From: an uncultured Desulfobacteraceae bacterium
GTDB lineage: Bacteria; Desulfobacterota; Desulfobacteria; Desulfobacterales; UBA5852
Assembly: GCA_913060875.1 (NCBI GenBank)
Contig: CAJXSL010000002.1
Span: 310,001-374,000, forward strand
Length of the DNA: 64,000 bases
Direction: 5' to 3'
Made by a program: the position numbers and the translations under genes. The first letter of the stretch is position 1, and the number at the start of each line of letters is the position of its first letter. This document shows positions 1-64,000 of the stretch, piece after piece. The notes under the pieces are model-generated. The model was not told the DNA's origin and made no database searches. It worked only from the letters and a program-made list of their open reading frames with translations.

Positions 1-237
1 GGCCGAAGCCGAAGGGGCCGACACACCCAAGAGAGCCGCCAGTTCCGAAATGGACACCTGACCGCGTTTTTGAATCAGCATAAGGGCATGCATCTGATTA
101 ACCGACAACTCTCCGCAGATGCTGTTTTTCCCTTCAGCGGCCAGTACCTGAGCCACATTACGGTCGACAAAATCACGGATCGACCGTCCGGTAGTAAATA
201 TATAGCGGGCCTGTTCCGCCAGGGTGTATTGTACCAT
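1..237 (-). CDS. MarR-family transcriptional regulator, N-terminal part (runs off left edge)
   Basis: The minus strand is open from an ATG at 235-237 to the window edge, giving 79 residues. An AGGA ribosome-binding motif lies about ten bases upstream. The protein has an alpha-helical start followed by a helix-turn-helix-like stretch around residues 55-79 (QKRGQVSISELAALLGVSAPS). This is the usual MarR arrangement of dimerisation helix followed by winged helix. MarR proteins are usually small DNA-binding repressors that respond to ligands or oxidants. The recognition helix and wing lie outside the window, so the ligand and subfamily cannot be judged. It is transcribed in the same direction as aroF, which lies upstream, but an AT-rich 88-base gap with inverted repeats separates them, so it probably has its own control. 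Confidence 0.8.
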   Translation of the reverse strand, partial: MVQYTLAEQARYIFTTGRSIRDFVDRNVAQVLAAEGKNSICGELSVNQMHALMLIQKRGQVSISELAALLGVSAPSASA

Positions 238-261
238 CAAAGATAGTCCTGTTAAATGTTT

Positions 262-313
262 GGATTATTAAATTTTAGTCTTATTAATATTTAGCTTGCC
301 TAACTAATAATCC
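262..313. promoter_or_regulatory. AT-rich inverted repeats upstream of the marR-like gene (candidate operator)
   Basis: GGATTATTA at 262-270 is matched by TAATAATCC at 305-313. Inside the interval, TTAGCTTGCCTAA (291-303) has TTAG/CTAA half-sites. MarR genes are commonly autoregulated through such sites. Assigning these repeats to this regulator is inference from position only. Confidence 0.3.
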
Positions 314-325
314 CCGACATGCTTG

Positions 326-1336
326 TCAACTGTTTTTGAAAATCGCAAATATTTGGTCAACCTGCCGGATCAGGCTGGCAAACTGCTCCGGCAAAAGCGA
401 TTGGGCGCCGTCGCTCAGGGCTTGATCCGGCTGGTGGTGAACCTCGACCATCAAGCCATCGGCGCCCACTGCAGCGGCGGCCCGCGCCAGCGGGATGACC
501 TGATCCCGTCGCCCGGCCGCATGACTGGGATCGATGATGATCGGTAAATGGCTTTCCCGACGGACATAGGGGACCGCCGACAAATCAAGGGTGTTGCGAC
601 TGTGATGGACAAACGTCCTGACCCCCCGTTCACAAAGAATCACATCGGTATTGCCCCCTTCCATGATGTACTCGGCCGCCATAAGCCACTCGTCGATGGT
701 GGCGGCCAACCCACGTTTGAGCAATACCGGTCGTTTGGAACGCCCCGCTTGGCGCAGGAGGCTGAAATTCTGCATGTTGCGCGTCCCGATCTGGATCACG
801 TCCGCATACGCTTCCACCTGGTCGAAGGTTTCCGTATCCATGACTTCAGTGACCACCGGCATGCCGGTCTCCTGGCGCACTTTGGCCAATATCTTCAGCC
901 CTTCCAGGCCCAGCCCCTGAAAAGAGTACGGCGATGTCCGGGGCTTGAAAGCCCCTCCCCGGAAAAGATGGGCACCGGCTGACTTCACGTGACGGGCGAT
1001 GATCAGGGCCTGTTCTTCACTCTCGATGGCGCAGGGTCCGGCAATGACCACCGGATGACCGTTGCCGATGGCGATGCCGCCGACATGCACAATGGTGTCT
1101 TCCGGCCGTGTTTCCCGGCTGACGAGCTTGTAGGGCCGGGTAACCGGTATGACATCCTTCACGCCCGCCAAACCGACAAAGAGCGCGGCATCGACAGCGC
1201 CTTTATTGCGCAGGACACCAATAGACATCCTTTCCCCGCCCGGAATGGGCCGCGCTTCGTATCCGCGGGCCTTCACGGCCGCTTCGACGGCTTTGATCTG
1301 GTCGGGGGTTGCTTGGGCTTCCATCACAATCAACAT
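326..1336 (-). CDS. aroF: 3-deoxy-7-phosphoheptulonate (DAHP) synthase, type I-beta
   Basis: The enzyme condenses phosphoenolpyruvate and erythrose 4-phosphate to DAHP, the first step of the shikimate pathway in the cytoplasm. The 336-residue protein has a ferredoxin-like N-terminal domain (residues 1 to about 70) ahead of the barrel. This is the layout of AroF/Thermotoga-type synthases, where that domain takes part in feedback control. Family motifs are visible: GPCAIES at 100-106, KPRTSP at 131-136 and DPSH at 269-272. The start is the ATG at 1334-1336 with AAGGAG eight bases upstream; a TTG nine codons earlier has no such site. The gene lies behind a 25-residue leader peptide with four Trp codons and a terminator hairpin, so its expression is probably set by tryptophan supply. 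Confidence 0.95.
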   Translation of the reverse strand: MLIVMEAQATPDQIKAVEAAVKARGYEARPIPGGERMSIGVLRNKGAVDAALFVGLAGVKDVIPVTRPYKLVSRETRPEDTIVHVGGIAIGNGHPVVIAGPCAIESEEQALIIARHVKSAGAHLFRGGAFKPRTSPYSFQGLGLEGLKILAKVRQETGMPVVTEVMDTETFDQVEAYADVIQIGTRNMQNFSLLRQAGRSKRPVLLKRGLAATIDEWLMAAEYIMEGGNTDVILCERGVRTFVHHSRNTLDLSAVPYVRRESHLPIIIDPSHAAGRRDQVIPLARAAAAVGADGLMVEVHHQPDQALSDGAQSLLPEQFASLIRQVDQIFAIFKNS

Positions 1337-1437
1337 GGTTTCATCTCCTTGGTTAAATGGCAATTAGGGGATCAGCCCCTGTTTCCGTTCCACGATGGAT
1401 GGCTTCTTCCGGGCAAACATGCACATCCGTCATCCAT

Positions 1438-1469
1438 AAAAAAAGGGCGGTGGCCTGTCGCCACCGCCC
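1438..1469 (-). terminator. Rho-independent terminator in the aroF leader (attenuator)
   Basis: On the minus strand a perfect 10-bp GC-rich stem (1460-1469 with 1445-1454, loop 1455-1459) is followed by seven T residues (1438-1444). It lies between the Trp-codon leader peptide and aroF, where an attenuator terminator is expected. The 5' arm can alternatively pair with the GCCACCCC stretch inside the upstream hairpin (six base pairs, then a bulge), a possible antiterminator. Confidence 0.85.
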
Positions 1470-1480
1470 CTTTAAAACGA

Positions 1481-1513
1481 AAAGACCGTGGCATTGGGGT
1501 GGCCACGGTCTTT
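1481..1513 (-). promoter_or_regulatory. Upstream hairpin of the aroF attenuator
   Basis: A perfect 12-bp stem pairs 1481-1492 with 1502-1513 around a nine-base loop (1493-1501). It lies 30 bases after the leader-peptide stop codon and directly before the terminator. On the minus strand it is also followed by four T residues, so it could act as a pause or first terminator hairpin. Its role is inferred from order and spacing. Confidence 0.65.
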
Positions 1514-1543
1514 TTTATTGCCTATTATCGCTGGTTCAGGCGG

Positions 1544-1621
1544 TCAATTCCGGCAGGCGCACCCCTCTCGTTTGAATTGCCACCACCACCAGCAAAATTG
1601 GATTTGATTTTTCACGGACAT
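1544..1621 (-). CDS. Trp leader peptide (four consecutive Trp codons) upstream of aroF
   Basis: A 25-codon reading frame starts at the ATG at 1619-1621 with GAGGA about nine bases upstream and stops with TGA at 1544-1546. The peptide is MSVKNQIQFC-WWWW-QFKREGCACRN. Codons 11-14 (1580-1591) are four TGG codons in a row, extremely unlikely by chance and the hallmark of ribosome-mediated tryptophan attenuation. When charged tRNA-Trp is scarce the ribosome should stall here and change folding of the two downstream hairpins, letting transcription reach aroF. A sigma-70 promoter lies immediately upstream. The leader is too short for standard gene calling. Confidence 0.88.
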   Translation of the reverse strand: MSVKNQIQFCWWWWQFKREGCACRN

Positions 1622-1651
1622 TTTATGTAATCCTCAACCGATGTTTCTATG

Positions 1652-1681
1652 AGTCTACCGGAAGCCTTCCGCGCTTGTCAA
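1652..1681 (-). promoter_or_regulatory. Sigma-70 promoter of the aroF leader transcript
   Basis: On the minus strand TTGACA (1676-1681) is followed, after 18 bases, by TAGACT (1652-1657). Transcription would start about 20 bases before the leader peptide's ribosome-binding site. Confidence 0.65.
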
Positions 1682-1831
1682 GCGCAAGGGATGTTCACCT
1701 AAAGCCGCTTCCCGGTCAGGCTGCCAAAGCCGTGACGATGTGACGATGCCAAGCATTGCGTGAATTCACCAAGTTGTTATAATCATCCTGTCTTTACCAA
1801 AAGCATATATCAACCTATCGGAGGCCTGCGC

Positions 1832-2218
1832 ATGACGGAATGGATTCCTTTTGAAGAAGGTGAATACTGGGTGGAAAACGCTTACCTTTTGGCCGCTGAC
1901 AAAAACGCCATCGCCATGGAGAGCCCGATTATCGAGATAGCCAAAACCCCGCAGGGAAAGCGCTATCTCAAAGGCCAGGGCATGGTCAACAATCTCATGG
2001 TGATCGAGTTGCTGGAGAAAAACGATACACTGGACGTCCTGCTGGATCTTGGCGGAGAATTCAAATACTTTCTCCAGGCACCGCAGATCAATGCGGGCAA
2101 GTTTTTTGCTCCGGATGTTAAATCGACCCTTCAGTTTGCTCCGGCCAGGCCCTGGCACCAGCTTTCGGAAGAAGAATTTTCCGTCACGGTCGAAGCCCTA
2201 AAACGCATCGACACATAG
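1832..2218 (+). CDS. Conserved-looking hypothetical protein, 128 aa
   Basis: The reading frame opens at an ATG preceded by CGGAGG seven bases upstream, which favours it over a TTG 24 codons earlier. The soluble 128-residue protein begins MTEWIPFEEGEYWVE and has no signal peptide, membrane segment or cysteine motif. It alternates predicted beta strands and helices and ends in an acidic helix. I do not recognise the family. It is read in the same direction as the MBL-fold hydrolase 130 bases downstream, but the two need not share a transcript. Confidence 0.7.
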   Translation: MTEWIPFEEGEYWVENAYLLAADKNAIAMESPIIEIAKTPQGKRYLKGQGMVNNLMVIELLEKNDTLDVLLDLGGEFKYFLQAPQINAGKFFAPDVKSTLQFAPARPWHQLSEEEFSVTVEALKRIDT

Positions 2219-2350
2219 AGGATGGACTCGATAGCATTGTTGTGTTAAGAATGATGAGTTAAAGCAGTAAATTGTCCGCTTGTGTCGTCGTGGAAGTCCC
2301 TTGGGCGCTTCCAGTCCTGTGAATAGGATGCGCCCGCAGAAAGGATTGAG

Positions 2351-3190
2351 ATGCGAATCAGGGTATGGGGATCCAGAGGGTCCATTCCTGTCTCCGGCCG
2401 CGAGTACCTCCGCTATGGTGGCGATACCACATGCCTTGAAATCCGGACCAAAAGCGATGATATCTTCATCGTTGATGCCGGCACCGGTATTCGCAGACTT
2501 GGCAACCAGCTCATTGAAGACGAACGCTACACCTATCATTTCCTGATTACCCATGGGCATTGGGACCACCTGATGGGCTGGCCCTTCTTCAAACCGCTTT
2601 ATCTCGACCATGTCACCATACGGGTCCATCGATGCCCGTTCCCCAAAAAATTTGTTGAAAATATGGTTTCCAAAGTCATGACGCCACCCAATTTCCCCAT
2701 TCGCCCTTCAGAGTTGAGGGCCAAAATCGTCTACGAAGACGGTAATCCCACCCGCTTTGAAGTCGGCTCGATGGCGGTGGAGCCCATCCCTTTGAGCCAC
2801 CCCAATATGGGCAGCGGCTACAAGTTTATCGAAGACGGGAAAACCTTCGTTTTTCTGACCGACAACGAACTGGGTTTTGTACATCCCGGCGGGCTGCCTA
2901 TGGACCGTTATGTCGACTTTGCCTATGGTGCGGACCTACTTTTTCACGATGCCGAATACACACCCGAGGAATACGAATCCAAGGTCCTTTGGGGGCATTC
3001 TTCTTATATGGAAGCCGTTGATCTGGCCCTTCAGGCCGGTGCCAAAACACTCGGTCTGTTCCACCATAGCCAGGAACGCGATGACGACGCCATCGATACA
3101 ATTGTAGCCGACTGCCGGAAGGTCATTGCCGCCGAAGGCCACACCATGGACTGCTTTGCCGTGGCCGCCGACATGTATTTCGAGCTGTAG
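2351..3190 (+). CDS. MBL-fold metallo-hydrolase (RNase Z/PhnP-like)
   Basis: This 279-residue protein belongs to the metallo-beta-lactamase fold. The metal-binding motif THGHWDH is at about residues 68-74, further ligands appear as SHPN near 150 and as DAEY in the central strand, and the C-terminal His is in LFHHS near residue 238. The start MRIRVWGSRGSIPVSG and the YGGDTTC loop match a widespread family of cytosolic phosphodiesterase-like hydrolases related to RNase Z and PhnP. The substrate is unknown; such proteins often cleave cyclic or phosphodiester bonds. It has no signal peptide. The next gene downstream, an OsmC protein, is about 140 bases away on the same strand. Confidence 0.88.
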   Translation: MRIRVWGSRGSIPVSGREYLRYGGDTTCLEIRTKSDDIFIVDAGTGIRRLGNQLIEDERYTYHFLITHGHWDHLMGWPFFKPLYLDHVTIRVHRCPFPKKFVENMVSKVMTPPNFPIRPSELRAKIVYEDGNPTRFEVGSMAVEPIPLSHPNMGSGYKFIEDGKTFVFLTDNELGFVHPGGLPMDRYVDFAYGADLLFHDAEYTPEEYESKVLWGHSSYMEAVDLALQAGAKTLGLFHHSQERDDDAIDTIVADCRKVIAAEGHTMDCFAVAADMYFEL

Positions 3191-3332
3191 CCCGAATTGA
3201 TTCGTTTTTTCCCGGTCACTTCCGGTCAAATCACCATCTGAATGTTCCGATGTATTTTTTCAAACCTATCAAAACGCCATCCGGTATCGCTGGAAATCTA
3301 CTGTAAATCGGAGGGCAAAAGGAGTCTTGCGT

Positions 3333-3743
3333 ATGCCGACGGCCACCGTAAAATGGGTTGACGGGTTGCAGTTTGTAGGCACGGATTCGGGCGGGCACAG
3401 CGTGGTGCTTTCGGGTGATGATCAGCAAAGCGGGGTCAGACCGTCAGAAATGCTCCTGGTGGCCCTGGCTTCCTGTTCGGCCGTAGACGTCGTTGAAATC
3501 ATGAAAAAAAAGCGCAAACCGCTCACCAGCCTGGAAGTGGTCATTGCCGGCGAGCGTGATCCCGAGCCCCCCTGGTCTTATCGCATGATCAAGCTGACCT
3601 ATCATGCCCGGGGCCATGGACTGACCGAAAAAGCGTTGTCCCAGGCCATCCAATTATCCACCGAAAAGTATTGTTCCGTCGCCGCCACCGTGAGTGGCGT
3701 GGCGGATATCCAGACCCATTACGAAATCATACCCGCGCCTTAA
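3333..3743 (+). CDS. OsmC/Ohr-family peroxide-reductase-like protein
   Basis: The 136-residue product matches the OsmC superfamily: the PSEMLLVALASCSAVDVVEIMKK helix carries the first redox cysteine (about residue 49), and KYCSVAATV near residue 111 carries the second. Family members reduce organic or inorganic peroxides with two cysteines, using lipoyl or thiol donors, in the cytoplasm. The ATG at 3333 is preceded by GGAG at 3321-3324; a TTG two codons earlier is too close to that site. Family membership is firm, but whether it acts on peroxides or belongs to a YhfA-type branch of unknown substrate is not clear. Confidence 0.9.
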   Translation: MPTATVKWVDGLQFVGTDSGGHSVVLSGDDQQSGVRPSEMLLVALASCSAVDVVEIMKKKRKPLTSLEVVIAGERDPEPPWSYRMIKLTYHARGHGLTEKALSQAIQLSTEKYCSVAATVSGVADIQTHYEIIPAP

Positions 3744-3816
3744 TCCACCGCGGCCTCGCCGCACTCGGCCGTCAGCCTGCCTCTCGGCAAGGCTCCGGAG
3801 CAGATACGATGCGACC

Positions 3817-4575
3817 TTATTGCCGGCAGGCATCACAGAAAGCACGGAACAACGCCGCCATGGGAGGATCACCATCAAGCAGCCATTCCGGGTGCCATTG
3901 CACACCAACGACCCAGCGGGCGTCGGTTCCCTCAACAGCCTCGATAATCCCGTCCGGTGCCCAGGCCACGGGACGAATCCCCTGCCCCAGTTGGTCAATG
4001 GCCTGGTGGTGAATGCTGTTGACCGCGATGGCCTCCGTACCGACCATTTCGGCCAGCCGGCTTCCCGCAAGCGGCTGTATCTCATGCGCCAGGAAATCTT
4101 CCGGATAACCGGGGTGATAATCATGCTTCAGGGCCTGTGGCTGCTGGGAGGCAATATCCTGCCAGAGCGTTCCCCCCGAGGCCACGTTTAAAACCTGAAT
4201 ACCGCGGCAAATCGCCAAAATGGGCAAATCGGATGCCAGTGCCCATTCCGCCACCAGCAATTCCATCCTGTCCCGTGCGGGCGTTACCTTCCGAAGCCCC
4301 GGCAGAGGCGCTTGATTGAAATGGATCGGCTCCAGATCAGGGCCACCGATCAACAACAAACCATCGATCATCCGGAAAAGGTCTTCCAGAATGATACCCG
4401 TTGGCATCACGGGTATGATGAGCGGAATCGCCCCCACCTTCAGCAATGCCCGGAGATAACTGTCCGGAACGGCCGTTGCCTGGCGGCCGAGGATGGCATC
4501 ACTTTCGTGCCAATACCCGGGAACGCCAATCACGGGGTTTGCAGAATTGACAGGTTTTGGCTTGGGCAGGGTCAT
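3817..4575 (-). CDS. Gamma-glutamyl-gamma-aminobutyrate hydrolase family (class I glutamine amidotransferase-like)
   Basis: This 252-residue cytosolic protein has the class I amidotransferase/peptidase C26 layout. The nucleophile elbow is ILAICRGIQVLN (Cys near residue 125), preceded by LLIGGPDLEP, and the C-terminal catalytic pair sits in VGVQWHPEW (His, Glu). The family includes PuuD, which hydrolyses gamma-glutamyl-GABA in putrescine breakdown. Start ATG 4573-4575 has AAGGA seven bases upstream, better than an upstream in-frame start. It converges with osmC. No polyamine genes are nearby, so the real substrate could be another gamma-glutamyl compound. Confidence 0.85.
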   Translation of the reverse strand: MTLPKPKPVNSANPVIGVPGYWHESDAILGRQATAVPDSYLRALLKVGAIPLIIPVMPTGIILEDLFRMIDGLLLIGGPDLEPIHFNQAPLPGLRKVTPARDRMELLVAEWALASDLPILAICRGIQVLNVASGGTLWQDIASQQPQALKHDYHPGYPEDFLAHEIQPLAGSRLAEMVGTEAIAVNSIHHQAIDQLGQGIRPVAWAPDGIIEAVEGTDARWVVGVQWHPEWLLDGDPPMAALFRAFCDACRQ

Positions 4576-4636
4576 TGCAGGGTCCTTTTTCAACCGACAA
4601 ATTGAATTCAAACAGCGCTTTCAGGCCCATCTATTT

Positions 4637-4780
4637 AGTGTCCGTCCAGAAATGGTGGATTTTGGTTTCGAGCAAGGCCTGAGCAATTTGGAAACCGCAG
4701 GAATAGTCGACTATTTCGAGGATTTCCAAAGAGCGAAAACGCCGCTCGGGGCCAAAAGATGCCGTTTATGGATGGGCACT
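4637..4780. repeat. Terminal-inverted-repeat element, copy A (144 bp)
   Basis: The element starts AGTGTCCGTCCAGAAATGG and ends with the near-complement TTTATGGATGGGCACT. It shares its order of internal blocks (a GATTTTGGTTTC block, CAAGGCC, GGAATAG..CTATTTCGAGGA, CGCCGCTCGGGGCC) with copies at 13756, 54368 and 63264. The centre holds nested inverted repeats, so the whole unit can fold into a long hairpin. It has no coding capacity. Confidence 0.85.
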
Positions 4781-5042
4781 ATTTAACATACCTTCCCCTA
4801 ACGGAAAAGCGCACAACCCCTCTTTTTTCGAAAATGGACCTGACGAAATCATCTGGATTTCGCATCGGCAGAAGACGTCAGTCCCCCGTATCGTCCTGCC
4901 TAAAATAGAAATAAACGGATGGAAAACGGACGAACGTCTTCCGGATCATTCCGTGTTGCCTTTCTGTTTTTTTTATCCGGCGCTGGTAAGTTACGGATTC
5001 AGGAGGGTCGATCGGATGTTGAGGAAGGTTTGTCCCGTAACA
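4781..5042. other. Intergenic sequence after repeat copy A
   Basis: Together with the repeat, this makes a gene-free stretch from 4576 to 5042. I see no reading frame with gene-like composition, no hairpin followed by a T run and no RNA-family signature in it. Confidence 0.5.
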
Positions 5043-5357
5043 TCAGGACACACAACGAACGGAATCCCGCAAAATGTTTTGGACATCCTCGGGGACCTCT
5101 TCGTAGGTCAGCAGTCCCAGGGCAAGGGCGCGTTCAATGGCCTTGTTCGGTTCCAGACGGTCGTATAAACGCCAAATTTCATCCGATGTTTCGCGGTAAA
5201 GCTTAAACTTGACATCGTGCAGATTAAAAAACTTGCTTTCCCGCTCACGATACAGATCGATATGGCGCTGAACGCGGGACAATTCATGATGCAGCTCACG
5301 TTCGTACGCTAAATTGGCCAAATTCAAGAGCTTTGCTTGCATTTCCTTGGCATCCAA
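5043..5357 (-). CDS. Small conserved-looking helical protein, 104 aa
   Basis: The product is highly charged and helical, beginning MDAKEMQAKLLNLANLAYERELHHEL. It fits a type of about 100-110 residue protein that I recall from deltaproteobacteria and cyanobacteria, with a KLL.LAN.AYERELH start and a C-terminal EEVP motif; its function is unknown. No signal peptide or membrane segment is present. The TTG at 5355-5357 gives the N terminus that best fits that pattern, but no good ribosome-binding site precedes it; an internal ATG (5340-5342) has AAGGA too close. Start and identity are therefore moderately certain. Confidence 0.55.
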   Translation of the reverse strand: MDAKEMQAKLLNLANLAYERELHHELSRVQRHIDLYRERESKFFNLHDVKFKLYRETSDEIWRLYDRLEPNKAIERALALGLLTYEEVPEDVQNILRDSVRCVS

Positions 5358-5801
5358 ATATCATGGGATTTTTTTCGATTTACCGTATAGACAGCAATAC
5401 ACATGCCAGCAGCGATCAATACCGGCTGCACTTCCAGGGATTTCCCCTCAAAAATTGATGATATCAATATACGGCAAGATAAATGGTGGTAAAATGCAAA
5501 GACGAGCTTTTAGTTTTATTAAAAGTTTAAATAAGTTGCAATCTTAACAAATTAGTCCAAGCGTGATGGCGTCCATTTCAGCGCCTGCACTTAATTTTTA
5601 TCCCATAGCGCTGTCATCCAACAGAATATGTTGCGTCAACTCCAAATCATGAAAAAGTTGTCCACACTATAATGGACGAGTGCCAAGCATGTAGACAGGT
5701 CTATCCATTTTTTTTAATGATGCCCCACCACGGCCATCGGCAGGCGCGTTCACCATTTGTTTCTGGCTGTAAGGAGGCCCACAAGGAAGGAGGAAGGCCA
5801 G
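5358..5801. other. Gene-free AT-rich interval
   Basis: This 444-base stretch is clearly more AT-rich than its surroundings, especially at 5440-5560. It contains no frame with gene-like codon use and no recognisable terminator or RNA. It may hold the promoter of the small helical protein gene, but no element is clear enough to call. Confidence 0.4.
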
Positions 5802-6047
5802 TCATTCGGTTAAGACTTCAGCGGTCTCGACAGGCATGATCAGTTCAAGCTCGATCAGTGACTTCACTGCTTTTTGGAAATCACTCATGCTCATTCCGGA
5901 TAAAAAAGCGATGCTTGCCAAACTTCTCTGGCCATCCATCACGTTCAAAATCTTATGCATATGGTGATCGATACGAGGATCATTCTTTGAAACGTCTTGT
6001 GCACATCGGAAAACATGCATCTTGAGTTTGTCTTGTGCTTTTGTCAT
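5802..6047 (-). CDS. Small hypothetical protein, 81 aa
   Basis: The ATG at 6045-6047 has AGGAG five bases upstream, a strong start. The product is helical, with one Cys (FRCAQDVSK) and a His-rich turn (DHHMHKILNVMDGQRSL), then a segment (ASIAFLSGMSMSDFQKAVKSLIELELI) that looks like a small winged-helix or PilZ-neighbour type tail with spaced leucines. The DGQRSLASIA..SGMS pattern resembles the helix-turn-helix of proteins that follow DUF4388-type domains, but this is only a resemblance. It stands alone, flanked by long non-coding gaps. Function unknown. Confidence 0.6.
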   Translation of the reverse strand: MTKAQDKLKMHVFRCAQDVSKNDPRIDHHMHKILNVMDGQRSLASIAFLSGMSMSDFQKAVKSLIELELIMPVETAEVLTE

Positions 6048-6479
6048 CAACACTCCTGGTCGCACGCTGTACATTCAAAGCTGTTGGGCTTCAAAATGGT
6101 TTCAAAAAAATCGACGCCGGGGCAAATTCCGCTGCCATAGGAATTCGACATCCAAAATCGCATCGTCGGCGGGTTTCCGGTCTTCGGCTGCCAAAGCGAT
6201 TGCCATGGTCACTTTGCATATTCCATACCATGCGACCGCGTGACCCTTGACGCTCGATTTTCCTATTAATTTCAACAGCTACTATTAAAAACGATCACTT
6301 GGATTTGACGGATTTTGTCATGGCTGTCAAAATCCGTCACTTTCCCCCCTCCAAACCCCTGCGGTATTGATGACAAAGGGAGCAATGCTTACGATTCTTA
6401 CGAATAACCGCATAAACAAATCTTAGAGGGACATTCCCCATTGAATACCTATGGTTGCAAGACATGGAAAGGCCTTGCC
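6048..6479. other. Intergenic interval between divergent genes
   Basis: A 432-base gap separates the 81-aa protein (leftward) from the MBL-fold protein (rightward) and should contain both promoters. I see no clear -35/-10 pair with correct spacing, no hairpin-T-run and no credible gene. Confidence 0.4.
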
Positions 6480-7583
6480 ATGACCCGTCGTCACTTTATC
6501 CGGAAAATGATACAGGGGGCCTTCAGCGCGGTTTTATTTAGCACGCCAGGCGCATGCGCGTCGTCTGCCCTGGCCGACAGAGAAAATCAAGACAGCCCGC
6601 CTGCTTATCGGCCCCTCGACGGAAAGTTGATGCGGGAGTTGGCCCAACGCAAAACCCATCACGGCAATGGGGTGTTTATCAATCCGTTCAGCAATGTCCC
6701 CAAGGGACGCCTGAGCCGTGTATTGCAATGGAAATGGTTTTCACAAAATCATTTCAAGGCGTTCTACCAGGATGAAAAAATCACACCGGTCACGCTCGAC
6801 CCCAAACGGCTGATAGGAGGCCCCGGTCTTGAAATCACGTTTATCAAACACGCCGGCATCCTGATCAAAGACGTGGATGCCTATATCTTGGTTGATCCGG
6901 TATTCGACGATCTGTTTTGGTTTATTGAAGATTTTTCGCCGCTGTCCTTCGACCCCGCCATCTTACCGCAGCCCCGCCACATTTTGATCACCCATGGTCA
7001 CTACGATCACCTTGATATCCCCTCTTTGGGCACGTGGGGCAACCAAACCCAAGTTATTTGTCCGCTGGGCTATGCCGATCTGTTCAATGATATCGGTATG
7101 ACCAGGCGTGTGCATCTCGATTGGTATGATCGCCATTATGAAGATGGTCGCGAGATCATTTTCCTGCCGTGCAACCATTGGACCATGCGCAATCCTCTGG
7201 TGGGGCCTAATACGGGGCTGTGGGGATCGTATATCATTCGCACCAAAGCGGGGGCCACCGTGTTCATTTCCGGTGACACGGGGTTTTTCGACGGGTTTGA
7301 ACAAATTGGACAGGAGTTTGCTATCGATCTCGCAATTTTCAATCTCGGCGCCTATGAACCCCGCTGGTTTATGGCGCCCAGCCACACCAATCCGGAAGAA
7401 ACCGTGAGGGCGTACCGTGATCTGCAGGCCCGCCATCTGGCCATTGTGCACTGGGGAACATTCCGCCTGGGGGATGAACCGGTTCATTTCCCCCCATTGG
7501 CCATCCGTAGGGTCCTGCAGCAGGAAAACCTTGAAAACCGTTTCCTCGAATTCAACCACGGACATACCATTGTCTATAAATGA
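6480..7583 (+). CDS. Probable Tat-exported MBL-fold hydrolase (NAPE-PLD/UlaG-like)
   Basis: This 367-residue protein begins MTRRHFIRKM and continues with a hydrophobic stretch ending ..CASSALA, a typical twin-arginine signal, so it is likely exported folded to the periplasm. The mature part has the metal motif LITHGHYDHLDIPSL near residue 165, an FLPCNHWTMR loop, ISGDTGFFDG and a C-terminal IVHWGTF. This arrangement fits the NAPE-phospholipase D/UlaG branch of the metallo-beta-lactamase superfamily, zinc enzymes acting on phosphodiester or lactone bonds, possibly membrane lipids. ATG 6480 with GGAAAGG seven bases upstream gives the clean Tat signal; a TTG 13 codons earlier is the alternative. 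Confidence 0.85.
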   Translation: MTRRHFIRKMIQGAFSAVLFSTPGACASSALADRENQDSPPAYRPLDGKLMRELAQRKTHHGNGVFINPFSNVPKGRLSRVLQWKWFSQNHFKAFYQDEKITPVTLDPKRLIGGPGLEITFIKHAGILIKDVDAYILVDPVFDDLFWFIEDFSPLSFDPAILPQPRHILITHGHYDHLDIPSLGTWGNQTQVICPLGYADLFNDIGMTRRVHLDWYDRHYEDGREIIFLPCNHWTMRNPLVGPNTGLWGSYIIRTKAGATVFISGDTGFFDGFEQIGQEFAIDLAIFNLGAYEPRWFMAPSHTNPEETVRAYRDLQARHLAIVHWGTFRLGDEPVHFPPLAIRRVLQQENLENRFLEFNHGHTIVYK

Positions 7584-7599
7584 TGGCCGTCAGTGGGTG

Positions 7600-8499
7600 C
7601 TACAACCGCCTGGCGTTACGACATTTGGCCTCAATCTGCTCACAGACCAGCCGAATCGTTTTGTGGGATAAGCGGTGGCCCTGGAAACGTTTGATGGCCT
7701 CGCCAATGGCGGCCGGTTCCGTGACCATAACGGTCGTTGGCTGCAAGGTCTTTATCTGCCATCCCGGAATCGTCAGGATCGATTGAACGGCAAGCGCCTC
7801 CCCGGTGGCTGTCAACAGCCATTTGGCCAGCCAGGTAGCCTGAAAAGTGGCGTAGGAGACAATGCGGGTATCATCCTTTTTCCCGAAACGAATCTGCGCT
7901 CCATCCACGGTCAGCCATTTATCCCGGCCTTGGCCAAATTGGGGCATAACTTTGGTGGTGACGGTAAAAACGCCGTTGGGCCCGATAATGATCTGGTCGA
8001 TATGAAATCGATCCGTGGGAAAATCATAATAGATCCGGTAGCCTTCCGGCGCCAGACGACTGACTTCCTGGGCAACGGCCATCTGGCCTTCGTAGGCCAT
8101 GTAAAGTCGGCGTTGCCGCGCTTTCAGCCGTTTGATCTTGTTTGTCACGTACAGGATAAAACCGGCACTGATAACACCGAAATAAACGGTATCCATCCAG
8201 TTTAATTCCAGAAACAGGAAGTGGACGTAGGAAAGTAGCGCGGCATAAAGGGCCAGGGGAATCGCGCCCAGGGCAGCGCCATAGGCCCCGATTTCGCCCG
8301 TGGTCCGGTCAATACGCCGGCGCATGGATTCACCCGGGCTGCGCAGAGCGGGAATATTCAGATAGCGCCTCCGGGCGTTCGCACGTACGTCCACCAGATG
8401 GTGATGCAAGGTCGCCAGCATCAGTACCAGCAAACCAAAAAGCAGCACCAACGGCAACAGCCAGCTCATTTTTTCAATCAAAGCGATCATCTGATTCAT
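7600..8499 (-). CDS. NERD-domain membrane protein
   Basis: The 299-residue product has a hydrophobic N-terminal helix (residues 12-30), two further membrane helices around 75-95 and 105-120, then a basic linker and a cytoplasmic domain. The domain contains HIDQIIIGPNGVFTVTTK (about 168-185), typical of NERD (nuclease-related) domains, with a trailing WLTVDGAQIRFG and a QA.WL repeat-like stretch. NERD domains are thought to be nuclease folds, but the function of membrane-bound versions is not established. It converges with the upstream MBL-fold gene with only a short gap, so it is not in that operon. Confidence 0.78.
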   Translation of the reverse strand: MNQMIALIEKMSWLLPLVLLFGLLVLMLATLHHHLVDVRANARRRYLNIPALRSPGESMRRRIDRTTGEIGAYGAALGAIPLALYAALLSYVHFLFLELNWMDTVYFGVISAGFILYVTNKIKRLKARQRRLYMAYEGQMAVAQEVSRLAPEGYRIYYDFPTDRFHIDQIIIGPNGVFTVTTKVMPQFGQGRDKWLTVDGAQIRFGKKDDTRIVSYATFQATWLAKWLLTATGEALAVQSILTIPGWQIKTLQPTTVMVTEPAAIGEAIKRFQGHRLSHKTIRLVCEQIEAKCRNARRL

Positions 8500-8652
8500 C
8501 TACCACGATTACCATAGCATACCGAGAACCCCGAACGGGAAACAGCCCTGCCGCCACCGGATCACACGTCCAGACGGCCTGGGCGGCCAAAAGCCGTCCG
8601 GGGCTGGCCTGCACAGCCCCATGATCGATGCCGACAACAGGCACACAAATGT

Positions 8653-8681
8653 TTGACATGTCAGGTCATTTAGCCTATTCT
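8653..8681 (+). promoter_or_regulatory. Sigma-70 promoter upstream of the 145-aa hypothetical protein
   Basis: TTGACA (8653-8658) and TATTCT (8676-8681) are separated by exactly 17 bases. The predicted start is about 35 bases before the ATG at 8725. Confidence 0.6.
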
Positions 8682-8724
8682 GCTCAAAAGTGCTATTGAT
8701 TTCTTACATTTGGCCGGCCATAGA

Positions 8725-9162
8725 ATGAATTCGCCTGATTTTGAAAAATACAAAACCATATGCATGCGCATCGGTTTAAACATCCCGACGGCTAACCAAT
8801 GGGCGTGGGACGAAAAATTCAATCATGCGCTTGTGGTATTCGAAAAAGAAGATTTGGAACTGATCCTCCTGCCCATTGCCCTCGAATTCGAGCAGACATG
8901 GGATTTTGCAACCATTGACGATTCTTCCCGCCTTGTCTATGACTTTATCCAGTCGGGATTCGGGCTGATGCCGGGTCAAAACCTATTCATTGCAGCCGAT
9001 GACAAAGCCGCCGGCATGCTGCTTTATGCCACATGCTGGCCTTGGGGAGATGGCGACAAATTTTCCCTGAGGGTCGGCATGTTCAGCGAAAGTCAAAATT
9101 CCCCGGATCCTCAGACCACCAAAGCGCTGTTAAGCGAATGGTTCGACATCCGCTCGATATAG
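8725..9162 (+). CDS. Hypothetical protein, 145 aa
   Basis: The protein begins MNSPDFEKYKTICMRIGLNIPT and is acidic and soluble with several Trp and Phe residues (ANQWAWDEKF, ATCWPWGDGDKF). No known motif, signal peptide or membrane helix is visible. A well-spaced sigma-70 promoter lies upstream, but the ATG has no obvious ribosome-binding site and the message may have a short leader. A TTG five codons upstream is the alternative start. It converges with the nucleotidyltransferase-like gene with a 12-base gap. Family not recognised. Confidence 0.65.
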   Translation: MNSPDFEKYKTICMRIGLNIPTANQWAWDEKFNHALVVFEKEDLELILLPIALEFEQTWDFATIDDSSRLVYDFIQSGFGLMPGQNLFIAADDKAAGMLLYATCWPWGDGDKFSLRVGMFSESQNSPDPQTTKALLSEWFDIRSI

Positions 9163-9174
9163 CCTAACCGACTC

Positions 9175-9732
9175 TCATCGTTCATTAAACAGGTCCTGCC
9201 GAACGATCTTGTCACTGAAGCGTTTCAACGGTCCCCGGCGTTCACGGGCATAATCAACAACCCGCTGCCACCAATCAGCTCCCAGTAAAACCTGGTGCAC
9301 GGCGTAGTCCCGCTGGTCCTCCCGGCCATCGATTTCTATCTGCTCGATGCCAAACGACCGATAATTGGCACCCAGCAGCAGGCAGGCAGCGACGACACGA
9401 CCGGCACGCCGTTCGATCAACTGGTTTCCATAAAGTTTGGAAAGCGCCACGGGCCGGCTGTCATAGCGCAGGGAGCGGGCAATTTCGGTCAGGGTATGCA
9501 CACGCATCCGCGTTATTTCGGTGGGGTAGTCATAGTTTCTGCTTTCAAAAATTTGTGGCGTCTGATCTCCCACCACCAGCAAGTCAATGTCTTTGGGCGC
9601 CCCAGCCACGGGAATCCCGGCCCGCATGCGCGCCGTCGATCCAAAGAGCAGCACCGCACGCGGACGAAATTCTTCCAGATCCCCCACAATCCGGGACAGA
9701 ATTGTATCGATGTCAGGCGAATTGCCCACCAT
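9175..9732 (-). CDS. Nucleotidyltransferase-fold protein
   Basis: The 185-residue protein shows the Pol-beta-like nucleotidyltransferase signature: AVLLFGSTARMRAG near residues 26-40, followed by KDIDLLVVGD (about 47-56), giving the GS and DxD metal-binding residues. The remainder is helical and basic. Small nucleotidyltransferases of this type include MNT antitoxin partners of HEPN toxins and antibiotic adenylyltransferases. No HEPN-like gene is adjacent: the neighbours are a hypothetical (convergent) and a lytic transglycosylase (divergent). It therefore stands alone and its substrate is unknown. Confidence 0.72.
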   Translation of the reverse strand: MVGNSPDIDTILSRIVGDLEEFRPRAVLLFGSTARMRAGIPVAGAPKDIDLLVVGDQTPQIFESRNYDYPTEITRMRVHTLTEIARSLRYDSRPVALSKLYGNQLIERRAGRVVAACLLLGANYRSFGIEQIEIDGREDQRDYAVHQVLLGADWWQRVVDYARERRGPLKRFSDKIVRQDLFNER

Positions 9733-10054
9733 GACCCGTTCCCGTCAGGTTTGTCTTTCTTGGATCTCCCGTTTGCTTGGAAAAAGAAAATCGGTTTTCA
9801 AAGACGGCAAAAAGCGCTTCTTGATGAGGGTCGCCCCGGCCTCAACTGTAACATTTTGTACACATAACATCCCGAGTTGTTTAGGATCGATCCCCTTAAT
9901 ACCTAAAAACGACAGCACTTTATTGGTTAAAATCCTTGATGTCATAGGGCCGGCACACAGGGTATGGTTTTTGCTTTCTATCCTCCGGACATGCTGCCCG
10001 GTCCCGTTACGTGATGGATCCGGTGTCAACATTGTTCCTTGCGGAGGAGGGAAA
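9733..10054. other. Divergent intergenic region
   Basis: These 322 bases separate the leftward nucleotidyltransferase-like gene from the rightward transglycosylase gene. An open frame spans the interval but it lacks gene-like features and the true start downstream is clear. No confident promoter or RNA was found. Confidence 0.4.
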
Positions 10055-11398
10055 ATGACAAAGCCGCGTCGCTGGCGCACGATATTAGGAATCCTGGTGT
10101 TGACCGGCACGCTTGTGGGTCTGCTCACACCGGGGCCTTGTCCCGCCGAAACCTTTCCGATCCCTGTGGAGATTCAGCCGGCGGTACAGTTCTGGCTGTC
10201 CATATATACGCGCTACGATTTGACGCAGGGCGTGGTGCATGACAGCCGGCATCCGGAAATCATTTACGGTGTGATTGAACTGGAACACCCGGACGCCCCC
10301 AATGCGCACCGCATCAATCGCCGTCGTATGCGCGACGCACGTCAAACCTACAGGCGGATCCTGGATCGATTGATCGCATCTCCCGCCCGTGATGACCCGC
10401 ATCTCCGCCAAATCGCCGCATTGTTCCCTGAAGCCACGCCCGATTTCCTCCAGCGGGCCAAACGCCGCATTCGATGTCAAGTCGGTCAGCGCGACCGCTT
10501 TCATGACGGGCTGGCAAGGGCCGCACCCTATATCGATACCATTCGCACCATATTCCGCAACGCCGGGCTGCCGGAAGATCTTGCTTGCCTGCCGCACGTG
10601 GAATCTTCTTTTAACACCCGCGCTTACAGCAAATACGGAGCCGCCGGTATCTGGCAGTTTACCCGAAAAACAGGCCGCCACTTTTTGCAGATCAATCACG
10701 CGATAGACGAACGGTTGGATCCCGAACGTTCCTCTGAAGCAGCCGCTCGGTTGCTTAAAATCAATTTTGATAAACTTGGGAGCTGGCCGTTGGCCATTAC
10801 CGCCTACAATCACGGTATTGCCGGTATGCGGCGCGCCAAACGCCGCCACAGAACGTATGCCGCCATCTTTCAGAATTACCGCAGTCGCCGGTTTCGCTTT
10901 GCTTCCCGTAATTTCTACCCGGAATTCCTTGCTGCCCGTCAAGCGGCCGTCAATGCCCACCTTTATTTTGACGATCTGCCCTCGGCTGGAGCGCGTCCAA
11001 CCATTGCGATGCCACTTGACGGTTTTGTATCATTCGCAGCCGTTCGGCATCATTTCCAGATGGAAGCGGATCTTCTTCGCCAGCTCAACCCCGCCTTGAG
11101 GCCTTCTGTCTTGAAGGGGCTTCAATACATCCCCCGGGGCTATCGCCTGCGTCTTCCCGCCCATGAGTGGCAAAACCGGCTGGCTTACAATTCACGCCTC
11201 CCGGACGGCCTCCTGAAGCGCCGGCAAAAGGCCAGCCCGATCTACCGGGTGCGCCGAGGCGACACCCTCACGACCATAGCCAACCGCCACAACCTGAAAG
11301 TCGCCGATCTCATCGCGGCCAACAATCTGCCCAAACGCGGCAATCGCATTTATGTCAATCAGAAACTAAGGCTGCCCATTGGGGATAATCGGTTATGA
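10055..11398 (+). CDS. MltD-like membrane-bound lytic murein transglycosylase with LysM
   Basis: The enzyme cleaves the glycan strands of peptidoglycan in the periplasm, leaving 1,6-anhydro ends. The 447-residue protein has an N-terminal signal (residues 1-31, ending PCPAE), a helical spacer, an SLT domain (about 160-290) with catalytic Glu183 in the HVESSFN motif and the matching GAAGIWQF and ITAYNHGIAG motifs. A C-terminal LysM module (about 398-443, YRVRRGDTLTTIANRHN) binds glycan. ATG 10055 follows GGAGGAGG and gives the signal peptide; the frame is open much further upstream but not coding there. E. coli MltD is similar in size and has a lipobox, which is not clear here. Confidence 0.92.
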   Translation: MTKPRRWRTILGILVLTGTLVGLLTPGPCPAETFPIPVEIQPAVQFWLSIYTRYDLTQGVVHDSRHPEIIYGVIELEHPDAPNAHRINRRRMRDARQTYRRILDRLIASPARDDPHLRQIAALFPEATPDFLQRAKRRIRCQVGQRDRFHDGLARAAPYIDTIRTIFRNAGLPEDLACLPHVESSFNTRAYSKYGAAGIWQFTRKTGRHFLQINHAIDERLDPERSSEAAARLLKINFDKLGSWPLAITAYNHGIAGMRRAKRRHRTYAAIFQNYRSRRFRFASRNFYPEFLAARQAAVNAHLYFDDLPSAGARPTIAMPLDGFVSFAAVRHHFQMEADLLRQLNPALRPSVLKGLQYIPRGYRLRLPAHEWQNRLAYNSRLPDGLLKRRQKASPIYRVRRGDTLTTIANRHNLKVADLIAANNLPKRGNRIYVNQKLRLPIGDNRL

Positions 11399-11426
11399 TG
11401 GCTGAGGTGGTTCGGGTGGGATCTTA

Positions 11427-11446
11427 GCCTTGCGCAAGGCCTTTTT
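11427..11446 (+). terminator. Weak hairpin with T run after the transglycosylase gene
   Basis: GCCTT-GCGC-AAGGC followed by CTTTTT lies 30 bases after the stop codon. The stem is only five base pairs, so termination is uncertain. Confidence 0.35.
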
Positions 11447-11675
11447 CAAGTAATTTGGTCGCATTGCATCCAGGCGGGTGGCCTTGGTCATTCCAGCGGG
11501 AGCATGGATGGGTTGGATCGTGGACGATAACGGTTACGCTTCCCGGCAGAAATCAGGCGCGATGGTGTGCGGGCGCAGACGCCGTTGCCGGGGCCGTTCT
11601 CCGATCCCGGAAGGGGTAGCGGTTCTAGCCCGGATATTTCAGGCGTTCGCGATGTTCATGGGCAAGGCATCCGGG

Positions 11676-13718
11676 CTAGTTCGGCAATAGACAGGCTTCC
11701 GGTGCCCGGCGAAGGGTTCGGGAGGCAACCGGGCGGCCGAAGCCGATGCGAAACAGCATGACATGACCTTCCGGGCTGTCGGGCGCCACATCGAATATGT
11801 CGTGATACGATTGCCAGAGGGAACAGAGCATGCGTTTCTGCTTGGCGTCGAATGCATCCAGTTGCCTCATCCGCCAACGCATCCAGAACAAGGTAATCGC
11901 CGTCATGGGCTGGAAAGAGAGCCCCATTCGTGTGGCTGTCAGCCACAGCCGTTCTAAAGCACGGCCGCCCTCGACAATGGTTGTGGAGCGGGTATCCGGA
12001 CATTTGAGCAACCCCACCAATGGGGCTTGCACAATCCCCTGATAGGAAATCAGGGGCACAATGCGGGACAGCCCCAAGCGGTTGAAGACACGCATGGCCG
12101 ACCACGTCCGGGTCATCCGCAAGAACCACTCCCCCCCCCTTCCGGCCTCGAGGTTCTTCAGCGGAAAGCCGTCTCGTGCCTGGCTTGCCGCTTTATCGTC
12201 AAACCGGATCATCCGTATGAGATGTTCATGCAAGGCACGCGTTTCCACCCGGATCCGGTCCGCCCGATAGACCAGTCCGGCAATGGTACGGATAGCCTCT
12301 TTGGTGTGGTAAAGCTTCAGTTCCATCTCCGGATAACAATCCAGACTCCGGATAAGACCGATCATCCATTCCGGCGGCAAACCGCGCCGCCGGTAGCGGG
12401 TCCGGTTGGTATGACGCTCCCAGATAAACCGCTGCAAGGGGTCTTCTTCATTGTCCGACCGGTGAAAACGAACGGTCGCCAGGCAATCTGGGGATTTTCC
12501 TTCCGGTCGATAGGCCACTTCGCCTTCCAGGCCATAACGGCTGGCCGCCAGCAAAAGGTTTTCCAGGGCCGCACCACAGGCAATTTTCGACGCCACCTGA
12601 TTGACATTGAAAAGCGAGTTGTCCGCATCCGGCCGCAGCAGCACATCGATGCGGTTCTTCCCGGTGATGAAATTCCACGGCTGGCAGTTGTCACCCGATG
12701 GCGCCTGGATGGCCGCACGCAGGATATAATCCATAACGGCATCGGGAATGTCCCCCCCCGCATCCGTGACCAGGGGCGATCGGGGCGGCTCGGCGGCAAC
12801 TGCGTTCGACCCTTTGCGCAGCGCCCTTTTCATGGCCTTGAGTTTGAGCCTCTGCAGCGGGTTGCGATTGCCGAAAGGTAAATATCCCTGGTGGAAACGG
12901 CGGGCATAGGGATCATATTGAGCATAGTGGGGGACCGGACGCATGCCTTCATGTCCCAGCAAAATGCGCAGCACTTCGGCAGCCGCGGTCGCGGCACAGT
13001 TTTCACAGCCGGCCCCCAGGGAAGGGCCCTGACGCTTGGCCCAATCGATGGAACGGGGATCAATATAGCGCCGATGCGTCGCCCGGGGCGCCAGTCCGGC
13101 CATGAAGGCCAGCAGTTGCTCGTCCAGGGTCATGTCATCGTGGATATCGAAATAGTCATCAAAGCGCATGCCGCGATCGGGCGCGAACACCAGCATGGCC
13201 GCGCTATAGCCCAGAGGACCGGCCGTGACCACAGGTATGCGCTTTGTCCGGGCCTGATTGAATACCATACGGCGGATCTCAAAGTTAAAAAAATCAATAC
13301 CGTCCACGACAATGTCGACGCCATCCAGAAAGGCATGCACATTCTGTTGGGCAACCCCTTGGGGAAACGCCTGGATCTCAAGATAGGGGTTGATGTTCAT
13401 GGCTTCTTCCATCATCACATCGAGTTTGGAACGGCCCAGATGGCTGGTTTTGGCGCCATACTGCCGGTTCAGATTGACGGGCTCGAAAACATCAAAATCC
13501 GCCAGATGAAAACAGCCGATCCCCAGTCGGGCCAGGGTCACCAGGTGGGCGCCACCGACCCCGCCCAATCCGGGAATAGCCACTGTGGCATTCATCAGAC
13601 GGTCCTGTTCCGCGGCGGTAATGAAACCGATATTGCGTGACAAGGCCTCCTCGAGGTAGTGGTATTTATTTTGGTAGCCAAGTGCCCGCAATTTAGCGAC
13701 ATGGGCGAGATGATCCAT
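11676..13718 (-). CDS. E1/ThiF-like adenylyltransferase fused to nitroreductase (Rv1355c-like)
   Basis: This 680-residue protein joins two enzyme folds. Residues about 25-290 are an E1/ThiF/MoeB domain with nucleotide loop GLGGVGG (50-56), DFDVFEPVNLNRQYG (74-88) containing the ATP-binding Asp and Arg, and VVDGIDFF (137-144). Residues about 325-660 are nitroreductase-like, starting YILRAAIQAPSGDNCQPW, the FMN-binding entry. The pairing resembles mycobacterial Rv1355c. E1 domains adenylate or cyclodehydrate peptides, and nitroreductases such as McbC oxidise azolines; whether this fusion does either is inference. The start has GGGAGA ten bases upstream. An acyltransferase-Crp fusion lies upstream on the same strand, separated only by a repeat element. 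Confidence 0.82.
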   Translation of the reverse strand: MDHLAHVAKLRALGYQNKYHYLEEALSRNIGFITAAEQDRLMNATVAIPGLGGVGGAHLVTLARLGIGCFHLADFDVFEPVNLNRQYGAKTSHLGRSKLDVMMEEAMNINPYLEIQAFPQGVAQQNVHAFLDGVDIVVDGIDFFNFEIRRMVFNQARTKRIPVVTAGPLGYSAAMLVFAPDRGMRFDDYFDIHDDMTLDEQLLAFMAGLAPRATHRRYIDPRSIDWAKRQGPSLGAGCENCAATAAAEVLRILLGHEGMRPVPHYAQYDPYARRFHQGYLPFGNRNPLQRLKLKAMKRALRKGSNAVAAEPPRSPLVTDAGGDIPDAVMDYILRAAIQAPSGDNCQPWNFITGKNRIDVLLRPDADNSLFNVNQVASKIACGAALENLLLAASRYGLEGEVAYRPEGKSPDCLATVRFHRSDNEEDPLQRFIWERHTNRTRYRRRGLPPEWMIGLIRSLDCYPEMELKLYHTKEAIRTIAGLVYRADRIRVETRALHEHLIRMIRFDDKAASQARDGFPLKNLEAGRGGEWFLRMTRTWSAMRVFNRLGLSRIVPLISYQGIVQAPLVGLLKCPDTRSTTIVEGGRALERLWLTATRMGLSFQPMTAITLFWMRWRMRQLDAFDAKQKRMLCSLWQSYHDIFDVAPDSPEGHVMLFRIGFGRPVASRTLRRAPEACLLPN

Positions 13719-13755
13719 GGCAGCACGGTCTCCCTCTGTAGACTCCGTTTATCCT

Positions 13756-13967
13756 AGTGCCCATCCATAAGTGGCATCTTTCGGCCCCTGGCGGCGTTCT
13801 CGCTCGTTTTCAATCCTCGCAATAGCGGACTATTCCTCCGGTTGACACCCACCGACCGGAATCGATTAGATGGGAAGTCCCGTCAAGCGGGATTATATCC
13901 CGCGGAGCGGGAAATCGCGCTCGGGCCTTGCCAGGAACCAAAACCTACCATTTATGGACGGATCCTA
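13756..13967. repeat. Terminal-inverted-repeat element, copy B (about 212 bp, inverted, expanded)
   Basis: This copy lies in the opposite orientation to copies A, C and D: it begins AGTGCCCATCCATAAGTGG and ends CCATTTATGGACGG. Outer blocks match the family (GGCCCCTGGCGGCG, GGGCCTTGCCAGGAACC). The centre is longer than in the 144-bp copies and carries extra short inverted repeats (GTCAAGCGGGATTATATCCCGC). It sits between the acyltransferase-Crp gene and the E1-nitroreductase gene, so it could affect read-through between them. Confidence 0.75.
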
Positions 13968-14031
13968 TCCTAACAAGACGAATGGGCAGAAAAAGCCCCA
14001 TCTGCGCCCCGTTAGCCAGCCCCCTTTTCCT

Positions 14032-15192
14032 TCAGGGGGCTCCAATCTGGGCCAGAAGCCTCTCCTGATTACTCACGGCCAGGGACCCGCTGTCGTGATC
14101 GGCAGTTATCCATTGCGCCTGTTCCCAGGCCGACATGATATCCTGAAAGGCATGGCCCCCGATGCCGCATTGGCGGCTCAGCCATTGCATATCCACGGGG
14201 AGTTTACCGCGGTGAGAGCTGTCCACCAGAATACGGGCCGCCAGAGAGGCGGGCGGATTGATGTGGCGCCCTTCGATTTGGTGCCGCAAACGGGTGCCCA
14301 GCAATTCCAGCACACGCAAGGCGCGCTCCTGGTTCGAACGCAGTTGCTGCAACAGTTCTTTGCGGGTCCAAACCATCACATCGGCCTCAACGGAGTTGGC
14401 GACCACCGTGGATGTCCGCGGTCCGCCATCCAGCAGCGAAAGTTCGCCGAATATCTGCCCCGGTCCGAACATGGTGCTCATGGCCGACGGGGCACCGACG
14501 GGGCCTTCCTCCATCACGCGAACCGATCCCCGCATCATTAAAAAGGCCTCCTCGCCGATTTCGCCCTTCCGGATGATGACTTCATCCTTGCGGTAAATGC
14601 GGCGCTCGTTGGAATCGGCCAGGATCATGCCGGAAGGATCATCAAATGTCTCCCGGCTTCCGGGAGGCAGCTTGCTAAGATCGACGTGGACGGGCAGCAT
14701 GGCCACTTGTAGTGCCTCGCATTGGAATTCAGGCCCGATGGCATGCGCCCCCACGATTCGCGAAAGCATGGGCAGGACGGGTGGGTGCAGGGTTGCCAGG
14801 ACGTGGCGGGCGCCATTTTTGCGCATTTCCCGAAAGCACATCTTGATGAGACCAATCACCAGACCGGGATGCCGTCGGTATTTCCGCGTGCAGCATAGCC
14901 ATCCGATGCACGCACAGGGGTCGTTCAGAGTCTGGCGAAAGGGGGTAAAATCGTAAAAATCGTCCGCCGGAAAGCCCACATGATTTTCCATGATCACCCG
15001 AATGCTGCCAATGGGTTGGGAATCATCGTAGGCCAGAACATTGATGGTCTCCGCAAAACTGTCGTACTGATCTATGATGTGATCGTCCGAACTTTGAAAA
15101 CGCCGCTCTTCTTCCACAAACACCTGGTGGCGGAAACGATAAACTTCAGCCTTCGCGGCGCTCGACTGTGCAATTTTCAATCGAATCGGCAT
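14032..15192 (-). CDS. FeeM-like N-acyltransferase fused to a Crp-type cNMP-binding, winged-helix regulator
   Basis: The 386-residue protein has an N-terminal GNAT/autoinducer-synthase-like domain (residues about 1-185): YRFRHQVFVEEERRF, DQYDSFAETINVLAYDD, GSIRVI and a helical core. This matches N-acyl amino acid synthase (FeeM) and PEP-CTERM-associated acyltransferases. A cyclic-nucleotide-binding fold follows (about 200-320; FGELSLLDGGPRTSTV with the conserved PR), then a Crp-like winged helix (about 325-386; WLSRQCGIGGHAFQDIM). It may make an acyl product and regulate genes in response to a ligand. Start ATG 15190-15192 has AGGAGG eight bases upstream. The E1-nitroreductase fusion follows on the same strand. 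Confidence 0.78.
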   Translation of the reverse strand: MPIRLKIAQSSAAKAEVYRFRHQVFVEEERRFQSSDDHIIDQYDSFAETINVLAYDDSQPIGSIRVIMENHVGFPADDFYDFTPFRQTLNDPCACIGWLCCTRKYRRHPGLVIGLIKMCFREMRKNGARHVLATLHPPVLPMLSRIVGAHAIGPEFQCEALQVAMLPVHVDLSKLPPGSRETFDDPSGMILADSNERRIYRKDEVIIRKGEIGEEAFLMMRGSVRVMEEGPVGAPSAMSTMFGPGQIFGELSLLDGGPRTSTVVANSVEADVMVWTRKELLQQLRSNQERALRVLELLGTRLRHQIEGRHINPPASLAARILVDSSHRGKLPVDMQWLSRQCGIGGHAFQDIMSAWEQAQWITADHDSGSLAVSNQERLLAQIGAP

Positions 15193-15505
15193 GGATTGAT
15201 CCTCCTCTGACCAGCATTCCCGATAAACAGCCCGCCACCTGCGCCCACCCACAATGGACCTTCGTAAGAGGTGCAAGCTGCAAAATTTGCGCCTGATACA
15301 GCATTGTGCTTTTGGGTCGGCCCAAAAGGGCCCGGCCGGTTGTTTGATCCGCCAAATGCTTCACTTTTTTATGTACGGTGCAGGCTGAAACAAGGAGGTC
15401 GGCCGATGGGGTGGTATTGGCATCATTCCCGGCAGGTATGGCTGTCCTGAAAGTGTATATCAATGTATACAACGTGCGATTTTTTTTACAGGGACGGGCA
15501 GTGTT
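15193..15505. promoter_or_regulatory. Upstream region of the acyltransferase-Crp gene with a TGTATA-N6-TATACA palindrome
   Basis: The 313-base gap holds no gene. TGTATA at 15454-15459 and TATACA at 15466-15471 form an inverted repeat, in the size range of Crp-family operators though not the canonical sequence. Autoregulation by the fused winged helix is a guess from position. Confidence 0.35.
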
Positions 15506-17188
15506 CTATCGGCATGGTATGGAAGGCTTGTGCGCCCGGCAGACAGCGGCAAAATCCTCAGGATAGTGACCGTTGATCCAGCGCAACTGGGCTTCGCTGA
15601 AGGCGCCGGGAGACTCCGGCAGCCGCGGCAGAAAACTGTACAAAAGATGCTGCCCGGTATGACCGGCGTCAAATCGTTTGGCATACTCGATGGTGGTAAC
15701 CATCCGGGCACCCATTTTGCCCAGTGTCTGCACCGCAATCAGCAGCGCCCGGTCCAGGGCCCCCCGCACGGCTTTATCCGCTTCAAGGATATTGCCCACC
15801 GGCGCCAGGGTGACCAGTTGCAGTTCCCACTGCGAGGTCTGGGCTTTGGGGACAAACAGCATCACGTTTTCATCGCAATGGACCACAAGGTCACGATCGC
15901 CTTCGTTGCAACCGTCGGTGCGCTTGTTGTTTTGTACGGCCTGAATATAGGCGGTGAAAAAATCCACCCCTGTGGCGTCCCGATAGGTCTGGATAAATTC
16001 ATGAATAAGATCGCCGCAGGCGTAGGCGGACGGCATGGCGGATCCTTCGGTCGTCGCCTCCGCGGCAGGGGCTTGCCGGGGGATGAGGGCATACTGCTGG
16101 TGGACCTGTTGGTGCGAAGCATGCAGGCGGTATCGGCTGGGGGCGAAGTCAAAACCGAAATTCCACCCCCACAAGGTACTGTTCAACGGCAGTCGACCGG
16201 GGTGCCCGGATGCGCCAAGCCCCTCGAGAATGCGGTGCCGCAAAGACTCCAGTTCTTCCGGCCCCCGTCTCCGCTGTTGCCCTTCAGGCGCCAACTGCAG
16301 CATCTCGGCCAGACGAAGATAAGTGCGTTGATAATAGAGGTGACGCATCCCGGTCATATCCTCCGGGGTCAGAGCCTCGGGGGTATAGCGAACGGCATCG
16401 TTGGCCATGTTGGCGGCATAATGTCCCCAGGGAATATAACTGTTGCGCCGAAGATATTCGAATACATGGCTGCCGCTATCGGTCTCCCACTCGCCGACGA
16501 TTTCACTGTCACCTTGCACACCGGGTCGCAGGACCATGGTCTCCTTATAAGCATCCGGCAAATGAGGATTATTGGCCACCGCTTCGAAAAGAACGTGGTT
16601 GTGAATCTTCGGCCGCATGGTTCCTTCGGCATTGGCCGTAAATCGTAATCCGACCGGGTGCCCCGTGTCGCCGGCATGGATAAATTCGCCGGCCTCTTCA
16701 GCCAGCAGGACAAGATCTTCCGGATCGGTGGAGGTAACGGCCAGGGCCAATTGGACGGGTTCGGGCAACGTTTTTATCAATGCCGTAACGCGAGCCGCCC
16801 CTGACATCCCCGGGCCGACATGACGTCGGAACCACTGGGACATGGACACTTCCGGCGGTGATGGCAAACAGATGGTCGACGGGTCGCGATGTTTGGCATC
16901 GGCCCAGGCTTTGCCGATATAAGTGGTGCCCCGAAACGGAAACGGATTGGCAATCTCATACACGCCGTCGGCGTCCGGAACATCCACCGGACCTTCCGGA
17001 AAGTTGAGGCGATTGTCCACTGGTTGCCCGTCCGGAAACTGACCCAGCGCACACACATTTTCCCGGGCCCGCAGGTTGGCCACCCGATAGGCGGGCCGAT
17101 GACATGCAACGATAAAACGGCCCTCGGGATGCACTGATGTTCGCAAATTACGCGTCGTCTGATCCTGTTGTTTGCAATCCGATGTCAT
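15506..17188 (-). CDS. Unrecognised 560-aa protein with HIT/GalT-like histidine cluster
   Basis: The 560-residue soluble protein has no signal peptide or membrane helix. Notable stretches are KIHNHVLFEAVANNPH near 200, WGWNFGFDFAPSRYRLHASHQQVHQQ around 370-395, VMLFVPKAQTSQWELQL around 470, and an end LRWINGHYPEDFAAVCR. The clustered His residues and the late WELQL/VPKA strand recall the HIT/galactose-1-phosphate uridylyltransferase fold, but no standard HxHxHxx signature is complete. Function is not assigned. ATG 17186-17188 is supported by GGAGA five bases upstream. It lies 289 bases downstream of another unrecognised gene on the same strand. Confidence 0.7.
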   Translation of the reverse strand: MTSDCKQQDQTTRNLRTSVHPEGRFIVACHRPAYRVANLRARENVCALGQFPDGQPVDNRLNFPEGPVDVPDADGVYEIANPFPFRGTTYIGKAWADAKHRDPSTICLPSPPEVSMSQWFRRHVGPGMSGAARVTALIKTLPEPVQLALAVTSTDPEDLVLLAEEAGEFIHAGDTGHPVGLRFTANAEGTMRPKIHNHVLFEAVANNPHLPDAYKETMVLRPGVQGDSEIVGEWETDSGSHVFEYLRRNSYIPWGHYAANMANDAVRYTPEALTPEDMTGMRHLYYQRTYLRLAEMLQLAPEGQQRRRGPEELESLRHRILEGLGASGHPGRLPLNSTLWGWNFGFDFAPSRYRLHASHQQVHQQYALIPRQAPAAEATTEGSAMPSAYACGDLIHEFIQTYRDATGVDFFTAYIQAVQNNKRTDGCNEGDRDLVVHCDENVMLFVPKAQTSQWELQLVTLAPVGNILEADKAVRGALDRALLIAVQTLGKMGARMVTTIEYAKRFDAGHTGQHLLYSFLPRLPESPGAFSEAQLRWINGHYPEDFAAVCRAHKPSIPCR

Positions 17189-17477
17189 TCATTCTCCGCA
17201 TCAATCCAGGCAATACTGAAAAGCAGCATTCCGCGAAACACCCGGAAGGGCGCTCAACGCCACGTGGGTTCATTTTGAATGGGCCGGTAATGGTCCATGC
17301 CGGCTTTTTAACGAAGGGCTTCGGATGGAAGAAACTCCGCCGCCCCATAACACGATCCCGGGAATCAACCCCCTTGATCGAGGCTGCGGCAGCTTAACAT
17401 GGGCTTGACGTGGGAATCAACCAAGGGCAGCGGCCCGGTCGCTCCATCGGTGAAGGATGAGACGGAGACATCGTTGG

Positions 17478-18566
17478 TTACGGCGATACGACTGCCAACG
17501 GTTCGATATATTGGCGGGTCAACTCTTCGACGATCCAGGCGGTATCGACATCGTTTTCATGGGACCCTTCTCTGAAAACGGATGTGATGTTCTGAGCCAT
17601 GACGGCGGCCTTTCCATGAACCGCACGAATGACCTGAGCAACGGCCCGCCAGTCGTCATCATATAGGAAAGCTTTGACAGTGGAACGGATTTCCGGAAAA
17701 AGTTGTTTGCCGAGGCCGCCCAGAAACGCGGCATAAAAGCCCAATGCCGCCCGATGCCGGGTTCGTACGATATGCGGCAGGGTCCCCTCTGGGCCTGTGT
17801 CCGCCAGCATGTCTTTAACCGTGCGCGCCAGCAATTCCACCGGCGTATGCGGCAACGCGGCGATAATTTCACGCCATACCCCGGGGTCGAAGCACGTATC
17901 GGTCAATTCGCCAATCTCATGGTAAAGAAACGTGTCCTGCAGAGCGGCGGCAACCTTCGGCAGGCAATGCTTCGGCGAACCCGCCGCTTGGGGCGAAAGG
18001 CCGCAGGCCGCCAGGGCAAATTCATAGAAAGGCCTTCCGGATCGATTCAAATACAGTATTTGATCCCAGACATATAGCCCAATGGCCGCCTGTCGAATCA
18101 ATATGGTGCGGTCTTGAACCAACGCGGGCAGGGTCAGCAGGTCGCGGGCCAGTTCTGATGATAGAAAAACAACCGAATGCCCGTTTACAATGGTCTTAGT
18201 GCCAACGGCAGCCAGCAGGAAAGATGGCTTCAGGCTATGCGCATAACCTGCGCTATAAAAAAGATTCCGGGGTGCAATCAGGGGGTTGATGCTTTCGGTA
18301 TCGAAAGGATCGAAGGTTTGGCCATCGATAACCAGGTCCTCAAAGTCAATATGCTGCAGATTATCCCACAATGCCTCTTTCTGTCCGATCCATGCCAGAA
18401 CCTGAGAGGCATCGTGTTCTTCGTAAGGGGGCAGGGAATGTTCCCACTTGTACAAATCCCGCAGCCGCATGGCCAACCCGCAAACCGAGTAGGATCCGGC
18501 AAAACGAGCGTCGGAGACCGTACAGTTCCGGCGCACCTGCCGGACCAGTGAGCGGTGTTCGGTCAT
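17478..18566 (-). CDS. Unrecognised 362-aa protein downstream of a PpiC chaperone gene
   Basis: This 362-residue soluble protein starts MTEHRSLVRQVRRNCTVSDARFAGSYSVCG. It is rich in hydrophobic helices, has a LYHEIGELTDT stretch (near residue 235) that could bind metal or serve as a HExxE-like site, and ends in an acidic helix. No standard domain was recognised. The start ATG 18564-18566 has AAGGA close upstream. Only 25 bases separate it from the peptidyl-prolyl isomerase gene upstream, so the two are very likely co-transcribed, and it may be a client or partner of that chaperone. Confidence 0.7.
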   Translation of the reverse strand: MTEHRSLVRQVRRNCTVSDARFAGSYSVCGLAMRLRDLYKWEHSLPPYEEHDASQVLAWIGQKEALWDNLQHIDFEDLVIDGQTFDPFDTESINPLIAPRNLFYSAGYAHSLKPSFLLAAVGTKTIVNGHSVVFLSSELARDLLTLPALVQDRTILIRQAAIGLYVWDQILYLNRSGRPFYEFALAACGLSPQAAGSPKHCLPKVAAALQDTFLYHEIGELTDTCFDPGVWREIIAALPHTPVELLARTVKDMLADTGPEGTLPHIVRTRHRAALGFYAAFLGGLGKQLFPEIRSTVKAFLYDDDWRAVAQVIRAVHGKAAVMAQNITSVFREGSHENDVDTAWIVEELTRQYIEPLAVVSP

Positions 18567-18591
18567 GGCATCCTTCCAATCCCAAGGAGGC

Positions 18592-19581
18592 TCAATAGGC
18601 GGAACGAATGTCGGCCTGCCGCCGCAGCGCGTCAACATAGCCCTGTACGGCCTGAGCGCGCTTCAACTGCATGAGGGTCTCGTGGATATCCGCACGGGCC
18701 TCCGAGAAAGAAACCACCCCGGCCGGTTTACGGTCGGTTACGCGAATCAGGTGAAATCCATGCCCGCTGGCCACGATGGGGCTGGTCTCCCCCACTGGCA
18801 GGTCAAAAGCCACCGCTTCGATTTCAGGAATCACCTGGCCGCGCTGGATATAGCCCATGTCGCCGGCCTGGTCGCGCGCGGGCTCTTCGCTGAATTGCCT
18901 GGCCAGCACCGCGAAGTCTTCCCCCCGGGCAATTTTATCCCGGATCGTTTCGATCTTTCGGCGCGCGGCGGCATCCTGCCCTGGTTCGCTGCCCGGCTGG
19001 CTGCGAATCAAAATATGACGCACGCGAATTTTTTCGGGGGTTTTAAACCGTTGCGGGTTGGCGTCGTAAAAGCGGCGGATATCGTCTTCCGTCGCTGCAA
19101 TCGATGGCATCAATTGGCGAGTGACAAGCCGATCGATGGCCTGTTGGCGGTGGAGCTTGCGCCGGTACCGGGCATCATCCATATACCGGCCGGCCAGTTC
19201 TTTTGAAAAGGCTTCATCGTCCTTGAAACGGGCACGGGCCGCGGCAACGGCGGCGTCGACCTCCCTGGCGGTCACCACAATGCCCTGCCGCCGGCTTTCC
19301 TGGAATAGCAGCTCCTCTGCAATCATCTGACGCATTACGGCGCGTCGCACCGGGGCAATGTAGGCTTCATTGATCGGCTGTCCTTCCCGGGCATGCCGGT
19401 CCACGGCCTGGCGGTATTCCACCTGAAAATCGCGACGGGTAATGACCACGCCATTCACCCGTGCGATTTCGTCACGCCCGCGGTCAGCGGCGATGGACGG
19501 CACCGTCATGGCCGCTCCCCCGCTCAGCAAGATCAGCAGCGCCAGAAGCCAGGCGGGCCATGTCTTGCTCATGGGATTCAT
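18592..19581 (-). CDS. Exported PpiC/SurA-type peptidyl-prolyl cis-trans isomerase
   Basis: The protein (329 residues) has a Sec signal peptide (LLALLILLSGGAAMTVPSIAA), a SurA-like N-terminal helical chaperone domain (about 30-180, with a VNGVVITRRDF start typical of the family), and one parvulin rotamase domain (about 190-290; IRVRHILIRS, GEDFAVLARQFSEEP, GDMGYIQRGQ, GHGFHLIRVTDR). It would assist folding of exported and outer-membrane proteins in the periplasm. Two ATGs (19579 and 19570) are possible starts and neither has a strong ribosome-binding site. The downstream 362-aa gene follows closely. A second protein of the same design lies at 30283. Confidence 0.9.
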   Translation of the reverse strand: MNPMSKTWPAWLLALLILLSGGAAMTVPSIAADRGRDEIARVNGVVITRRDFQVEYRQAVDRHAREGQPINEAYIAPVRRAVMRQMIAEELLFQESRRQGIVVTAREVDAAVAAARARFKDDEAFSKELAGRYMDDARYRRKLHRQQAIDRLVTRQLMPSIAATEDDIRRFYDANPQRFKTPEKIRVRHILIRSQPGSEPGQDAAARRKIETIRDKIARGEDFAVLARQFSEEPARDQAGDMGYIQRGQVIPEIEAVAFDLPVGETSPIVASGHGFHLIRVTDRKPAGVVSFSEARADIHETLMQLKRAQAVQGYVDALRRQADIRSAY

Positions 19582-20110
19582 CCCGCTTGCCCTGATCTTC
19601 CATCGGCTAACGGGATCGCGGCCGCAGCCATATCTACCGAGGGGTCGCATGCTCATCATAATCCTATCCCCATGCCCATTTGGGGCTCATTCCATTGGCG
19701 CCAGACGATATCCGCGATAAATTTCTTCCGCCGCAACCGGCAAAATACATCCCATGGTCAGGACCAGGACGACCGGGCCCGTATATATCCAGGCCCGGAG
19801 GACCCGGCTTTGGGTTCCCCCTGGAAGGGGGGATGCTCCAATCACGAGAAACAATAGGCGTCAGAAGACAGAATTCAGGAGCCAGAAGGATTTTGATGTC
19901 GCTTCGCTCCGTCTTTTGAAAAAAGATCGAATCAGCCGAAGGCGAAAACCTTATTCTGACTTCTGGATTCTGACGTCTGAATTCCTATACGACGATTACG
20001 GCGGAGCCTATTATCTCTGACCTGGCCCAGAGGACCAGGTTTTCTGGACCAAATAAAAAATTCGATGGGCACGTCGATTTGGCCGACCCCGCATCAGTCT
20101 GGCAACGTGA
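19582..20110. other. 529-base intergenic region with an inverted repeat
   Basis: No gene is visible. At 19861-19880 the sequence TCAGAAGACAGAATTCAGGA is followed, after about 70 bases, by a loosely complementary TTCTGACTTCTGGATTCTGACGTCTGAATTC-type stretch (19952-19984). Units built on CAGAATTCAG/TTCTGACTTCTG are a low-complexity dispersed motif seen in deltaproteobacterial intergenic DNA (recalled, not checked). GC-rich palindromic sequence precedes it at 19770-19830. Confidence 0.5.
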
Positions 20111-20479
20111 TCACGCCCAGGAAAGAAGGGCGGTCCCCAGCACGAGGGTGATGATTCCGGCCAGTCGGTAGGTTTGATCGGCAGCTTCTTCCAGCCACCA
20201 CCCCAAGGTTTTTTCGTATAGTCGGTTGGGGTTCCAGAAAAAAACCGCGCCTTTGGCCACGGCCAGGAGCCCGATCAGGACGATCACACCGGCGTGCAGA
20301 CTCCCCCGGGCCGCAATCACCAGTAAAATCCCAATGGCCGCCGCGGTCACCGCCATGGGCACCCGCCCCATGCGCTGAAACGCCTTGCCGATGAGCTCGC
20401 GGCATTGATCGGTATACAATATAAGAAACACACCACAGGCGACCCATACCGTGCTGAACAGATAGATGAACCACTTCAT
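20111..20479 (-). CDS. Small integral membrane protein, 122 aa
   Basis: The 122-residue product starts MKWFIYLFSTVWVACGVFLILY and is hydrophobic throughout, with about four predicted transmembrane segments (residues 3-22, 42-58, 62-80, 103-120). A charged loop (NPNRLYEKTLGWWLEEAADQTYR) separates the third and fourth. Start ATG 20477-20479 has GGAGGGGG six bases upstream. No family recognised. It lies 52 bases downstream of the DUF1285-like gene on the same strand and may be translated from the same message. Confidence 0.72.
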   Translation of the reverse strand: MKWFIYLFSTVWVACGVFLILYTDQCRELIGKAFQRMGRVPMAVTAAAIGILLVIAARGSLHAGVIVLIGLLAVAKGAVFFWNPNRLYEKTLGWWLEEAADQTYRLAGIITLVLGTALLSWA

Positions 20480-20531
20480 GTGCGTCCCCCTCCATCATTT
20501 AAAGTTATGATCGTTAAGGCTTCGGGTTCCG

Positions 20532-21053
20532 TCATGCGTCGGGTGGAATGGCATTCGCGTCCGGCAATGTCACATTATCGTGCTGAGGGATCGCCGTTTG
20601 TTTGCCTTGCATCGTCAAGAAACAGCCCCCCTCCTCGTGGGTGAAAAAGCGACTGATTTTCAACATGCTGGATTGGTTGAATTTGATCACTTCGTCGCCG
20701 TTGCGGACGTAGAGGCAGTCATCGCGGATAAAAAGACTTTCGGGATCAAGGGTCAGATGCTGGCGCGTGTTGAGAACGAGCGTCATGCCGTTCTCCGTGA
20801 GCACATCGAAAACGAAAAGGGCTGTATCTTCGTAGCGAAAATAGACCTTTTCGAGGACCTTGCCGTTGATCTGGGAAACGTAATAGCCCTGTTCGTCCCG
20901 CGCAATGGCGGCGTGAAAATAGTCGATGATTTTCTTGTGTTGAAAACGACCGTGAGCATTGCACCAATGGCCCCAGCGGTCCATCCAGAAAACCGCATCT
21001 TCGGGTGCGATGACGAGTTCGGTCACGACCTCCGCGTTCATTTCCCTGTCCAT
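20532..21053 (-). CDS. DUF1285-like small protein, 173 aa
   Basis: This 173-residue cytosolic protein has a beta-rich core: DAVFWMDRWGHWCNAHGRFQHKKIIDYFHAAIARDEQGYYV, then KVYFRYEDTALFV and LFIRDDCLYVRNGDEVIKFNQSSM. The W-x-G-x-W opening and the YYV-.-VEK-like strand resemble DUF1285, a conserved family of unknown function. I assign it with moderate certainty. ATG 21051-21053 has AGGA six to seven bases upstream; the longer open frame begins in non-coding sequence. It is followed by the 122-aa membrane protein and preceded by the MocR regulator gene on the same strand. Confidence 0.65.
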   Translation of the reverse strand: MDREMNAEVVTELVIAPEDAVFWMDRWGHWCNAHGRFQHKKIIDYFHAAIARDEQGYYVSQINGKVLEKVYFRYEDTALFVFDVLTENGMTLVLNTRQHLTLDPESLFIRDDCLYVRNGDEVIKFNQSSMLKISRFFTHEEGGCFLTMQGKQTAIPQHDNVTLPDANAIPPDA

Positions 21054-21134
21054 TATCCATCCTGTTGAAATAGTCTCTTGTATGAAAAGATTGTATGCCA
21101 CCCAAAGGCCTGTTGGCAATACCATTACAGGAAT

Positions 21135-22631
21135 TTAGGTTAACCGTTGTGTCGGAGGCGGCCCTGCCCCTTCGGCCGCCCCGGCCTGTTCACGCCGGAT
21201 AAGCCCGCCCAGGGTGCGAATACCGTTTTCCACGGCCCCGGTAAAGGGGAACCCGTAGCTCAGGCGGATACAATTACGATAACGCGATGTTGTCGAACAG
21301 ATCAGCCCCGGCAATATGGCAATGCGGTGACGCCGGGCTTCGTTAAAAATTGCCAGGCTGTCCACATGCGGGTTGAGGTCGATCCACAGGGTCAATCCCC
21401 CCTGGGGCGATGTGACACACGTGCCCTCCGGGAAATAACGGGCCACAGCCCGGGCCATGTCACTGGCCTGGTTTTTCAGGGCGGTGCGCAAACGCCGCAG
21501 ATGGCGTTCGTAAGCGCCGGTCTGAAGGAAGGCGCCGATCAAATGCTGATTGAGAACGGGCGAGGCGATGGTCAGGTTCAGCTTCAGACGGCGCACCGCT
21601 TCCCGGAAACGTCCCGGCAGCGTCCACCCGATCCGCAAACCAGGCGCCAGGGTTTTGGAGAAGGAGGAACAGTAAAGCACTAACCCTTTTTCATCAAAGG
21701 CTTTCAACGGCAAAGGGCGCCGATCGTTGAAATACAGGTCGCCATGGATGTCGTCCTCAATGATGGGGATGTCCCGGGCGCTCATCATGCGCACCAGGGC
21801 TCGTTTGTTTGCGATGGACATTTCCAGGCCCAATGGGTTTTGGAAATTGGGCACCAGCAGGCACACTTTGACACGATTTTCCGAAACGGCTTTCTCCAGC
21901 AGCGGCAGGTCGATGCCGTCGACCGGATCCGTCGTTACCTCCAGCGCAAAAAGGTTGAGATCTTCGATGATCTGGAGAAACCAGGGATAGGTCGGCGATT
22001 CCACCACCACGGTGTCCCCCGGTTCGGTCACAGCCTGCAGGCAGAGACTGATAGCCTCGATACAGCCGCTGGTGATAACCAGGTCATCGCTGTCCACGGG
22101 TTTAGGGAAATCCAGCAGGCGCTGGGCAATCTGGCGCCGGAGCTCCGGCTCCCCGGAAGGGTCGGCATACGTGGTGAACATGGTTTCGACCCGGTCGCGC
22201 GAAAAGGTCCGCAGGCAGCGTTGCAGCTGACGGGTCGGCAGAAGTTCCGGCGCAGTCAGAGTGCCGCCGAGTTGCAGGATCTCGCTGTTCCCCATAGCCT
22301 CGACAACGGAACGCGCCAGGGCATTGACAGAAACACGGTGGGGCACGGCCGGTGCCTGCTTACAGGCCGGACCCGGCAGCCGGCAATGGCTGGCCGGCCG
22401 AACAAAATAGCCGGATTTGGGGCGGGCTTCCACCAGCCCGCGTTTTTCCAGTTCGATAAACGCCCGATAGGCCGTGGTCATGCTAAAGCCCGTCTGCATC
22501 TGAAGCTTCCGGATGGAGGGAAGCTTCTCGCCGGCCTTGTAAACCCCTTTTTTAATTTTGATTTCCAAATCAACGGCCAGGCGGTGGTAACGAAACGCGC
22601 CGCCCGGCTTTTCAGCCTGCCGATCACCCAC
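21135..22631 (-). CDS. MocR-type regulator (GntR winged helix fused to PLP aminotransferase fold)
   Basis: The 498-residue protein has a GntR winged helix (residues about 12-82; YHRLAVDLEIKIKKGVYKAGEKLPSIRKL) joined to a fold-type I aminotransferase domain with the PLP-binding Lys in SSFSKTLAPGLRIGW near residue 325. MocR proteins use the aminotransferase half to sense PLP or amino-acid-related ligands. It starts with GTG at 22629-22631 and is divergent from azlCD across 130 AT-rich bases holding two TCTGTTAT repeats. By analogy it probably controls the branched-chain amino acid exporter. A pure aminotransferase role is possible but less likely. Confidence 0.9.
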   Translation of the reverse strand: MGDRQAEKPGGAFRYHRLAVDLEIKIKKGVYKAGEKLPSIRKLQMQTGFSMTTAYRAFIELEKRGLVEARPKSGYFVRPASHCRLPGPACKQAPAVPHRVSVNALARSVVEAMGNSEILQLGGTLTAPELLPTRQLQRCLRTFSRDRVETMFTTYADPSGEPELRRQIAQRLLDFPKPVDSDDLVITSGCIEAISLCLQAVTEPGDTVVVESPTYPWFLQIIEDLNLFALEVTTDPVDGIDLPLLEKAVSENRVKVCLLVPNFQNPLGLEMSIANKRALVRMMSARDIPIIEDDIHGDLYFNDRRPLPLKAFDEKGLVLYCSSFSKTLAPGLRIGWTLPGRFREAVRRLKLNLTIASPVLNQHLIGAFLQTGAYERHLRRLRTALKNQASDMARAVARYFPEGTCVTSPQGGLTLWIDLNPHVDSLAIFNEARRHRIAILPGLICSTTSRYRNCIRLSYGFPFTGAVENGIRTLGGLIRREQAGAAEGAGPPPTQRLT

Positions 22632-22645
22632 GGGGCCCCATCCAA

Positions 22646-22684
22646 TCTGTTATGGTTAAATTTATTATTTTCTGTTTCTGTTAT
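22646..22684. promoter_or_regulatory. Direct repeats in the mocR-azlC divergent promoter region
   Basis: TCTGTTAT occurs at 22646-22653 and 22677-22684, 31 bases apart, about three helical turns. MocR proteins often bind widely spaced direct repeats, so these are candidate operators. The whole 130-base gap is AT-rich. Confidence 0.4.
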
Positions 22685-22761
22685 TATTTACGGGAAATAT
22701 GCTAACAATGCAATCCATGTTCAAAACGGCCTGCGGATCAAAATTGAAAAGGACCACCAGC

Positions 22762-23490
22762 ATGTTTCATCCTGACTTTCAGCGCGGTTTTCGCGCCAAT
22801 CTGCCCATTGCCTTCAGTGTGGCCGCCTACGGCAGCGTATTAGGCGTTCTGGCCGCCCAGAATCAAATCGGCTGGCTCGTGCTGCTGGTGATGGACCTTT
22901 TCATTTTTGCCGGTTCCGCGCAGTTCGTCATGGTGGACATGTGGTCATCTCCCCTACCCGTTGGGGAAATGGTGGTCGGGGTGGCCGTTATCAACCTGCG
23001 CTATCTCCTCATCGGCGCATCGCTCGAACCGGTTTTCAAAAGCAAATCGATCCGGCATAAAGCCGCTGTCATGCATCTGGTGGCCGATGAAAACTGGGCC
23101 ATTACCATGGCAGCCCAACGGCGGGGCGCGGCATCGAGTGAATTTCTCCTGGGGGGCGGATGTTGCCTGTTATTGGCCTGGTGTCTGGGCACCATGACCG
23201 GCCACCAGTTGGGCAGCTTCATTCGCCACCCCGAAGCACTGGCCCTGGATTTCGCCTTTACAGCTGTTTTTACGGCCCTCACCATCGGCCTGTGGCGCGG
23301 CCCAAAGGATTTGGCGCCCTGGATCACGGCAGCGGTACTGGCCGTATCCGCTGAGGCACTCCTGCCGGGCAAGTGGTACATCGTGGTCGGTGGCGTGGGC
23401 GGGGCCCTGGTGCCGGCCGTGCGCAGCCTGATTCAGGAACCCCGGCGAAACCACCGACAAGCAAAGGAGGAACCGCATGCCCTTAACTGA
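22762..23490 (+). CDS. azlC: AzlC-family amino acid exporter subunit (large)
   Basis: The 242-residue inner-membrane protein begins MFHPDFQRGFRANLPIAFSVAAYGSVLGVLA and has the multi-helix hydrophobic pattern of AzlC (branched-chain amino acid export, with AzlD). The NLRYLLIGASLEPVF motif and the RHKAAVMHLVADENWAITM stretch fit the family. ATG 22762 has AAGGA eight bases upstream; earlier in-frame ATGs lack one. It overlaps azlD by 14 bases, implying translational coupling. Probable substrates are leucine, isoleucine or valine, possibly azaleucine-like analogues. Confidence 0.9.
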   Translation: MFHPDFQRGFRANLPIAFSVAAYGSVLGVLAAQNQIGWLVLLVMDLFIFAGSAQFVMVDMWSSPLPVGEMVVGVAVINLRYLLIGASLEPVFKSKSIRHKAAVMHLVADENWAITMAAQRRGAASSEFLLGGGCCLLLAWCLGTMTGHQLGSFIRHPEALALDFAFTAVFTALTIGLWRGPKDLAPWITAAVLAVSAEALLPGKWYIVVGGVGGALVPAVRSLIQEPRRNHRQAKEEPHALN

Positions 23491-23791
23491 TGCCCCGATC
23501 CTGAGAACAGTTATGACGCTCGGCGGCGCTATCGGGGTAACCTACGGATTGCGCCTGGGAGGCCTGCTGCTGTCGGAACGCCTGCCCCGCTCCCCGGTGT
23601 TTCGTACTTTTATGGAAGCCCTGCCCGGAACGATCCTGCTCGCCCTGGTCGCCCCCGGGATTGTGGCGGCGGGCCCCTGGGGATGTACCGCCGCCCTTGT
23701 GACCGTGTTGACGGCCTTGAAAACACGGCAGACCCTGCTGGCCATGCTGGCGGGTATGCTGGTGATCATTCTCCAGCGCCACTGGCTGTAA
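23477..23791 (+). CDS. azlD: AzlD-family amino acid exporter subunit (small)
   Basis: This 104-residue hydrophobic protein has about four membrane helices and belongs to AzlD, the small partner of AzlC in exporting branched-chain amino acids. The start lies inside the end of azlC, following AAAGGAGG (in the sequence coding for the AzlC tail) at a good distance. AzlD proteins are usually 100-110 residues, as here. It is the last gene of the unit; no clear terminator follows. Confidence 0.88.
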   Translation: MPLTDAPILRTVMTLGGAIGVTYGLRLGGLLLSERLPRSPVFRTFMEALPGTILLALVAPGIVAAGPWGCTAALVTVLTALKTRQTLLAMLAGMLVIILQRHWL

Positions 23792-24094
23792 GCCTGCCCG
23801 GTGTCAATGGAAACGCTATTGGTCGACACCCCTGACGATCCCGTCAGAAGTAATTCATCTGTTCTTCCGGATTACGGATCGGTGTCCGGGACAGGCTTCG
23901 ATCCGGAATCGCTGACCTTTTGACTTCAATAACGTCCGGTTTTCGCCGGAATGACCTCAAAACGGTAATCTTGACGTTTACCGCTACCGCCATCCTTGCA
24001 AAGCGTATAGCGCCATATTCCCTCGCTGCGATTGGGTCACCGTCAGCATTCCATTCAAGAAAGGCGTTGACAAGAAGGCCTGACCTTCAGGAAA
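23792..24094. other. Intergenic interval before the PEP-synthase-like gene
   Basis: A 303-base gap between azlD and the next gene on the same strand. I found no strong promoter, terminator or RNA; a weak GC-rich inverted repeat around 23820-23900 has no T run. Confidence 0.35.
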
Positions 24095-27000
24095 ATGACG
24101 TATACTCACGTCAACGCAGCCGAATGCGGACTACCCATGCCCCTATCCAACACCAGGCCGAATGATAAAGCCACCCTTTCCAGCCTGCCCGCCACCTCCG
24201 CTGCCCGGTCGGAAGCCGCCATCCGTTACCAGAATATACTGACGCCCCACAGGAAAGCCATGGCCCTCATGGCGGAGTGGGAACGTATCGAGAACAGCCG
24301 TGAAGCGGTCAACATGGATGCCGTCAAGCGTCTTTACGATCGCTTGCAATTGATGGTCCAAAAAATGATCGTCGCTTTAGGCGATATCGGGGACGATCGC
24401 AGCGGCCATCTTCTAAAGGCGCACCAGCAACTGGACCGACAAACAACCCCGCTTTTCGAACCGGCCCTCAGTCGGCCCTCCCATCCCGTTCTGGTTTCCC
24501 TGGAAGACGTCCGGTCGGATATGGCACCCTTTGTGGGGCACAAAGCCGCCCAGTTGGCGGTGATCGGTCAAACCTTGAACCTTCCGGTGCCCCGGGGATT
24601 TGTCCTCACGGCCAGTGCCTTTGACCGCTTCATGGCAAAAAACGAACTGTCCGGGATGATCAAGGCCTACCTGCACGACCTTACGGTGACGCAGCCCGGA
24701 CGCATCGAGGAGCGCTGCGAAACCATCCGCCGGCTTATTCTTGAGGCGCGTATCCCGGAAGACATACGGGCGGCAACGGAGTCTCAATTAAATCAATGGT
24801 ACCAGCATCAGGGCGAACCCCTTTTTACCGCCGTGCGCAGCACGGCCATCGGCGAAGACGGTGAAATATCCTTTGCCGGACAATTCGCGACCCTCCTGAA
24901 CATACCGGCCCAGGGCGTCCTGGATGCCTACAAGGAAGTCCTGGCCAGCAAGTACAGCCCGGGGGCCGTTCTTTACCGGATGCGCTACGGACTGGAAGAC
25001 CGGTCCACCCCCATGGCGGTCATGGTCATGGCCATGGTTCCCGCGCAGGCCAGCGGGGTCCTTTATACCCGCAATCCCTCCCGGCCCGACCAGATCGATC
25101 TACAGGTCAGCGCCATTCGCGGGCTGGGGGAATACCTGATGAGCGGCGACATTGCTCCCCACGTCCTCCGTATCGGGCGTCGAACCGGACGTGTCCGGGT
25201 CCGACATACCGCCCGGCAATCCCAATGGATCGTCGCGTGTCCGGAAGGCGGAACCCGTCTGGAAGATATTCCTCCGGAATCCGCGGACGAAAAACCGATT
25301 TCGGACACATCGGCGCGCTGCCTGGCCGACTGGGGCGAACGTCTTGAAAAAGCTTTTGGCACCCCCCAGGATGTCGAGTGGGCCATCGGTGACGACCAGC
25401 GGCTCTATATATTGCAATCCCGGCCCCTCGGTCTGGATGGACCGTCCCCGTCTGAAAACGCCCCCCCCATTTCAATGGGAAACCGGCCGATCCTCTCGGC
25501 GGGAGGCCGCAAAGCTTGCAGCGGTCTGGTCAGCGGTCGGATTTTTCACGCGGACCAGGCCATTTCCCGCGGGATACCAGCCGACAGTATTCTTGTCATT
25601 CCGAAAGCCGCACCGGAATACGCCCCCACAATCGCCCTTGTCCGGGGCGTCGTAGCGGCAAAAGGCAGTGAAGCCAGCCATTTGGCCTCGGTGGCACGCG
25701 AATTCGGTGTACCGATGATTGTGGATGCCGGCCCCTGCGATGACCGCTGGACCCAGGGAAAATGGGTTACCCTGTACGCGGATAAGGCAACGATTTACGA
25801 AGGCCGCGCGCCCGCCACAGAGGGAGAGCCGGTGCATCATCTGGCCGACCCGTTTGAATCACCGGTTCGCCGACGGTTGCGGGCCTTGTCCAACCGCATC
25901 ACCCGTCGCCGTCTGAGATCGGCAGACGCAGCCGAATCGGATGCGCCACCCTCCCGGAGTTTTCATGACCTCCTGTGGCAAGCCCACCGGTTTGCCATGG
26001 AAATATTGCATTCCCGTCAGCCTGATACAGACAGCTCGATCAGGGTCATTCACTGGACGGGCGACAACGCCGCCGGGGATTTCGGGTTTCAAACGCCAGC
26101 GAACCATCCCCACCAACCGCTGGGCCAACAATTTTTACAATCGCTTTGGGCCGGCATGTCCGGCTATCGCATCAACCAGGCACCGGGGAACACCTTCGGC
26201 ATGGAGGGGTGTGCGCTCGTTGGCCATCGATCGATTTATGCCGCCCTGCCCTTGGGGCCGCAACAGGCCACCATCGACGCCTGCCAGCCCGCGGCATCGA
26301 CGACAACGCGAATCAGAATTTGTGTCATGGGCGGCGCCGGTCCGTATTATCAACGCTGCCTGCGTACCTGGTTGGTGGCGAGCATACTTGACAACCTTGG
26401 CTTTACCCTGCGCATCGACGGTGCCCATCTGGAGGCTTCGATTGCATTGTCAGCACCGGCAGACCTCCATGCCATCCTGAATCAAGTCGGTCGGCTGCTT
26501 GCGTTTAACAGCCATACGGATCACCCCTTGATCGGCCCCTGGGTTCTGGAGGATGTACGCAACGCTTTCCTGACATCCAATCATCCGCCTGCGTTCACGC
26601 CGGTCGACCTCCCCAAAGCCTTCCGCCCCCTTTTCGGCAATTGGCGCCAGGCAACGCTGAACAATCGTCCGGTGGTTGTTCTGGATGGATCGGCCGTCAG
26701 CGATACCCCCATGCCACCTTTAGAGCAAATGGAGAAAAACCGTCCTGGCGGCTACCAGGCTTTTCTGCAACAACTCTACCGGGACCATTTTTTTCCCATG
26801 GCCATTGCCAAGGCATCGCATATCAGCGAAGGGCAAGTCGACCTGGCCGTCAACCTGCTGGGGGGCCATCATGCCTGTACCGGCGGCATCGTCTTCGGGT
26901 TCCGTGACCCCAGCCGCCATTTCATGCTTGGACTGGACGCCGTTCAAAAAAGAATCGTCCTGTATGAAATTATCCATGGCCGCCGGTTCAAGCGTTTACG

Positions 27001-27217
27001 TAAGCGCTACCCGGTCGCCCAAGACCTCTGGTATGACATAACCTTAAGAATATCAGGTCTATCCATCCATATATACCTCAACGGCGTGCCGACCATGGCC
27101 TATACTGCCGATCATCCCCCGGGAGGCCAGGTTGGTCTGTGGGCCTGGGCCGACACCCTGATCGTATTCGACCGTTTGGCCCTGATGTCGGGAAGCCGGC
27201 AGGAAATCGCCTTTTGA
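24095..27217 (+). CDS. PEP-synthase/PPDK-like protein with mobile phosphohistidine domain and LamG-like C-terminal domain
   Basis: This 1040-residue protein starts with an unassigned helical segment (1-130), then a pyruvate/PEP ATP-grasp domain (about 140-440; GHKAAQLAVIGQTLNLPVPRGFVLT, AVRSTAIGEDGEISFAGQFATLLNI, VEWAIGDDQRLYILQSRPL). A phosphohistidine mobile domain follows (about 470-575; GSEASHLASVAREFGVPMIVDAG, with the swivelling His). Residues 600-870 are a helical region with GAGPYYQRCLRTWLVASILDNLGFTL. The tail (about 930-1040) resembles a LamG/concanavalin sheet. The C-terminal PEP barrel of true PEP synthase is missing, so ordinary PEP synthesis is unlikely. The start is uncertain (AGGA only two bases from the ATG). 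Confidence 0.8.
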   Translation: MTYTHVNAAECGLPMPLSNTRPNDKATLSSLPATSAARSEAAIRYQNILTPHRKAMALMAEWERIENSREAVNMDAVKRLYDRLQLMVQKMIVALGDIGDDRSGHLLKAHQQLDRQTTPLFEPALSRPSHPVLVSLEDVRSDMAPFVGHKAAQLAVIGQTLNLPVPRGFVLTASAFDRFMAKNELSGMIKAYLHDLTVTQPGRIEERCETIRRLILEARIPEDIRAATESQLNQWYQHQGEPLFTAVRSTAIGEDGEISFAGQFATLLNIPAQGVLDAYKEVLASKYSPGAVLYRMRYGLEDRSTPMAVMVMAMVPAQASGVLYTRNPSRPDQIDLQVSAIRGLGEYLMSGDIAPHVLRIGRRTGRVRVRHTARQSQWIVACPEGGTRLEDIPPESADEKPISDTSARCLADWGERLEKAFGTPQDVEWAIGDDQRLYILQSRPLGLDGPSPSENAPPISMGNRPILSAGGRKACSGLVSGRIFHADQAISRGIPADSILVIPKAAPEYAPTIALVRGVVAAKGSEASHLASVAREFGVPMIVDAGPCDDRWTQGKWVTLYADKATIYEGRAPATEGEPVHHLADPFESPVRRRLRALSNRITRRRLRSADAAESDAPPSRSFHDLLWQAHRFAMEILHSRQPDTDSSIRVIHWTGDNAAGDFGFQTPANHPHQPLGQQFLQSLWAGMSGYRINQAPGNTFGMEGCALVGHRSIYAALPLGPQQATIDACQPAASTTTRIRICVMGGAGPYYQRCLRTWLVASILDNLGFTLRIDGAHLEASIALSAPADLHAILNQVGRLLAFNSHTDHPLIGPWVLEDVRNAFLTSNHPPAFTPVDLPKAFRPLFGNWRQATLNNRPVVVLDGSAVSDTPMPPLEQMEKNRPGGYQAFLQQLYRDHFFPMAIAKASHISEGQVDLAVNLLGGHHACTGGIVFGFRDPSRHFMLGLDAVQKRIVLYEIIHGRRFKRLRKRYPVAQDLWYDITLRISGLSIHIYLNGVPTMAYTADHPPGGQVGLWAWADTLIVFDRLALMSGSRQEIAF

Positions 27218-27488
27218 GGCCGGAAGCCGAAGCCCCTTATGCGGCGCGGCCGTCGTATCCTATGCGGTTTAGGGTGTGCCCCGATCGTTTCCGGCCGCCA
27301 CAGCAAGTGCCCTGTGCCCGGACGGCGACATTGTGAACTTGCGTTGATCGCGGGGCAAAGCTTGGCGGGATCTGGACAATCTCCCGGGGGCTATGCTAAA
27401 CAGACGATTTTTTTAAATCACAAGCACCGATACCAACGAATGCGGGTGGCGAGGGATCGCCTCGCACACCCCGGGAGCCACAGTACAG

Positions 27489-29702
27489 ATGGGCGATTTC
27501 TCCAATACAACCGGCAAGAATGATGACGACAGCCACCCACCCGATACGGCTGCCAATGCGATCAGCCAGCACATCTATGAAGCCATTGTCCATGCCATAC
27601 CGGACATGATCATCCGCATCAGCCGGAACGGCGTTTTCAAAAGCTTCGAGGGGGCCACGGCGGAATTGTATTGGCCGGCGGATGCCTATATCGGCAAACA
27701 CCTCCGGGAGGTCCTGCCGGCCGACACGGCCGCTTTGTTCCTGAACAAAATCACCCAGGCCTTTCAAACCCAAAAAGTCCAATACCTGGAATACAGCCTG
27801 CGGTTTGACGGCTCCCTGCGGTTCTATGAATCCCGCATGATCCAGTGCAGCAGAAATGAAGCGTTGGTCATTGTTCGCAACGTGACCGACACAAAACATA
27901 CAGAAGCCGAACTGCACCGCTACCACGAAGATCTGGAAGCCCTGGTGAAAGCGCGCACGGCCGAACTCTACCGGGCCGAAAAAAAGTACCGCCGGATTTT
28001 CAACCATTCGGGCTCGCCGTCCATCATCGTGGAACAGGATTTTACGATATCCATGGCCAATCCGAAATTCGAGGAACTGACCGGCTATCGGCAGGCGGAT
28101 ATCGAGGGCCGCATGCTGTGGATCAGCTTCATTGCCGAGAGTGATCGCGAGCGGGTGACACGCTACCACTACGCCCGGCGCAGCAGTGGCCAGGCCCCAT
28201 CCGAATACGAATGCCAGATTGTCGACCGCCAGGGAAAGGTAAAAGATATTTTTATCAAGGTGGGCATGCTGCCGGAACCCGGGCGCAGCATTGCCTCGCT
28301 GATCGACATCACCTCCCTCAAGGCGACGGAGAACCACCTCCGGGAGCGCGAGGCGCTGTACAGCGCCATGCTGGAAGGCTACGAAGGCCAGTTATACTTT
28401 ATTTCCAAAGACTATCGCATCAAGTTCATGAACGAAAACGTGGTGCGGTTCATCGGCCGCAATGCCACCGGCGAAATATGCTATGAGGCCCTTCACAACC
28501 GGCAGTCGAAATGTCCCTGGTGCGTCAGCGAACAGGTCTTCGAAGGGGAATGCGTCCGCTTTGAAATCAAAAACCCCAACGATAAAAAATGGTATTACAG
28601 CGTCAATGTGCCCATCCGCATGGCCGATGGCACGGTTTACTGCCAGTCAATGATCCGGGATATCGATGAGCGTAAACGCATGGAAGAAACCCTGCGGGAC
28701 AGTGAGGCCCATCTGCGCCGGGAAAATTTGAGACTCCGTTCCACCATCCAGCAACGCAATAAATTCGGGGATATGGTCGGCTCCAGCCAGGCCATGCAGG
28801 AAATCTATGAACTCATGCTCATGGCGGCCGCCTCGGATGCCAATATTATCCTTTACGGGGAGTCCGGTACGGGCAAGGAACTGGCTGCCAGCGCAATTCA
28901 CAATATGAGCGATCGCCGCAACGGGCGTTTCGTTCCGGTCAACTGCGGGGCCATTCCGGAAAACCTGCTGGAAAGGGAATTCTTCGGTCATCGCAAAGGG
29001 GCCTTCACCGGGGCGAGCCAAGATAAGCCCGGCTACCTGGACGATGCCGACGGGGGCAGCCTTTTTCTGGATGAAATCGGTGAAATCAAGCCGGATCTCC
29101 AGGTCAAGCTCCTGCGCGCCATCGAGGGCGGGGGCTATACACCCATCGGCGGCAATGAAATCAAAAAGCCCCATTTCCGGATCATCGCCGCCACCAGCCG
29201 CAACCTAACGGAACTGGTGCAAAAAGGCATGATGCGCAGCGACTTTTTCTACCGCGTGCACGTCATTCCCATCCACTTGCCGCCCCTTCGCAAACGCAAG
29301 GAGGATATTCCCCTGCTGATCGATCATTTTCTCAAAGCCTACGACCGCAAGATGTGGCCCCAGTTCAGTGATCAGGTCATGGAAACGCTGCTGGCATACG
29401 ACTGGCCCGGCAATGTCCGTGAGTTGCAAAACGTCCTAAACCGCTTCGTTACCCTGAAACGGCTCGACCTCACCGGCGAAACTATGCCGCCTGCCGACAC
29501 CCTGCCGGCGCCCGGCGAGATGGCGAATGCGCTCGACCTTCCGGAACAGGGCACGCTGCCATCAGCGGTTGCGCAATACGAAAAACGATTGATCACCGCC
29601 AGCCTGGCGCGCTGCCGCTGGAATCGAACCCATACCGCCAAAACCCTCGGCATCGGGTTGCGAACATTGCAGCGAAAAATGAAGGCCCTGGGCATTCAAT
29701 AA
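27489..29702 (+). CDS. PAS-containing sigma-54-dependent transcriptional activator (Fis-type HTH)
   Basis: The 737-residue protein has PAS segments at about 30-135, 165-275 and 290-400, the last with a CPWC motif (ALHNRQSKCPWCVSEQ) that could bind a metal or redox cofactor. The AAA+ sigma-54 interaction domain (about 430-650) has Walker A GESGTGKE, the FFGHRKGAFTGA loop that contacts sigma-54, and LFLDEIGEI. A Fis-type helix-turn-helix closes it (about 695-737; SLARCRWNRTHTAKTLGIGLRTLQRKM). It lacks a receiver domain, so PAS signals probably control it directly. Downstream are two palindromes, a sigma-54 promoter and a 54-aa membrane protein, a likely private target. Confidence 0.92.
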   Translation: MGDFSNTTGKNDDDSHPPDTAANAISQHIYEAIVHAIPDMIIRISRNGVFKSFEGATAELYWPADAYIGKHLREVLPADTAALFLNKITQAFQTQKVQYLEYSLRFDGSLRFYESRMIQCSRNEALVIVRNVTDTKHTEAELHRYHEDLEALVKARTAELYRAEKKYRRIFNHSGSPSIIVEQDFTISMANPKFEELTGYRQADIEGRMLWISFIAESDRERVTRYHYARRSSGQAPSEYECQIVDRQGKVKDIFIKVGMLPEPGRSIASLIDITSLKATENHLREREALYSAMLEGYEGQLYFISKDYRIKFMNENVVRFIGRNATGEICYEALHNRQSKCPWCVSEQVFEGECVRFEIKNPNDKKWYYSVNVPIRMADGTVYCQSMIRDIDERKRMEETLRDSEAHLRRENLRLRSTIQQRNKFGDMVGSSQAMQEIYELMLMAAASDANIILYGESGTGKELAASAIHNMSDRRNGRFVPVNCGAIPENLLEREFFGHRKGAFTGASQDKPGYLDDADGGSLFLDEIGEIKPDLQVKLLRAIEGGGYTPIGGNEIKKPHFRIIAATSRNLTELVQKGMMRSDFFYRVHVIPIHLPPLRKRKEDIPLLIDHFLKAYDRKMWPQFSDQVMETLLAYDWPGNVRELQNVLNRFVTLKRLDLTGETMPPADTLPAPGEMANALDLPEQGTLPSAVAQYEKRLITASLARCRWNRTHTAKTLGIGLRTLQRKMKALGIQ

Positions 29703-29722
29703 CAGGGCCATATTTGTCATGT

Positions 29723-29744
29723 TATGCGCCATAATTGGCGCATA
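29723..29744. promoter_or_regulatory. Perfect inverted repeat, candidate activator-binding site 1
   Basis: TATGCGCCA-TAAT-TGGCGCATA is a perfect 9-bp arm palindrome with a four-base centre, 21 bases after the activator gene. A related imperfect site follows at 29792 and a weaker half-match (GGGCCATATTTGTCA) at 29706-29720. Sigma-54 activators bind such dyads 100-200 bases upstream of their promoters, and the sigma-54 box here starts about 185 bases from this dyad's centre. Confidence 0.7.
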
Positions 29745-29791
29745 TAAAATTTCAATGTAAAATCAGGAGTATATGCCGACACAAGGAAGAA

Positions 29792-29811
29792 GTGCGCCAT
29801 ATTTGACGTGC
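29792..29811. promoter_or_regulatory. Imperfect inverted repeat, candidate activator-binding site 2
   Basis: GTGCGCCA-TATT-TGACGTGC matches the left half of the first palindrome (GCGCCA) and has the same four-base centre with two mismatches in the right half. Its centre is 68 bases from the first, a spacing common for cooperative enhancer sites. Confidence 0.6.
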
Positions 29812-29919
29812 AACCCGCGTTCTATCCACCTCAAAACGAACTTTCAACACCACATCCTTTTTATTTTTAATCTATAATTTCAAATATTTATCAATATAGC
29901 AGGCCCATACGGAATGCTT

Positions 29920-29935
29920 TGGCACACTCTTTGTT
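29920..29935 (+). promoter_or_regulatory. Sigma-54 (-24/-12) promoter of the 54-aa membrane protein gene
   Basis: TTGGCAC-ACTCT-TTGTT matches the sigma-54 consensus TGGCAC-N5-TTGCW, with the GG at 29921-29922 and TTG at 29931-29933 at exact spacing. The only departure is T for C at the -12 position. It lies about 80 bases before the small gene and after the activator-binding palindromes. Confidence 0.75.
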
Positions 29936-30017
29936 ATAAGAGAGCGCAGTTCGTTTGGATGACTGTACTTAAAACGCCATTTTTGATGACGACTGACAAC
30001 CTGAGGAGGAGAGCGTT

Positions 30018-30182
30018 ATGCGTTCGCGAATTGCTTCCATTTATGACCAGAATCCGGCCCGTATCCAGCTAGTTGCCAACCGCCGCCATAACAATGGCAA
30101 GCCTGTTTTCCAGGCTTTCATCGGCATCCAGTTGCTGTTCGGTTTGGCCGCCGTCTATTTCTGGAATTATCTGCCGCTTTAA
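30018..30182 (+). CDS. 54-aa single-span membrane protein
   Basis: ATG 30018 follows GAGGAGGAGAG and the frame ends with TAA at 30180-30182. The 54-residue product is basic at the N terminus (MRSRIASIYDQNPARIQLVANRRHNNGK) and closes with one hydrophobic helix (about 33-52; AFIGIQLLFGLAAVYFWNYL). It would sit in the inner membrane with the basic part in the cytoplasm. A sigma-54 promoter and activator palindromes precede it. No known family was recognised. It could be a small membrane regulator or stress peptide controlled by the upstream PAS activator. It falls below usual length cut-offs and would be missed by standard annotation. Confidence 0.72.
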   Translation: MRSRIASIYDQNPARIQLVANRRHNNGKPVFQAFIGIQLLFGLAAVYFWNYLPL

Positions 30183-30235
30183 TTACACCCCAGCGGCGAC
30201 AAGCGATTTTTTATGCAAATTCCCATAGCCTGAGG

Positions 30236-30261
30236 CCAACCGCCTTACACCGGGCGGTTGG
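30236..30261. terminator. Hairpin between convergent genes
   Basis: CCAACCGCC (30236-30244) pairs with GGCGGTTGG (30253-30261) around an eight-base loop, between the rightward small gene and the leftward PpiC gene. No T run follows on either strand, so it may be a processing hairpin or weak terminator. Confidence 0.45.
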
Positions 30262-30282
30262 CCGTGATACCCACCTTCAATT

Positions 30283-31272
30283 TCATTTCGCCGCTGGCGC
30301 GGGTCGCTTGATCTCGGCCTTCGCGCGCAGCCCTTCGATATATTCCCTGATTTTCCGACGGCTTTTCTCCTGCTTCAATCGTTCTTCAATTTGCGCCCGG
30401 GCACTTTCATAAGCCACCACGGTGGCCGGCCGACGATCAGTAACTTTGATAATGTGATAGCCGAACTGGGTTTCAACGACCTCGCTGACGGACCCGGTCT
30501 CCAGGGCAAAGGCGGCATCTTCAAAGGGCTTCACCATCTGCCCGCGGCTGAAATACCCCAGGTCACCCCCTTTGGCACTGCTGGGGCCTTCAGAATATTC
30601 GCTGGCCAGCGCTGAGAACTCGGCGCCATCCATTACTTTTTGACGGACCGCGTCGATTTTCCCACGGGCCTCGGCTTTCTGTTCGGCCGTGAAATCCTCC
30701 GCCGTCTTGATCAGGATATGGCGCGCCTGGACTTGTTCCGGCCGCTTGAACATATCGGTATTCTGATCGTAGAAGGCACGGCTTTCAGTATCATCCACCC
30801 CAATGTCCTGGACGACATGCTCCTTGATCAGCTGCTCGATGGCCACGCCGCGCGTGATTTTTTGGGCCAGATCCGCCTCCTTCATATCGATGCCGGCCAG
30901 GGCGTCCTTGTATTCCTTTTCGCTGGGAAACCGCTTCTTGATGGCATCCAATTCCGCCGTCACGCGTGAATCCGGCACCGTAATGGCCTCGGCCTGGCTG
31001 GCCTGGTAAAGGAGTTCCTCTTCAACCATCCGGGATAAGACCTCCTCCCGCACCATCGGCATATTCTTTTCATCAGGCACACGGCCCTGGCGGGCCATCT
31101 GTTCGACCATCCGCTGGGTTTCGAATTCCAGCGCTTTCTGGGTAATCGTCGTTCCATTGACAACCGCCGCCGGGTCATCGGAAGCCGGTTGGTCATCCGC
31201 CCGCACCCCATCCGCAAAAAACAATAGGCTGACGCAAATTAAAATCATCATGGACCGAGTAATGGTCTTCAT
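30283..31272 (-). CDS. Exported PpiC/SurA-type peptidyl-prolyl cis-trans isomerase (second copy)
   Basis: The 329-residue protein has a signal peptide (MKTITRSMMILICVSLLFFADGVRA), a SurA-like N-terminal chaperone region starting DPAAVVNGTTITQKALEF, and a parvulin domain (about 195-290; VQARHILIKTAEDF, GAEFSALASEYSEGPSS, GGDLGYFSRGQ, FGYHIIKVTDR). The layout and length are the same as in the protein at 18592, so these are paralogues for periplasmic folding. Start ATG 31270-31272 has GGAGAAG seven bases upstream. No partner gene is adjacent. The protein ends with a KRPAPAAK tail. Confidence 0.9.
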   Translation of the reverse strand: MKTITRSMMILICVSLLFFADGVRADDQPASDDPAAVVNGTTITQKALEFETQRMVEQMARQGRVPDEKNMPMVREEVLSRMVEEELLYQASQAEAITVPDSRVTAELDAIKKRFPSEKEYKDALAGIDMKEADLAQKITRGVAIEQLIKEHVVQDIGVDDTESRAFYDQNTDMFKRPEQVQARHILIKTAEDFTAEQKAEARGKIDAVRQKVMDGAEFSALASEYSEGPSSAKGGDLGYFSRGQMVKPFEDAAFALETGSVSEVVETQFGYHIIKVTDRRPATVVAYESARAQIEERLKQEKSRRKIREYIEGLRAKAEIKRPAPAAK

Positions 31273-31518
31273 AACTGAACTTCTCCTTTGGTTGGCTTGG
31301 AAAAAGGCGAGGGTTGCCGAAATCATTGCAGGTGACCGGCAGGTCGATTGGGGGTCTGGCATTCAACTGCGGTAATTTGGAATGCAGCGGCGTGATACCC
31401 CGGCGCCATCATTTCGGAGGCACCATAGCGTCAACAGGTCTCGGTGGCAAGACAATTCCGAATTGGTTGACCCCCACCGGGGCACCTGTTAAGATTGAAT
31501 TCAGAGTGCACACCACTT

Positions 31519-33345
31519 ATGCGCCCCAATATGCCGAATCGCCCCCTTAAATCTTCTGCCGAAGCGCTGACCGGCACCGATGTCCTGACAGGTCACGACC
31601 CGCTCGGTTTGGCCCGACAGCTGCCCGATCGCTACCGCATTCAAACAACCAACAGTGATGCGTTCATCCAATGCACGGATGCACCCAACCTCAAGGTGCA
31701 GGTCAGCCGAGACCTGTCCATATCGGCCTCGGCCGCCCGCAAGGCCACGGCCGGGACCATATTTCTGGACGGCGTCGCCCGCTGCGAACCGTTCATGGAC
31801 CACGAACGGCAGATCTACAATCTCGATCATCATGAAGGTTGCGTGCGTGCATTTACCCTGTCGACCTGCGAGCAGGCCCTCGTGCTCAGTTTGAAAGGGC
31901 TGGATCTACGGGAACGCGAATGGACCATTCTGGCCAATGAACCGGATCTCGATACCGTCCTGGCCATCTGGATTCTGTTGAACCATCGCCGCATCCAGGA
32001 CCGAAAATTTGCCAACCGCCAACGTCTGTTGACCCTTGTGCGTCTGGAAGGCACGATCGACGCCCTGGGGCTGGAATTAAAGGAGTTCAGCGGCCTGCCG
32101 CCCGATCTCATCAAGGCCATGCAGGGGCTGGTCGACCACCTGCGGCGCGAAGAAATTCGGCTGAAAAAAGATGCCCTTTGGGATGAAATTGACTTCTTTC
32201 AATACACGGCCGACCTCCTGCACCGGATCGACCGGATGATCTACCGTCCAAGCGATTTTTCTGATTTTCAGGAAATCAAAGAATTGGCCCGGGCGGATAT
32301 CAATGGCAAGCGGATTGCCATTGCCGTCGAGGCCGATATGGGCATCTACGAACTCGAGCCGCGCCTGAAAAACATCTATGGCGATCGCCTGGGGTGGGTC
32401 GTTTTGAAAAAAGGACACAATGCCTACACCCTTCGCCAGATGGACATTTTCATGCCGGTCACGCTCGAGCGGGTGTATGAACGGCTCAACTTCATCGATC
32501 CGGCGGTCAAATACCGCCAGAATCAAAATCTGTGGGGCGGTTCCGTTGAAATCGGGGGATCACCACGGGAGAGTGGCACGCGGTTACGCCCCACCGAGAT
32601 CGTCAATGCGTGTCGGGATGCGGTCCAGAGCTTGGGCGTTTACCGCCAAATAATCCGCTTTTTGGGGATCAGCAGCCTGGTGGCGGTGATCGCCGCCGCC
32701 GCCATGGTCGGACGGCACTTCTGGCCGCCCATGGCATGGCTGGCCGGTATCGGGCGTGATCAGGTGCTGGCCAGCCCCGCGTTCGGCATGCACCTGACGT
32801 TTATACTGGCCACCTTGCTTGCCTTGGTGCCCATCGCATCCCGCCGCCCCTGGCAATATGGTCTGGTTCTGCCCGTCGGAAAAATCTGGTGGGCACTGCT
32901 TCCCCTGGCAATCCTGGCGGGTCTGGCCGGCGGCATTCCCCCTTCCCCGCTGCCGCCGACCCTCAAACCGCAATGGGGTTCATGGGCCTTGCGTCTTGTC
33001 ATGGCGCCCATTGCGCTTGAACTGGCTTTTCGCAGCCTGGCCCACGGTTTTCTGGCCCAGTACGCCCGCATCGGCCGCCCCAAAAGCCAATTGGTGCTGT
33101 CATGGCCACTGGTGGGCGCAGCCCTCTTGTTTGCCGCTTACATCCTGTGGCAGACCGCCGCCGGGGTACCCTGGACCGTCTTATGGGAAGCCCCGCGCCC
33201 CTATTTGCTGTCGACGCTCGGCGCATTTCTACTGGGACTGGTTCTCGGTATCGTTCGGGAGCGCTCCCAGAGTATCGTCGTTCCAATCCTGTTCCATACG
33301 ATCGCCGCCGCAACCGTTCTGGCGACCCTCTCCCTGATGTTCTGA
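31519..33345 (+). CDS. DHH-like/CPBP-like membrane fusion protein
   Basis: This 608-residue protein has a soluble N-terminal part (1-390): a DHHEGCVRAFTLSTCEQALV motif (near 105-125) and ILANEPDLDTVLAIW (about 140), recalling the metal-binding aspartates of DHH-type phosphoesterases. The C-terminal 210 residues have about seven membrane helices and the layout of CPBP (CAAX/Abi) intramembrane proteases, with LELAFRSLAHG at the usual EExxxR position and FHTIAAA as a late His motif. The first Glu is replaced by Leu, so protease activity is doubtful. No ribosome-binding site is clear at 31519; ATG 31531 is possible. Confidence 0.65.
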   Translation: MRPNMPNRPLKSSAEALTGTDVLTGHDPLGLARQLPDRYRIQTTNSDAFIQCTDAPNLKVQVSRDLSISASAARKATAGTIFLDGVARCEPFMDHERQIYNLDHHEGCVRAFTLSTCEQALVLSLKGLDLREREWTILANEPDLDTVLAIWILLNHRRIQDRKFANRQRLLTLVRLEGTIDALGLELKEFSGLPPDLIKAMQGLVDHLRREEIRLKKDALWDEIDFFQYTADLLHRIDRMIYRPSDFSDFQEIKELARADINGKRIAIAVEADMGIYELEPRLKNIYGDRLGWVVLKKGHNAYTLRQMDIFMPVTLERVYERLNFIDPAVKYRQNQNLWGGSVEIGGSPRESGTRLRPTEIVNACRDAVQSLGVYRQIIRFLGISSLVAVIAAAAMVGRHFWPPMAWLAGIGRDQVLASPAFGMHLTFILATLLALVPIASRRPWQYGLVLPVGKIWWALLPLAILAGLAGGIPPSPLPPTLKPQWGSWALRLVMAPIALELAFRSLAHGFLAQYARIGRPKSQLVLSWPLVGAALLFAAYILWQTAAGVPWTVLWEAPRPYLLSTLGAFLLGLVLGIVRERSQSIVVPILFHTIAAATVLATLSLMF

Positions 33346-33386
33346 TGTCTTGTCAATGAACATCGCGAACCCGTGAGATATCCGGG

Positions 33387-34487
33387 TTAGTCTTTGCTTT
33401 TCGAAAACCCGGGAATCAGGGTCTTGGTCGTGACCACCCCGGCCAGCTGGCGGACCTTTTCGTGCACGAAATGCGATATCATCTCGGCATCGGAACTCAA
33501 TAGATCACGCGTGAGCTTGACCTTGACCAACAGATCGACATCCCCATGCACGGAATGAATTTCCCGTACCTCTTCCAGGCCAAAAAGTTTTTCGACGATT
33601 TTATCCTCCCGCTTGGCCTGGACATTCATGAGGATAAACGCGGTAATGCCCCGCTGCATTTCCGGATAGCCGCATTCTTTCATATCCGCCATTTTCGTTC
33701 GGAACGCCTCCATGTCTTTAGGAATCAATTTGTCGATGCCGATGCCGTATTGCCGTCGTCGCCCGATCTGCCACTGATGTTGGGAAATATAGAGGTAAAG
33801 ATCGGCAATGGTGCGCTCGGGAAAGGATTCGATCAACCGCCCCCGCTGGATGATGGCACACAGGGGGCGGTAAATGGAATCATACCAATCCCGTGCGGCG
33901 GCCTCCCGGGTAACGTCCGTCTGCCCCTCGGCTTCTAAATGGCGCCAATGCTGCCGGATTTGGTCCATCAAGAGGTCGTATTGACCGATCTCGGTGAGTT
34001 TGATTTCCCGAGGCAGCTGGGTGTCATCGGCAAAAGCCGCCCTTTCGCGGTAAAGAACGTTCTGCAGCTTGTTTTCCGAAGGGATGAATTCCACGATATC
34101 GGCCAGGATTTCGTCATGCCCAAGTTCCTTGGCCGCAGCAATCCGGTGGTTGCCATCCAGGACGTAAAAGGCGTCCTTTATCTGGTAGAGTTTCACCGGC
34201 GGCAAGGGGCGTCCCTCGCGCATCGCCTTTTTGACCCACTGCAATCGTTCCGACGGGGCTTTCTGTTTAAGTCGGAAATGGTTGTCAAAATCCCGATAGC
34301 GACCGACACTGCCGACGATCTGCTCCAAAGGGATGGTGCGCACCCCCCGAACCCGGCTGTCGTAGGCGGCCTCGATCTCCTGGTCGTGTTTGAAGCTTTT
34401 GACCTCGTTGGCCGATGCCGCCGTCGACCAGTCCCGCATGCGCTCCAGGAGCCGTTTGAATTTAGATTTCAATGGTATGATAGCCAT
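33387..34487 (-). CDS. ParB-like nuclease-fold, DUF4032-like and Lrp-type ligand-binding fusion protein
   Basis: The 366-residue protein has a ParB/sulfiredoxin-like N-terminal fold (about 30-130) with the DGNHRIAAAKELG motif (about 107-119), a helical DUF4032-like middle (about 150-250; LMDQIRQHWRHLEAEG, AARDWYDSIYRPLCAII), and a C-terminal Lrp/AsnC-type ligand-binding (RAM) domain (about 290-360; ITAFILMNVQAKREDKIVEKLFGLEEVREIHSVHGDVDLLVKVK). No DNA-binding winged helix is visible. Its first codons overlap the 3' end of the metallophosphoesterase gene by 26 bases, so the two are translationally linked. Function unknown. Confidence 0.75.
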   Translation of the reverse strand: MAIIPLKSKFKRLLERMRDWSTAASANEVKSFKHDQEIEAAYDSRVRGVRTIPLEQIVGSVGRYRDFDNHFRLKQKAPSERLQWVKKAMREGRPLPPVKLYQIKDAFYVLDGNHRIAAAKELGHDEILADIVEFIPSENKLQNVLYRERAAFADDTQLPREIKLTEIGQYDLLMDQIRQHWRHLEAEGQTDVTREAAARDWYDSIYRPLCAIIQRGRLIESFPERTIADLYLYISQHQWQIGRRRQYGIGIDKLIPKDMEAFRTKMADMKECGYPEMQRGITAFILMNVQAKREDKIVEKLFGLEEVREIHSVHGDVDLLVKVKLTRDLLSSDAEMISHFVHEKVRQLAGVVTTKTLIPGFSKSKD

Positions 34488-35052
34488 AAGTATTGATGAC
34501 CCGCGTGCCATCGATGATGCTCGTTCGGTCGGAATCATCCTGAAAGTTGACGTGGATGTGGCCGTGCAGAAAAAAACGCGGCCGGTATTTCCGGATAAGC
34601 CAACGGTAACATGCAAAGCCCTGGTGGCAAAGGTCTTTCCCGTCATGAACCCCAAGCGGCGGTGCATGGGTGACGACGATATCGATCCCCTTGCGCCACC
34701 AGATGGCCGGGCGCAAGCGCCGGATATGGGTTTTCATCTGTTTTTCGGTATATTGATTGGGCCCGCCGTTATACCACATGGAACCCTCCAGGCCTAAAAA
34801 ACGTACCCCCTGAAAGGAAAGAACCCGTCCGTTGATATCGGTGCACCCCCGAGGCGGATAATCCTCAAAACGGATGTCGTGGTTGCCCTTGACGAAAAAC
34901 AGGGGCACGTTGAAGGCGTGGGCCAGGTAGCTGAGATATTCGGGCGGCAGGTCGCCGCAGGCCACGATCAGGTCGACAGGCCCCAGCGATTCACGATCGG
35001 ACACCGGATAGAGCGGCGACGCGACGATGTCCGAGACGGTCATTACGTGCAT
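34462..35052 (-). CDS. Calcineurin-like metallophosphoesterase with altered first metal motif
   Basis: The protein (196 residues) has the metallophosphoesterase signatures ACGDLPPEY (about 32-40), KGNHD (about 54-58), DIVVTHAPPLG (about 126) and LHGHIHVN (about 165). The usual first DxH motif appears as VSDIVAS, with Val in place of the metal-binding His. Activity may be weaker or use a different arrangement; it may act on small phosphodiesters. ATG 35050-35052 has AGGA seven bases upstream. Its stop codon lies within the start region of the ParB-like fusion gene, so they form one unit. Confidence 0.82.
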   Translation of the reverse strand: MHVMTVSDIVASPLYPVSDRESLGPVDLIVACGDLPPEYLSYLAHAFNVPLFFVKGNHDIRFEDYPPRGCTDINGRVLSFQGVRFLGLEGSMWYNGGPNQYTEKQMKTHIRRLRPAIWWRKGIDIVVTHAPPLGVHDGKDLCHQGFACYRWLIRKYRPRFFLHGHIHVNFQDDSDRTSIIDGTRVINTYGYHTIEI

Positions 35053-35451
35053 AGCGTTGTCCTGTTGTAACACGGGGTGAACACCTGTCCCCCTGGCGGC
35101 AGCGAACGGGTGCGAGGAGCATTTGGGGCATCCTGAGTAAAAGCCCCATGAGCCGCCGCAGAGCCGTAACAAATTTGCTCCGGTTTGTAAACAAGGCCCC
35201 CCGAATGCCGGAAACCGGGTGCGTAGAAAAGTGCTTATCCTCGCAGGCATCGGGTTGTTTTAGACCATTTGATCCTTACGTTCATAGTGTAGCCCAAGAC
35301 CGTTGGAGAGGCATTAACCCCGAATGGACCTCTCCCCGCAACCACAAGCAGCGGCCCGCCTCGGGCCCGAGGGCAAACACGTGGCGCGCGGCGTGTTTGC
35401 CGCCTGGATCCGCGACAAGTTGCGGCCTGTGAGAGGCAGGAGGTCATGCCG
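35053..35451. other. Divergent intergenic region with strong hairpins
   Basis: This 399-base region between the leftward metallophosphoesterase and rightward kinase-fusion genes holds a perfect 14-bp palindrome CCTCGGGCCCGAGG (35359-35372) and a 10-bp stem hairpin (35372-35381 with 35392-35401). Neither is followed by a T run. No known RNA family was recognised; a structured 5' leader of the kinase-fusion message is possible. Confidence 0.5.
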
Positions 35452-37071
35452 ATGCAAGCCCATTGTCAGGACGATATGCTTCAGGCCATGGCGTCCCCGG
35501 CATTTTATCCCCACCTGGCCGATCATGTCCAAAAACAGGAAACCCACATATCCACGGTATTTCTCACCGGCGATTGGGTCTATAAAGTTAAAAAGCCCGT
35601 CGATTTTGGATTTCTCGATTTTTCCACCATCGCCAAACGCTGCCATTATTGTCGGCGTGAATGCGAATTGAACCGCCGTTTGACCACCGATGTCTATCAC
35701 GGTGTCGTTCCCCTAACCTTTTCCGATGGCCGGTATCATCTGGACGGGCCGGGCACCATCGTGGATTATGCCGTCCGCATGCGACAACTTCCGGAAAGCC
35801 GGTCCCTGCAACACCGTTTAAAGACGGCCGATCTCCATCCGGATTTTCTGAGGGAGCTTGTCAGCCACCTGACCGCGTTTTATACCCGGCAGGGCGCCTG
35901 CCCCCCCGACCAGGCTGCGGCGGCCATCAAAAACCTGCGCTCCGCCTGTGAAAATAATTTCCAGCAGATCCTCCCCTTTGTGGGCCCCCATCTCGACAAA
36001 CACATGTATGCGATCGTGCGCTCGGCCACACGGTCCTTCCTCAATCGCCGGGGCAGACTGTTTGACCAGCGGGCCAAAAGGGGATGGATCCGGGACGGTC
36101 ATGGCGACCTGCGGACGTGTCACATCTACCAGCTTCCCCAAACCGGCATTCAAGTCATCGACTGTATCGAATTTGATGACCGCCTGCGGCAAATTGATAT
36201 CATTTCCGATCTGGCCTTCCTGGCCATGGACTTCGACTTTGCAGGCCAGCCCCAACTCGGCAGCCGGTTGATGGATATCTACTCCCGCTTGACGCCGGAT
36301 CCGAATGCGTTTTTGGTGCTGCCCCTCTATAAATGTTATCGGGCCATGGTACGCTGCAAAGTGAGTTGTCTCCAGTTTGAAACGGCCGGGCCGGGGCACG
36401 CTCGGCCGGATGCCATTGAAGAAGCCAGGCGTTATCTTAAACTCGCCTACCGCTATGCCGTGTCTTTCTCGCGGCCGAAAATATGGGCGTTCAGCGGATT
36501 GCCCGCCTCCGGGAAAAGTACGGTGGCCCGCGCCTTGGCCCAGGCCCTCGAAGCGCCCCACCTCCGTTCCGATAGCGTCCGCCATACGCTCTTCAGATCC
36601 CATCCGTCGGCACGACAGCCGCAGACCTTCAATGCGGGCATCTATGGCCAGGTCGCCAAACGACTGACGTACGGTACGCTCCTGGGCAAAACCCAGGCGG
36701 CGATCAACTGCGGCCGTTCCGTCATCGTCGATGCCACTTTCAACCGTCCGGAATACCGGCGCGAAATCAAGCGCCTGGCACGGGATCGCCACCTCCGTCT
36801 GACCTTCATCGAATGCCGGGCGCCCCTGTCCATCATCAAATCACGCCTGCGTCAACGGGAAGAGCACCCCTCCCTGTCCCAGGCGCGCGTGAAGGACCTG
36901 GATGCCTTCCAGCAAGGCTTCGTCCCGGTTGGGGGCGCCGGCCTGACCGCCCATGTGGTGATCGATACGACCTGTTCGCCGGATGAGTGCGTCCGGCACA
37001 TCCTGGCTGAAGACAACCGGGTTTCAACCGCCAGCATGGTTTCATCCCTGGAATCACGCACCGAAAACTGA
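35452..37071 (+). CDS. APH-like phosphotransferase fused to a P-loop kinase
   Basis: This 539-residue protein combines an aminoglycoside-phosphotransferase/choline-kinase-like fold (about 1-320) with a P-loop kinase (about 340-510). The first has DWVYKVKKPVDFGFLDF (Lys in the ATP site), IRDGHGDLRTCHIYQLP (catalytic HGD) and IDCIEFDDRLRQIDIISDLAFLAMD (metal Asp). The second has WAFSGLPASGKSTVARALAQAL (Walker A), a shikimate- or adenylylsulfate-kinase-like body and RQREEHPSLSQA near the end. The fusion is widespread; its substrate is unknown. ATG 35452 is eight bases after AGGAGG; an ATG two codons earlier is too close. A UspA-like gene follows 16 bases downstream. Confidence 0.88.
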   Translation: MQAHCQDDMLQAMASPAFYPHLADHVQKQETHISTVFLTGDWVYKVKKPVDFGFLDFSTIAKRCHYCRRECELNRRLTTDVYHGVVPLTFSDGRYHLDGPGTIVDYAVRMRQLPESRSLQHRLKTADLHPDFLRELVSHLTAFYTRQGACPPDQAAAAIKNLRSACENNFQQILPFVGPHLDKHMYAIVRSATRSFLNRRGRLFDQRAKRGWIRDGHGDLRTCHIYQLPQTGIQVIDCIEFDDRLRQIDIISDLAFLAMDFDFAGQPQLGSRLMDIYSRLTPDPNAFLVLPLYKCYRAMVRCKVSCLQFETAGPGHARPDAIEEARRYLKLAYRYAVSFSRPKIWAFSGLPASGKSTVARALAQALEAPHLRSDSVRHTLFRSHPSARQPQTFNAGIYGQVAKRLTYGTLLGKTQAAINCGRSVIVDATFNRPEYRREIKRLARDRHLRLTFIECRAPLSIIKSRLRQREEHPSLSQARVKDLDAFQQGFVPVGGAGLTAHVVIDTTCSPDECVRHILAEDNRVSTASMVSSLESRTEN

Positions 37072-37087
37072 ATGAAAGGGGGCCGTC

Positions 37088-38092
37088 ATGTTCACATCGA
37101 TTCTGGCTGCAACCGACCGGATCATCGGCCGCGACCCCGTGGTGATTTCCGCCGCGCGGATGGCCCAGGCCCTCCGGATTCCATGGTCCATCGTCCATGT
37201 GTTGGAATCCGCCTCTCTCAGCAACCGGCAACGGGTCCTGCATTTCCGCACCGGTGATGAACAGGAGGCCACCGATACATATCGCGCCGAGGTTCGCCGC
37301 TGTATACGGCAAGCCTACAGCGATCTGCTGGCCTGGGCGCCGCCCTGCGAAGTTCAAATTGCCACAGGGTTCCCCTGGAAGGAAATCGGACGTCAGGCCA
37401 TGGCGACCAGGGCCGATCTGATCATCATGGGCCCCCATGCCGGCATTCGCAGCCCAAAGGAGGCATTGCGGTCCCTGGGACACATCGGCAGCACGGTCGA
37501 AGGCGTCATCACCCGGGAGCGCTGTCCCGTCTTGATCGTCAACCAGCACCCCTGTCGCCCCAAGCCATCCTTCAAACGCATTCTGGTGGGCGTCGATTTT
37601 TCCGCATCCTGCGAATGTGCTCTCCGTTTCGCAGCCGCCCTGGCGCGGTTTTACCAGGCGCATGTCGACCTGTTCCACATGCTGCCAATTCCCCCCTACC
37701 CAAAATACTCACGGGAGGATTATAACGCCGACCTGGCCAAAAGCCGTGCGCGTATGACCGCTTTCGCCCAGCCCTGTTTGGAGGATATTCCTCACCGCTT
37801 CTGGCTCTGGGGGGGCGCCCTGCCTTATCGGGAACTCTTCAAATGTGCGGAAAGGTGCCAGGCGGATGCCATTGTTCTGGGATCCCATACCAAGGAGAAA
37901 GAGGGCAAGTGGTATGCCGGCAGCACCGTTGAAAAAATCAGCTTCCAGGCCTTGTGCCCGGTCTTCGTATTGACCGATTCGCGCACCCTGCCCGCCTGGG
38001 CCGGGCACACCGCCGAAGAGCTGTCCGCGTCAAAGGGTGACCACACGGTTCACGTCTTCGGCAAGCGCCATGCGGACGCCGACAGCCCCTGA
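37088..38092 (+). CDS. Tandem universal stress protein (UspA-like)
   Basis: The protein (334 residues) contains two UspA-fold domains, residues about 1-150 and 165-300. Each ends with a nucleotide-type loop: IIMGPHAGIRSPKEALRSLGHIGSTVEGVI and VLGSHTKEKEGKWYAGSTVEKI (G-x2-G-x9-G(S/T)-like). Such proteins bind ATP or other ligands and are induced by starvation, low oxygen or stress. It lies 16 bases after the kinase fusion and is likely cotranscribed with it, an association suggesting a shared stress role. Confidence 0.9.
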   Translation: MFTSILAATDRIIGRDPVVISAARMAQALRIPWSIVHVLESASLSNRQRVLHFRTGDEQEATDTYRAEVRRCIRQAYSDLLAWAPPCEVQIATGFPWKEIGRQAMATRADLIIMGPHAGIRSPKEALRSLGHIGSTVEGVITRERCPVLIVNQHPCRPKPSFKRILVGVDFSASCECALRFAAALARFYQAHVDLFHMLPIPPYPKYSREDYNADLAKSRARMTAFAQPCLEDIPHRFWLWGGALPYRELFKCAERCQADAIVLGSHTKEKEGKWYAGSTVEKISFQALCPVFVLTDSRTLPAWAGHTAEELSASKGDHTVHVFGKRHADADSP

Positions 38093-38106
38093 AATCCAGT
38101 GGCGCC

Positions 38107-39657
38107 TCACCGATTTTCCTGAAGATCTTCGATCTTGATGATCACCAGAGTGATATCGTCTTCGGGTTTATACCCGCGGCTGAATCGATTGAGGGCGTTG
38201 TACACGCTATCGAGAATCTGCCGCGCCGGCCGGCCGGCTTCGCGCCGGATGATCTGTTTGAAGCGCTCCTTGCCGAACATTTCGTCTCCCGGACCGCGCG
38301 CTTCCCAAATACCGTCGGTCCCCACAGCAATGACGGTTCCGGGCGGAAGCCGGTTGGTCTGGCTTTCCGGGAAAAAGCCCTTGCCTGAAATGCCCAGCGG
38401 CAGGCCGTCACCCCCCAGGGCTTCGAACACGTCTTCCGACGGGTAGTATACCAGGGCCGGGTCATGACCAGCCCGGACCCAACGCATGGATCCGTCGCGC
38501 CGGTCGATCTGGAGGGCAAAAAGGGTCATGAACCGATCGGTCGTATTGAAATCATCCAACAGGGATCGATTCAGATCGCCCACGACCTCGGCGAGACTTC
38601 CGGGAGAAGCGAAGCGGTCCCGTATGGCCGCCCGCGCGGTGGCCATCAACAGGGCGGAATCCACCCCATGACCGGCAATGTCGGCGACGGTAACGGCCAC
38701 AAGATCGTTATCGTCGGTGCGCAGCACTTTGCGCGTCATGAAATCGTAGTAGTCGCCGCCGATTTCTTCACAGGGGATGCTCCGGCCGGCAATGTCCAGT
38801 CCGGCCACGCGGGGCGCCTGCTTGGGCAGCAGGTTTTTCTGGACCTCGCCCGCCAGCATGAGCGATCGTTTCTGTTCGCTAAGATCGGTCACGAAATCCA
38901 CAAAGCCCAATTGCTGACCGCTTTCGTCGTACAGGGTATTGCCGTGGATCAGCACGGGTACGACATGGCCGTCCCGGGCATGATAGGAGCCTTCGAAAAT
39001 CCGGTGTTTGGCATTCTTGAGACGCTCGTCATTGGACTTCAGGAAACGTTCAAAATTCTTCGTTGCCAGCGCATGCGGGGTCATGCCCATCAGGTCGTCC
39101 CGGTCATAGCCCAGCATGCGGCAATAGGCGTCGTTGACATCCACAATACGCATTTTTTCGTCCATCAGGACGAATCCTTCCGCGGCCGTGGCCAGGATGC
39201 GGCGAAACTTGGCTTCGCTGCGACTGAGCTCTTCTTCGGCCAGCTTGCGTTCGGTGATGTCGACCACGATGCCCTGGTAGTGCATGATTTTGCCGTCCGC
39301 ATCGCGCTCGGTGGTGGTGGTATCCTCAACCCAGCGCGTTTCCCCGTCACGGGTGACAATGCGATAGACCTGGGTGTAGTCGCCGATATCCTGTCGGGCA
39401 TAGTCTTCGATTTCCTGGCGAAGACGTTCCTTGTCACCCTCGTGGACGATGTCGGCGAAAAGGACCCTTTCTTCCAAAAAGTCTTCCGCGCTGTAGCCGG
39501 TCCGGTTGATGTTCTCCGAAACATACACAAGACGCGGTTCCGGATCGGGAAGTCGGCGAAAAAGGATGACAGGGCTTTTTTCCACGATTTTCATCGACAG
39601 ACGCAGTCTTTCCCTGATTTCGGCCCGATCACAGGTATTTAGATCAAAATCTTGCAT
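38107..39657 (-). CDS. PAS-PAS-SpoIIE (RsbU-like) serine phosphatase
   Basis: This cytosolic 516-residue protein has two PAS domains (about 22-145, with VSENINRTGYSAEDFLEERV, and 150-270) and a C-terminal PP2C/SpoIIE phosphatase domain (about 285-515; CEEIGGDYYDFMTRK, VADIAGHGVDSALLMATARAA, AVGTDGIWEARGPGDEMFG). It would dephosphorylate an anti-anti-sigma (STAS) partner in response to signals sensed by the PAS domains. No such STAS or anti-sigma kinase gene is in the window. ATG 39655-39657 has AGGA about seven bases upstream. Its end converges with the UspA-like gene 14 bases away. Confidence 0.9.
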   Translation of the reverse strand: MQDFDLNTCDRAEIRERLRLSMKIVEKSPVILFRRLPDPEPRLVYVSENINRTGYSAEDFLEERVLFADIVHEGDKERLRQEIEDYARQDIGDYTQVYRIVTRDGETRWVEDTTTTERDADGKIMHYQGIVVDITERKLAEEELSRSEAKFRRILATAAEGFVLMDEKMRIVDVNDAYCRMLGYDRDDLMGMTPHALATKNFERFLKSNDERLKNAKHRIFEGSYHARDGHVVPVLIHGNTLYDESGQQLGFVDFVTDLSEQKRSLMLAGEVQKNLLPKQAPRVAGLDIAGRSIPCEEIGGDYYDFMTRKVLRTDDNDLVAVTVADIAGHGVDSALLMATARAAIRDRFASPGSLAEVVGDLNRSLLDDFNTTDRFMTLFALQIDRRDGSMRWVRAGHDPALVYYPSEDVFEALGGDGLPLGISGKGFFPESQTNRLPPGTVIAVGTDGIWEARGPGDEMFGKERFKQIIRREAGRPARQILDSVYNALNRFSRGYKPEDDITLVIIKIEDLQENR

Positions 39658-39949
39658 CGTAAGTCCTCTGGCGCTTTTCTTAGGGGTAATCTCAGCCTTG
39701 TAACACGATAGGGCGTGAACCGGGCAATGGCAACCAGGGCGCCTGAATGGGGCTGGGTCATCATGCCTCCTGATGGTTCCAATCGCCTTATTCCCATGGT
39801 ACATATTGTTTTAATTGATATTTTTTGCTATAAATTGAATACATATCGATCTACTGCCGCCGTCATGTGGCATCCTTGCCGTTCACAAGGTAATGGTAGC
39901 CGGCCGCGCCGGGACCGTCCAACGGAAATCAAACCATGGGGAGGGGTTC

Positions 39950-40603
39950 ATGCCGAATAAAAAGGTATTACGCGTTGCCACCGGTCTCATCCTGATCTTT
40001 TTGACCTCATGGCCGGCCGGCGTCCTGGGAGCGGACCCAAACGAGGCCCTGTATGTCGCGGCCACCCAGGGCGATCTGGAAACCATACGCCAATTGCTGG
40101 ACAGCGGTGCGGCTGTCGACGGAAAAAACGCCGCCGGGTGGACGGCCTTGATGAAAGCGTCCATGGAAGGTCATCAGCCGGTGGTGGAAGAATTGATCAA
40201 ACGGGGGGCGGACGTCAACACCCAGGGGCGGGCCGGATGGACCGCACTCATGCAGGCGGCCCAATTCGGCCATCTTGGCATCGTTAAGGTGCTGGTCGCA
40301 AAAGGCGCCGCCCTCAACGGCCAGAGTGTCAACGGTTCCACCGGTCTGATGTTTGCCGCCAATAACGGCCACCTGGAAACCGTCAGCTACCTTCTGGACA
40401 AAGGCGCGGAAGTAAACCTCCAGGACAAACTGGGACGTACCGCCCTTATCCTGGCAGCTTCCGAAGGCCATGAAGCCATGGTCAAATTGCTGCTTGAAAA
40501 AGGTGCCAATAAAACGCTGGCCAATTCTTCCGGTCGGACGGCCAAAGACATTGCCGAACGGGAGGGATTCTCGTCCATTGTGACCCTTCTGAAGGGGTCT
40601 TGA
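39950..40603 (+). CDS. Exported ankyrin-repeat protein
   Basis: The 217-residue protein has an N-terminal signal (MPNKKVLRVATGLILIFLTSWPAGVLGA) and about five ankyrin repeats from residue 30 to 215, each with the G-xTALMxA-xxGHxxVVxxLLxxGA pattern (for example GWTALMKASMEGHQPVVEELIKRGADVNTQ). It would be a periplasmic or surface binding protein; targets are not evident. The GGGGAGGGG upstream of ATG 39950 acts as the ribosome-binding site and gives a clean signal sequence; the longer frame has none. It stands alone between two regulatory-gene neighbourhoods. Confidence 0.88.
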   Translation: MPNKKVLRVATGLILIFLTSWPAGVLGADPNEALYVAATQGDLETIRQLLDSGAAVDGKNAAGWTALMKASMEGHQPVVEELIKRGADVNTQGRAGWTALMQAAQFGHLGIVKVLVAKGAALNGQSVNGSTGLMFAANNGHLETVSYLLDKGAEVNLQDKLGRTALILAASEGHEAMVKLLLEKGANKTLANSSGRTAKDIAEREGFSSIVTLLKGS

Positions 40604-40891
40604 GGTCACCGTCGAACAACTCCTGAATTTCGTCATCCTTCAATCCGGTGGTCAACACTTGACCCGTATGCAGCGAACCATTGGCTGACACGCACCGCAT
40701 GATCGACAATCGTATCCGCTGAGCTTCGCGATTGTCAGATCATGGGGGACGTGATAGTGTCCTTTTCCCGTTGGCGAAAATCGTGCTTACATACCGGCCG
40801 TGCGCCTTGACGGTTCGCGTTAAACCTTACCCACCTTCATATCCGCCCCATCCGGCCTTTAAATTATTTAAAGCAAAATCTCATAATTTTC
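40604..40891. other. Intergenic region with possible coding remnant
   Basis: The gap before the ORP-like operon holds no intact gene. A minus-strand frame around 40482-40709 begins SIMRCVSANGSLHTGQVLTTGLKDDEIQELFDG-like, but overlaps the ankyrin gene and lacks a start signal, so it is treated as a non-gene. Confidence 0.35.
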
Positions 40892-40920
40892 TTGACAAGA
40901 CCGGCCACCGCGACTATTTT
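40892..40920 (+). promoter_or_regulatory. Sigma-70 promoter of the NifX/ATPase operon
   Basis: TTGACA (40892-40897) and TATTTT (40915-40920) are 17 bases apart, about 45 bases before the first start codon. An 18-bp perfect palindrome starts three bases after the -10 element, where a repressor would block transcription. Confidence 0.7.
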
Positions 40921-40923
40921 ATT

Positions 40924-40941
40924 AATGAGCATATGCTCATT
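40924..40941. promoter_or_regulatory. Perfect 18-bp palindrome AATGAGCATATGCTCATT (operator candidate)
   Basis: The sequence is its own exact reverse complement over 18 bases. It overlaps the expected transcription start of the ORP-like operon, just downstream of the -10 box. A symmetrical site of this quality is very likely bound by a dimeric regulator. That regulator is not encoded in the window. Confidence 0.75.
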
Positions 40942-40965
40942 TAACATTAACCGCTGGAGTAAAGA

Positions 40966-41334
40966 ATGAAAAAAATTGCTGTTACCGCTGAAGGGCCCGA
41001 TCTGGATGGCCGCGTCGATCCACGCTTTGGACGCGCCGCCGGTTTTATTATCGTAGATCCCGAGACCATGGCTTTCGATTACGTCGACAACGGCTCCTCA
41101 CAGGCCATGGCCCAGGGCGCCGGCATCCAGGCGGCCGAAAACGTTGTGGCCACCGGCGCAGGCGTTCTCCTGACGGGTTTCGTGGGCCCCAAAGCCTTCC
41201 AGGCCCTGAACACCGCCGGTATCGATATCGGCCAGAACGTTGACAACCTCACGGTCCGGGAAGCGATCCAAAAATTCAAGGACGGCCAGGTGCCTTTGGC
41301 CGCCACTCCCAACAGTCGGGGCCATCGGTCATGA
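40966..41334 (+). CDS. NifX/NifB-type dinitrogenase iron-molybdenum cofactor-binding protein (MTH1175-like)
   Basis: The 122-residue protein starts MKKIAVTAEGPDLDGRVDPRFGRAAGFIIVD and has the compact alpha/beta fold of the NifX/NifY/ORP family, which bind iron-sulfur or molybdenum-containing clusters. GGAG precedes the ATG. It heads an operon whose next two genes encode P-loop ATPases with ferredoxin inserts, which resembles the ORP locus in Desulfovibrio vulgaris (orange protein with a Mo-Cu-sulfide cluster). The stop codon overlaps the next gene's ATG by four bases (ATGA). The promoter and palindrome lie just upstream. Confidence 0.88.
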   Translation: MKKIAVTAEGPDLDGRVDPRFGRAAGFIIVDPETMAFDYVDNGSSQAMAQGAGIQAAENVVATGAGVLLTGFVGPKAFQALNTAGIDIGQNVDNLTVREAIQKFKDGQVPLAATPNSRGHRS

Positions 41335-42215
41335 TTATTGCCGTAGCAAGTGGAAAGGGCGGCACGGGAAAGACCACTCTAACGTCATCACTGGTATCGG
41401 TCTGGCCGTCGCCGGTAGTGGCGGTGGATCTGGACGTGGAGGAGCCCAATTTACATCTTTTCCTCCAACCCGAGGTTGATAGCGAAACCTCCGCCTATAT
41501 GGAAATACCGGAAATCGATGATGAACGCTGCAACCGCTGTCGGGCCTGTACCGACATCTGTCAGTTCAAAGCCATTGGTATCTTTGGCAAGGTGGTTATG
41601 ACCTTCCCGGAGATGTGCCATGGTTGCGGCGCCTGCTGGACCATCTGCCCGGAAAAAGCCATCACCCCGGGACGACGCGAACTGGGCCACATCGTGACCG
41701 GACGATTCAGGACCTCGGACTTTGCCATGGGCCGCCTGCGGGTGGGCGAAGCCATGAGCCCCCCGCTTATGCGGGCGGTTAAACATCATCTGAACAGCAC
41801 GCATGGTCAACCGTCCCGGGATATGATCATCGATGCCCCGCCAGGGGTCTCCTGCCCGGCCATCAATGCCGTGATGGATGCCGACGTGATCGTCCTGGTC
41901 ACCGAACCGACCCCCTTCGGCCTCTATGACCTGGCCCTGGCCCAAAAAGCGTTTGCACCGATCGGCAAACCCATGGGTGTTGTCATCAACCGTGCGGACA
42001 TCGGCACACGGGAGGTCCATCGGCATTGCGAAGAAACAGGATTGCCGATTCTGGCCGAAATTCCCTATCAGCGCGATATTGCCGAAGCTTACGCCCGTGG
42101 GCAGATCATTGCGGAAGCGGTCCCGTCCGCGCGTCCCCTGTTTGACGCCCTGGTGGAACGCATTACCGCTTTGGGCAAAACCGCTAACCCCAGCGAGGAG
42201 GTCTGTCATGCGTGA
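41331..42215 (+). CDS. MinD/Mrp-type P-loop ATPase with two 4Fe-4S clusters (first of pair)
   Basis: The 294-residue cytosolic protein begins MIIAVASGKGGTGKTTLTSSL (deviant Walker A, GKGGTGKTT) and carries an inserted ferredoxin domain (about 60-112) with CNRCRACTDICQF and CHGCGACWTICPEKA, enough for two 4Fe-4S clusters. The switch IIDAPPGVSCPAINAVMDADVIVLVTEPT is typical of Mrp/NBP35-related ATPases, which load or transfer iron-sulfur clusters. It overlaps the preceding NifX-like gene by four bases and the next ATPase by eight. By analogy with the ORP complex it may help assemble the metal cluster of the NifX-like proteins. Confidence 0.9.
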   Translation: MIIAVASGKGGTGKTTLTSSLVSVWPSPVVAVDLDVEEPNLHLFLQPEVDSETSAYMEIPEIDDERCNRCRACTDICQFKAIGIFGKVVMTFPEMCHGCGACWTICPEKAITPGRRELGHIVTGRFRTSDFAMGRLRVGEAMSPPLMRAVKHHLNSTHGQPSRDMIIDAPPGVSCPAINAVMDADVIVLVTEPTPFGLYDLALAQKAFAPIGKPMGVVINRADIGTREVHRHCEETGLPILAEIPYQRDIAEAYARGQIIAEAVPSARPLFDALVERITALGKTANPSEEVCHA

Positions 42216-43110
42216 AATCCTCATTCTCAGCGGCAAGGGCGGTACCGGAAAAACCACGCTGACAGCGGCCTTTGCCCACCTGGCATCCAACCATGTGATC
42301 TGCGACCTCGATGTGGACGCCCCGGACCTTCATCTGATCCTGCAGCCGGACACCCATTCGGTCGAGCCGTTTGAATCCGGCCACGAGGCCATTATTCGAC
42401 CGGAGGACTGCGAGCGCTGCGGCACATGCCTCGACGCCTGCCGCTACGATGCGATCCAGGGCGAGGACCCGCCGGTGGTCAATCCCCTGAAATGTGAAGG
42501 CTGCAAACTCTGCGTGGCTTTGTGCCCGGCCGATGCCATTACCTGGTCGCCCAATCATTGCGGCGACTGGTATCAATCCGATAGCCGGTTCGGCCCCATG
42601 GTTCACGCCCAGTTGTTCCCGGCCGAGGAAAACTCCGGACTCCTGGTGGCCCTCCTCCGCAAGCAGGCGCGGGCCCTGGCCGAAGCCAAGGGGCTGGACC
42701 TCATCCTGTCCGATGGCCCCCCCGGCATCGGCTGCCCGGTTATTGCCGCCCTCTCGGGCACCGATATGGCCGTCATCGTGACCGAACCGACCGTATCCGG
42801 TCGCCACGATCTGGAACGCGTACTGGAATTATGCCACCATTTCAAAATCCGGACCGGGGTCATTATCAACAAATGTGACTTGAATCTTGATCAGGCTAAC
42901 GCTATTAAGGCCTATTGTCAGGCTCATCAGCTGCCCCTTATCGGCGAGTTGCCCCATGACCGGGTGTTTACCGAAGCCATGATCCAGGGCCAGACCGTCA
43001 CGGAATTCCAGCCTGAAGGTGCTGGAGCAGCCGTTGAAGCCATTTGGAACAACCTGTTGAAGCTGGGTGCGGAACCTGCGCCCGCCGAGGAACTGGCCGC
43101 CATCGGCTGA
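42208..43110 (+). CDS. MinD/Mrp-type P-loop ATPase with two 4Fe-4S clusters (second of pair)
   Basis: This 300-residue protein is a sister of the preceding gene: MREILILSGKGGTGKTTLTAAFAHLA, an inserted ferredoxin (about 60-110; CERCGTCLDACRYDA, CEGCKLCVALCPADA), LILSDGPPGIGCPVIAALSGTDMAVIVTEPT and a C-terminal GELPHDRVFTEAM. The true start is ATG 42208, eight bases inside the end of the first ATPase gene, with GGAGG upstream; an open frame extends far upstream but is the first gene's shadow. The two ATPases are clear paralogues and probably form a heterodimer, as proposed for paired ATPases of the ORP locus. Confidence 0.9.
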   Translation: MREILILSGKGGTGKTTLTAAFAHLASNHVICDLDVDAPDLHLILQPDTHSVEPFESGHEAIIRPEDCERCGTCLDACRYDAIQGEDPPVVNPLKCEGCKLCVALCPADAITWSPNHCGDWYQSDSRFGPMVHAQLFPAEENSGLLVALLRKQARALAEAKGLDLILSDGPPGIGCPVIAALSGTDMAVIVTEPTVSGRHDLERVLELCHHFKIRTGVIINKCDLNLDQANAIKAYCQAHQLPLIGELPHDRVFTEAMIQGQTVTEFQPEGAGAAVEAIWNNLLKLGAEPAPAEELAAIG

Positions 43111-43171
43111 TCCGCCGGGTTAATCCGATAATATGATAGAACCGCAATAGGATTGAAAGGAGTTTGTGTCA

Positions 43172-43555
43172 ATGAGTACAATTGTAGCGATCCCATCTTC
43201 CCACCCCGGTGGGCTGGAAGCCATGTTGGGGGCCCATTTCGGCCACTGTGACCTCTACACACTGGTCACGGTGGAAGACAAGACGATCAAATCCGTGGAT
43301 GTCATCCCCAATGTGCCGCATGAGCAGGGCGGATGCATGGCGCCGGTTCAATACCTCGCCGACAACGGCACCAAGGCCCTCATCGCCGGCGGCATGGGCT
43401 TTCGCCCCCTGATGGGTTTCAATCAGGTCGGCATCTCCGTCTATTTTGGCGGCGATGCGCAAAACGTCGGGGAAGCCGTCAACGCGTTTATCGAAGACAA
43501 ACTGCCCGAATTCCGTCAGGAGCATACCTGCGGTGGTGGCGGTGGTGCCCATTAA
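43172..43555 (+). CDS. NifX-like cofactor-binding protein with C-terminal Gly/His-Cys tail
   Basis: The 127-residue protein has the NifX/ORP-type fold: MSTIVAIPSSHPGGLEAMLGAHFGHCDLYTLVTV, followed by NVPHEQGGCMAPVQYLADN, and ends in FRQEHTCGGGGGAH, a Cys-His tail that could bind metal. Its conserved FGHC near residue 25 is absent from the first NifX-like protein. ATG 43172 has AAAGGAG nine bases upstream; a GTG two codons earlier is too close. It probably is a scaffold or carrier for the cluster assembled by the two ATPases encoded upstream in the same operon. Confidence 0.88.
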   Translation: MSTIVAIPSSHPGGLEAMLGAHFGHCDLYTLVTVEDKTIKSVDVIPNVPHEQGGCMAPVQYLADNGTKALIAGGMGFRPLMGFNQVGISVYFGGDAQNVGEAVNAFIEDKLPEFRQEHTCGGGGGAH

Positions 43556-43615
43556 AGCCCCTAAGGGCAAGGGCTCGCACCTCGCTTTTTAATTCGCTAA
43601 GCAGAGGAAAACGAC

Positions 43616-43870
43616 ATGCCGATCTACGATATCCAGTGCCAGGCCTGCGGGCATAGCGCCGAGGTCATCGTAACGGCCAGTGATGCGCCACTGGTGTGCC
43701 CGGAATGCGGATCGAGCGACACGGCCAAAATCATGTCCGCTACGAGTTCGCTGACAGGCCGCAACGCAACGTCCCTGCCCGGTCCTTCCGACACGGGCTG
43801 TTGCGGTAACCATCCCGGTCATGCCGGTTGTGCCGGCCCGGGCACCTGCTGTGGCAAGGCTTCGTATTGA
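43616..43870 (+). CDS. FmdB-type zinc-ribbon protein, 84 aa
   Basis: The protein starts MPIYDIQCQACGHSAEVIVTA and has an N-terminal zinc ribbon (CQACG...CPECGSSDTAKIM) like FmdB-type regulators. The last 30 residues are Gly, Pro and Cys rich, with CCGNHPGHAGCAGPGTCCGKASY, perhaps a second metal site. FmdB-type proteins accompany formyl-methanofuran dehydrogenase and other redox operons; their function is not settled. It lies 60 bases after the NifX-like gene in the same direction and belongs to the ORP-like cluster by position. Confidence 0.82.
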   Translation: MPIYDIQCQACGHSAEVIVTASDAPLVCPECGSSDTAKIMSATSSLTGRNATSLPGPSDTGCCGNHPGHAGCAGPGTCCGKASY

Positions 43871-44053
43871 TCCCCCCCTGGCATTCGGATTACGGACGGC
43901 AACCTGTCCAACGCCACCAAGCGGGCGAATCCCGGCCGATTGACACCGCGGGATGGGGCCTAACCGTCGGCAAGCCAAACCAGGGGGTTTGATCGCGGCC
44001 GGTCAGGTCGCGTTACAGGAGTGAGAGGGCCGCCATGCCCTCGAGGAGGCGTT

Positions 44054-44425
44054 ATGCCGCAGGTATTGCTGGTAGCCAACCGACCCGACGCGTTCGAGGA
44101 GTTGGCCCAGGCACTGCAGAACAAAGGGACCCTTGACGTAACATGGGCCCACGACGAAGAAACCGCCTTGGAAAAGGCGGCCGCCGACAAGCCGGCCCTG
44201 GTCATCGTCGATGACTATATCGGAAAAACCACCGGCCTGGAATGGATCCAGCGTCTGATGGGCGTCAATGCGTTCATCCAGACGGCGGCCGTCAGCAGCA
44301 TGACCCAGGACGCCTTCCACGAGGCATCCGAGGGGCTCGGCATCATGGTCCAGTTGCCCCCCCGACCGGGGAAGGAGGAAGCCGAAAGGATTCTGGAAAT
44401 GCTCAAAGGATTACCGGGCATGTGA
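44054..44425 (+). CDS. Degenerate response-regulator receiver-like protein, 123 aa
   Basis: The protein has the alternating helix-strand pattern of a CheY-like receiver: MPQVLLVANRPDAFEELAQALQNKG, PALVIVDDYIGKTTGLEWIQRLM, FIQTAAVSSMT and a final helix. The acidic pocket at the first strand is NRPD instead of DD, and the conserved Lys at the fifth strand is missing, with VQLPPRPGKEE in place of the usual KP motif. The central Asp is present. It is likely a protein-interaction or decoy receiver rather than a phosphorylated one. GAGGAGG precedes ATG 44054. It is the last gene before the strong terminator. Confidence 0.75.
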   Translation: MPQVLLVANRPDAFEELAQALQNKGTLDVTWAHDEETALEKAAADKPALVIVDDYIGKTTGLEWIQRLMGVNAFIQTAAVSSMTQDAFHEASEGLGIMVQLPPRPGKEEAERILEMLKGLPGM

Positions 44426-44521
44426 TCGGCCCCTTGGGGACCCGAACAATTCCCGCTTGGGCGCCAGCCACCCTGCCTGGGAACGGCGGCCCCAAACGGG
44501 TCTCGGAAAATTACTCGAAGC

Positions 44522-44562
44522 AAAAAGGCCAACCCTGTACTTAACGCAGGGTTGGCCTTTTT
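44522..44562. terminator. Strong bidirectional terminator
   Basis: A perfect 16-base stem (44522-44537 with 44547-44562; A5-GGCCAACCCTG / CAGGGTTGGCC-T5) with a nine-base loop lies between the convergent 123-aa and 127-aa genes. Both sides have T runs in their own direction, so it can end transcription on both strands. Confidence 0.93.
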
Positions 44563-44587
44563 GTGGGTGCCGCCGGTGAACCGTTGC

Positions 44588-44971
44588 TTACGGCTCCGTT
44601 CGATCATGCCCCAACGCCGCATACACGTCATGGGGGAAAACCGATCCAGCGTATCGCTGGTTGAGATGGTAGGCGACACGATCGGCGTTCAGGGGCGCCT
44701 TTTTTTCCATCAGATAGCGAATCATGTCGGTGCGGTTGGATTGCAGGAAAGCGCCTTTGACCGTCGCTCGTATGGCGCTATGTCGAATTTGGGCACTGCT
44801 GGAATCCAGCAGGTCGGCCTTGGCCTCGCATTTCTGGATATAGGTGTCCACCAAAGCGCCGTAAATGACGACCCGTGGGACCTCTTCCACCTCGCCGCAG
44901 AAGCCGCTCAACGCCCCGCCACATACCATAAACAATGTACCAATGATTACGATCAAAACCGTGCGTTTCAT
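44588..44971 (-). CDS. Exported hypothetical protein, 127 aa
   Basis: The protein begins MKRTVLIVIIGTLFMVCGGALSGFCGEV, a Sec signal peptide (cleavage likely near residue 26), followed by a helical mature part with a single Cys (QKCEAK). No known domain was found. Its start ATG 44969-44971 has AAGGAGG five bases upstream, so translation should be efficient. It is transcribed toward the terminator at 44522-44562. The preceding gene is the sigma-54 response regulator, 454 bases upstream. The mature protein may be a periplasmic helical stress or binding protein. Confidence 0.7.
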   Translation of the reverse strand: MKRTVLIVIIGTLFMVCGGALSGFCGEVEEVPRVVIYGALVDTYIQKCEAKADLLDSSSAQIRHSAIRATVKGAFLQSNRTDMIRYLMEKKAPLNADRVAYHLNQRYAGSVFPHDVYAALGHDRTEP

Positions 44972-45425
44972 ATTGCCCTCCTTTTGCTTGCCGTCTTTTT
45001 GGTTACCCGTCTGTTGATAGCCGTTTGCCGGAAAGGTTTTCCTGCTGTTGACCATTCGTAGAGCACGGTCCATGCCAACGGCGACGGAGGGCATTGATAG
45101 AAGGCGCGACTTTTTACTTTCATATCTTTAAAACTCTGTATTAATTACAATAAATTATTTTTTGCATTTTTAACAAAGTAACAAGGCGGCGCCCCTCAGA
45201 ATGCCCCGGATATTGACGATTTACATTTATTTCAAAGGGTTAAGCAGTTTTAAGCCGCAGTTTTGGGCGCAGGAGCGGGCTAATGGCGGGAAGGGGCAGG
45301 GCCGTCCATCGACACAGGGATATTTTTATGTAACGATTTAATTTATTTTGATTTTATTATGATGTGCAAGAATGCCCCATCTATGTGCAAATCTGCTACG
45401 CGGGTGCTTTGGGACGTTCTTCCCG
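44972..45425. promoter_or_regulatory. Intergenic region with ATGTGCAA direct repeats
   Basis: This AT-rich 454-base interval lies upstream of the 127-aa gene. ATGTGCAA occurs at about 45361-45368 and 45381-45388, spaced 20 bases (about two turns), as expected for tandem activator sites. No sigma-54 box with exact spacing was found; GGGGCGCCGCCTTGTT on the minus strand is one base too short. Confidence 0.35.
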
Positions 45426-47168
45426 CTAATAATTGTGGTCTTCTTTACGGGCAAGTTGGTATTTTTGCATTTTACGTTGCAGGGTCCAGCGGGATATTTT
45501 TAACAGGTCAGCCGCTTTGCCCCGATTCCACATGGTTTTTTGCAGGCTATCCATTATGAGCCGACATTCCAGCGTATCCAGGGCCCCGTTTAACCCATCG
45601 GACGGCAGGGCGGCCTCGTTTTCTTCCGTCACGGAAACGGAATGTTTTCCCGGTAAGGCGATTTGATGGGTGGCCAGGAAGCGTTGAATCGTATTTTGGA
45701 GTTCGCGGACGTTGCCGGGCCATTCATAATGCGATAAAGTATCCAGCATTTTACCGGTCAAACGCGGCGATTTACCGTCCGGTGCAAAACGCGCCATAAA
45801 GGACTCCGCAAGAAGGGGTATATCTTCCCGCCGTTCTCTCAGCGGAGGCAGTTCGATGTCGATGACATGGATACGGTAGAAGAGATCTTCCCGGAAAGTC
45901 CCCTGCCGTACCATCGCGGCCAAATCCTGGTTGGTGGCACTGATAATCCGGGCGTCCGCGGTTTTGGCCTTCGTTCCGCCCACAGGGATATATTCACCGT
46001 TTTCCAATACGCGCAAAAGCTTCACCTGCATGGACGGTTTTAACTCGCCCACTTCGTCCAGGAACAGCGTTCCCCTGTGCGCCTCGTCGAAGAAACCAGG
46101 TTTTTCCCGATCGGCCCCGGTAAAACTCCCTTTGAGGTGACCGAAAAATTCCCTTTCAAAAAGGCCTTCCGCGATGGCGCTGCAGTTGACCGCCACGAAG
46201 GCGTTATCGTTTCGGCGGCTTAATTCATAGATGGTCCTGGCAACCAATTCTTTACCGGTCCCTGACGCACCGGTGATAATGACATGGAAGTCGGACGCGG
46301 CCGCCTGGGATACGAGTTCGTAGACGCGCTTCATCGCTGAACTTCGCCCGACAATATTCCCGAATTTATAGCGTTCCTCCAGGCTGGCCTTCAAAACGCG
46401 ATTTTCATCCTGCAGCGCCGCTTTTTCGTTTTCAATGCTTTTTTGAACCGACATGTCCCGGATGGCGGTCACACTGGCCGCGTGCGCCCTTTCGTCAAGG
46501 TGTTTGGTCCTGATTTCAACGGGGATAACGTCACCCTGAAAATTCTCGAGTTCGCCCTCATAGGGGCGGTCCGTTTCATCGAGAATCGCGCTTTGGCAAT
46601 TTTCCGGCAGGCGGTTGAGCAGATTCTGGCCCACCAGCTGGTCGGGCTCGCAATTAAAAACGCGCACAGCCTCACTGTTGACGTCGACAATTTCCCCTTG
46701 GTCGTGAATAATGATGCCTTCAAACGACGCTTCGGCAAGGGTTTTGAACCGCGCGTATTGACGGGCCAGGCGCCGATGCAGGTTACGATTTTCGATATGG
46801 TTTTTTACTCTGGCAAGAACTTCCTCACCTTGAAATGGCTTGGTAATATAGTCAACCCCTCCGGCTTCGAACCCCTTGGTCTTGGTCTCGACTTCATCGA
46901 GGGCGCTCAGGAAAACCACCGGTATATCCCGGGTACGGGGATCCTGTTTGAATTGGCGGCAGACTTCAAAACCGCCCATGCCCGGCATCAACACATCCAA
47001 TAGGATCAGGTCGGGCTGGGGGGCGGACCGGGCGATCTGCATCCCTTCCTGTCCGCTCAAGGCGATAAGGATCTTATACGTTTCCGACAACAAGCCGACG
47101 ATGGCATGCAGGTAAATCTCTTCATCATCAATGGCCAGTATGCGTGTCTGCCGTTGCTGTGGGGGCAT
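45426..47168 (-). CDS. Sigma-54-dependent response regulator (REC-PAS-AAA+-Fis)
   Basis: The 580-residue protein starts with a receiver domain (about 7-130; ILAIDDEE, LILLDVLMPGMGG with phosphoacceptor Asp near 57, and YITKPF), then a PAS domain (about 145-255) and the sigma-54 AAA+ domain (about 300-530) with GASGTGKE, LFLDEVGEL and the FFGHLKGSFTGA loop, where GSFTGA replaces the usual GAFTGA. A Fis-type helix-turn-helix ends it (about 540-580). Its start has AAAGGAG close upstream. It lies 102 bases downstream of the large hybrid kinase on the same strand, which is its probable partner. The S for A substitution in the loop may alter sigma-54 contact. Confidence 0.93.
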   Translation of the reverse strand: MPPQQRQTRILAIDDEEIYLHAIVGLLSETYKILIALSGQEGMQIARSAPQPDLILLDVLMPGMGGFEVCRQFKQDPRTRDIPVVFLSALDEVETKTKGFEAGGVDYITKPFQGEEVLARVKNHIENRNLHRRLARQYARFKTLAEASFEGIIIHDQGEIVDVNSEAVRVFNCEPDQLVGQNLLNRLPENCQSAILDETDRPYEGELENFQGDVIPVEIRTKHLDERAHAASVTAIRDMSVQKSIENEKAALQDENRVLKASLEERYKFGNIVGRSSAMKRVYELVSQAAASDFHVIITGASGTGKELVARTIYELSRRNDNAFVAVNCSAIAEGLFEREFFGHLKGSFTGADREKPGFFDEAHRGTLFLDEVGELKPSMQVKLLRVLENGEYIPVGGTKAKTADARIISATNQDLAAMVRQGTFREDLFYRIHVIDIELPPLRERREDIPLLAESFMARFAPDGKSPRLTGKMLDTLSHYEWPGNVRELQNTIQRFLATHQIALPGKHSVSVTEENEAALPSDGLNGALDTLECRLIMDSLQKTMWNRGKAADLLKISRWTLQRKMQKYQLARKEDHNY

Positions 47169-47270
47169 ATTGCTCCTTTGATCTGTGAATGCCAATTTTT
47201 CTTTCGGCGGTGACCTGTTCCCTCCCTTGCATATCCGCAAATGACCGCATAGCGGCTACCCGCAGGGTCG

Positions 47271-50200
47271 TTAAAGCGTCAGCTCTTCAAGCGTGTGCGC
47301 AAGGGTTTCTTTGGCTTGCGCAAATTTGAAGCTGTTGACTTGAGATTCCAGGGTCAAAAATCGGCGGGTGATTTTGGCCGGTCCCAACAGTGTTTTGATC
47401 TCGGAGACAAGTGTAAGTGCATCCGCATCACGTTCATCGATAAGATCGGATAATGCCTGGAATAATGCCTTGCACCGGGATACTTCCGGTTCAGCAGCCC
47501 CCCTCTTCTCGGTATCACCGCTGCTGTCGTCGCCAGCGCTCCGGCCCGCAGAATCTTCTGTTTTTAAAGTGTCCAGAGACCTCATGATGCGACCGACTTC
47601 CCCATCAAAATGTTTCCAAAGCAATGGCAGGCGATTGCGGGCGCCTGTCTTGAAGGCGGTTTCAAGTTGAAACGAAATGTCGGCCAGTCTTTTCGCACCA
47701 ATGGTCCCCGAAACGCCTTTGATCGTGTGTGCCAATCGTTGCGCTTCACTCAGATTCCCCCCATCGAACGTCCGCTTGATGCGGGCGGCAATATCCCGAT
47801 GGCGATATCGAAAGCGGGCCAGCAGGTTGACATACAAGTCCCGATCGCCGTTCACGGCTCTCAATCCCACAAGGGCATCAATGCCTTCCAGTTTGGCCAG
47901 GTCATCGGCAACGCTAATTTCGACGTTTTCACACGTCCCGGCCTTTTGAAAACTGCCGTTTAGGTCGACATCCGGCCGAAGGCTGTGGACCAGGGTTCGA
48001 TATAAAATTTCAGGCTTGATCGGTTTCGCGATATGATCATTCATGCCGGCGGCAATACATTCTTCGCGATCCGTGGACATGGCATTGGCCGTCATGGCCA
48101 GAATCGGCAGTTCCTGTGGGGACGATTGTCTGCGAATTTCCCGTGTCGCCGTCAATCCGTCCATAACCGGCATTTGCAAATCCATCAGGATACCATCAAA
48201 CCGCCCTGTAGCGGCATGTTCCACGGCCTCCAGCCCGTTGCCGGCCGTGACCACTTCGATACCGATCTGCTCCACCAATTCACGGGCGACCTGTAGATTG
48301 GTTTCATTATCTTCAACAATGAGGATACGACGGTTGGCAAGCCATTCTCTGGCAGTTTCCTTGGGTATCCCCTTGATCGTATCGATATCCTCGCACTCGG
48401 CTTTTGTTAAGCGCACCTCGAAAGCAAATCGGCTGCCGGCACCAGGGGTGCTGTGCACGTGAATCGTACCGCCCATCATCTCGATCAATCGCTTGCAGAT
48501 GGTCAGTCCCAAACCCGTCCCGCCGTATTTGCGCGTAACGGAAAAATCAGCCTGTTGAAAGGGCTGAAAAAGCTGCTCGATCTGCTCCGCGCGCATACCG
48601 ATGCCCGTATCGCTGACGATAAATCTCAAAACGGCATCGCGTTCGGATTCTTCGAGCCGTTCAACGGCCACCGCCACCTCGCCTCGGGATGTGAATTTGA
48701 CCGCATTGGTGGTCAGGTTGATCAGCACCTGTTCGAGACGCAAGGCATCGCCCCTAAAATATGGGGGTATGTTTTCCGGCACCCTAAGCCTGAAACGCAG
48801 CCCCTTTTCGTTGCTTTTTACGCTGATCATGGAAGAGACGCGTTCCAGGACTTCTCTGAGGTTGAAGCTGTGTATTTCGAGATCGAGCTTACCGGCTTCA
48901 ATTTTGGAAAAATCCAAAATATCGTCGATCAGCCTGAGAAGATTGTAGGCGGACGCATGGATTTTTTTCTGGTAGTCCGCCTGCTGTGGCGTCAATGTTG
49001 TTTCCATGGCCAAATGGCTGAAACCGATAATGGCATCCATGGGCGTCCTGATCTCGTGGCTCATATTCGCCAGAAAATCACTCTTGGCCCGGGTGGCTTT
49101 TTCGGCGATCATTTTGGCCTTTTTAAGTTCCTTCTCGGCATTTTTCTGGGTGGAAATATCCCGGTAAATAGCGTAAACACCGGCGTCTTGGCCATTGATG
49201 AAAATCGGCATGCCGGTCACCGACACATCCAGCACCTGACCGTTTTTGCGCTGCCGCACCGTTTCAAGAAAAATATGCCGCCCCTTTTTTATCTCAATTT
49301 TGACGTGTTTGCCTTCATCGCGGCGTTCAGCGGGAATGATGGTTTCATCCAGGGACTTGCCGATGACATCCGCATTGGTAAATCCGAATATTTCGGTAAA
49401 TTTGCTGTTGATCCGTTCAACCCGGTCTTTTTCATTGATAAAGGCGATCGCCTCGGTGGAAGCCTCAAACAGTTGTTCCAGATAGGCCTTCTGGGTGGCG
49501 ATTTCCACTTCGGCGTGTTTCTGATGCGAAATATCGCGGTAGATGGCATAAATTCCGGCGTTTTTTCCTTCGATGGTAATCGGCATACCGGTAACCGACA
49601 CATCCACTATTCGTCCGTCTTTGCGTTGCCGCACCGTTTCGAGGAATATGGGATGGCCCTTTTTGATCTGGCGGGTAACGGTTTGGCCTTCTTCCCTGCA
49701 AGCAGCGGGGATAATGGTGTCATCGAGGGCTCGGCCGACGACTTCGTCGGGTGAGAATCCAAAAATCGCACTAAACTGGCTGTTAATCCTTTCGACAAGT
49801 CCATTTGCCCCAATAAAGGCGATCGCTTCGGTGGAAGCCTCAAACAACTGCTCCAGATAAGCCTTCTGTATCCTGATTTCCCGTTCTACCCTTTTGCGTT
49901 CGGTAATGTCCTGGATAATGGATAGAACGCCCGATATGGCGCCCTTGGTGTTGATCAGGCCCGTATTGTGCCATTCGCAGGTAATGGTCCGGCCAGCCTT
50001 GGTAAAATTTTCATTGATGGAATACGTCCCCCCCTGCTGGTCAATCAAGTCCTGCCAAATTTGATTGACGACCGGGCGAACCTCCTCGGGAACGATCAGT
50101 TCCGTTGCGTGCTGCCCCAGAGCTTCCTTGGCCGTGTACCCGAACATCTTTTCCGCGGCCAGATTCCATTTGACAACCTCCAAACCAAGGTTCCACTCGA

Positions 50201-51893
50201 TGACGGCAAGCGGAGACTGTTCCACCATCAAGGCAAGCCGCTGCTCGGAAGCCCACAATTCCGCTCGCCTGCGCTCTTTTTGTTCTTTCTTGAGAATAAC
50301 GATTTGGGAAATCAGGCTGGCAAATATCTCCAGGGGTCTCACCGTTTCCGCGCTCGGCTGCATCCCGGATTTGGACTCGTCGACCGAAATTACACCAATT
50401 GTATCGCCATTTTCATCCATCATCCTGACGAAAAGATTGTCTTCCGGATGCCAGCTGTTTTTCTGTCCGGGCGCCGGCCCGCGGCCGTAAACTGTCGCCT
50501 CCTGGTTAAGGATGTCCTTTTTGGTGTAGGGGATATAATAACTATGCCGTCCGATAAAATTTCCCTTTACAAAAACGCCATCATACCAACGCTTCGGCAT
50601 TTCCACCTTTCGCAGTTTATCGACGACATCTTTTTCCACCCCTGCAAAGGCGATGATATCCCTGAAGGGGGCCGCATCTTTAAACAGAGAAATGAGAACG
50701 CGTCGGTAATCCGAAAAATCGACAATGGCTTGGCTGATTTTGCTGAAAAATTCCTTTTCATCTTTTATGGAGATCATGGAGGCCGCGGCCAAGCTGAATT
50801 GCTCGGTCTGGTTCGACAGTTCGGACAGTCTTTTCTCACTTTCCCGAAGTCCGTCTTCGGATCGCTTACGATGAATTGCAATGGCAATTTGATCTGAAAT
50901 CGCGGCAAGGATTTCTAAATCTTCGCTACTGTACAGATCGGCATCCAAATAGCTTTGAACCGCGACCACGCCGATCACTTCATCTTTGATCATCAGGGGA
51001 GCGCCCATCCACGTGAGCGGCAACGGCCCCCACACGCCATTGTGCTTTTGCCGTTCGATAAGTTCTTCCCTGTTGAGTAAAATGGGTTTGCCCCGGCAGA
51101 CCACCAAACCGGTCAATGAATCGCCGGCATCAAAATTGGTGATCGATGAAAAATCGTCATCCACGGTATCGACAAAATAGGGAAAATGCAGCGAGCGTTC
51201 TTTATTGTCGACGATGGCGATAAAAAAGTTGGCGACATCGATGATCCGTTTCAGAATATGATGAATTCTTGCAAACAAATCCGGTAAATTTTCAGAACGG
51301 TGCACCGCACTGGTAATATCGAGAAGCACTTGCCGAATCGTATCACTTTTCTTATGGGCGATTTCGATCTGTTTTCGATCAATCGACGCGGCAATGAATT
51401 CGGCCACTGATTTTAAGAAGGCCAAATCACTTTTTGTAAAGGCATCCGCGGCACGATAACGCCATACCATGAGCGCCCCCAAAGTCCGGTCTTTGGTCTT
51501 GAGGGGGGCGCCGGCAAACAACTTACACGCCGGATGATCGGGTGTCGCGTCCACCTGTTTGGACACCTTCACGATGTCTTCTTCATGCAACAGAATGGGC
51601 GCCTCCGCCTGGATCACCCTCCTCGTCAGGGATGGATCTTTTCTCAGATCAAGCTGCGGCTCGCCATGCTCACGCCGTTCATCCACGCACAAAAAAAAGT
51701 CCCGTGCGTCTTTGTTTTCCTTGCAGATGGCAATGGCCATATTCTCCCGAACGAAAATGTTGCCAAGGGATGCATGAATGGACGCGTATAGTTCATCCAA
51801 GCTGTCTGAATTGTTAACGGCATGCGATATCTCAAACAATGCCGCCACGGTTGCGGCCTCATCCGTTTTCAATTTTTTACCCATGGATACCAT
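47271..51893 (-). CDS. Large hybrid histidine kinase (GAFs-PASs-HK-REC-Hpt)
   Basis: This 1540-residue cytosolic sensor has three GAF segments (about 15-175, 190-360, 370-550), three PAS segments (about 560-690, then two very similar ones near 690-930), a HisKA with [19 protein letters not shown] (phospho-His), an ATPase domain, a receiver ([19 protein letters not shown]) and a C-terminal Hpt ([15 protein letters not shown]). No membrane helix is present, so it senses internal signals. It likely passes phosphate to the sigma-54 response regulator encoded just downstream. The start is uncertain: ATG 51891-51893 and ATG 51882-51884 both fit. A palindrome lies just upstream. Confidence 0.88.
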
Positions 51894-51933
51894 CTTGTTG
51901 CCTGGCCATCGTTTGTATTTACCAGGAGATTTC

Positions 51934-51950
51934 ACACGCTCGTAGCGTGT
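51934..51950. promoter_or_regulatory. ACACGCT-CGT-AGCGTGT inverted repeat upstream of the hybrid kinase
   Basis: A perfect 7-bp arm palindrome with a 3-base centre lies about 40 bases before the kinase start. It is a candidate operator or RNA hairpin. A GTG at its edge could act as an alternative start. Confidence 0.4.
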
Positions 51951-52229
51951 AATTTTTTCTGCCTTTTTGGAAATCGGCGGGGGTTACCAACTGTCAGTTG
52001 AACACGGATGTAGTGGCGGTGCCAGAGGATCCGGACGCGGTAGAACCGAGGCGATCGATCGTACGAGGTCGATTTGGAGGCGGTCAGAAGTCAGCCGGTA
52101 TGCGGTTCGGCCTAAAGTCATGCTATTATGGGAAAAAACCTATCAACCCATTCAAGATATTGTCAATGTTTTTTAATAGTTATTAGAAGCCATCTCAAAA
52201 TCAGGGTTTTTGGACCGTGAAACCCCTTG

Positions 52230-53018
52230 TCATTTTTCTTCGATTTGAATCTGCCGGTATTTCAGGTAGATGTAACGCACGAGCTCATACTCGAAAGGGG
52301 ATCCCGTCTCGTAGTAGCGGAAGGGAATCCCCGCCCGGGTGCTGAGGGCGTATAGCCCCGTCCATCCCCAGTAAAGTTTGTCCCGGTCCCCGCTGTTCGA
52401 ATAAATTTCATTCACCACAAAGCTTGCCCAAACCGTACCGACAACGGCATCGACGCCGGTGCCGATGCCGTCGCGCACGCTGGATGGACCCAGTAACGGC
52501 AGCACGAGATAAGGCCCCGGCCCCATCCCCCAGACCCCCAGCGTCTGGCCGAAATCTTCTTCCCTTTTGGTAAACCCCATGGGGGTCGCAGGGTCCAGCA
52601 GGCCGGCGATCCCCAATGTGGTGTTGAAGACGATGCGGGCGGTGGAATTGACGGTTCCCTCGGCGTTGCCCTGCAGCAGGTTGTTGAACACATTTTCGAT
52701 CTCGTAGAGGTTGTCGAAAAAATTGCTGATCCCGTTCCGGACCACCTCCGGCAGGAGGAATCGGTACGTCTTTACCGCCGGCAGAAAAACATATTTATCA
52801 AACCCATAGTTGAATTTGTACACGCTCCGGTTGAAACCCTCCCATGGGTCATAATTTTCGATGGGATCCTCGTAGCCGGGGGCGTTGGGATCCGTGAACT
52901 TGAGCGGGCCGGCCTTCGTCTCTTCGGCATGCGCAGAGCAGACCAACCACAGGCCTATCATGACCATTATTGCCAGGGCCGCCCGCGATCGGCCTCTTGT
53001 CCTAAAGGGATTCCGCAT
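52230..53018 (-). CDS. mlaA: MlaA/VacJ-family outer-membrane lipid-transport protein
   Basis: The 262-residue protein has an N-terminal signal (residues 1-32; ends ..CSAHA) and the MlaA core: DPIENYDPWEGFNRSVYKFNYGFDKYVF, NVFNNLLQGN, RIVFNTTLGIAGLLDPAT and FGQTLGVWGMGPGPYLVLPLLGPSSVRD. MlaA works with porins in the Mla pathway to keep phospholipids out of the outer leaflet of the outer membrane. No Cys lipobox is certain here. The gene is 11 bases downstream of an alpha/beta hydrolase gene and likely cotranscribed with it; the Mla transporter genes mlaBCDEF are not in the window. Confidence 0.93.
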   Translation of the reverse strand: MRNPFRTRGRSRAALAIMVMIGLWLVCSAHAEETKAGPLKFTDPNAPGYEDPIENYDPWEGFNRSVYKFNYGFDKYVFLPAVKTYRFLLPEVVRNGISNFFDNLYEIENVFNNLLQGNAEGTVNSTARIVFNTTLGIAGLLDPATPMGFTKREEDFGQTLGVWGMGPGPYLVLPLLGPSSVRDGIGTGVDAVVGTVWASFVVNEIYSNSGDRDKLYWGWTGLYALSTRAGIPFRYYETGSPFEYELVRYIYLKYRQIQIEEK

Positions 53019-53029
53019 GTCAGCGTTCC

Positions 53030-54313
53030 TTATTCCTTGAAATAGTCGACGATGAACGCCACGACATCCTTCTGTTCCATATTGCCGCAGTGTCCGCCGG
53101 TGGGCCAGATGGTCGCCCGGGTGCCGAACGTATCCCTCAAAAATTCAATCTCTCCCGGCGCCAGGATGAGTTCGTCGTTGTTGGTCATCATCGCGATTTT
53201 ATCCGCGCCGCGCAGATAATCCGCAATGCTGTTCAGGGTCATCTGGTATTTCAGTTGCCCGGAGGTCAGTGAAGGGGTGCGGGCTTTGTAAAACGGGTAA
53301 AAATAGTCGTTGAAGTAGTCCTGAAAGCTGATGCGCAGAGTTGTCGCGAAATAGTCGATCAGCGGCGTGGTCTGCTTTAGCTCCCGGCCCGGGGGGACGA
53401 TCATCCCGTATTGGCTCATGACGTCCGAGGTGAAGATCATGTTGCTGGATGATATCCGGAAGGAAAACCCGATCAGGCTTTCCAGCTTGGCTTCGGTGGG
53501 GATCTTTTTTTTGTAGACCCGGTAGAGGAAATCCTCGTTGAAATCCAGCGGCTCGTCCCGGCTGAAAACGGTGGCAAAGGAACGAATGACCCGTCCCATA
53601 TAGCTGTTGAAGGCGCCGGGCGCATGCCCGATGGTGTTGGCCAGCATGTTGTCGATGATGCCCACGGAATGGAACAGGCTTACCGCCGGGTTGATCAGCA
53701 ATACCCTTTGGAAATTGAAGACGCGCCGCTCGTCGTCCAAGCGGGCCAAAAAGGCGGACTGGGTGCCGCCCAGGCTGTAACCGGTCAGGTAGAATGCGGA
53801 CACCTCCAGCCGGGAGGCTACTTTGGCATAGGCTTTCTCCAAGACCCGATAGAGGTCCTGGGTATCATAGATGATATGACCGGGAACTTTAGTGGTGGAA
53901 GCGTTGACGATAAAATTCATATGCGTGGGCGAAGAAATCGAGATAACGCTGAAACCGGCCTGGTAGAAGGCCCGTTGCAGCCCGACCACTTTAGGGGACT
54001 TATAGCTGGCGCCGGTGCCGGCAATTACGAATATGAGGGGGGCACGTTGCGGTTGGGGTACCAGGGAAAACTTCAGCCCTTCACTGTACCAGAAAACGGG
54101 CGGTATCACGCGATCTTCGAATACCACCAACTCATATTCCCGGACCGGCACCTCGGTTGGAAGATCCGCACGATAAAGAGACGGCGTGCCGACAACGGTC
54201 GCTTCGTAGGCGTTGACGAAGGGGTAATTATAGGCCCCGGTGGTCGTCGCCGCAGGGGCGATCGCCGCCGGGCAGAGCAGCAGCAACAGGATCGTCAGAT
54301 GCAGCCGCTTCAT
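53030..54313 (-). CDS. Exported alpha/beta hydrolase linked to mlaA
   Basis: The 427-residue protein has a signal peptide (MKRLHLTILLLLLCPAAIAPAAT) and an alpha/beta hydrolase fold with the nucleophile elbow LTGYSLGGTQSAF (Ser near residue 185) and an oxyanion region IFVIAGTGASYKS (about 95-107). A late TGGHCGN carries the probable catalytic His. It is a serine hydrolase in the periplasm or outer membrane, perhaps a lipase or esterase. With mlaA 11 bases downstream, it may act on outer-leaflet phospholipids. ATG 54311-54313 has AAAGGA six bases upstream. Confidence 0.85.
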   Translation of the reverse strand: MKRLHLTILLLLLCPAAIAPAATTTGAYNYPFVNAYEATVVGTPSLYRADLPTEVPVREYELVVFEDRVIPPVFWYSEGLKFSLVPQPQRAPLIFVIAGTGASYKSPKVVGLQRAFYQAGFSVISISSPTHMNFIVNASTTKVPGHIIYDTQDLYRVLEKAYAKVASRLEVSAFYLTGYSLGGTQSAFLARLDDERRVFNFQRVLLINPAVSLFHSVGIIDNMLANTIGHAPGAFNSYMGRVIRSFATVFSRDEPLDFNEDFLYRVYKKKIPTEAKLESLIGFSFRISSSNMIFTSDVMSQYGMIVPPGRELKQTTPLIDYFATTLRISFQDYFNDYFYPFYKARTPSLTSGQLKYQMTLNSIADYLRGADKIAMMTNNDELILAPGEIEFLRDTFGTRATIWPTGGHCGNMEQKDVVAFIVDYFKE

Positions 54314-54367
54314 GAAGTATCCTTTCTTCTCAAGGGTTAACGGGTGTTTCGTTTTGAGATGGCTTCC

Positions 54368-54459
54368 AGTGTCCGTCCATAAATGGTAGATTTTGGTTCC
54401 TGGCAAGGCCCGAGCGCGAACACCGCCAGGGGCCGAAAGAGGCCTTTTATGGATGGACA

Positions 54460-54461
<2 letters not shown>
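54368..54461. repeat. Terminal-inverted-repeat element, copy C (94 bp)
   Basis: AGTGTCCGTCCATAAATGG at the left and CTTTTATGGATGGACACT at the right are near-perfect inverted ends; the middle is shortened relative to copies A and D, with only the GCAAGGCCCGAG and CGCCAGGGGCCGAAAG blocks between them. Its right end overlaps the stop codon of the 54460-59103 kinase gene. Confidence 0.88.
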
Positions 54462-59103
<4,642 letters not shown>

Positions 59104-59484
59104 GGTGGTTTCCTTGTTCGCAATGGACTTGCCAAACTTGCAGGAAGAATCCTGATATCATCGCTATATTAGCATAAAATTTATTCCGCAGAAAAATTTC
59201 ATGAAATCTTCGGGTTAGAGGGAAGAAATAAGCATTGCGAGAAGGGTTTTAGCGCCGTATGGCAAGGCGCACGCAGCTTTCAGCGAAGCCGCCGGCTGGT
59301 GCCGGTTTAATCTTTCATGGAAACAGCGCCTGCCGCAGTGACCGCGTCTGGTATTTCGGTGTCGACGCGAAGCGTCGCCCTTTCAGCTTGACGCTTTGAG
59401 CCTGGCCCTTTCTGCATACAAGCCGTCTGTGACGTCCGGATACATGTGTTTCAATAGCACATGCGCTGGGAATTCAAAACCTTG
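59104..59484. other. Intergenic region upstream of the periplasmic-sensor kinase
   Basis: This 381-base gap holds the kinase promoter and the end of the cmoB unit. A small hairpin CGACGC-GAA-GCGTCG at about 59353-59367 may mark transcript ends. Nothing else is recognisable. Confidence 0.4.
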
Positions 59485-60456
59485 TCACGCGGATGCCAGC
59501 AGGACGGCGCGAACAGGCGCCGGATACCCCTCGACCGTCAGGCCCGGATTGGCGGGATCGAGAAAGGCGTCCAGGGACTCGGAATTGATCCATTCCGTGG
59601 GACGCTGTTCATCCAACGTCGTGGGTGTGACGTCCACGCAGCGTACCTGCCGGTAACCGACGGCGCCCAGCCATGCCGCCAGGCGGGTTACACTGGGAAT
59701 GGCATGGACATTGTTCATCTTGGCGTAGCGTCCCCGGGGTTCGAGCACCGTGTCGTCGTCATCCGCCAGGATCAACGTCTCCAGGACCAGTTCGCCGCCG
59801 GGCCGCAACAGCCGGCGCACTTTGGACAGGGCCGCACGCGGGTCGCGCCGGTGGTACAAAATCCCCATGCAGAAAATGGTATCGAAAAAAGCGGGCATGT
59901 CCGGGAATTCCTCCAGCCGCAGGGGCAGCGTGAACAGGCGTTCCGCACGGATATAACGCTGCAGCAGCTGGAACTGGAAATAGAAGGTCAGGTAAGGCTC
60001 GATCCCCAGCATGAGCGCCGGCGCCTCCGGACACATGCGAAAAAGATAATAGCCGCAAGAGGAGCCGATGTCGAGAATACGGCGCCCCGCCAACGGCGCC
60101 AGGTGGGGCCGCACCCGGTCCCACTTGAGCGAGGATACCCATTCGCTGTCCACCCGGATGCCGAAAACCTCGAAGGGCCCTTTGCGCCAGGGGATCACGG
60201 TCCGCAGGGCGTGCCGCAGGGCCCGCCGCTCCTCCGGGCCGACATCTCCAGCCTGCCCGATCCGGATGCAGCCCCGGTCCAGATCCATATCCACCGGCGC
60301 CAGATGGGGCAGGCGGTCCAGCATCGCCAGGTAGGGGCGGGCCTTGCGGTCCTGGCCGTAGATGCGTCTTGCAACCGGCGCCAGTCGTTCCTGGAACGCC
60401 GACGCATAGGCGTCCAATCCCAAACAGGGTAGCTGCTCTAAAAAGGGATGCCTCAT
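59485..60456 (-). CDS. cmoB: tRNA 5-carboxymethoxyuridine(34) synthase CmoB
   Basis: CmoB transfers the carboxymethyl group of carboxy-SAM to 5-hydroxyuridine-34 in tRNA. The 323-residue protein matches E. coli CmoB in length and content: WRKGPFEVFGIRVDSEWVSSLKWDRV, ILDIGSSCGYYLFRM (SAM motif), FDTIFCMGILYHRRDP, GELVLETLIL and a C-terminal ESLDAFLDPANPGLTVEGYPAPVRAV. The ATG at 60454-60456 overlaps the cmoA stop (ATGA), which decides the start; two earlier in-frame ATGs would add nine or more residues. It acts with cmoA directly upstream. Confidence 0.93.
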   Translation of the reverse strand: MRHPFLEQLPCLGLDAYASAFQERLAPVARRIYGQDRKARPYLAMLDRLPHLAPVDMDLDRGCIRIGQAGDVGPEERRALRHALRTVIPWRKGPFEVFGIRVDSEWVSSLKWDRVRPHLAPLAGRRILDIGSSCGYYLFRMCPEAPALMLGIEPYLTFYFQFQLLQRYIRAERLFTLPLRLEEFPDMPAFFDTIFCMGILYHRRDPRAALSKVRRLLRPGGELVLETLILADDDDTVLEPRGRYAKMNNVHAIPSVTRLAAWLGAVGYRQVRCVDVTPTTLDEQRPTEWINSESLDAFLDPANPGLTVEGYPAPVRAVLLASA

Positions 60457-61178
60457 TTCTGGCATATCCAGGAGCAGAAATTGAACCACTTCAACCAGAT
60501 GTCCAGGCGTTTGAATCCGGCTCCCGAGACACGTTTCAAATGATCCGCCACCGTCTCGGGGATCAGGACGTTCTCCAGGGCTTCCCGTTTCTGGGCGATG
60601 GCCAGATCGGAATAGCCGTTTTCCCGCTTGAAGCCGTAGTAAAAATCCTGCTGCAAGTCGCTGAACGCATCGTCGGCATGCACGATCTTTTCCGAGAACA
60701 GCAACACCCCTCCCGGCCGCAGGCCCTTGTAGACACGATCCACCACCCGATCCCGGTCCGCCAGCGACAGGAACTGCAGCGTGAAGTTGATGACGACGAT
60801 GCCGGCGTCTTCGACGCGAAACCGGGCCACATCGGCGTTGACCAGTTCGATCCGCTCGCCGCCGGGCAGGTGCTGCCGCCGCTCGTCATAAACCTTCAGC
60901 ATGGCGGCGGAATTGTCCACCGCGATCATCCGAAAGGGCGTATCCGCCATGACCCGGCAGGCTGCGACGCCCAGGTTGCCGGTGGAGCAGCCCAGGTCAT
61001 AAATGCGGGATTGTTCCTGGTGGAACCGCCGGATCAGCTGGGCCTGGCGCTGGATGATCTCCCCGTAGAGGGGAACCGAGCGCTGGATCATGTCGTCGAA
61101 AACCGTCGCCACCCGGTCGTCAAAGGTAAAGGGCGGCACCGGCCGCCGGGGATCGTCGTAAATGGTGTCATGCGGCAT
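60453..61178 (-). CDS. cmoA: Carboxy-S-adenosyl-L-methionine synthase CmoA
   Basis: CmoA makes carboxy-SAM from SAM and prephenate. The protein (241 residues) starts MPHDTIYDDPRRPVPPFTFDDRVATVFDDMIQRSVPLYGEI, closely like E. coli CmoA, with YDLGCSTGNLG (about residue 65; SAM-binding), VNADVARF and a C-terminal KRLDIWLKWFNFCSWIC. ATG 61176-61178 follows AAGG at some distance. The stop overlaps cmoB by four bases, so the two are translationally coupled. Both use shikimate-derived prephenate; aroF lies far away in this window. Confidence 0.94.
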   Translation of the reverse strand: MPHDTIYDDPRRPVPPFTFDDRVATVFDDMIQRSVPLYGEIIQRQAQLIRRFHQEQSRIYDLGCSTGNLGVAACRVMADTPFRMIAVDNSAAMLKVYDERRQHLPGGERIELVNADVARFRVEDAGIVVINFTLQFLSLADRDRVVDRVYKGLRPGGVLLFSEKIVHADDAFSDLQQDFYYGFKRENGYSDLAIAQKREALENVLIPETVADHLKRVSGAGFKRLDIWLKWFNFCSWICQK

Positions 61179-61262
61179 GGTATCGTCTGCCTTGTTTTGC
61201 GTCAGCGCATTTGCATTGAATTTGTTGTTTAAAATAAGGTTCTTCTCCCAATTAGTTGGGAG

Positions 61263-61293
61263 AAAGGGTCCAAGGGGTTTAGGATTCAAGTGG
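61263..61293. repeat. Left inverted repeat flanking the decayed gene
   Basis: AAAGGGTCCAAGGGGTTT-AGGATTCAAGTGG pairs with the repeat at 61459-61495 (CACTTGGATCCTTGACCCC..CCCTT) with a few mismatches and one short gap. Confidence 0.65.
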
Positions 61294-61458
61294 CCAAGGG
61301 TTTGTTCTCTGGAGATTTAATCAGAGTTTTCAGCAATCGCTCAATTGGCCCAATTTCCACTGCTAATTTTGGAAAACGTTTCGATACATTATATAGATGC
61401 AAACAAAGCGCATATGCTTTTTGCCACACTTGCCATTCTTTGTAATTTTTTAGTATTT
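61286..61458 (-). pseudogene. Decayed four-helix-bundle (23S rRNA intervening-type) protein gene
   Basis: The minus frame reads ...KNYKEWQVWQKAYALCLHLYNVSKRFPKLAVEIGPIERLLKTL... and stops at 61286-61288. The first part (YKEWQVWQKAYALCLHLYNVSKRFPK) is the classic start of a four-helix-bundle protein and the second part (IERLLKTLIKSPENK) its end, but the middle (about 60 residues) is missing and no ATG opens the frame. It is flanked by inverted repeats, so it is a deletion-derived remnant of a mobile or dispersed element. Confidence 0.72.
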
Positions 61459-61495
61459 CACTTGGATCCTTGACCCCTTGACTCCTGGAACCCTT
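61459..61495. repeat. Right inverted repeat flanking the decayed gene
   Basis: CACTTGGATCCTTGACCCC-TTGACTCCTGGAACCCTT is the approximate reverse complement of the repeat at 61263-61293. Such GGGTCAAGG-rich flanks often surround four-helix-bundle genes (recalled from other genomes, not checked). Confidence 0.65.
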
Positions 61496-61635
61496 ATGAT
61501 CCCGAGATGCCCGAGAGGTAATACCCTGTGACCCAATTGCTCATTTGCACCAACTATTCGGGAGATGAACCAAAAATATTTTCATGCAATAGTCAGGTTA
61601 GCGAATGCGCCCAAGGGCATGCAACCGACGTCGCC
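61496..61635. other. Spacer before the MFS transporter gene end
   Basis: No gene is visible; a short plus frame at 61528-61746 overlaps the transporter's end and is not credible. Confidence 0.4.
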
Positions 61636-62967
61636 TCAATCCGGGTAGGGCGCATGGGAAGGCATGGCGGGCGCCGAAGCATCCGGGCGGCCCAAATCCA
61701 CCTGGGCGGCAGGGCCACCCGAAAAATCCGTTCGCCAGACGCATAGCATGGTGCCGGCAATCAGCAGCGCCGCCATCCCCAGCATCAGACGGTAGGCATC
61801 CCCCCCCAGCCAGGCCATGCGATCCAGGAAATGGCCGCAGGCCAGGGGCATCCCCATGGCCAGGGGCAGCGTCAGAACAGGGGCTACGGCGAAATAGGGC
61901 GTCGCATCGGGCAGACCGGAGAGCTTTTTCACCGCCGGCGCAAAAACGATCATGCGGGTGCCCCGGGAAGCCCCCAGCAGGAAACTGGCCCCATAGAAAC
62001 TGACCGGGGTAGACCACAGGGCCATCAGCAGGACCGCCCCCAGGGAACAGACCTTGGATGCCAGGGCCTTGTGTTTCAGGGTCAGCCACCCCAGGGCCCC
62101 CAGAAATACGTTGGCGAGAATAGCCCCGGTATAGATGAGTCCCACGAAAACGCCCGCCGCCACGGCCGGGGCCACGCCCCCGAATTCGGTGGCATAGGCG
62201 GCATAGAACGAGATGACCGTCACCACGATATAGAGCTCGAGATCGCTTCCCAGGAACATCAGAAAATTCCGGTTCCGGAACATGTGCCGCCGGGTGTTGC
62301 GGATAAAATGCCTGAACGATGCACGCGCCGGCCGCCCGACCACCACGTCCCGCGATTCCCGGGTGAGAAAGAAAAACAGGGAGCCCAGCACGAAGAGGAG
62401 CCCCACCACCATGAAAATGACGGCCGCGGCCGCCGGTGCAAAGGCGTAGTGCGCCACCACTTTGAGGATAATCAGGCTGCTGATGAGTTTGGCGGCGTTC
62501 TGGGCGATCATCATATAGGCCAGGCCGGAAGTCGATTTTTCTTCCGATAGGATTTTCACCAGGTAATTCAGCCAGACCGGCTGGGTCATGCCGATGCAGA
62601 CCGAAAAAACAGCGTAGCAGACAAAGAACAGCAGCAGAATGTCATCCGTTTGTTCAAGCAAAGCCAGCAAGCCGCCGAACACCAGGAGGGCCATGCCGGA
62701 CACCAGATGCAGGATCACCACCGCGCGCCGTTTGAATACCATCCCCTCGGTCAAATAGCTCGACAGCAGGGCGAACACCGACATGCCGATAAAAAAGAAA
62801 AAGGGAATCATGCCCAGGGCGAAACTGGAGGCCCCCAGGTTCTTGAGAAACAACTGGAGAAACGTGCTCTCCACCACCACCGGCAACCCCAGCCCCCAGA
62901 GAAACTCCACCAGGGAAATGCCGACGACGTTGCGTGTGTAGTAGTGATCTTTGGTTTTGGATTCCAT
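61636..62967 (-). CDS. MFS transporter, 12-helix type
   Basis: The 443-residue inner-membrane protein has about twelve hydrophobic spans. It starts MESKTKDHYYTRNVVGISLVEFLWGLGLPVVV and has a cytoplasmic loop between spans 6 and 7 (LTRESRDVVVGRPARASFRHFIRNTRRHMFRNRN). It resembles major-facilitator transporters lacking an assigned substrate. The tail (SGGPAAQVDLGRPDASAPAMPSHAPYPD) is disordered. ATG 62965-62967 has GAGG seven bases upstream; an ATG two codons earlier is possible, and the extended frame before it is not coding. No adjacent enzyme genes suggest a substrate. Confidence 0.88.
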   Translation of the reverse strand: MESKTKDHYYTRNVVGISLVEFLWGLGLPVVVESTFLQLFLKNLGASSFALGMIPFFFFIGMSVFALLSSYLTEGMVFKRRAVVILHLVSGMALLVFGGLLALLEQTDDILLLFFVCYAVFSVCIGMTQPVWLNYLVKILSEEKSTSGLAYMMIAQNAAKLISSLIILKVVAHYAFAPAAAAVIFMVVGLLFVLGSLFFFLTRESRDVVVGRPARASFRHFIRNTRRHMFRNRNFLMFLGSDLELYIVVTVISFYAAYATEFGGVAPAVAAGVFVGLIYTGAILANVFLGALGWLTLKHKALASKVCSLGAVLLMALWSTPVSFYGASFLLGASRGTRMIVFAPAVKKLSGLPDATPYFAVAPVLTLPLAMGMPLACGHFLDRMAWLGGDAYRLMLGMAALLIAGTMLCVWRTDFSGGPAAQVDLGRPDASAPAMPSHAPYPD

Positions 62968-63263
62968 CGCCATGCCTCGATGAGCTTTGCGGCAATGCCG
63001 CCCCACCCCATCCAATTGAACGCCCTCCCCGGCAGCCGCGCCAACATCAAAACACGTCCGCCGAACAAGCAGCAAGTCACTCGCGCAGGCACTCTAAAGG
63101 GATAACGCCCCCCTGTCAACGCACCTCGTAATATTGAAATGGCTTCTAAACACCTGCCAATCGACGGAGTCGACGAATTGGGTGCTTGACGCTGTCCGGC
63201 GGCCGCATTAAGTTGACAGGGCATACCGTAGACCGTCAAACGACAACACCCGACCAACTAAGG

Positions 63264-63407
63264 AGTGTCCGTCCATAAATGGTGGATTTTGGTTCCTGGC
63301 AAGGCCCGAGTGAATTTTCAACCGGAGGAATAGCCCGCTATTTCGAGGATTGAAAACTCGCGAGAACGCCGCCAGGGGCCGAAAGATGCCTTTTAGGGAT
63401 GGGCGCT
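63264..63407. repeat. Terminal-inverted-repeat element, copy D (144 bp)
   Basis: The element starts AGTGTCCGTCCATAAATGG and ends AGGGATGGGCGCT, in the same orientation and length as copy A. It shares GATTTTGGTTCCTGGCAAGG, GGAGGAATAG-CCCG-CTATTTCGAGG and CCGCCAGGGGCC. Its right edge lies 12 bases before the rubredoxin start codon, so the rubredoxin ribosome-binding site (AAGGAGG) abuts the repeat. Confidence 0.88.
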
Positions 63408-63418
63408 AAGGAGGATCA

Positions 63419-63577
63419 ATGGACAAGTGGGAATGCCCCTGCGGCTACATCTACGACCCGATGGAAGGCGATATCGAAAACAATGTCCAGGCGGAAACTG
63501 CTTTTGAAGACCTTCCGGACGACTGGGTCTGCCCCCTGTGCGGCGCCGAAAAGGAATACTTCGAAAAACTGGATTGA
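63419..63577 (+). CDS. Rubredoxin with CxC in the first metal knuckle
   Basis: The 52-residue frame starts ATG 63419 after AAGGAGG. It has the rubredoxin pattern: [20 protein letters not shown], then [24 protein letters not shown]. The second knuckle is normal (CPLCG) but the first is CPCGY (one residue between cysteines instead of two), a known-looking variant in some anaerobes. Rubredoxins carry single electrons on an Fe(Cys)4 centre in the cytoplasm, for example to oxygen- or superoxide-reducing enzymes. It is followed seven bases later by a FAD/NAD(P)-binding protein gene, with which it may form an electron-transfer pair. It is too short for most gene callers. Confidence 0.9.
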
Positions 63578-63583
63578 TCCGGC

Positions 63584-64000
63584 ATGAGGGAATGGCTGAT
63601 CGTTGGTGGCGGAATCCACGGGACCTATCTGGCCAACCTGCTGCTCGACCAGCCGGGCCTGCCCGCTGAAAACATCGACATAATCGATCCCCACGATCAC
63701 CTGCTGGAAGCCTGGGATCGCATGACCGCCAACTGCGGCATGCGATACCTGCGTTCACCGGCCACCCATCATATCGATCTTCCCATCCTCTCCATCTACC
63801 AGTTTGCCAAGACACCCGCAGGGCGGTCCTTCGCAGGGTTTATCCCGCCCTACAACCGCCCTGCCCTGGGCCTCTTTCGGGAACACAGCCGTCATGTGAT
63901 CGCGCGCAGCCATCTTGACGAACGTCATATCCAGGGCCGGGGGCTGGCCCTGCACCGCGACGGCCCCGCATACGTGGTGGAGACCACCGCAGGTGACCTG
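63584..64000 (+). CDS. FAD/NAD(P)-binding oxidoreductase, N-terminal part (runs off right edge)
   Basis: The frame starts ATG 63584 and stays open to the window edge (139 residues). It begins MREWLIVGGGIHGTYLANLLL with a GGGxxG dinucleotide-binding loop and continues NIDIIDPHDHLLEAWDRMTANCGMRYLRSPATHHIDL. This start resembles flavin monooxygenase-like (lysine N6-hydroxylase-like) proteins. It lies seven bases after rubredoxin, so it could be a rubredoxin-linked reductase, but the rest of the protein, including the NADPH domain, is outside the window. Confidence 0.75.
   Translation, partial: MREWLIVGGGIHGTYLANLLLDQPGLPAENIDIIDPHDHLLEAWDRMTANCGMRYLRSPATHHIDLPILSIYQFAKTPAGRSFAGFIPPYNRPALGLFREHSRHVIARSHLDERHIQGRGLALHRDGPAYVVETTAGDL

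Follow-up and report, generated by a model that had tools for sequence, protein, structure and literature searches.

In the his attenuator of Salmonella and E. coli, six RNA segments form two alternating sets of pairs and the last hairpin is the sole terminator, and the DAHP synthase isozymes of E. coli are controlled via TrpR and TyrR. An additional hairpin between the his pause hairpin and terminator reduces basal read-through, and the relative tightness of the his and trp attenuators has been discussed (PMC1183508). Trp attenuators are present in actinobacterial trp operons (PMC1262725), and in Corynebacterium glutamicum a leader-peptide attenuator with Phe-Tyr-Phe acts on a DAHP synthase operon, aroR-aroF (PMC11802643, PMC4046766). 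An attenuator has also been predicted upstream of the Desulfovibrio vulgaris aromatic supraoperon (PMC1173090, Table 7), and a trans-acting role of a leader peptide or leader sRNA has been described for peTrpL of Sinorhizobium (PMC7298713).

Here we analyse the leader of aroF in a 64-kb stretch of DNA (hereafter, the window) from an uncultured Desulfobacteraceae bacterium. Its sequence indicates, with a probability of about 0.82, that aroF expression is set by tRNA-Trp charging, by way of a ribosome-mediated transcription attenuator with a relay of two terminators. The kind of attenuator is classical and the target gene unusual, and two linked terminators are seemingly switched off at once. 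The locus resembles E. coli trpL (RF00513) in its Trp codons within a short ORF, its upstream promoter-like site, its mutually exclusive 2:3 and 3:4 pairings and its folding response to a stalled ribosome; unlike E. coli trp, however, it targets a DAHP synthase, places segment 2 inside the leader ORF, couples two terminators, has no RF00513 match and lies in a genome with no Trp-repressor family protein. The six-segment logic is that of his, except that the first hairpin, which in most loci has a U-tract of its own, would here act as a terminator too. C. glutamicum aroR reads Phe through an unrelated leader, whereas the leader in the window reads Trp. The D. vulgaris case is alike in that attenuation was predicted, in another sulfate reducer, for an early aromatic gene adjoining the trp operon, but that supraoperon begins with aroA'/aroB' and not with this DAHP synthase, and neither leader peptide nor mechanism was given. 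We did not find a Trp leader on a DAHP synthase, or a coupled-terminator relay, in the open-access literature, and hence make no claim of priority.

Layout and conservation of the aroF leader

An earlier note on this DNA had described a sigma-70 promoter, a 25-codon leader with four consecutive TGG codons, and two hairpins with a seven-T tail upstream of aroF, all of which we located on the minus strand (Table 1). It had also named aroF a DAHP synthase, in agreement with the Pfam matches of the product (PF00793, DAHP_synth_1, 286 bits; PF18152, 40 bits), which include a ferredoxin-like regulatory domain.

Table 1. Features of the aroF leader region in the window
Feature	Position	Strand	Remarks
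Sigma-70-like promoter, TTGACA-18-TAGACT	1652..1681	-	10/12 consensus matches
Leader ORF, MSVKNQIQFCWWWWQFKREGCACRN	1544..1621	-	25 codons; GAGGA ~10 nt upstream of ATG
Regulatory codons TGG TGG TGG TGG, putative ribosome stall site	1580..1591	-	
Hairpin 1593-1574 x 1550-1530	1530..1593	-	MFE structure; Trp codons x leader-stop region and beyond
Segment 2, AGGGGUGCGCCUGCCGGA, predicted antiterminator strand inside leader ORF	1549..1566	-	encodes conserved GCA.R
Segment 3, GACCGUGGCCACCCCA, H1 5' arm + loop	1495..1510	-	covaries with segment 2 (44 loci)
H1 (3:4), predicted first terminator hairpin	1480..1514	-	-20.0 kcal/mol; kept across family; U-tract here partly eroded (TCTTTTCGTTTT)
Segment 4, AUGCCACGGUCUUUU, H1 3' arm	1480..1494	-	pairs with segment 5
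Segment 5, AAAGGGGCGGUGGCG, H2 5' arm	1459..1473	-	pairs with segment 4
H2 (5:6), predicted second terminator hairpin with T7	1438..1473	-	hairpin 1473-1441, -27.4 kcal/mol; T7 at 1444-1438
aroF, DAHP synthase I-beta type, N-terminal ferredoxin-like regulatory domain	329..1336	-	336 aa; start ATG 1336; AAGGAG at 1350-1345

The four TGG codons are the sole TGGTGGTGGTGG within the 64-kb window (0 in 100 shuffles), and an extended Trp-leader pattern has one exact match genome-wide, the aroF leader of the window. The RNA from 1636 to 1440 has a folding energy of -86.5, z -6.9 relative to its shuffles (-57.7 +- 4.2). On the 3' side of aroF, genes for a MarR-family-like regulator and a TolC-like outer membrane efflux protein were recognised by eye on the same strand (window 1-240 and locus L101, 6192-8240), with a promoter-like site at 255-228.

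A scan of 80 loci of aroF relatives, 77 of them with usable upstream DNA, bore out the Trp codon runs and hairpins that the earlier note had proposed to look for in orthologues. We found a leader ORF with a Trp run upstream of 47 of the 77, its start being a guess in several; the run lies ~145-270 nt before aroF, and the peptide usually reads W.WWW and then GCA.R. Cultured relatives that share the leader are Desulfosarcina alkanivorans (L029) and Desulfacinum infernum (L052). By this method about 30 of the 77 show no Trp leader, and none was seen at the 10 Acidobacteria/Chloroflexi loci. In 44 of 48 loci, the window counted, a terminator hairpin follows the leader stop by no more than 45 nt. 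Upstream of the leader, the best promoter-like sites of the 48 leader-bearing aroF genes score higher than those of shuffled sequences (9.25 versus 8.03, p 1.8e-8 by Wilcoxon test), and the majority carry a perfect TTGACA. In orthologues H1 is commonly GGACCGUGGGC...GCCCACGGUCC followed by a U-tract and is homologous to the first hairpin of the window, which the earlier note had listed as a first hairpin and which we now regard as more than a pause hairpin, namely as a conserved terminator. The second hairpin, H2, lies shortly 3' of H1 in 20 of the 48 leader loci, the window among them; its reading as a terminator stands, although it is not the sole one and appears coupled to H1.

Antiterminator pairing and the order of folding

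The predicted antiterminator, which had earlier been sketched by eye, is the pairing of segment 2, the last part of the leader ORF, with segment 3, which comprises the 5' arm of H1 together with its loop. The stretches GGGGUG, GCC and CGG of the window face CACCCC, GGC and CCG (-22.3 kcal/mol, z -3.9 versus shuffles). When we compared each locus's own pair of segments with pairs swapped across loci, ignoring relatedness (no tree), the own 2:3 duplexes averaged -20.5 kcal/mol and the swapped ones -17.4 +- 0.4 kcal/mol (p 2e-4, n=44 aroF loci), and p stayed at 2e-4 after removal of near-duplicates. The same p of 2e-4 was obtained for the loop part alone, which lies mostly outside H1's own pairing. 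Taken singly, 26 of the 44 loci beat dinucleotide shuffles at p<0.05 and 18 fall short.

We folded the RNA with transcription halted before segment 4 and, separately, at full-length equilibrium, on the assumption that the ribosome covers -15 to +12 relative to the codon. For the RNA of the window halted before segment 4, 0.2 pairs of 2:3 were expected when no ribosome was present, 12.5 when one was stalled at Trp and 0.2 when it stood at the stop codon; E. coli trpL, treated identically as a control, gave 0.0, 4.6-4.8 and 0.0, and across the 44 loci 2:3 pairing was greater with the Trp-stalled ribosome than with the ribosome at the stop (p 3.7e-9). At equilibrium the full-length RNA of the window still favoured the terminators when a ribosome was stalled on it, so that these states were not told apart, and the full-length E. 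coli control likewise favoured its terminator. The mechanism would therefore depend on the order of folding.

These results show an ORF with regulatory codons, an intrinsic terminator, an antiterminator that uses the terminator's 5' arm and, in silico, needs a Trp-stalled ribosome, and a gene that serves the amino acid being read: a DAHP synthase, with aroF-trpE operons among relatives and the same kind of leader before the genome's own trpEGD. Computation here shows the sequence features, that they are conserved, and that both 2:3 and 4:5 covary; that the promoter is used, the ribosome stalls, transcription terminates and the relay operates in vivo is inferred. With ample Trp, the leader ribosome would reach the stop codon and cover segment 2, whereupon H1 and then H2 would fold and transcription would end. 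When charged tRNA-Trp is short, the ribosome would stall at WWWW and, with segment 4 still to be transcribed, segment 2 would pair with segment 3; the freed segment 4 would then pair with segment 5 ahead of the synthesis of segment 6, disarming the second terminator too. In untranslated RNA the hairpin 1593-1530, as folded from this single sequence, would occupy segment 2 and lead to termination by default.

Proposed coupling of the two terminators

The second terminator appears tied to the first, because the 3' arm of H1 (segment 4) pairs with the 5' arm of H2 (segment 5). In the window GCCAC.GUCUUUU faces AAAGGGGC.GUGGC (-17.7 kcal/mol, p 0.02 versus shuffles), and elsewhere the pairing is GUCACGGUC x GGCUGUGAC (L016) or CCCACGGUCC x GGGCUGUGGG (L015). 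Own 4:5 duplexes average -19.2 kcal/mol against -16.8 +- 0.5 kcal/mol for swapped ones, relatedness again being ignored (p 2e-4, n=20), and once 2:3 was set, 4:5 formed before segment 6 in 20 of 20 loci. H2 as a plain copy of H1 is disfavoured: a copy would make 3:6 equal to 4:5, and 4:5 is the stronger in all 20 tandem aroF loci. The alternating sets 2:3/4:5 and 3:4/5:6, seen by complementarity and covariation, point to a two-terminator relay resembling the his logic, except that the last hairpin does not terminate alone, since H1 carries a U-tract.

The main competitor to this relay holds that H1 alone carries out Trp attenuation, H2 being an independent back-up that always lowers read-through. 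In its favour, H2 is far stronger than 4:5 (-27.4 versus -17.7), for which reason the second terminator may be disarmed in part only, and about half of the aroF leader loci lack H2 and have H1 as the only terminator found. An independent H2 nevertheless leaves unexplained why 4:5 is complementary in 20 of 20 tandem aroF loci, beats swaps, exceeds 3:6 throughout and recurs in the trpE leaders and three Phe leaders described below, and we consider it unlikely.

Related leaders, operon links and the Trp repressor family

In a comparison set of 75 upstream regions of trpE from the same order, Trp leaders have the same layout, with swap-test p values of 2e-4 for 2:3 (n=24), 4e-4 for 4:5 (n=20) and 0.30 for 3:6. 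The genome's own trpE-trpG-trpD (L091, G000:C20:58879-60252) is preceded by a WWWW leader, MVQKILGKMMRFQGHLELKQWWWWHLT, with tandem terminator hairpins, and here segment 2 lies past the leader stop codon. Because segment 2 sits 3' of the stop in this leader, a peptide function of GCA.R is disfavoured. This bears on the idea that the main product is a trans-acting, peTrpL-like leader peptide or leader sRNA: Trp excess would indeed be expected to yield an ORF-bearing leader RNA that terminates at ~200 nt, yet conservation of the peptide tail tracks the 2:3 RNA pairing, which together with the own trpE leader makes such a main function very improbable. The conserved tails, GCA.R in Trp and SVHP in Phe leaders, would then be explained as an RNA strand.

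That the leader ORF is a chance occurrence and the two hairpins merely insulate aroF from upstream transcription is scarcely credible: tandem terminators are common between genes and no result here favours insulation, but dozens of genera keep a Trp run in a comparable position ahead of H1, and before trpE too, a promoter-like site lies upstream of the leader, and 2:3 covaries. Control by a ligand or protein (T-box, TRAP-like or riboswitch) instead of the ribosome merits next to no weight, having the presence of alternative hairpins and nothing further to recommend it, as neither the window nor any of eight related loci matched an Rfam family (RF00513, T-box and riboswitches included) at gathering score, and loose E-values gave only chance-like matches near the element, RF00513 not among them.

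The attenuation of aroF by Trp claimed in the earlier note is supported, but entry into the shikimate pathway is not gated by aroF alone, because a second DAHP synthase (L002, G000:C6:83668-84459), without the ferredoxin-like domain and followed by pheA, has a Phe leader, MRQHNNITGEFFGRFFFGFRSVHPAS, before it. This DAHPS-pheA leader is the closer parallel to C. glutamicum aroR-aroF. Its FFFGFRSVHP is kept in two relatives (L009, L010); the SVHP codons form segment 2 (GUUCAUCCGG x CCGGGUGGAC), and tandem terminators with a 4:5 pairing follow. All three Phe leaders keep 4:5 complementarity, L010 differing in sequence and yet remaining complementary.

We lean slightly towards regarding many of the Desulfobacterota aroF, trpE and DAHPS-pheA attenuators as one class, in which one stalled ribosome disarms two serial terminators and the isozymes are wired by leaders of their own. 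If so, basal levels would be low with no repressor involved, and the DAHP synthase isozymes would each answer their own end product, Trp or Phe. This suggests that, where the genome encodes no Trp-repressor family protein, leader peptides by themselves put the isozymes under end-product control, with the two-terminator relay as a possible answer to the problem of tight attenuation without a repressor.

In a genome-wide leader-pattern search, aroF and trpE made up two of the four matches, and since a reversed-pattern control matched as often, the search alone does not define a regulon. Gene order links the two genes. In six relatives (L023, L024, L043, L052, L055, L063) aroF heads aroF-trpE, with trpG and trpD also present where the contig extends far enough, and in L013 and L034, where we looked for an aroF leader and found none, trp-gene motifs (trpA; trpC and trpF) lie just upstream of aroF. 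The likeliest history would be that an ancestral aroF-led trp operon was split and each part retained a leader.

The Trp repressor family, PF01371, has no match in this genome, whereas 85 of the 298 genomes from the order carry one. We considered the second terminator as a substitute for the missing repressor, which the trpE set fits and the aroF set does not. Among trpE leaders a second terminator is present in 36 of 40 genomes without PF01371 and 6 of 23 with it (p 3e-7), the 36 including L121 and L123 recounted as tandem (a scan of the last 420 nt gave 34/40 versus 6/23, p 5e-6); counted by family, the figures are 35 of 39 and 1 of 8 (p 4e-5). Among the 44 aroF genomes only three have PF01371, all of the tandem type (H1 of L039 was not resolved by the script), and many single-terminator aroF loci also lack PF01371. 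The profile may cover TrpR-like proteins of other function, as it also matches in B. subtilis, and we take the association as a lead only. The trpE leaders of L158, L162 and L169, from a TrpR-bearing family, are of a different type, with spaced Trp codons (LWRWRSWPIWQW, LWPWPIW).

Follow-up and report, generated by a model that had tools for sequence, protein, structure and literature searches.

The analysed stretch of DNA, referred to here as the window, comprises 64,000 nucleotides from an uncultured Desulfobacteraceae bacterium and contains two neighboring genes on the same (-) strand, an upstream gene for an acyltransferase fused to a cyclic-nucleotide-binding domain (cNBD; 14032..15192) and a downstream gene for a ThiF cyclase fused to a flavin-dependent oxidase (FDO; 11676..13718). 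The downstream, oxzB-like gene was assigned by Pfam and NCBIfam profile matches and encodes a protein of 680 amino acids. Its ThiF/E1 domain (12891..13640, (-) strand) matches PF00899 at residues 27–276 (E 2.8e-45) and shows in the alignment the P-loop GLGGVGG, the NxNRQ motif and the predicted adenylation residues Asp142, N84-R85 and K98. The nitroreductase-type oxidase domain (11703..12749, (-) strand) matches PF00881 from residue 324 (E 5.3e-10) and the Acg-type FDO family at residues 332–619 (166 bits), and contains the FMN loop APSGDN within the motif APSGDNCQPW. The protein scores 833 bits with PRK14851 across residues 1–674, below the family cut-off of 1170, and 276 bits with the Rv1355c family. 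Asp142 aligns with the Asp of Mycobacterium simulans TrzS, through which, and not through the Msmeg sequence itself, it was mapped to Msmeg D217. R488/R490 align near the counterpart of TrzS R540; the counterpart of TrzS Q651 is ambiguous and not clearly conserved. Of two M. simulans proteins compared, the TyzB-like one is closer to the ThiF domain in sequence (44% identity over 22–307, 249 bits) than TrzS is (41% over 26–168, 66 bits).

The upstream, oxzA-like gene starts with an ATG at 15192, which is preceded by AGAGGAGG, and encodes 386 amino acids with a FeeM/NAS-type N-acyltransferase (PF21926, E 1.1e-19, 71 bits with a cut-off of 27), a Crp-type cNMP-binding domain (PF00027, E 1.4e-15) and a C-terminal winged helix predicted from the structural model (me2720f9ad079, pLDDT 67.9). 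For the acyltransferase domain (about residues 1–190; 14623..15192, (-) strand), FeeM and AHL synthases are among the best VIA matches, which are limited to residues 1–182, with FeeM 2g0b aligned over 170 residues at Z 17.3 and rmsd 3.1. The cNBD (14332..14601, (-) strand) carries the cassette FGELSLLDGGPRTSTVVA, in which G249-E250 and R259-T260 are invariant across the six closest sequences. These G-E and R-T pairs are what we take to be the phosphate-binding residues of Crp-type receptors, suggesting that the cyclic-nucleotide pocket fused to the acyltransferase is apparently intact. The C-terminal domain (14035..14250, (-) strand) resembles a degenerate Crp-type HTH in its modeled secondary structure and in Foldseek, although the Pfam scan gave no HTH family match. 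Foldseek, which covered the cNBD part, aligned the cNBD and the C-terminus to full-length CRPs with an rmsd near 12 Å and TM-scores no higher than roughly 0.25 (query) and 0.45 (target), values so poor that the domain packing of the model is untrustworthy.

In the window protein, Cys95 (codon 14908..14910, (-) strand) occupies the alignment column in which NAS enzymes have their catalytic glutamate, and its relatives have Tyr, Cys, Ala or Ser there. The glutamate is absent from 9 of the 76 aligned acyltransferases, including all eight that are fused to a cNBD. The alignment does not include FeeM, and the column was therefore located by means of the conserved [A/G]E[IV]S motif. The glutamate is Glu95 in FeeM and Glu103 in Nas354, and its replacement by alanine abolished the activity of Nas354 (PMC4897644), so the acyltransferase domain in the window may be inactive or work by another mechanism. 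We therefore term it NAS-like rather than a proven NAS.

The two genes are separated by 313 bp (13719..14031), a stretch that is short or overlapping in the relatives compared. The pair is kept in six genomes including the window, and the recurrence of adjacency and gene order in five named relatives (L046, L047, L048, L049, L062), the nearest of which shows 75% identity across the full ThiF-FDO protein, argues against a chance pairing. In a further relative (L152), acyltransferase, ThiF and FDO are joined in one chain of 877 amino acids, which ties the Glu-less acyltransferase clade to this ThiF-FDO. The initial annotation had made its proposal depend on the association recurring in other genomes, and it does recur, as an acyltransferase lies within 3 kb at 18 of the 29 named loci with both ThiF and oxidase; at the other 11 none was detected within 8 kb. 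The module is rare (1/395 genomes sampled across the phylum), and any ThiF/FDO match at 1e-40 occurs in 12 of 146 genomes of the order. Upstream of the pair, the gene P0003 (15506–17188) keeps its position in all five genomes in which this region is visible (the window and L046–L049). It was considered as a third pathway gene and rejected, since it is much commoner than ThiF/FDO matches (58/146 genomes of the order, against those 12) and none of 14 other P0003 loci examined had relatives of the pair genes (P0001, P0002) nearby; it is thus treated as a mere neighbor. Its structure model is poor (pLDDT 40.9), neither a PDB sequence match nor, at E values up to 10, a Pfam match was found, and reading its motif HQQVHQQ as GalT/HIT-like is a guess. 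Promoter and terminator patterns matched no more frequently than in shuffled sequence.

The domain content and order of the ThiF-FDO protein, i.e., ThiF N-terminal to a nitroreductase-type FDO, match those of the oxazolone synthases OxzB and TrzS, whose adenylation Asp and P-loop are both present in the alignment, and for this reason the pair is read as an oxazolone locus. N-acyl oxazolones are made from free amino acids by OxzA/OxzB in Pseudoalteromonas and by TyzACB and TrzA/TrzS in mycobacteria (PMC10404671 and PMC12856293, both in part). TrzA/TrzS are Rv1356c/Rv1355c; Rv1355c was shown to be a tryptazolone synthase, and ThiF-dependent ring closure and flavin oxidation by TrzS were shown in vitro (PMC12856293, in part). 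OxzA/OxzB of Pseudoalteromonas rubra have, as here, an N-acyltransferase gene beside a ThiF-FDO fusion gene; their products were shown to be tyrazolones and phenazolones, whereas the product of the window pathway is predicted, and the available sections of both papers describe no cyclic-nucleotide domain in OxzA, unlike the window acyltransferase. TrzA/TrzS share with the window pair the ThiF-flavin oxidase fusion, the key Asp and Arg positions and the two-gene operon (PMC12856293, in part), and differ from it in that the window ThiF domain is nearer to TyzB, its acyltransferase is fused to a cNBD and its host is probably sulfate-reducing. TyzACB has the same three functions and, in the portion of PMC10404671 used, separate cyclase and oxidase genes without a described fused sensor, in contrast to the fusions found here.

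In the light of these systems, the earlier description of an E1-nitroreductase fusion beside an acyltransferase-Crp gene is borne out by the matches to PF00899, PF00881, PF21926 and PF00027, and the suggestion that a small substrate is adenylated, oxidised and N-acylated agrees with the published pathway (PMC10404671 and PMC12856293, in part). The pathway is not new, as had been thought possible, its outline being that already published in these papers; what differs here is the cNBD fused to a Glu-less acyltransferase and the dsrA-bearing host. The Crp domain had also been proposed to sense the pathway product. A cyclic nucleotide is more likely, because the phosphate-binding cassette is intact and activation by cAMP has been reported for another N-acyl amino acid synthase, NasP (Clardy and Brady 2007, cited in PMC4897644 and PMC5643525). 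The excerpts of these papers do not describe NasP as part of an oxazolone pathway. In Nas343/Nas354, too, a NAS is fused to a second-messenger receptor; there it is a PilZ domain (c-di-GMP) and the catalytic Glu is kept, whereas the window protein has a cNBD and Cys95, and as far as PMC4897644 was drawn on they are biosurfactant synthases outside any pathway operon, in contrast to the two-gene locus found here. These precedents, the intact cassette residues and the six class III nucleotide cyclase domains above cut-off in the host genome argue for control by a cyclic nucleotide.

We thus propose, with a probability of roughly 0.6, a two-gene oxazolone pathway under allosteric control by a cyclic nucleotide, its product, amino acid and ligand being predicted from sequence and analogy. 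Judged by fold and family, the acyltransferase domain would use acyl-CoA or acyl-ACP to acylate a free amino acid, probably an aromatic one, at its amino group, and this step would be switched when the fused Crp-type domain binds cAMP or cGMP. By analogy to TrzS, the ThiF domain would then adenylate the carboxylate with ATP and close the 5-oxazolone ring, and the FMN domain would desaturate the C-alpha/C-beta bond. The characterised oxidases need O2 as acceptor; in this probably anaerobic, sulfate-reducing host, another acceptor might be used or oxidation might take place only upon exposure to O2. Several observations speak against the proposal: the catalytic Glu is missing, the known oxidases are O2-dependent and yet the host carries dsrA (though also three cytochrome bd oxidases), the counterpart of TrzS Gln651 is not clearly conserved, the module is rare and no acyltransferase was detected near 11 of the 29 loci.

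The loss of the Glu across the clade, together with the full Crp-like cNBD and winged helix predicted by the model, would also suit a trigger enzyme, in which a catalytically dead acyltransferase-like domain senses an acyl amino acid, the Crp-type module controls transcription and the substrate of ThiF-FDO comes from elsewhere. A locus in G211 (L153), where the acyltransferase-cNBD gene adjoins a FeeM gene of the usual kind that retains the Glu, and where a ThiF-FDO match is absent, points in the same direction. We nevertheless consider this rather unlikely, as the Glu-less acyltransferase within the one-chain protein of L152 suggests that substrate supply persists, the recognition-helix residues of the winged helix are not CRP-like among the relatives compared, with the positions that presumably bear the DNA-contacting Arg-Glu of CRP not conserved, and CRP-type sites in the window are not in excess (13 found, 17.6 expected). 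Alternatively, the ThiF step might be transient and open-chain N-acyl dehydroamino acids the end products, as in the stieleriacine, kyonggic acid and thalassotalic acid clusters, which share the three functions and for which no oxazolone was observed (PMC12479983, in part); oxazolones are, moreover, easily hydrolysed (PMC12856293, in part). These clusters are described in the sections of PMC12479983 used here only with separate ThiF and nitroreductase genes, whereas the fused architecture in the window is that of the oxazolone-forming OxzB/TrzS, making open-chain end products improbable. E1 and nitroreductase-family domains also work together in McbB/McbC-type azole peptide maturation, the comparison drawn in the initial annotation, but this is extremely unlikely to apply here, as the best family matches of ThiF-FDO are to the PRK14851/Rv1355c group with Rv1355c a shown tryptazolone synthase, the family searches gave no leader-binding domain, and the acyltransferase partner and a free amino acid substrate fit oxazolone chemistry instead. 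That the initial annotation found no precursor peptide is explained by the homologous pathway acting on a free amino acid.

Returning to the cyclic-nucleotide-controlled oxazolone pathway, NAS-type acyltransferases fused to receptors also occur elsewhere, with PilZ in Bdellovibrionota, where the fusions adjoin ThiF and oxidase genes, and with a cNBD in a Nitrospirae MAG, suggesting that cNBD and PilZ fusions of the first pathway enzyme apparently arose separately. A C-terminal PilZ scores above the Pfam cut-off in seven cases (L079, L221, L222, L223, L224, L231, L233) and below it in L232, and Pfam found none in five chains of similar length (L225–L229). The complete c-di-GMP motif pair RxxxR plus [DN]xSxxG is present in L223, L231 and L225, the last without a Pfam PilZ match; in the pattern search, 10 of the 13 chains examined were without one or both motifs at that spacing, so most of them cannot be assumed to bind c-di-GMP. 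Five long FeeM chains examined in the planctomycete G340 (L242, L243, L244, L245, L246) have additional domains such as FAD oxidase or TPR but no second-messenger receptors, and are set apart from these fusions. Searches of openly licensed PMC papers turned up no oxazolone locus whose acyltransferase is fused to a cNBD; an earlier report elsewhere is possible.

The physiological role of oxazolones is stated to be unresolved, and c-di-GMP turnover genes adjoin trzAS in M. tuberculosis (PMC12856293, in part). Together with the repeated cNBD and PilZ fusions, this suggests second-messenger control of oxazolone output. At the level of the cell, oxazolones are most likely a stress- or surface-linked signal or a membrane-active lipid. 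It is conceivable, although quite unlikely, that an anaerobic sulfate reducer would finish the oxazolone only when a high level of the second messenger coincides with O2, so that the pathway would act as a chemical AND gate responding to oxygen stress. The Glu-less clade represents a natural test of the NAS catalytic mechanism. Moreover, the cell's own second messenger may turn the oxazolone pathway on or off via a built-in cyclic-AMP-type receptor, and such control would make the question of when oxazolones are made testable.

Domain scans bear out the observation in the initial annotation that an E1-nitroreductase fusion lies beside an acyltransferase-Crp gene. The gene at 11676-13718 (minus strand) encodes a 680-aa protein with a ThiF/E1 domain at residues 27-276 and a nitroreductase-type flavin-dependent oxidase domain from about residue 324 (Pfam; ThiF-FDO), for which PRK14851 and the Rv1355c family are nearest in NCBIfam, with scores under both cut-offs. 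The gene at 14032-15192 (minus strand) encodes 386 aa and combines a FeeM-type N-acyltransferase domain and a Crp-type cyclic-nucleotide-binding domain (cNBD) with a C-terminal winged helix (Pfam; winged helix from model; AT-cNBD). Upstream of its start ATG at 15192 lies AGAGGAGG. The two genes are separated by 313 bp in the window, whereas in the relatives the reading frames almost touch or overlap.

N-acyl oxazolones are formed by an amino acid N-acyltransferase, an ATP-dependent ThiF cyclase and an O2-dependent flavin oxidase of the nitroreductase superfamily, as described for TyzACB and TrzA/TrzS and reviewed for OxzA/OxzB (PMC10404671; PMC12856293). TrzS is Rv1355c (PMC12856293), i.e., it belongs to the same family that had been named for the window fusion. 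In the alignment, the window ThiF-FDO keeps the P-loop, the NxNRQ motif and the FMN loop APSGDN, and an Asp aligns with the Asp of mycobacterial TrzS; the window ThiF domain is closer to the TyzB-like protein of M. simulans than to TrzS of the same species. Judged from sequence, the two-gene locus most likely represents an oxazolone-type pathway, a kind already published. The initial annotation was thus partly right: it proposed three chemical steps that match the published pathway, but the pathway type is not new. Because that pathway starts from a free amino acid, no precursor peptide is expected.

The acyltransferase recurs as a neighbor, as a survey suggested in the initial annotation could reveal. 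Among 37 named loci from one scan of species genomes, 36 gave a strong ThiF match with profiles built in this analysis, 29 of these also contained the oxidase, and 18 of those 29 loci had, within 3 kb, an acyltransferase of the FeeM-like type. In the other 11 none was detected within 8 kb, some of these loci sitting at contig edges and the profile possibly overlooking distant acyltransferases. When ten selected neighbor ORFs from six such loci (L051, L054, L056, L063, L067, L074) were scanned with Pfam, no acyltransferase turned up; MMPL transporter, ABC ATPase, TetR regulator, MoaE and P450 were among the matches. In locus L152 (8084-10717) acyltransferase, ThiF and oxidase are united in one 877-aa chain. 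MMPL/RND-type exporter genes adjoin the ThiF-oxidase genes in L054 (10461-12785; Pfam) and L007 (3431-4927; translation read), an arrangement reminiscent of M. tuberculosis, where mmpL9 neighbors tyz (PMC10404671). Locus L080 carries a methyltransferase-FeeM fusion (4956-6221) immediately after a ThiF gene; its contig is labelled Nanoarchaeota, which may be a binning error.

Full ThiF-FDO proteins occur in named relatives including Desulfacinum and Salidesulfovibrio, which are anaerobic sulfate reducers. The host is likely a sulfate reducer as well because dsrA is present (631 bits), and its three cytochrome bd oxidase subunits imply that it can meet O2. For TrzS under O2 limitation, the cyclised saturated intermediate was described to remain (PMC12856293). 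The neighboring gene at 15506-17188 (minus strand) encodes a 560-aa protein without a match in Pfam or NCBIfam. Strong conservation in 58 of the 146 Desulfobacterales genomes marks it as a widespread unnamed family.

A particular strand of the acyltransferase domain carries a Glu in 67 of 76 aligned domains. This Glu, shown to be necessary in Nas354 (PMC4897644), is absent from the window clade, where an [IL]GW[LF]C motif takes its place, from the triple fusion L152 and from the Nitrospirae cNBD fusion L078; it is missing from all eight cNBD-fused domains and present in all PilZ-fused ones. This counts against the simple reading: either catalysis in this clade is independent of that Glu, or the domain serves another job. 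Retention of the domain beside ThiF-FDO, the one-chain fusion L152 and the conservation of other family positions argue against loss of function. These positions, R21, D41, D44 and R65, have roles known from AHL synthases and are invariant in the alignment of the window AT-cNBD and its relatives.

In the tree of the 76 domains the Desulfobacterota cNBD fusions form one clade (support 0.84) with L152 as sister (1.00), and L078 is placed elsewhere with weak support (0.19). AT-cNBD adjoins ThiF-FDO in five further loci (L046-L049, L062), all labelled Deltaproteobacteria or Desulfobacterales/Desulfobacteraceae. Of the 146 genomes in the order, 5 contain a near-full-length match, and four of these belong to the host's family; among 395 genomes sampled across the phylum, only the host itself matched at E 1e-25. 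L153 (6174-8376) holds an AT-cNBD gene that faces an ordinary FeeM gene encoded on the opposite strand; its genome gave no match to ThiF-FDO at 1e-40. A cyclic-nucleotide ligand for the window cNBD is plausible because its cassette FGELSLLDGGPRT is intact and six class III nucleotide cyclase domains are encoded in the host genome.

Fusion to a second-messenger domain recurs in Bdellovibrionota, the phylum to which the genome of L079 belongs. There, FeeM matches were found in 61 of 114 genomes at E 0.001 and over the cut-off in 36. Fifteen long FeeM genes of this phylum (L079, L221-L229, L231-L233, L235, L236) were scanned one by one with Pfam: PilZ is C-terminal over the cut-off in seven, N-terminal in two, C-terminal below the cut-off in one and undetected in five; a sixteenth gene (L240) gave a FeeM match alone. 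In L079 (6662-7993), L221 (5327-6706) and L224 (6325-7599) the PilZ-FeeM fusion adjoins ThiF and oxidase genes, and these are apparently oxazolone-type loci wired to c-di-GMP. The Planctomycetota MAG G340, which also contains locus L056, holds 34 FeeM-type matches in 6.8 Mb (among them L241-L249); some of the matching proteins are long and include FAD oxidase or TPR regions.

NAS-PilZ fusions (Nas343, Nas354) and the reported activation of NasP by cAMP (PMC4897644), together with the c-di-GMP turnover genes flanking trzAS (PMC12856293), mean that the coupling principle is known in pieces; our search of CC-licensed PMC papers found no report combining a cNBD fusion with an oxazolone operon. What is new here, within a known pathway type, is the regulatory architecture, i.e., the cNBD fusion, and the glutamate-less acyltransferase.
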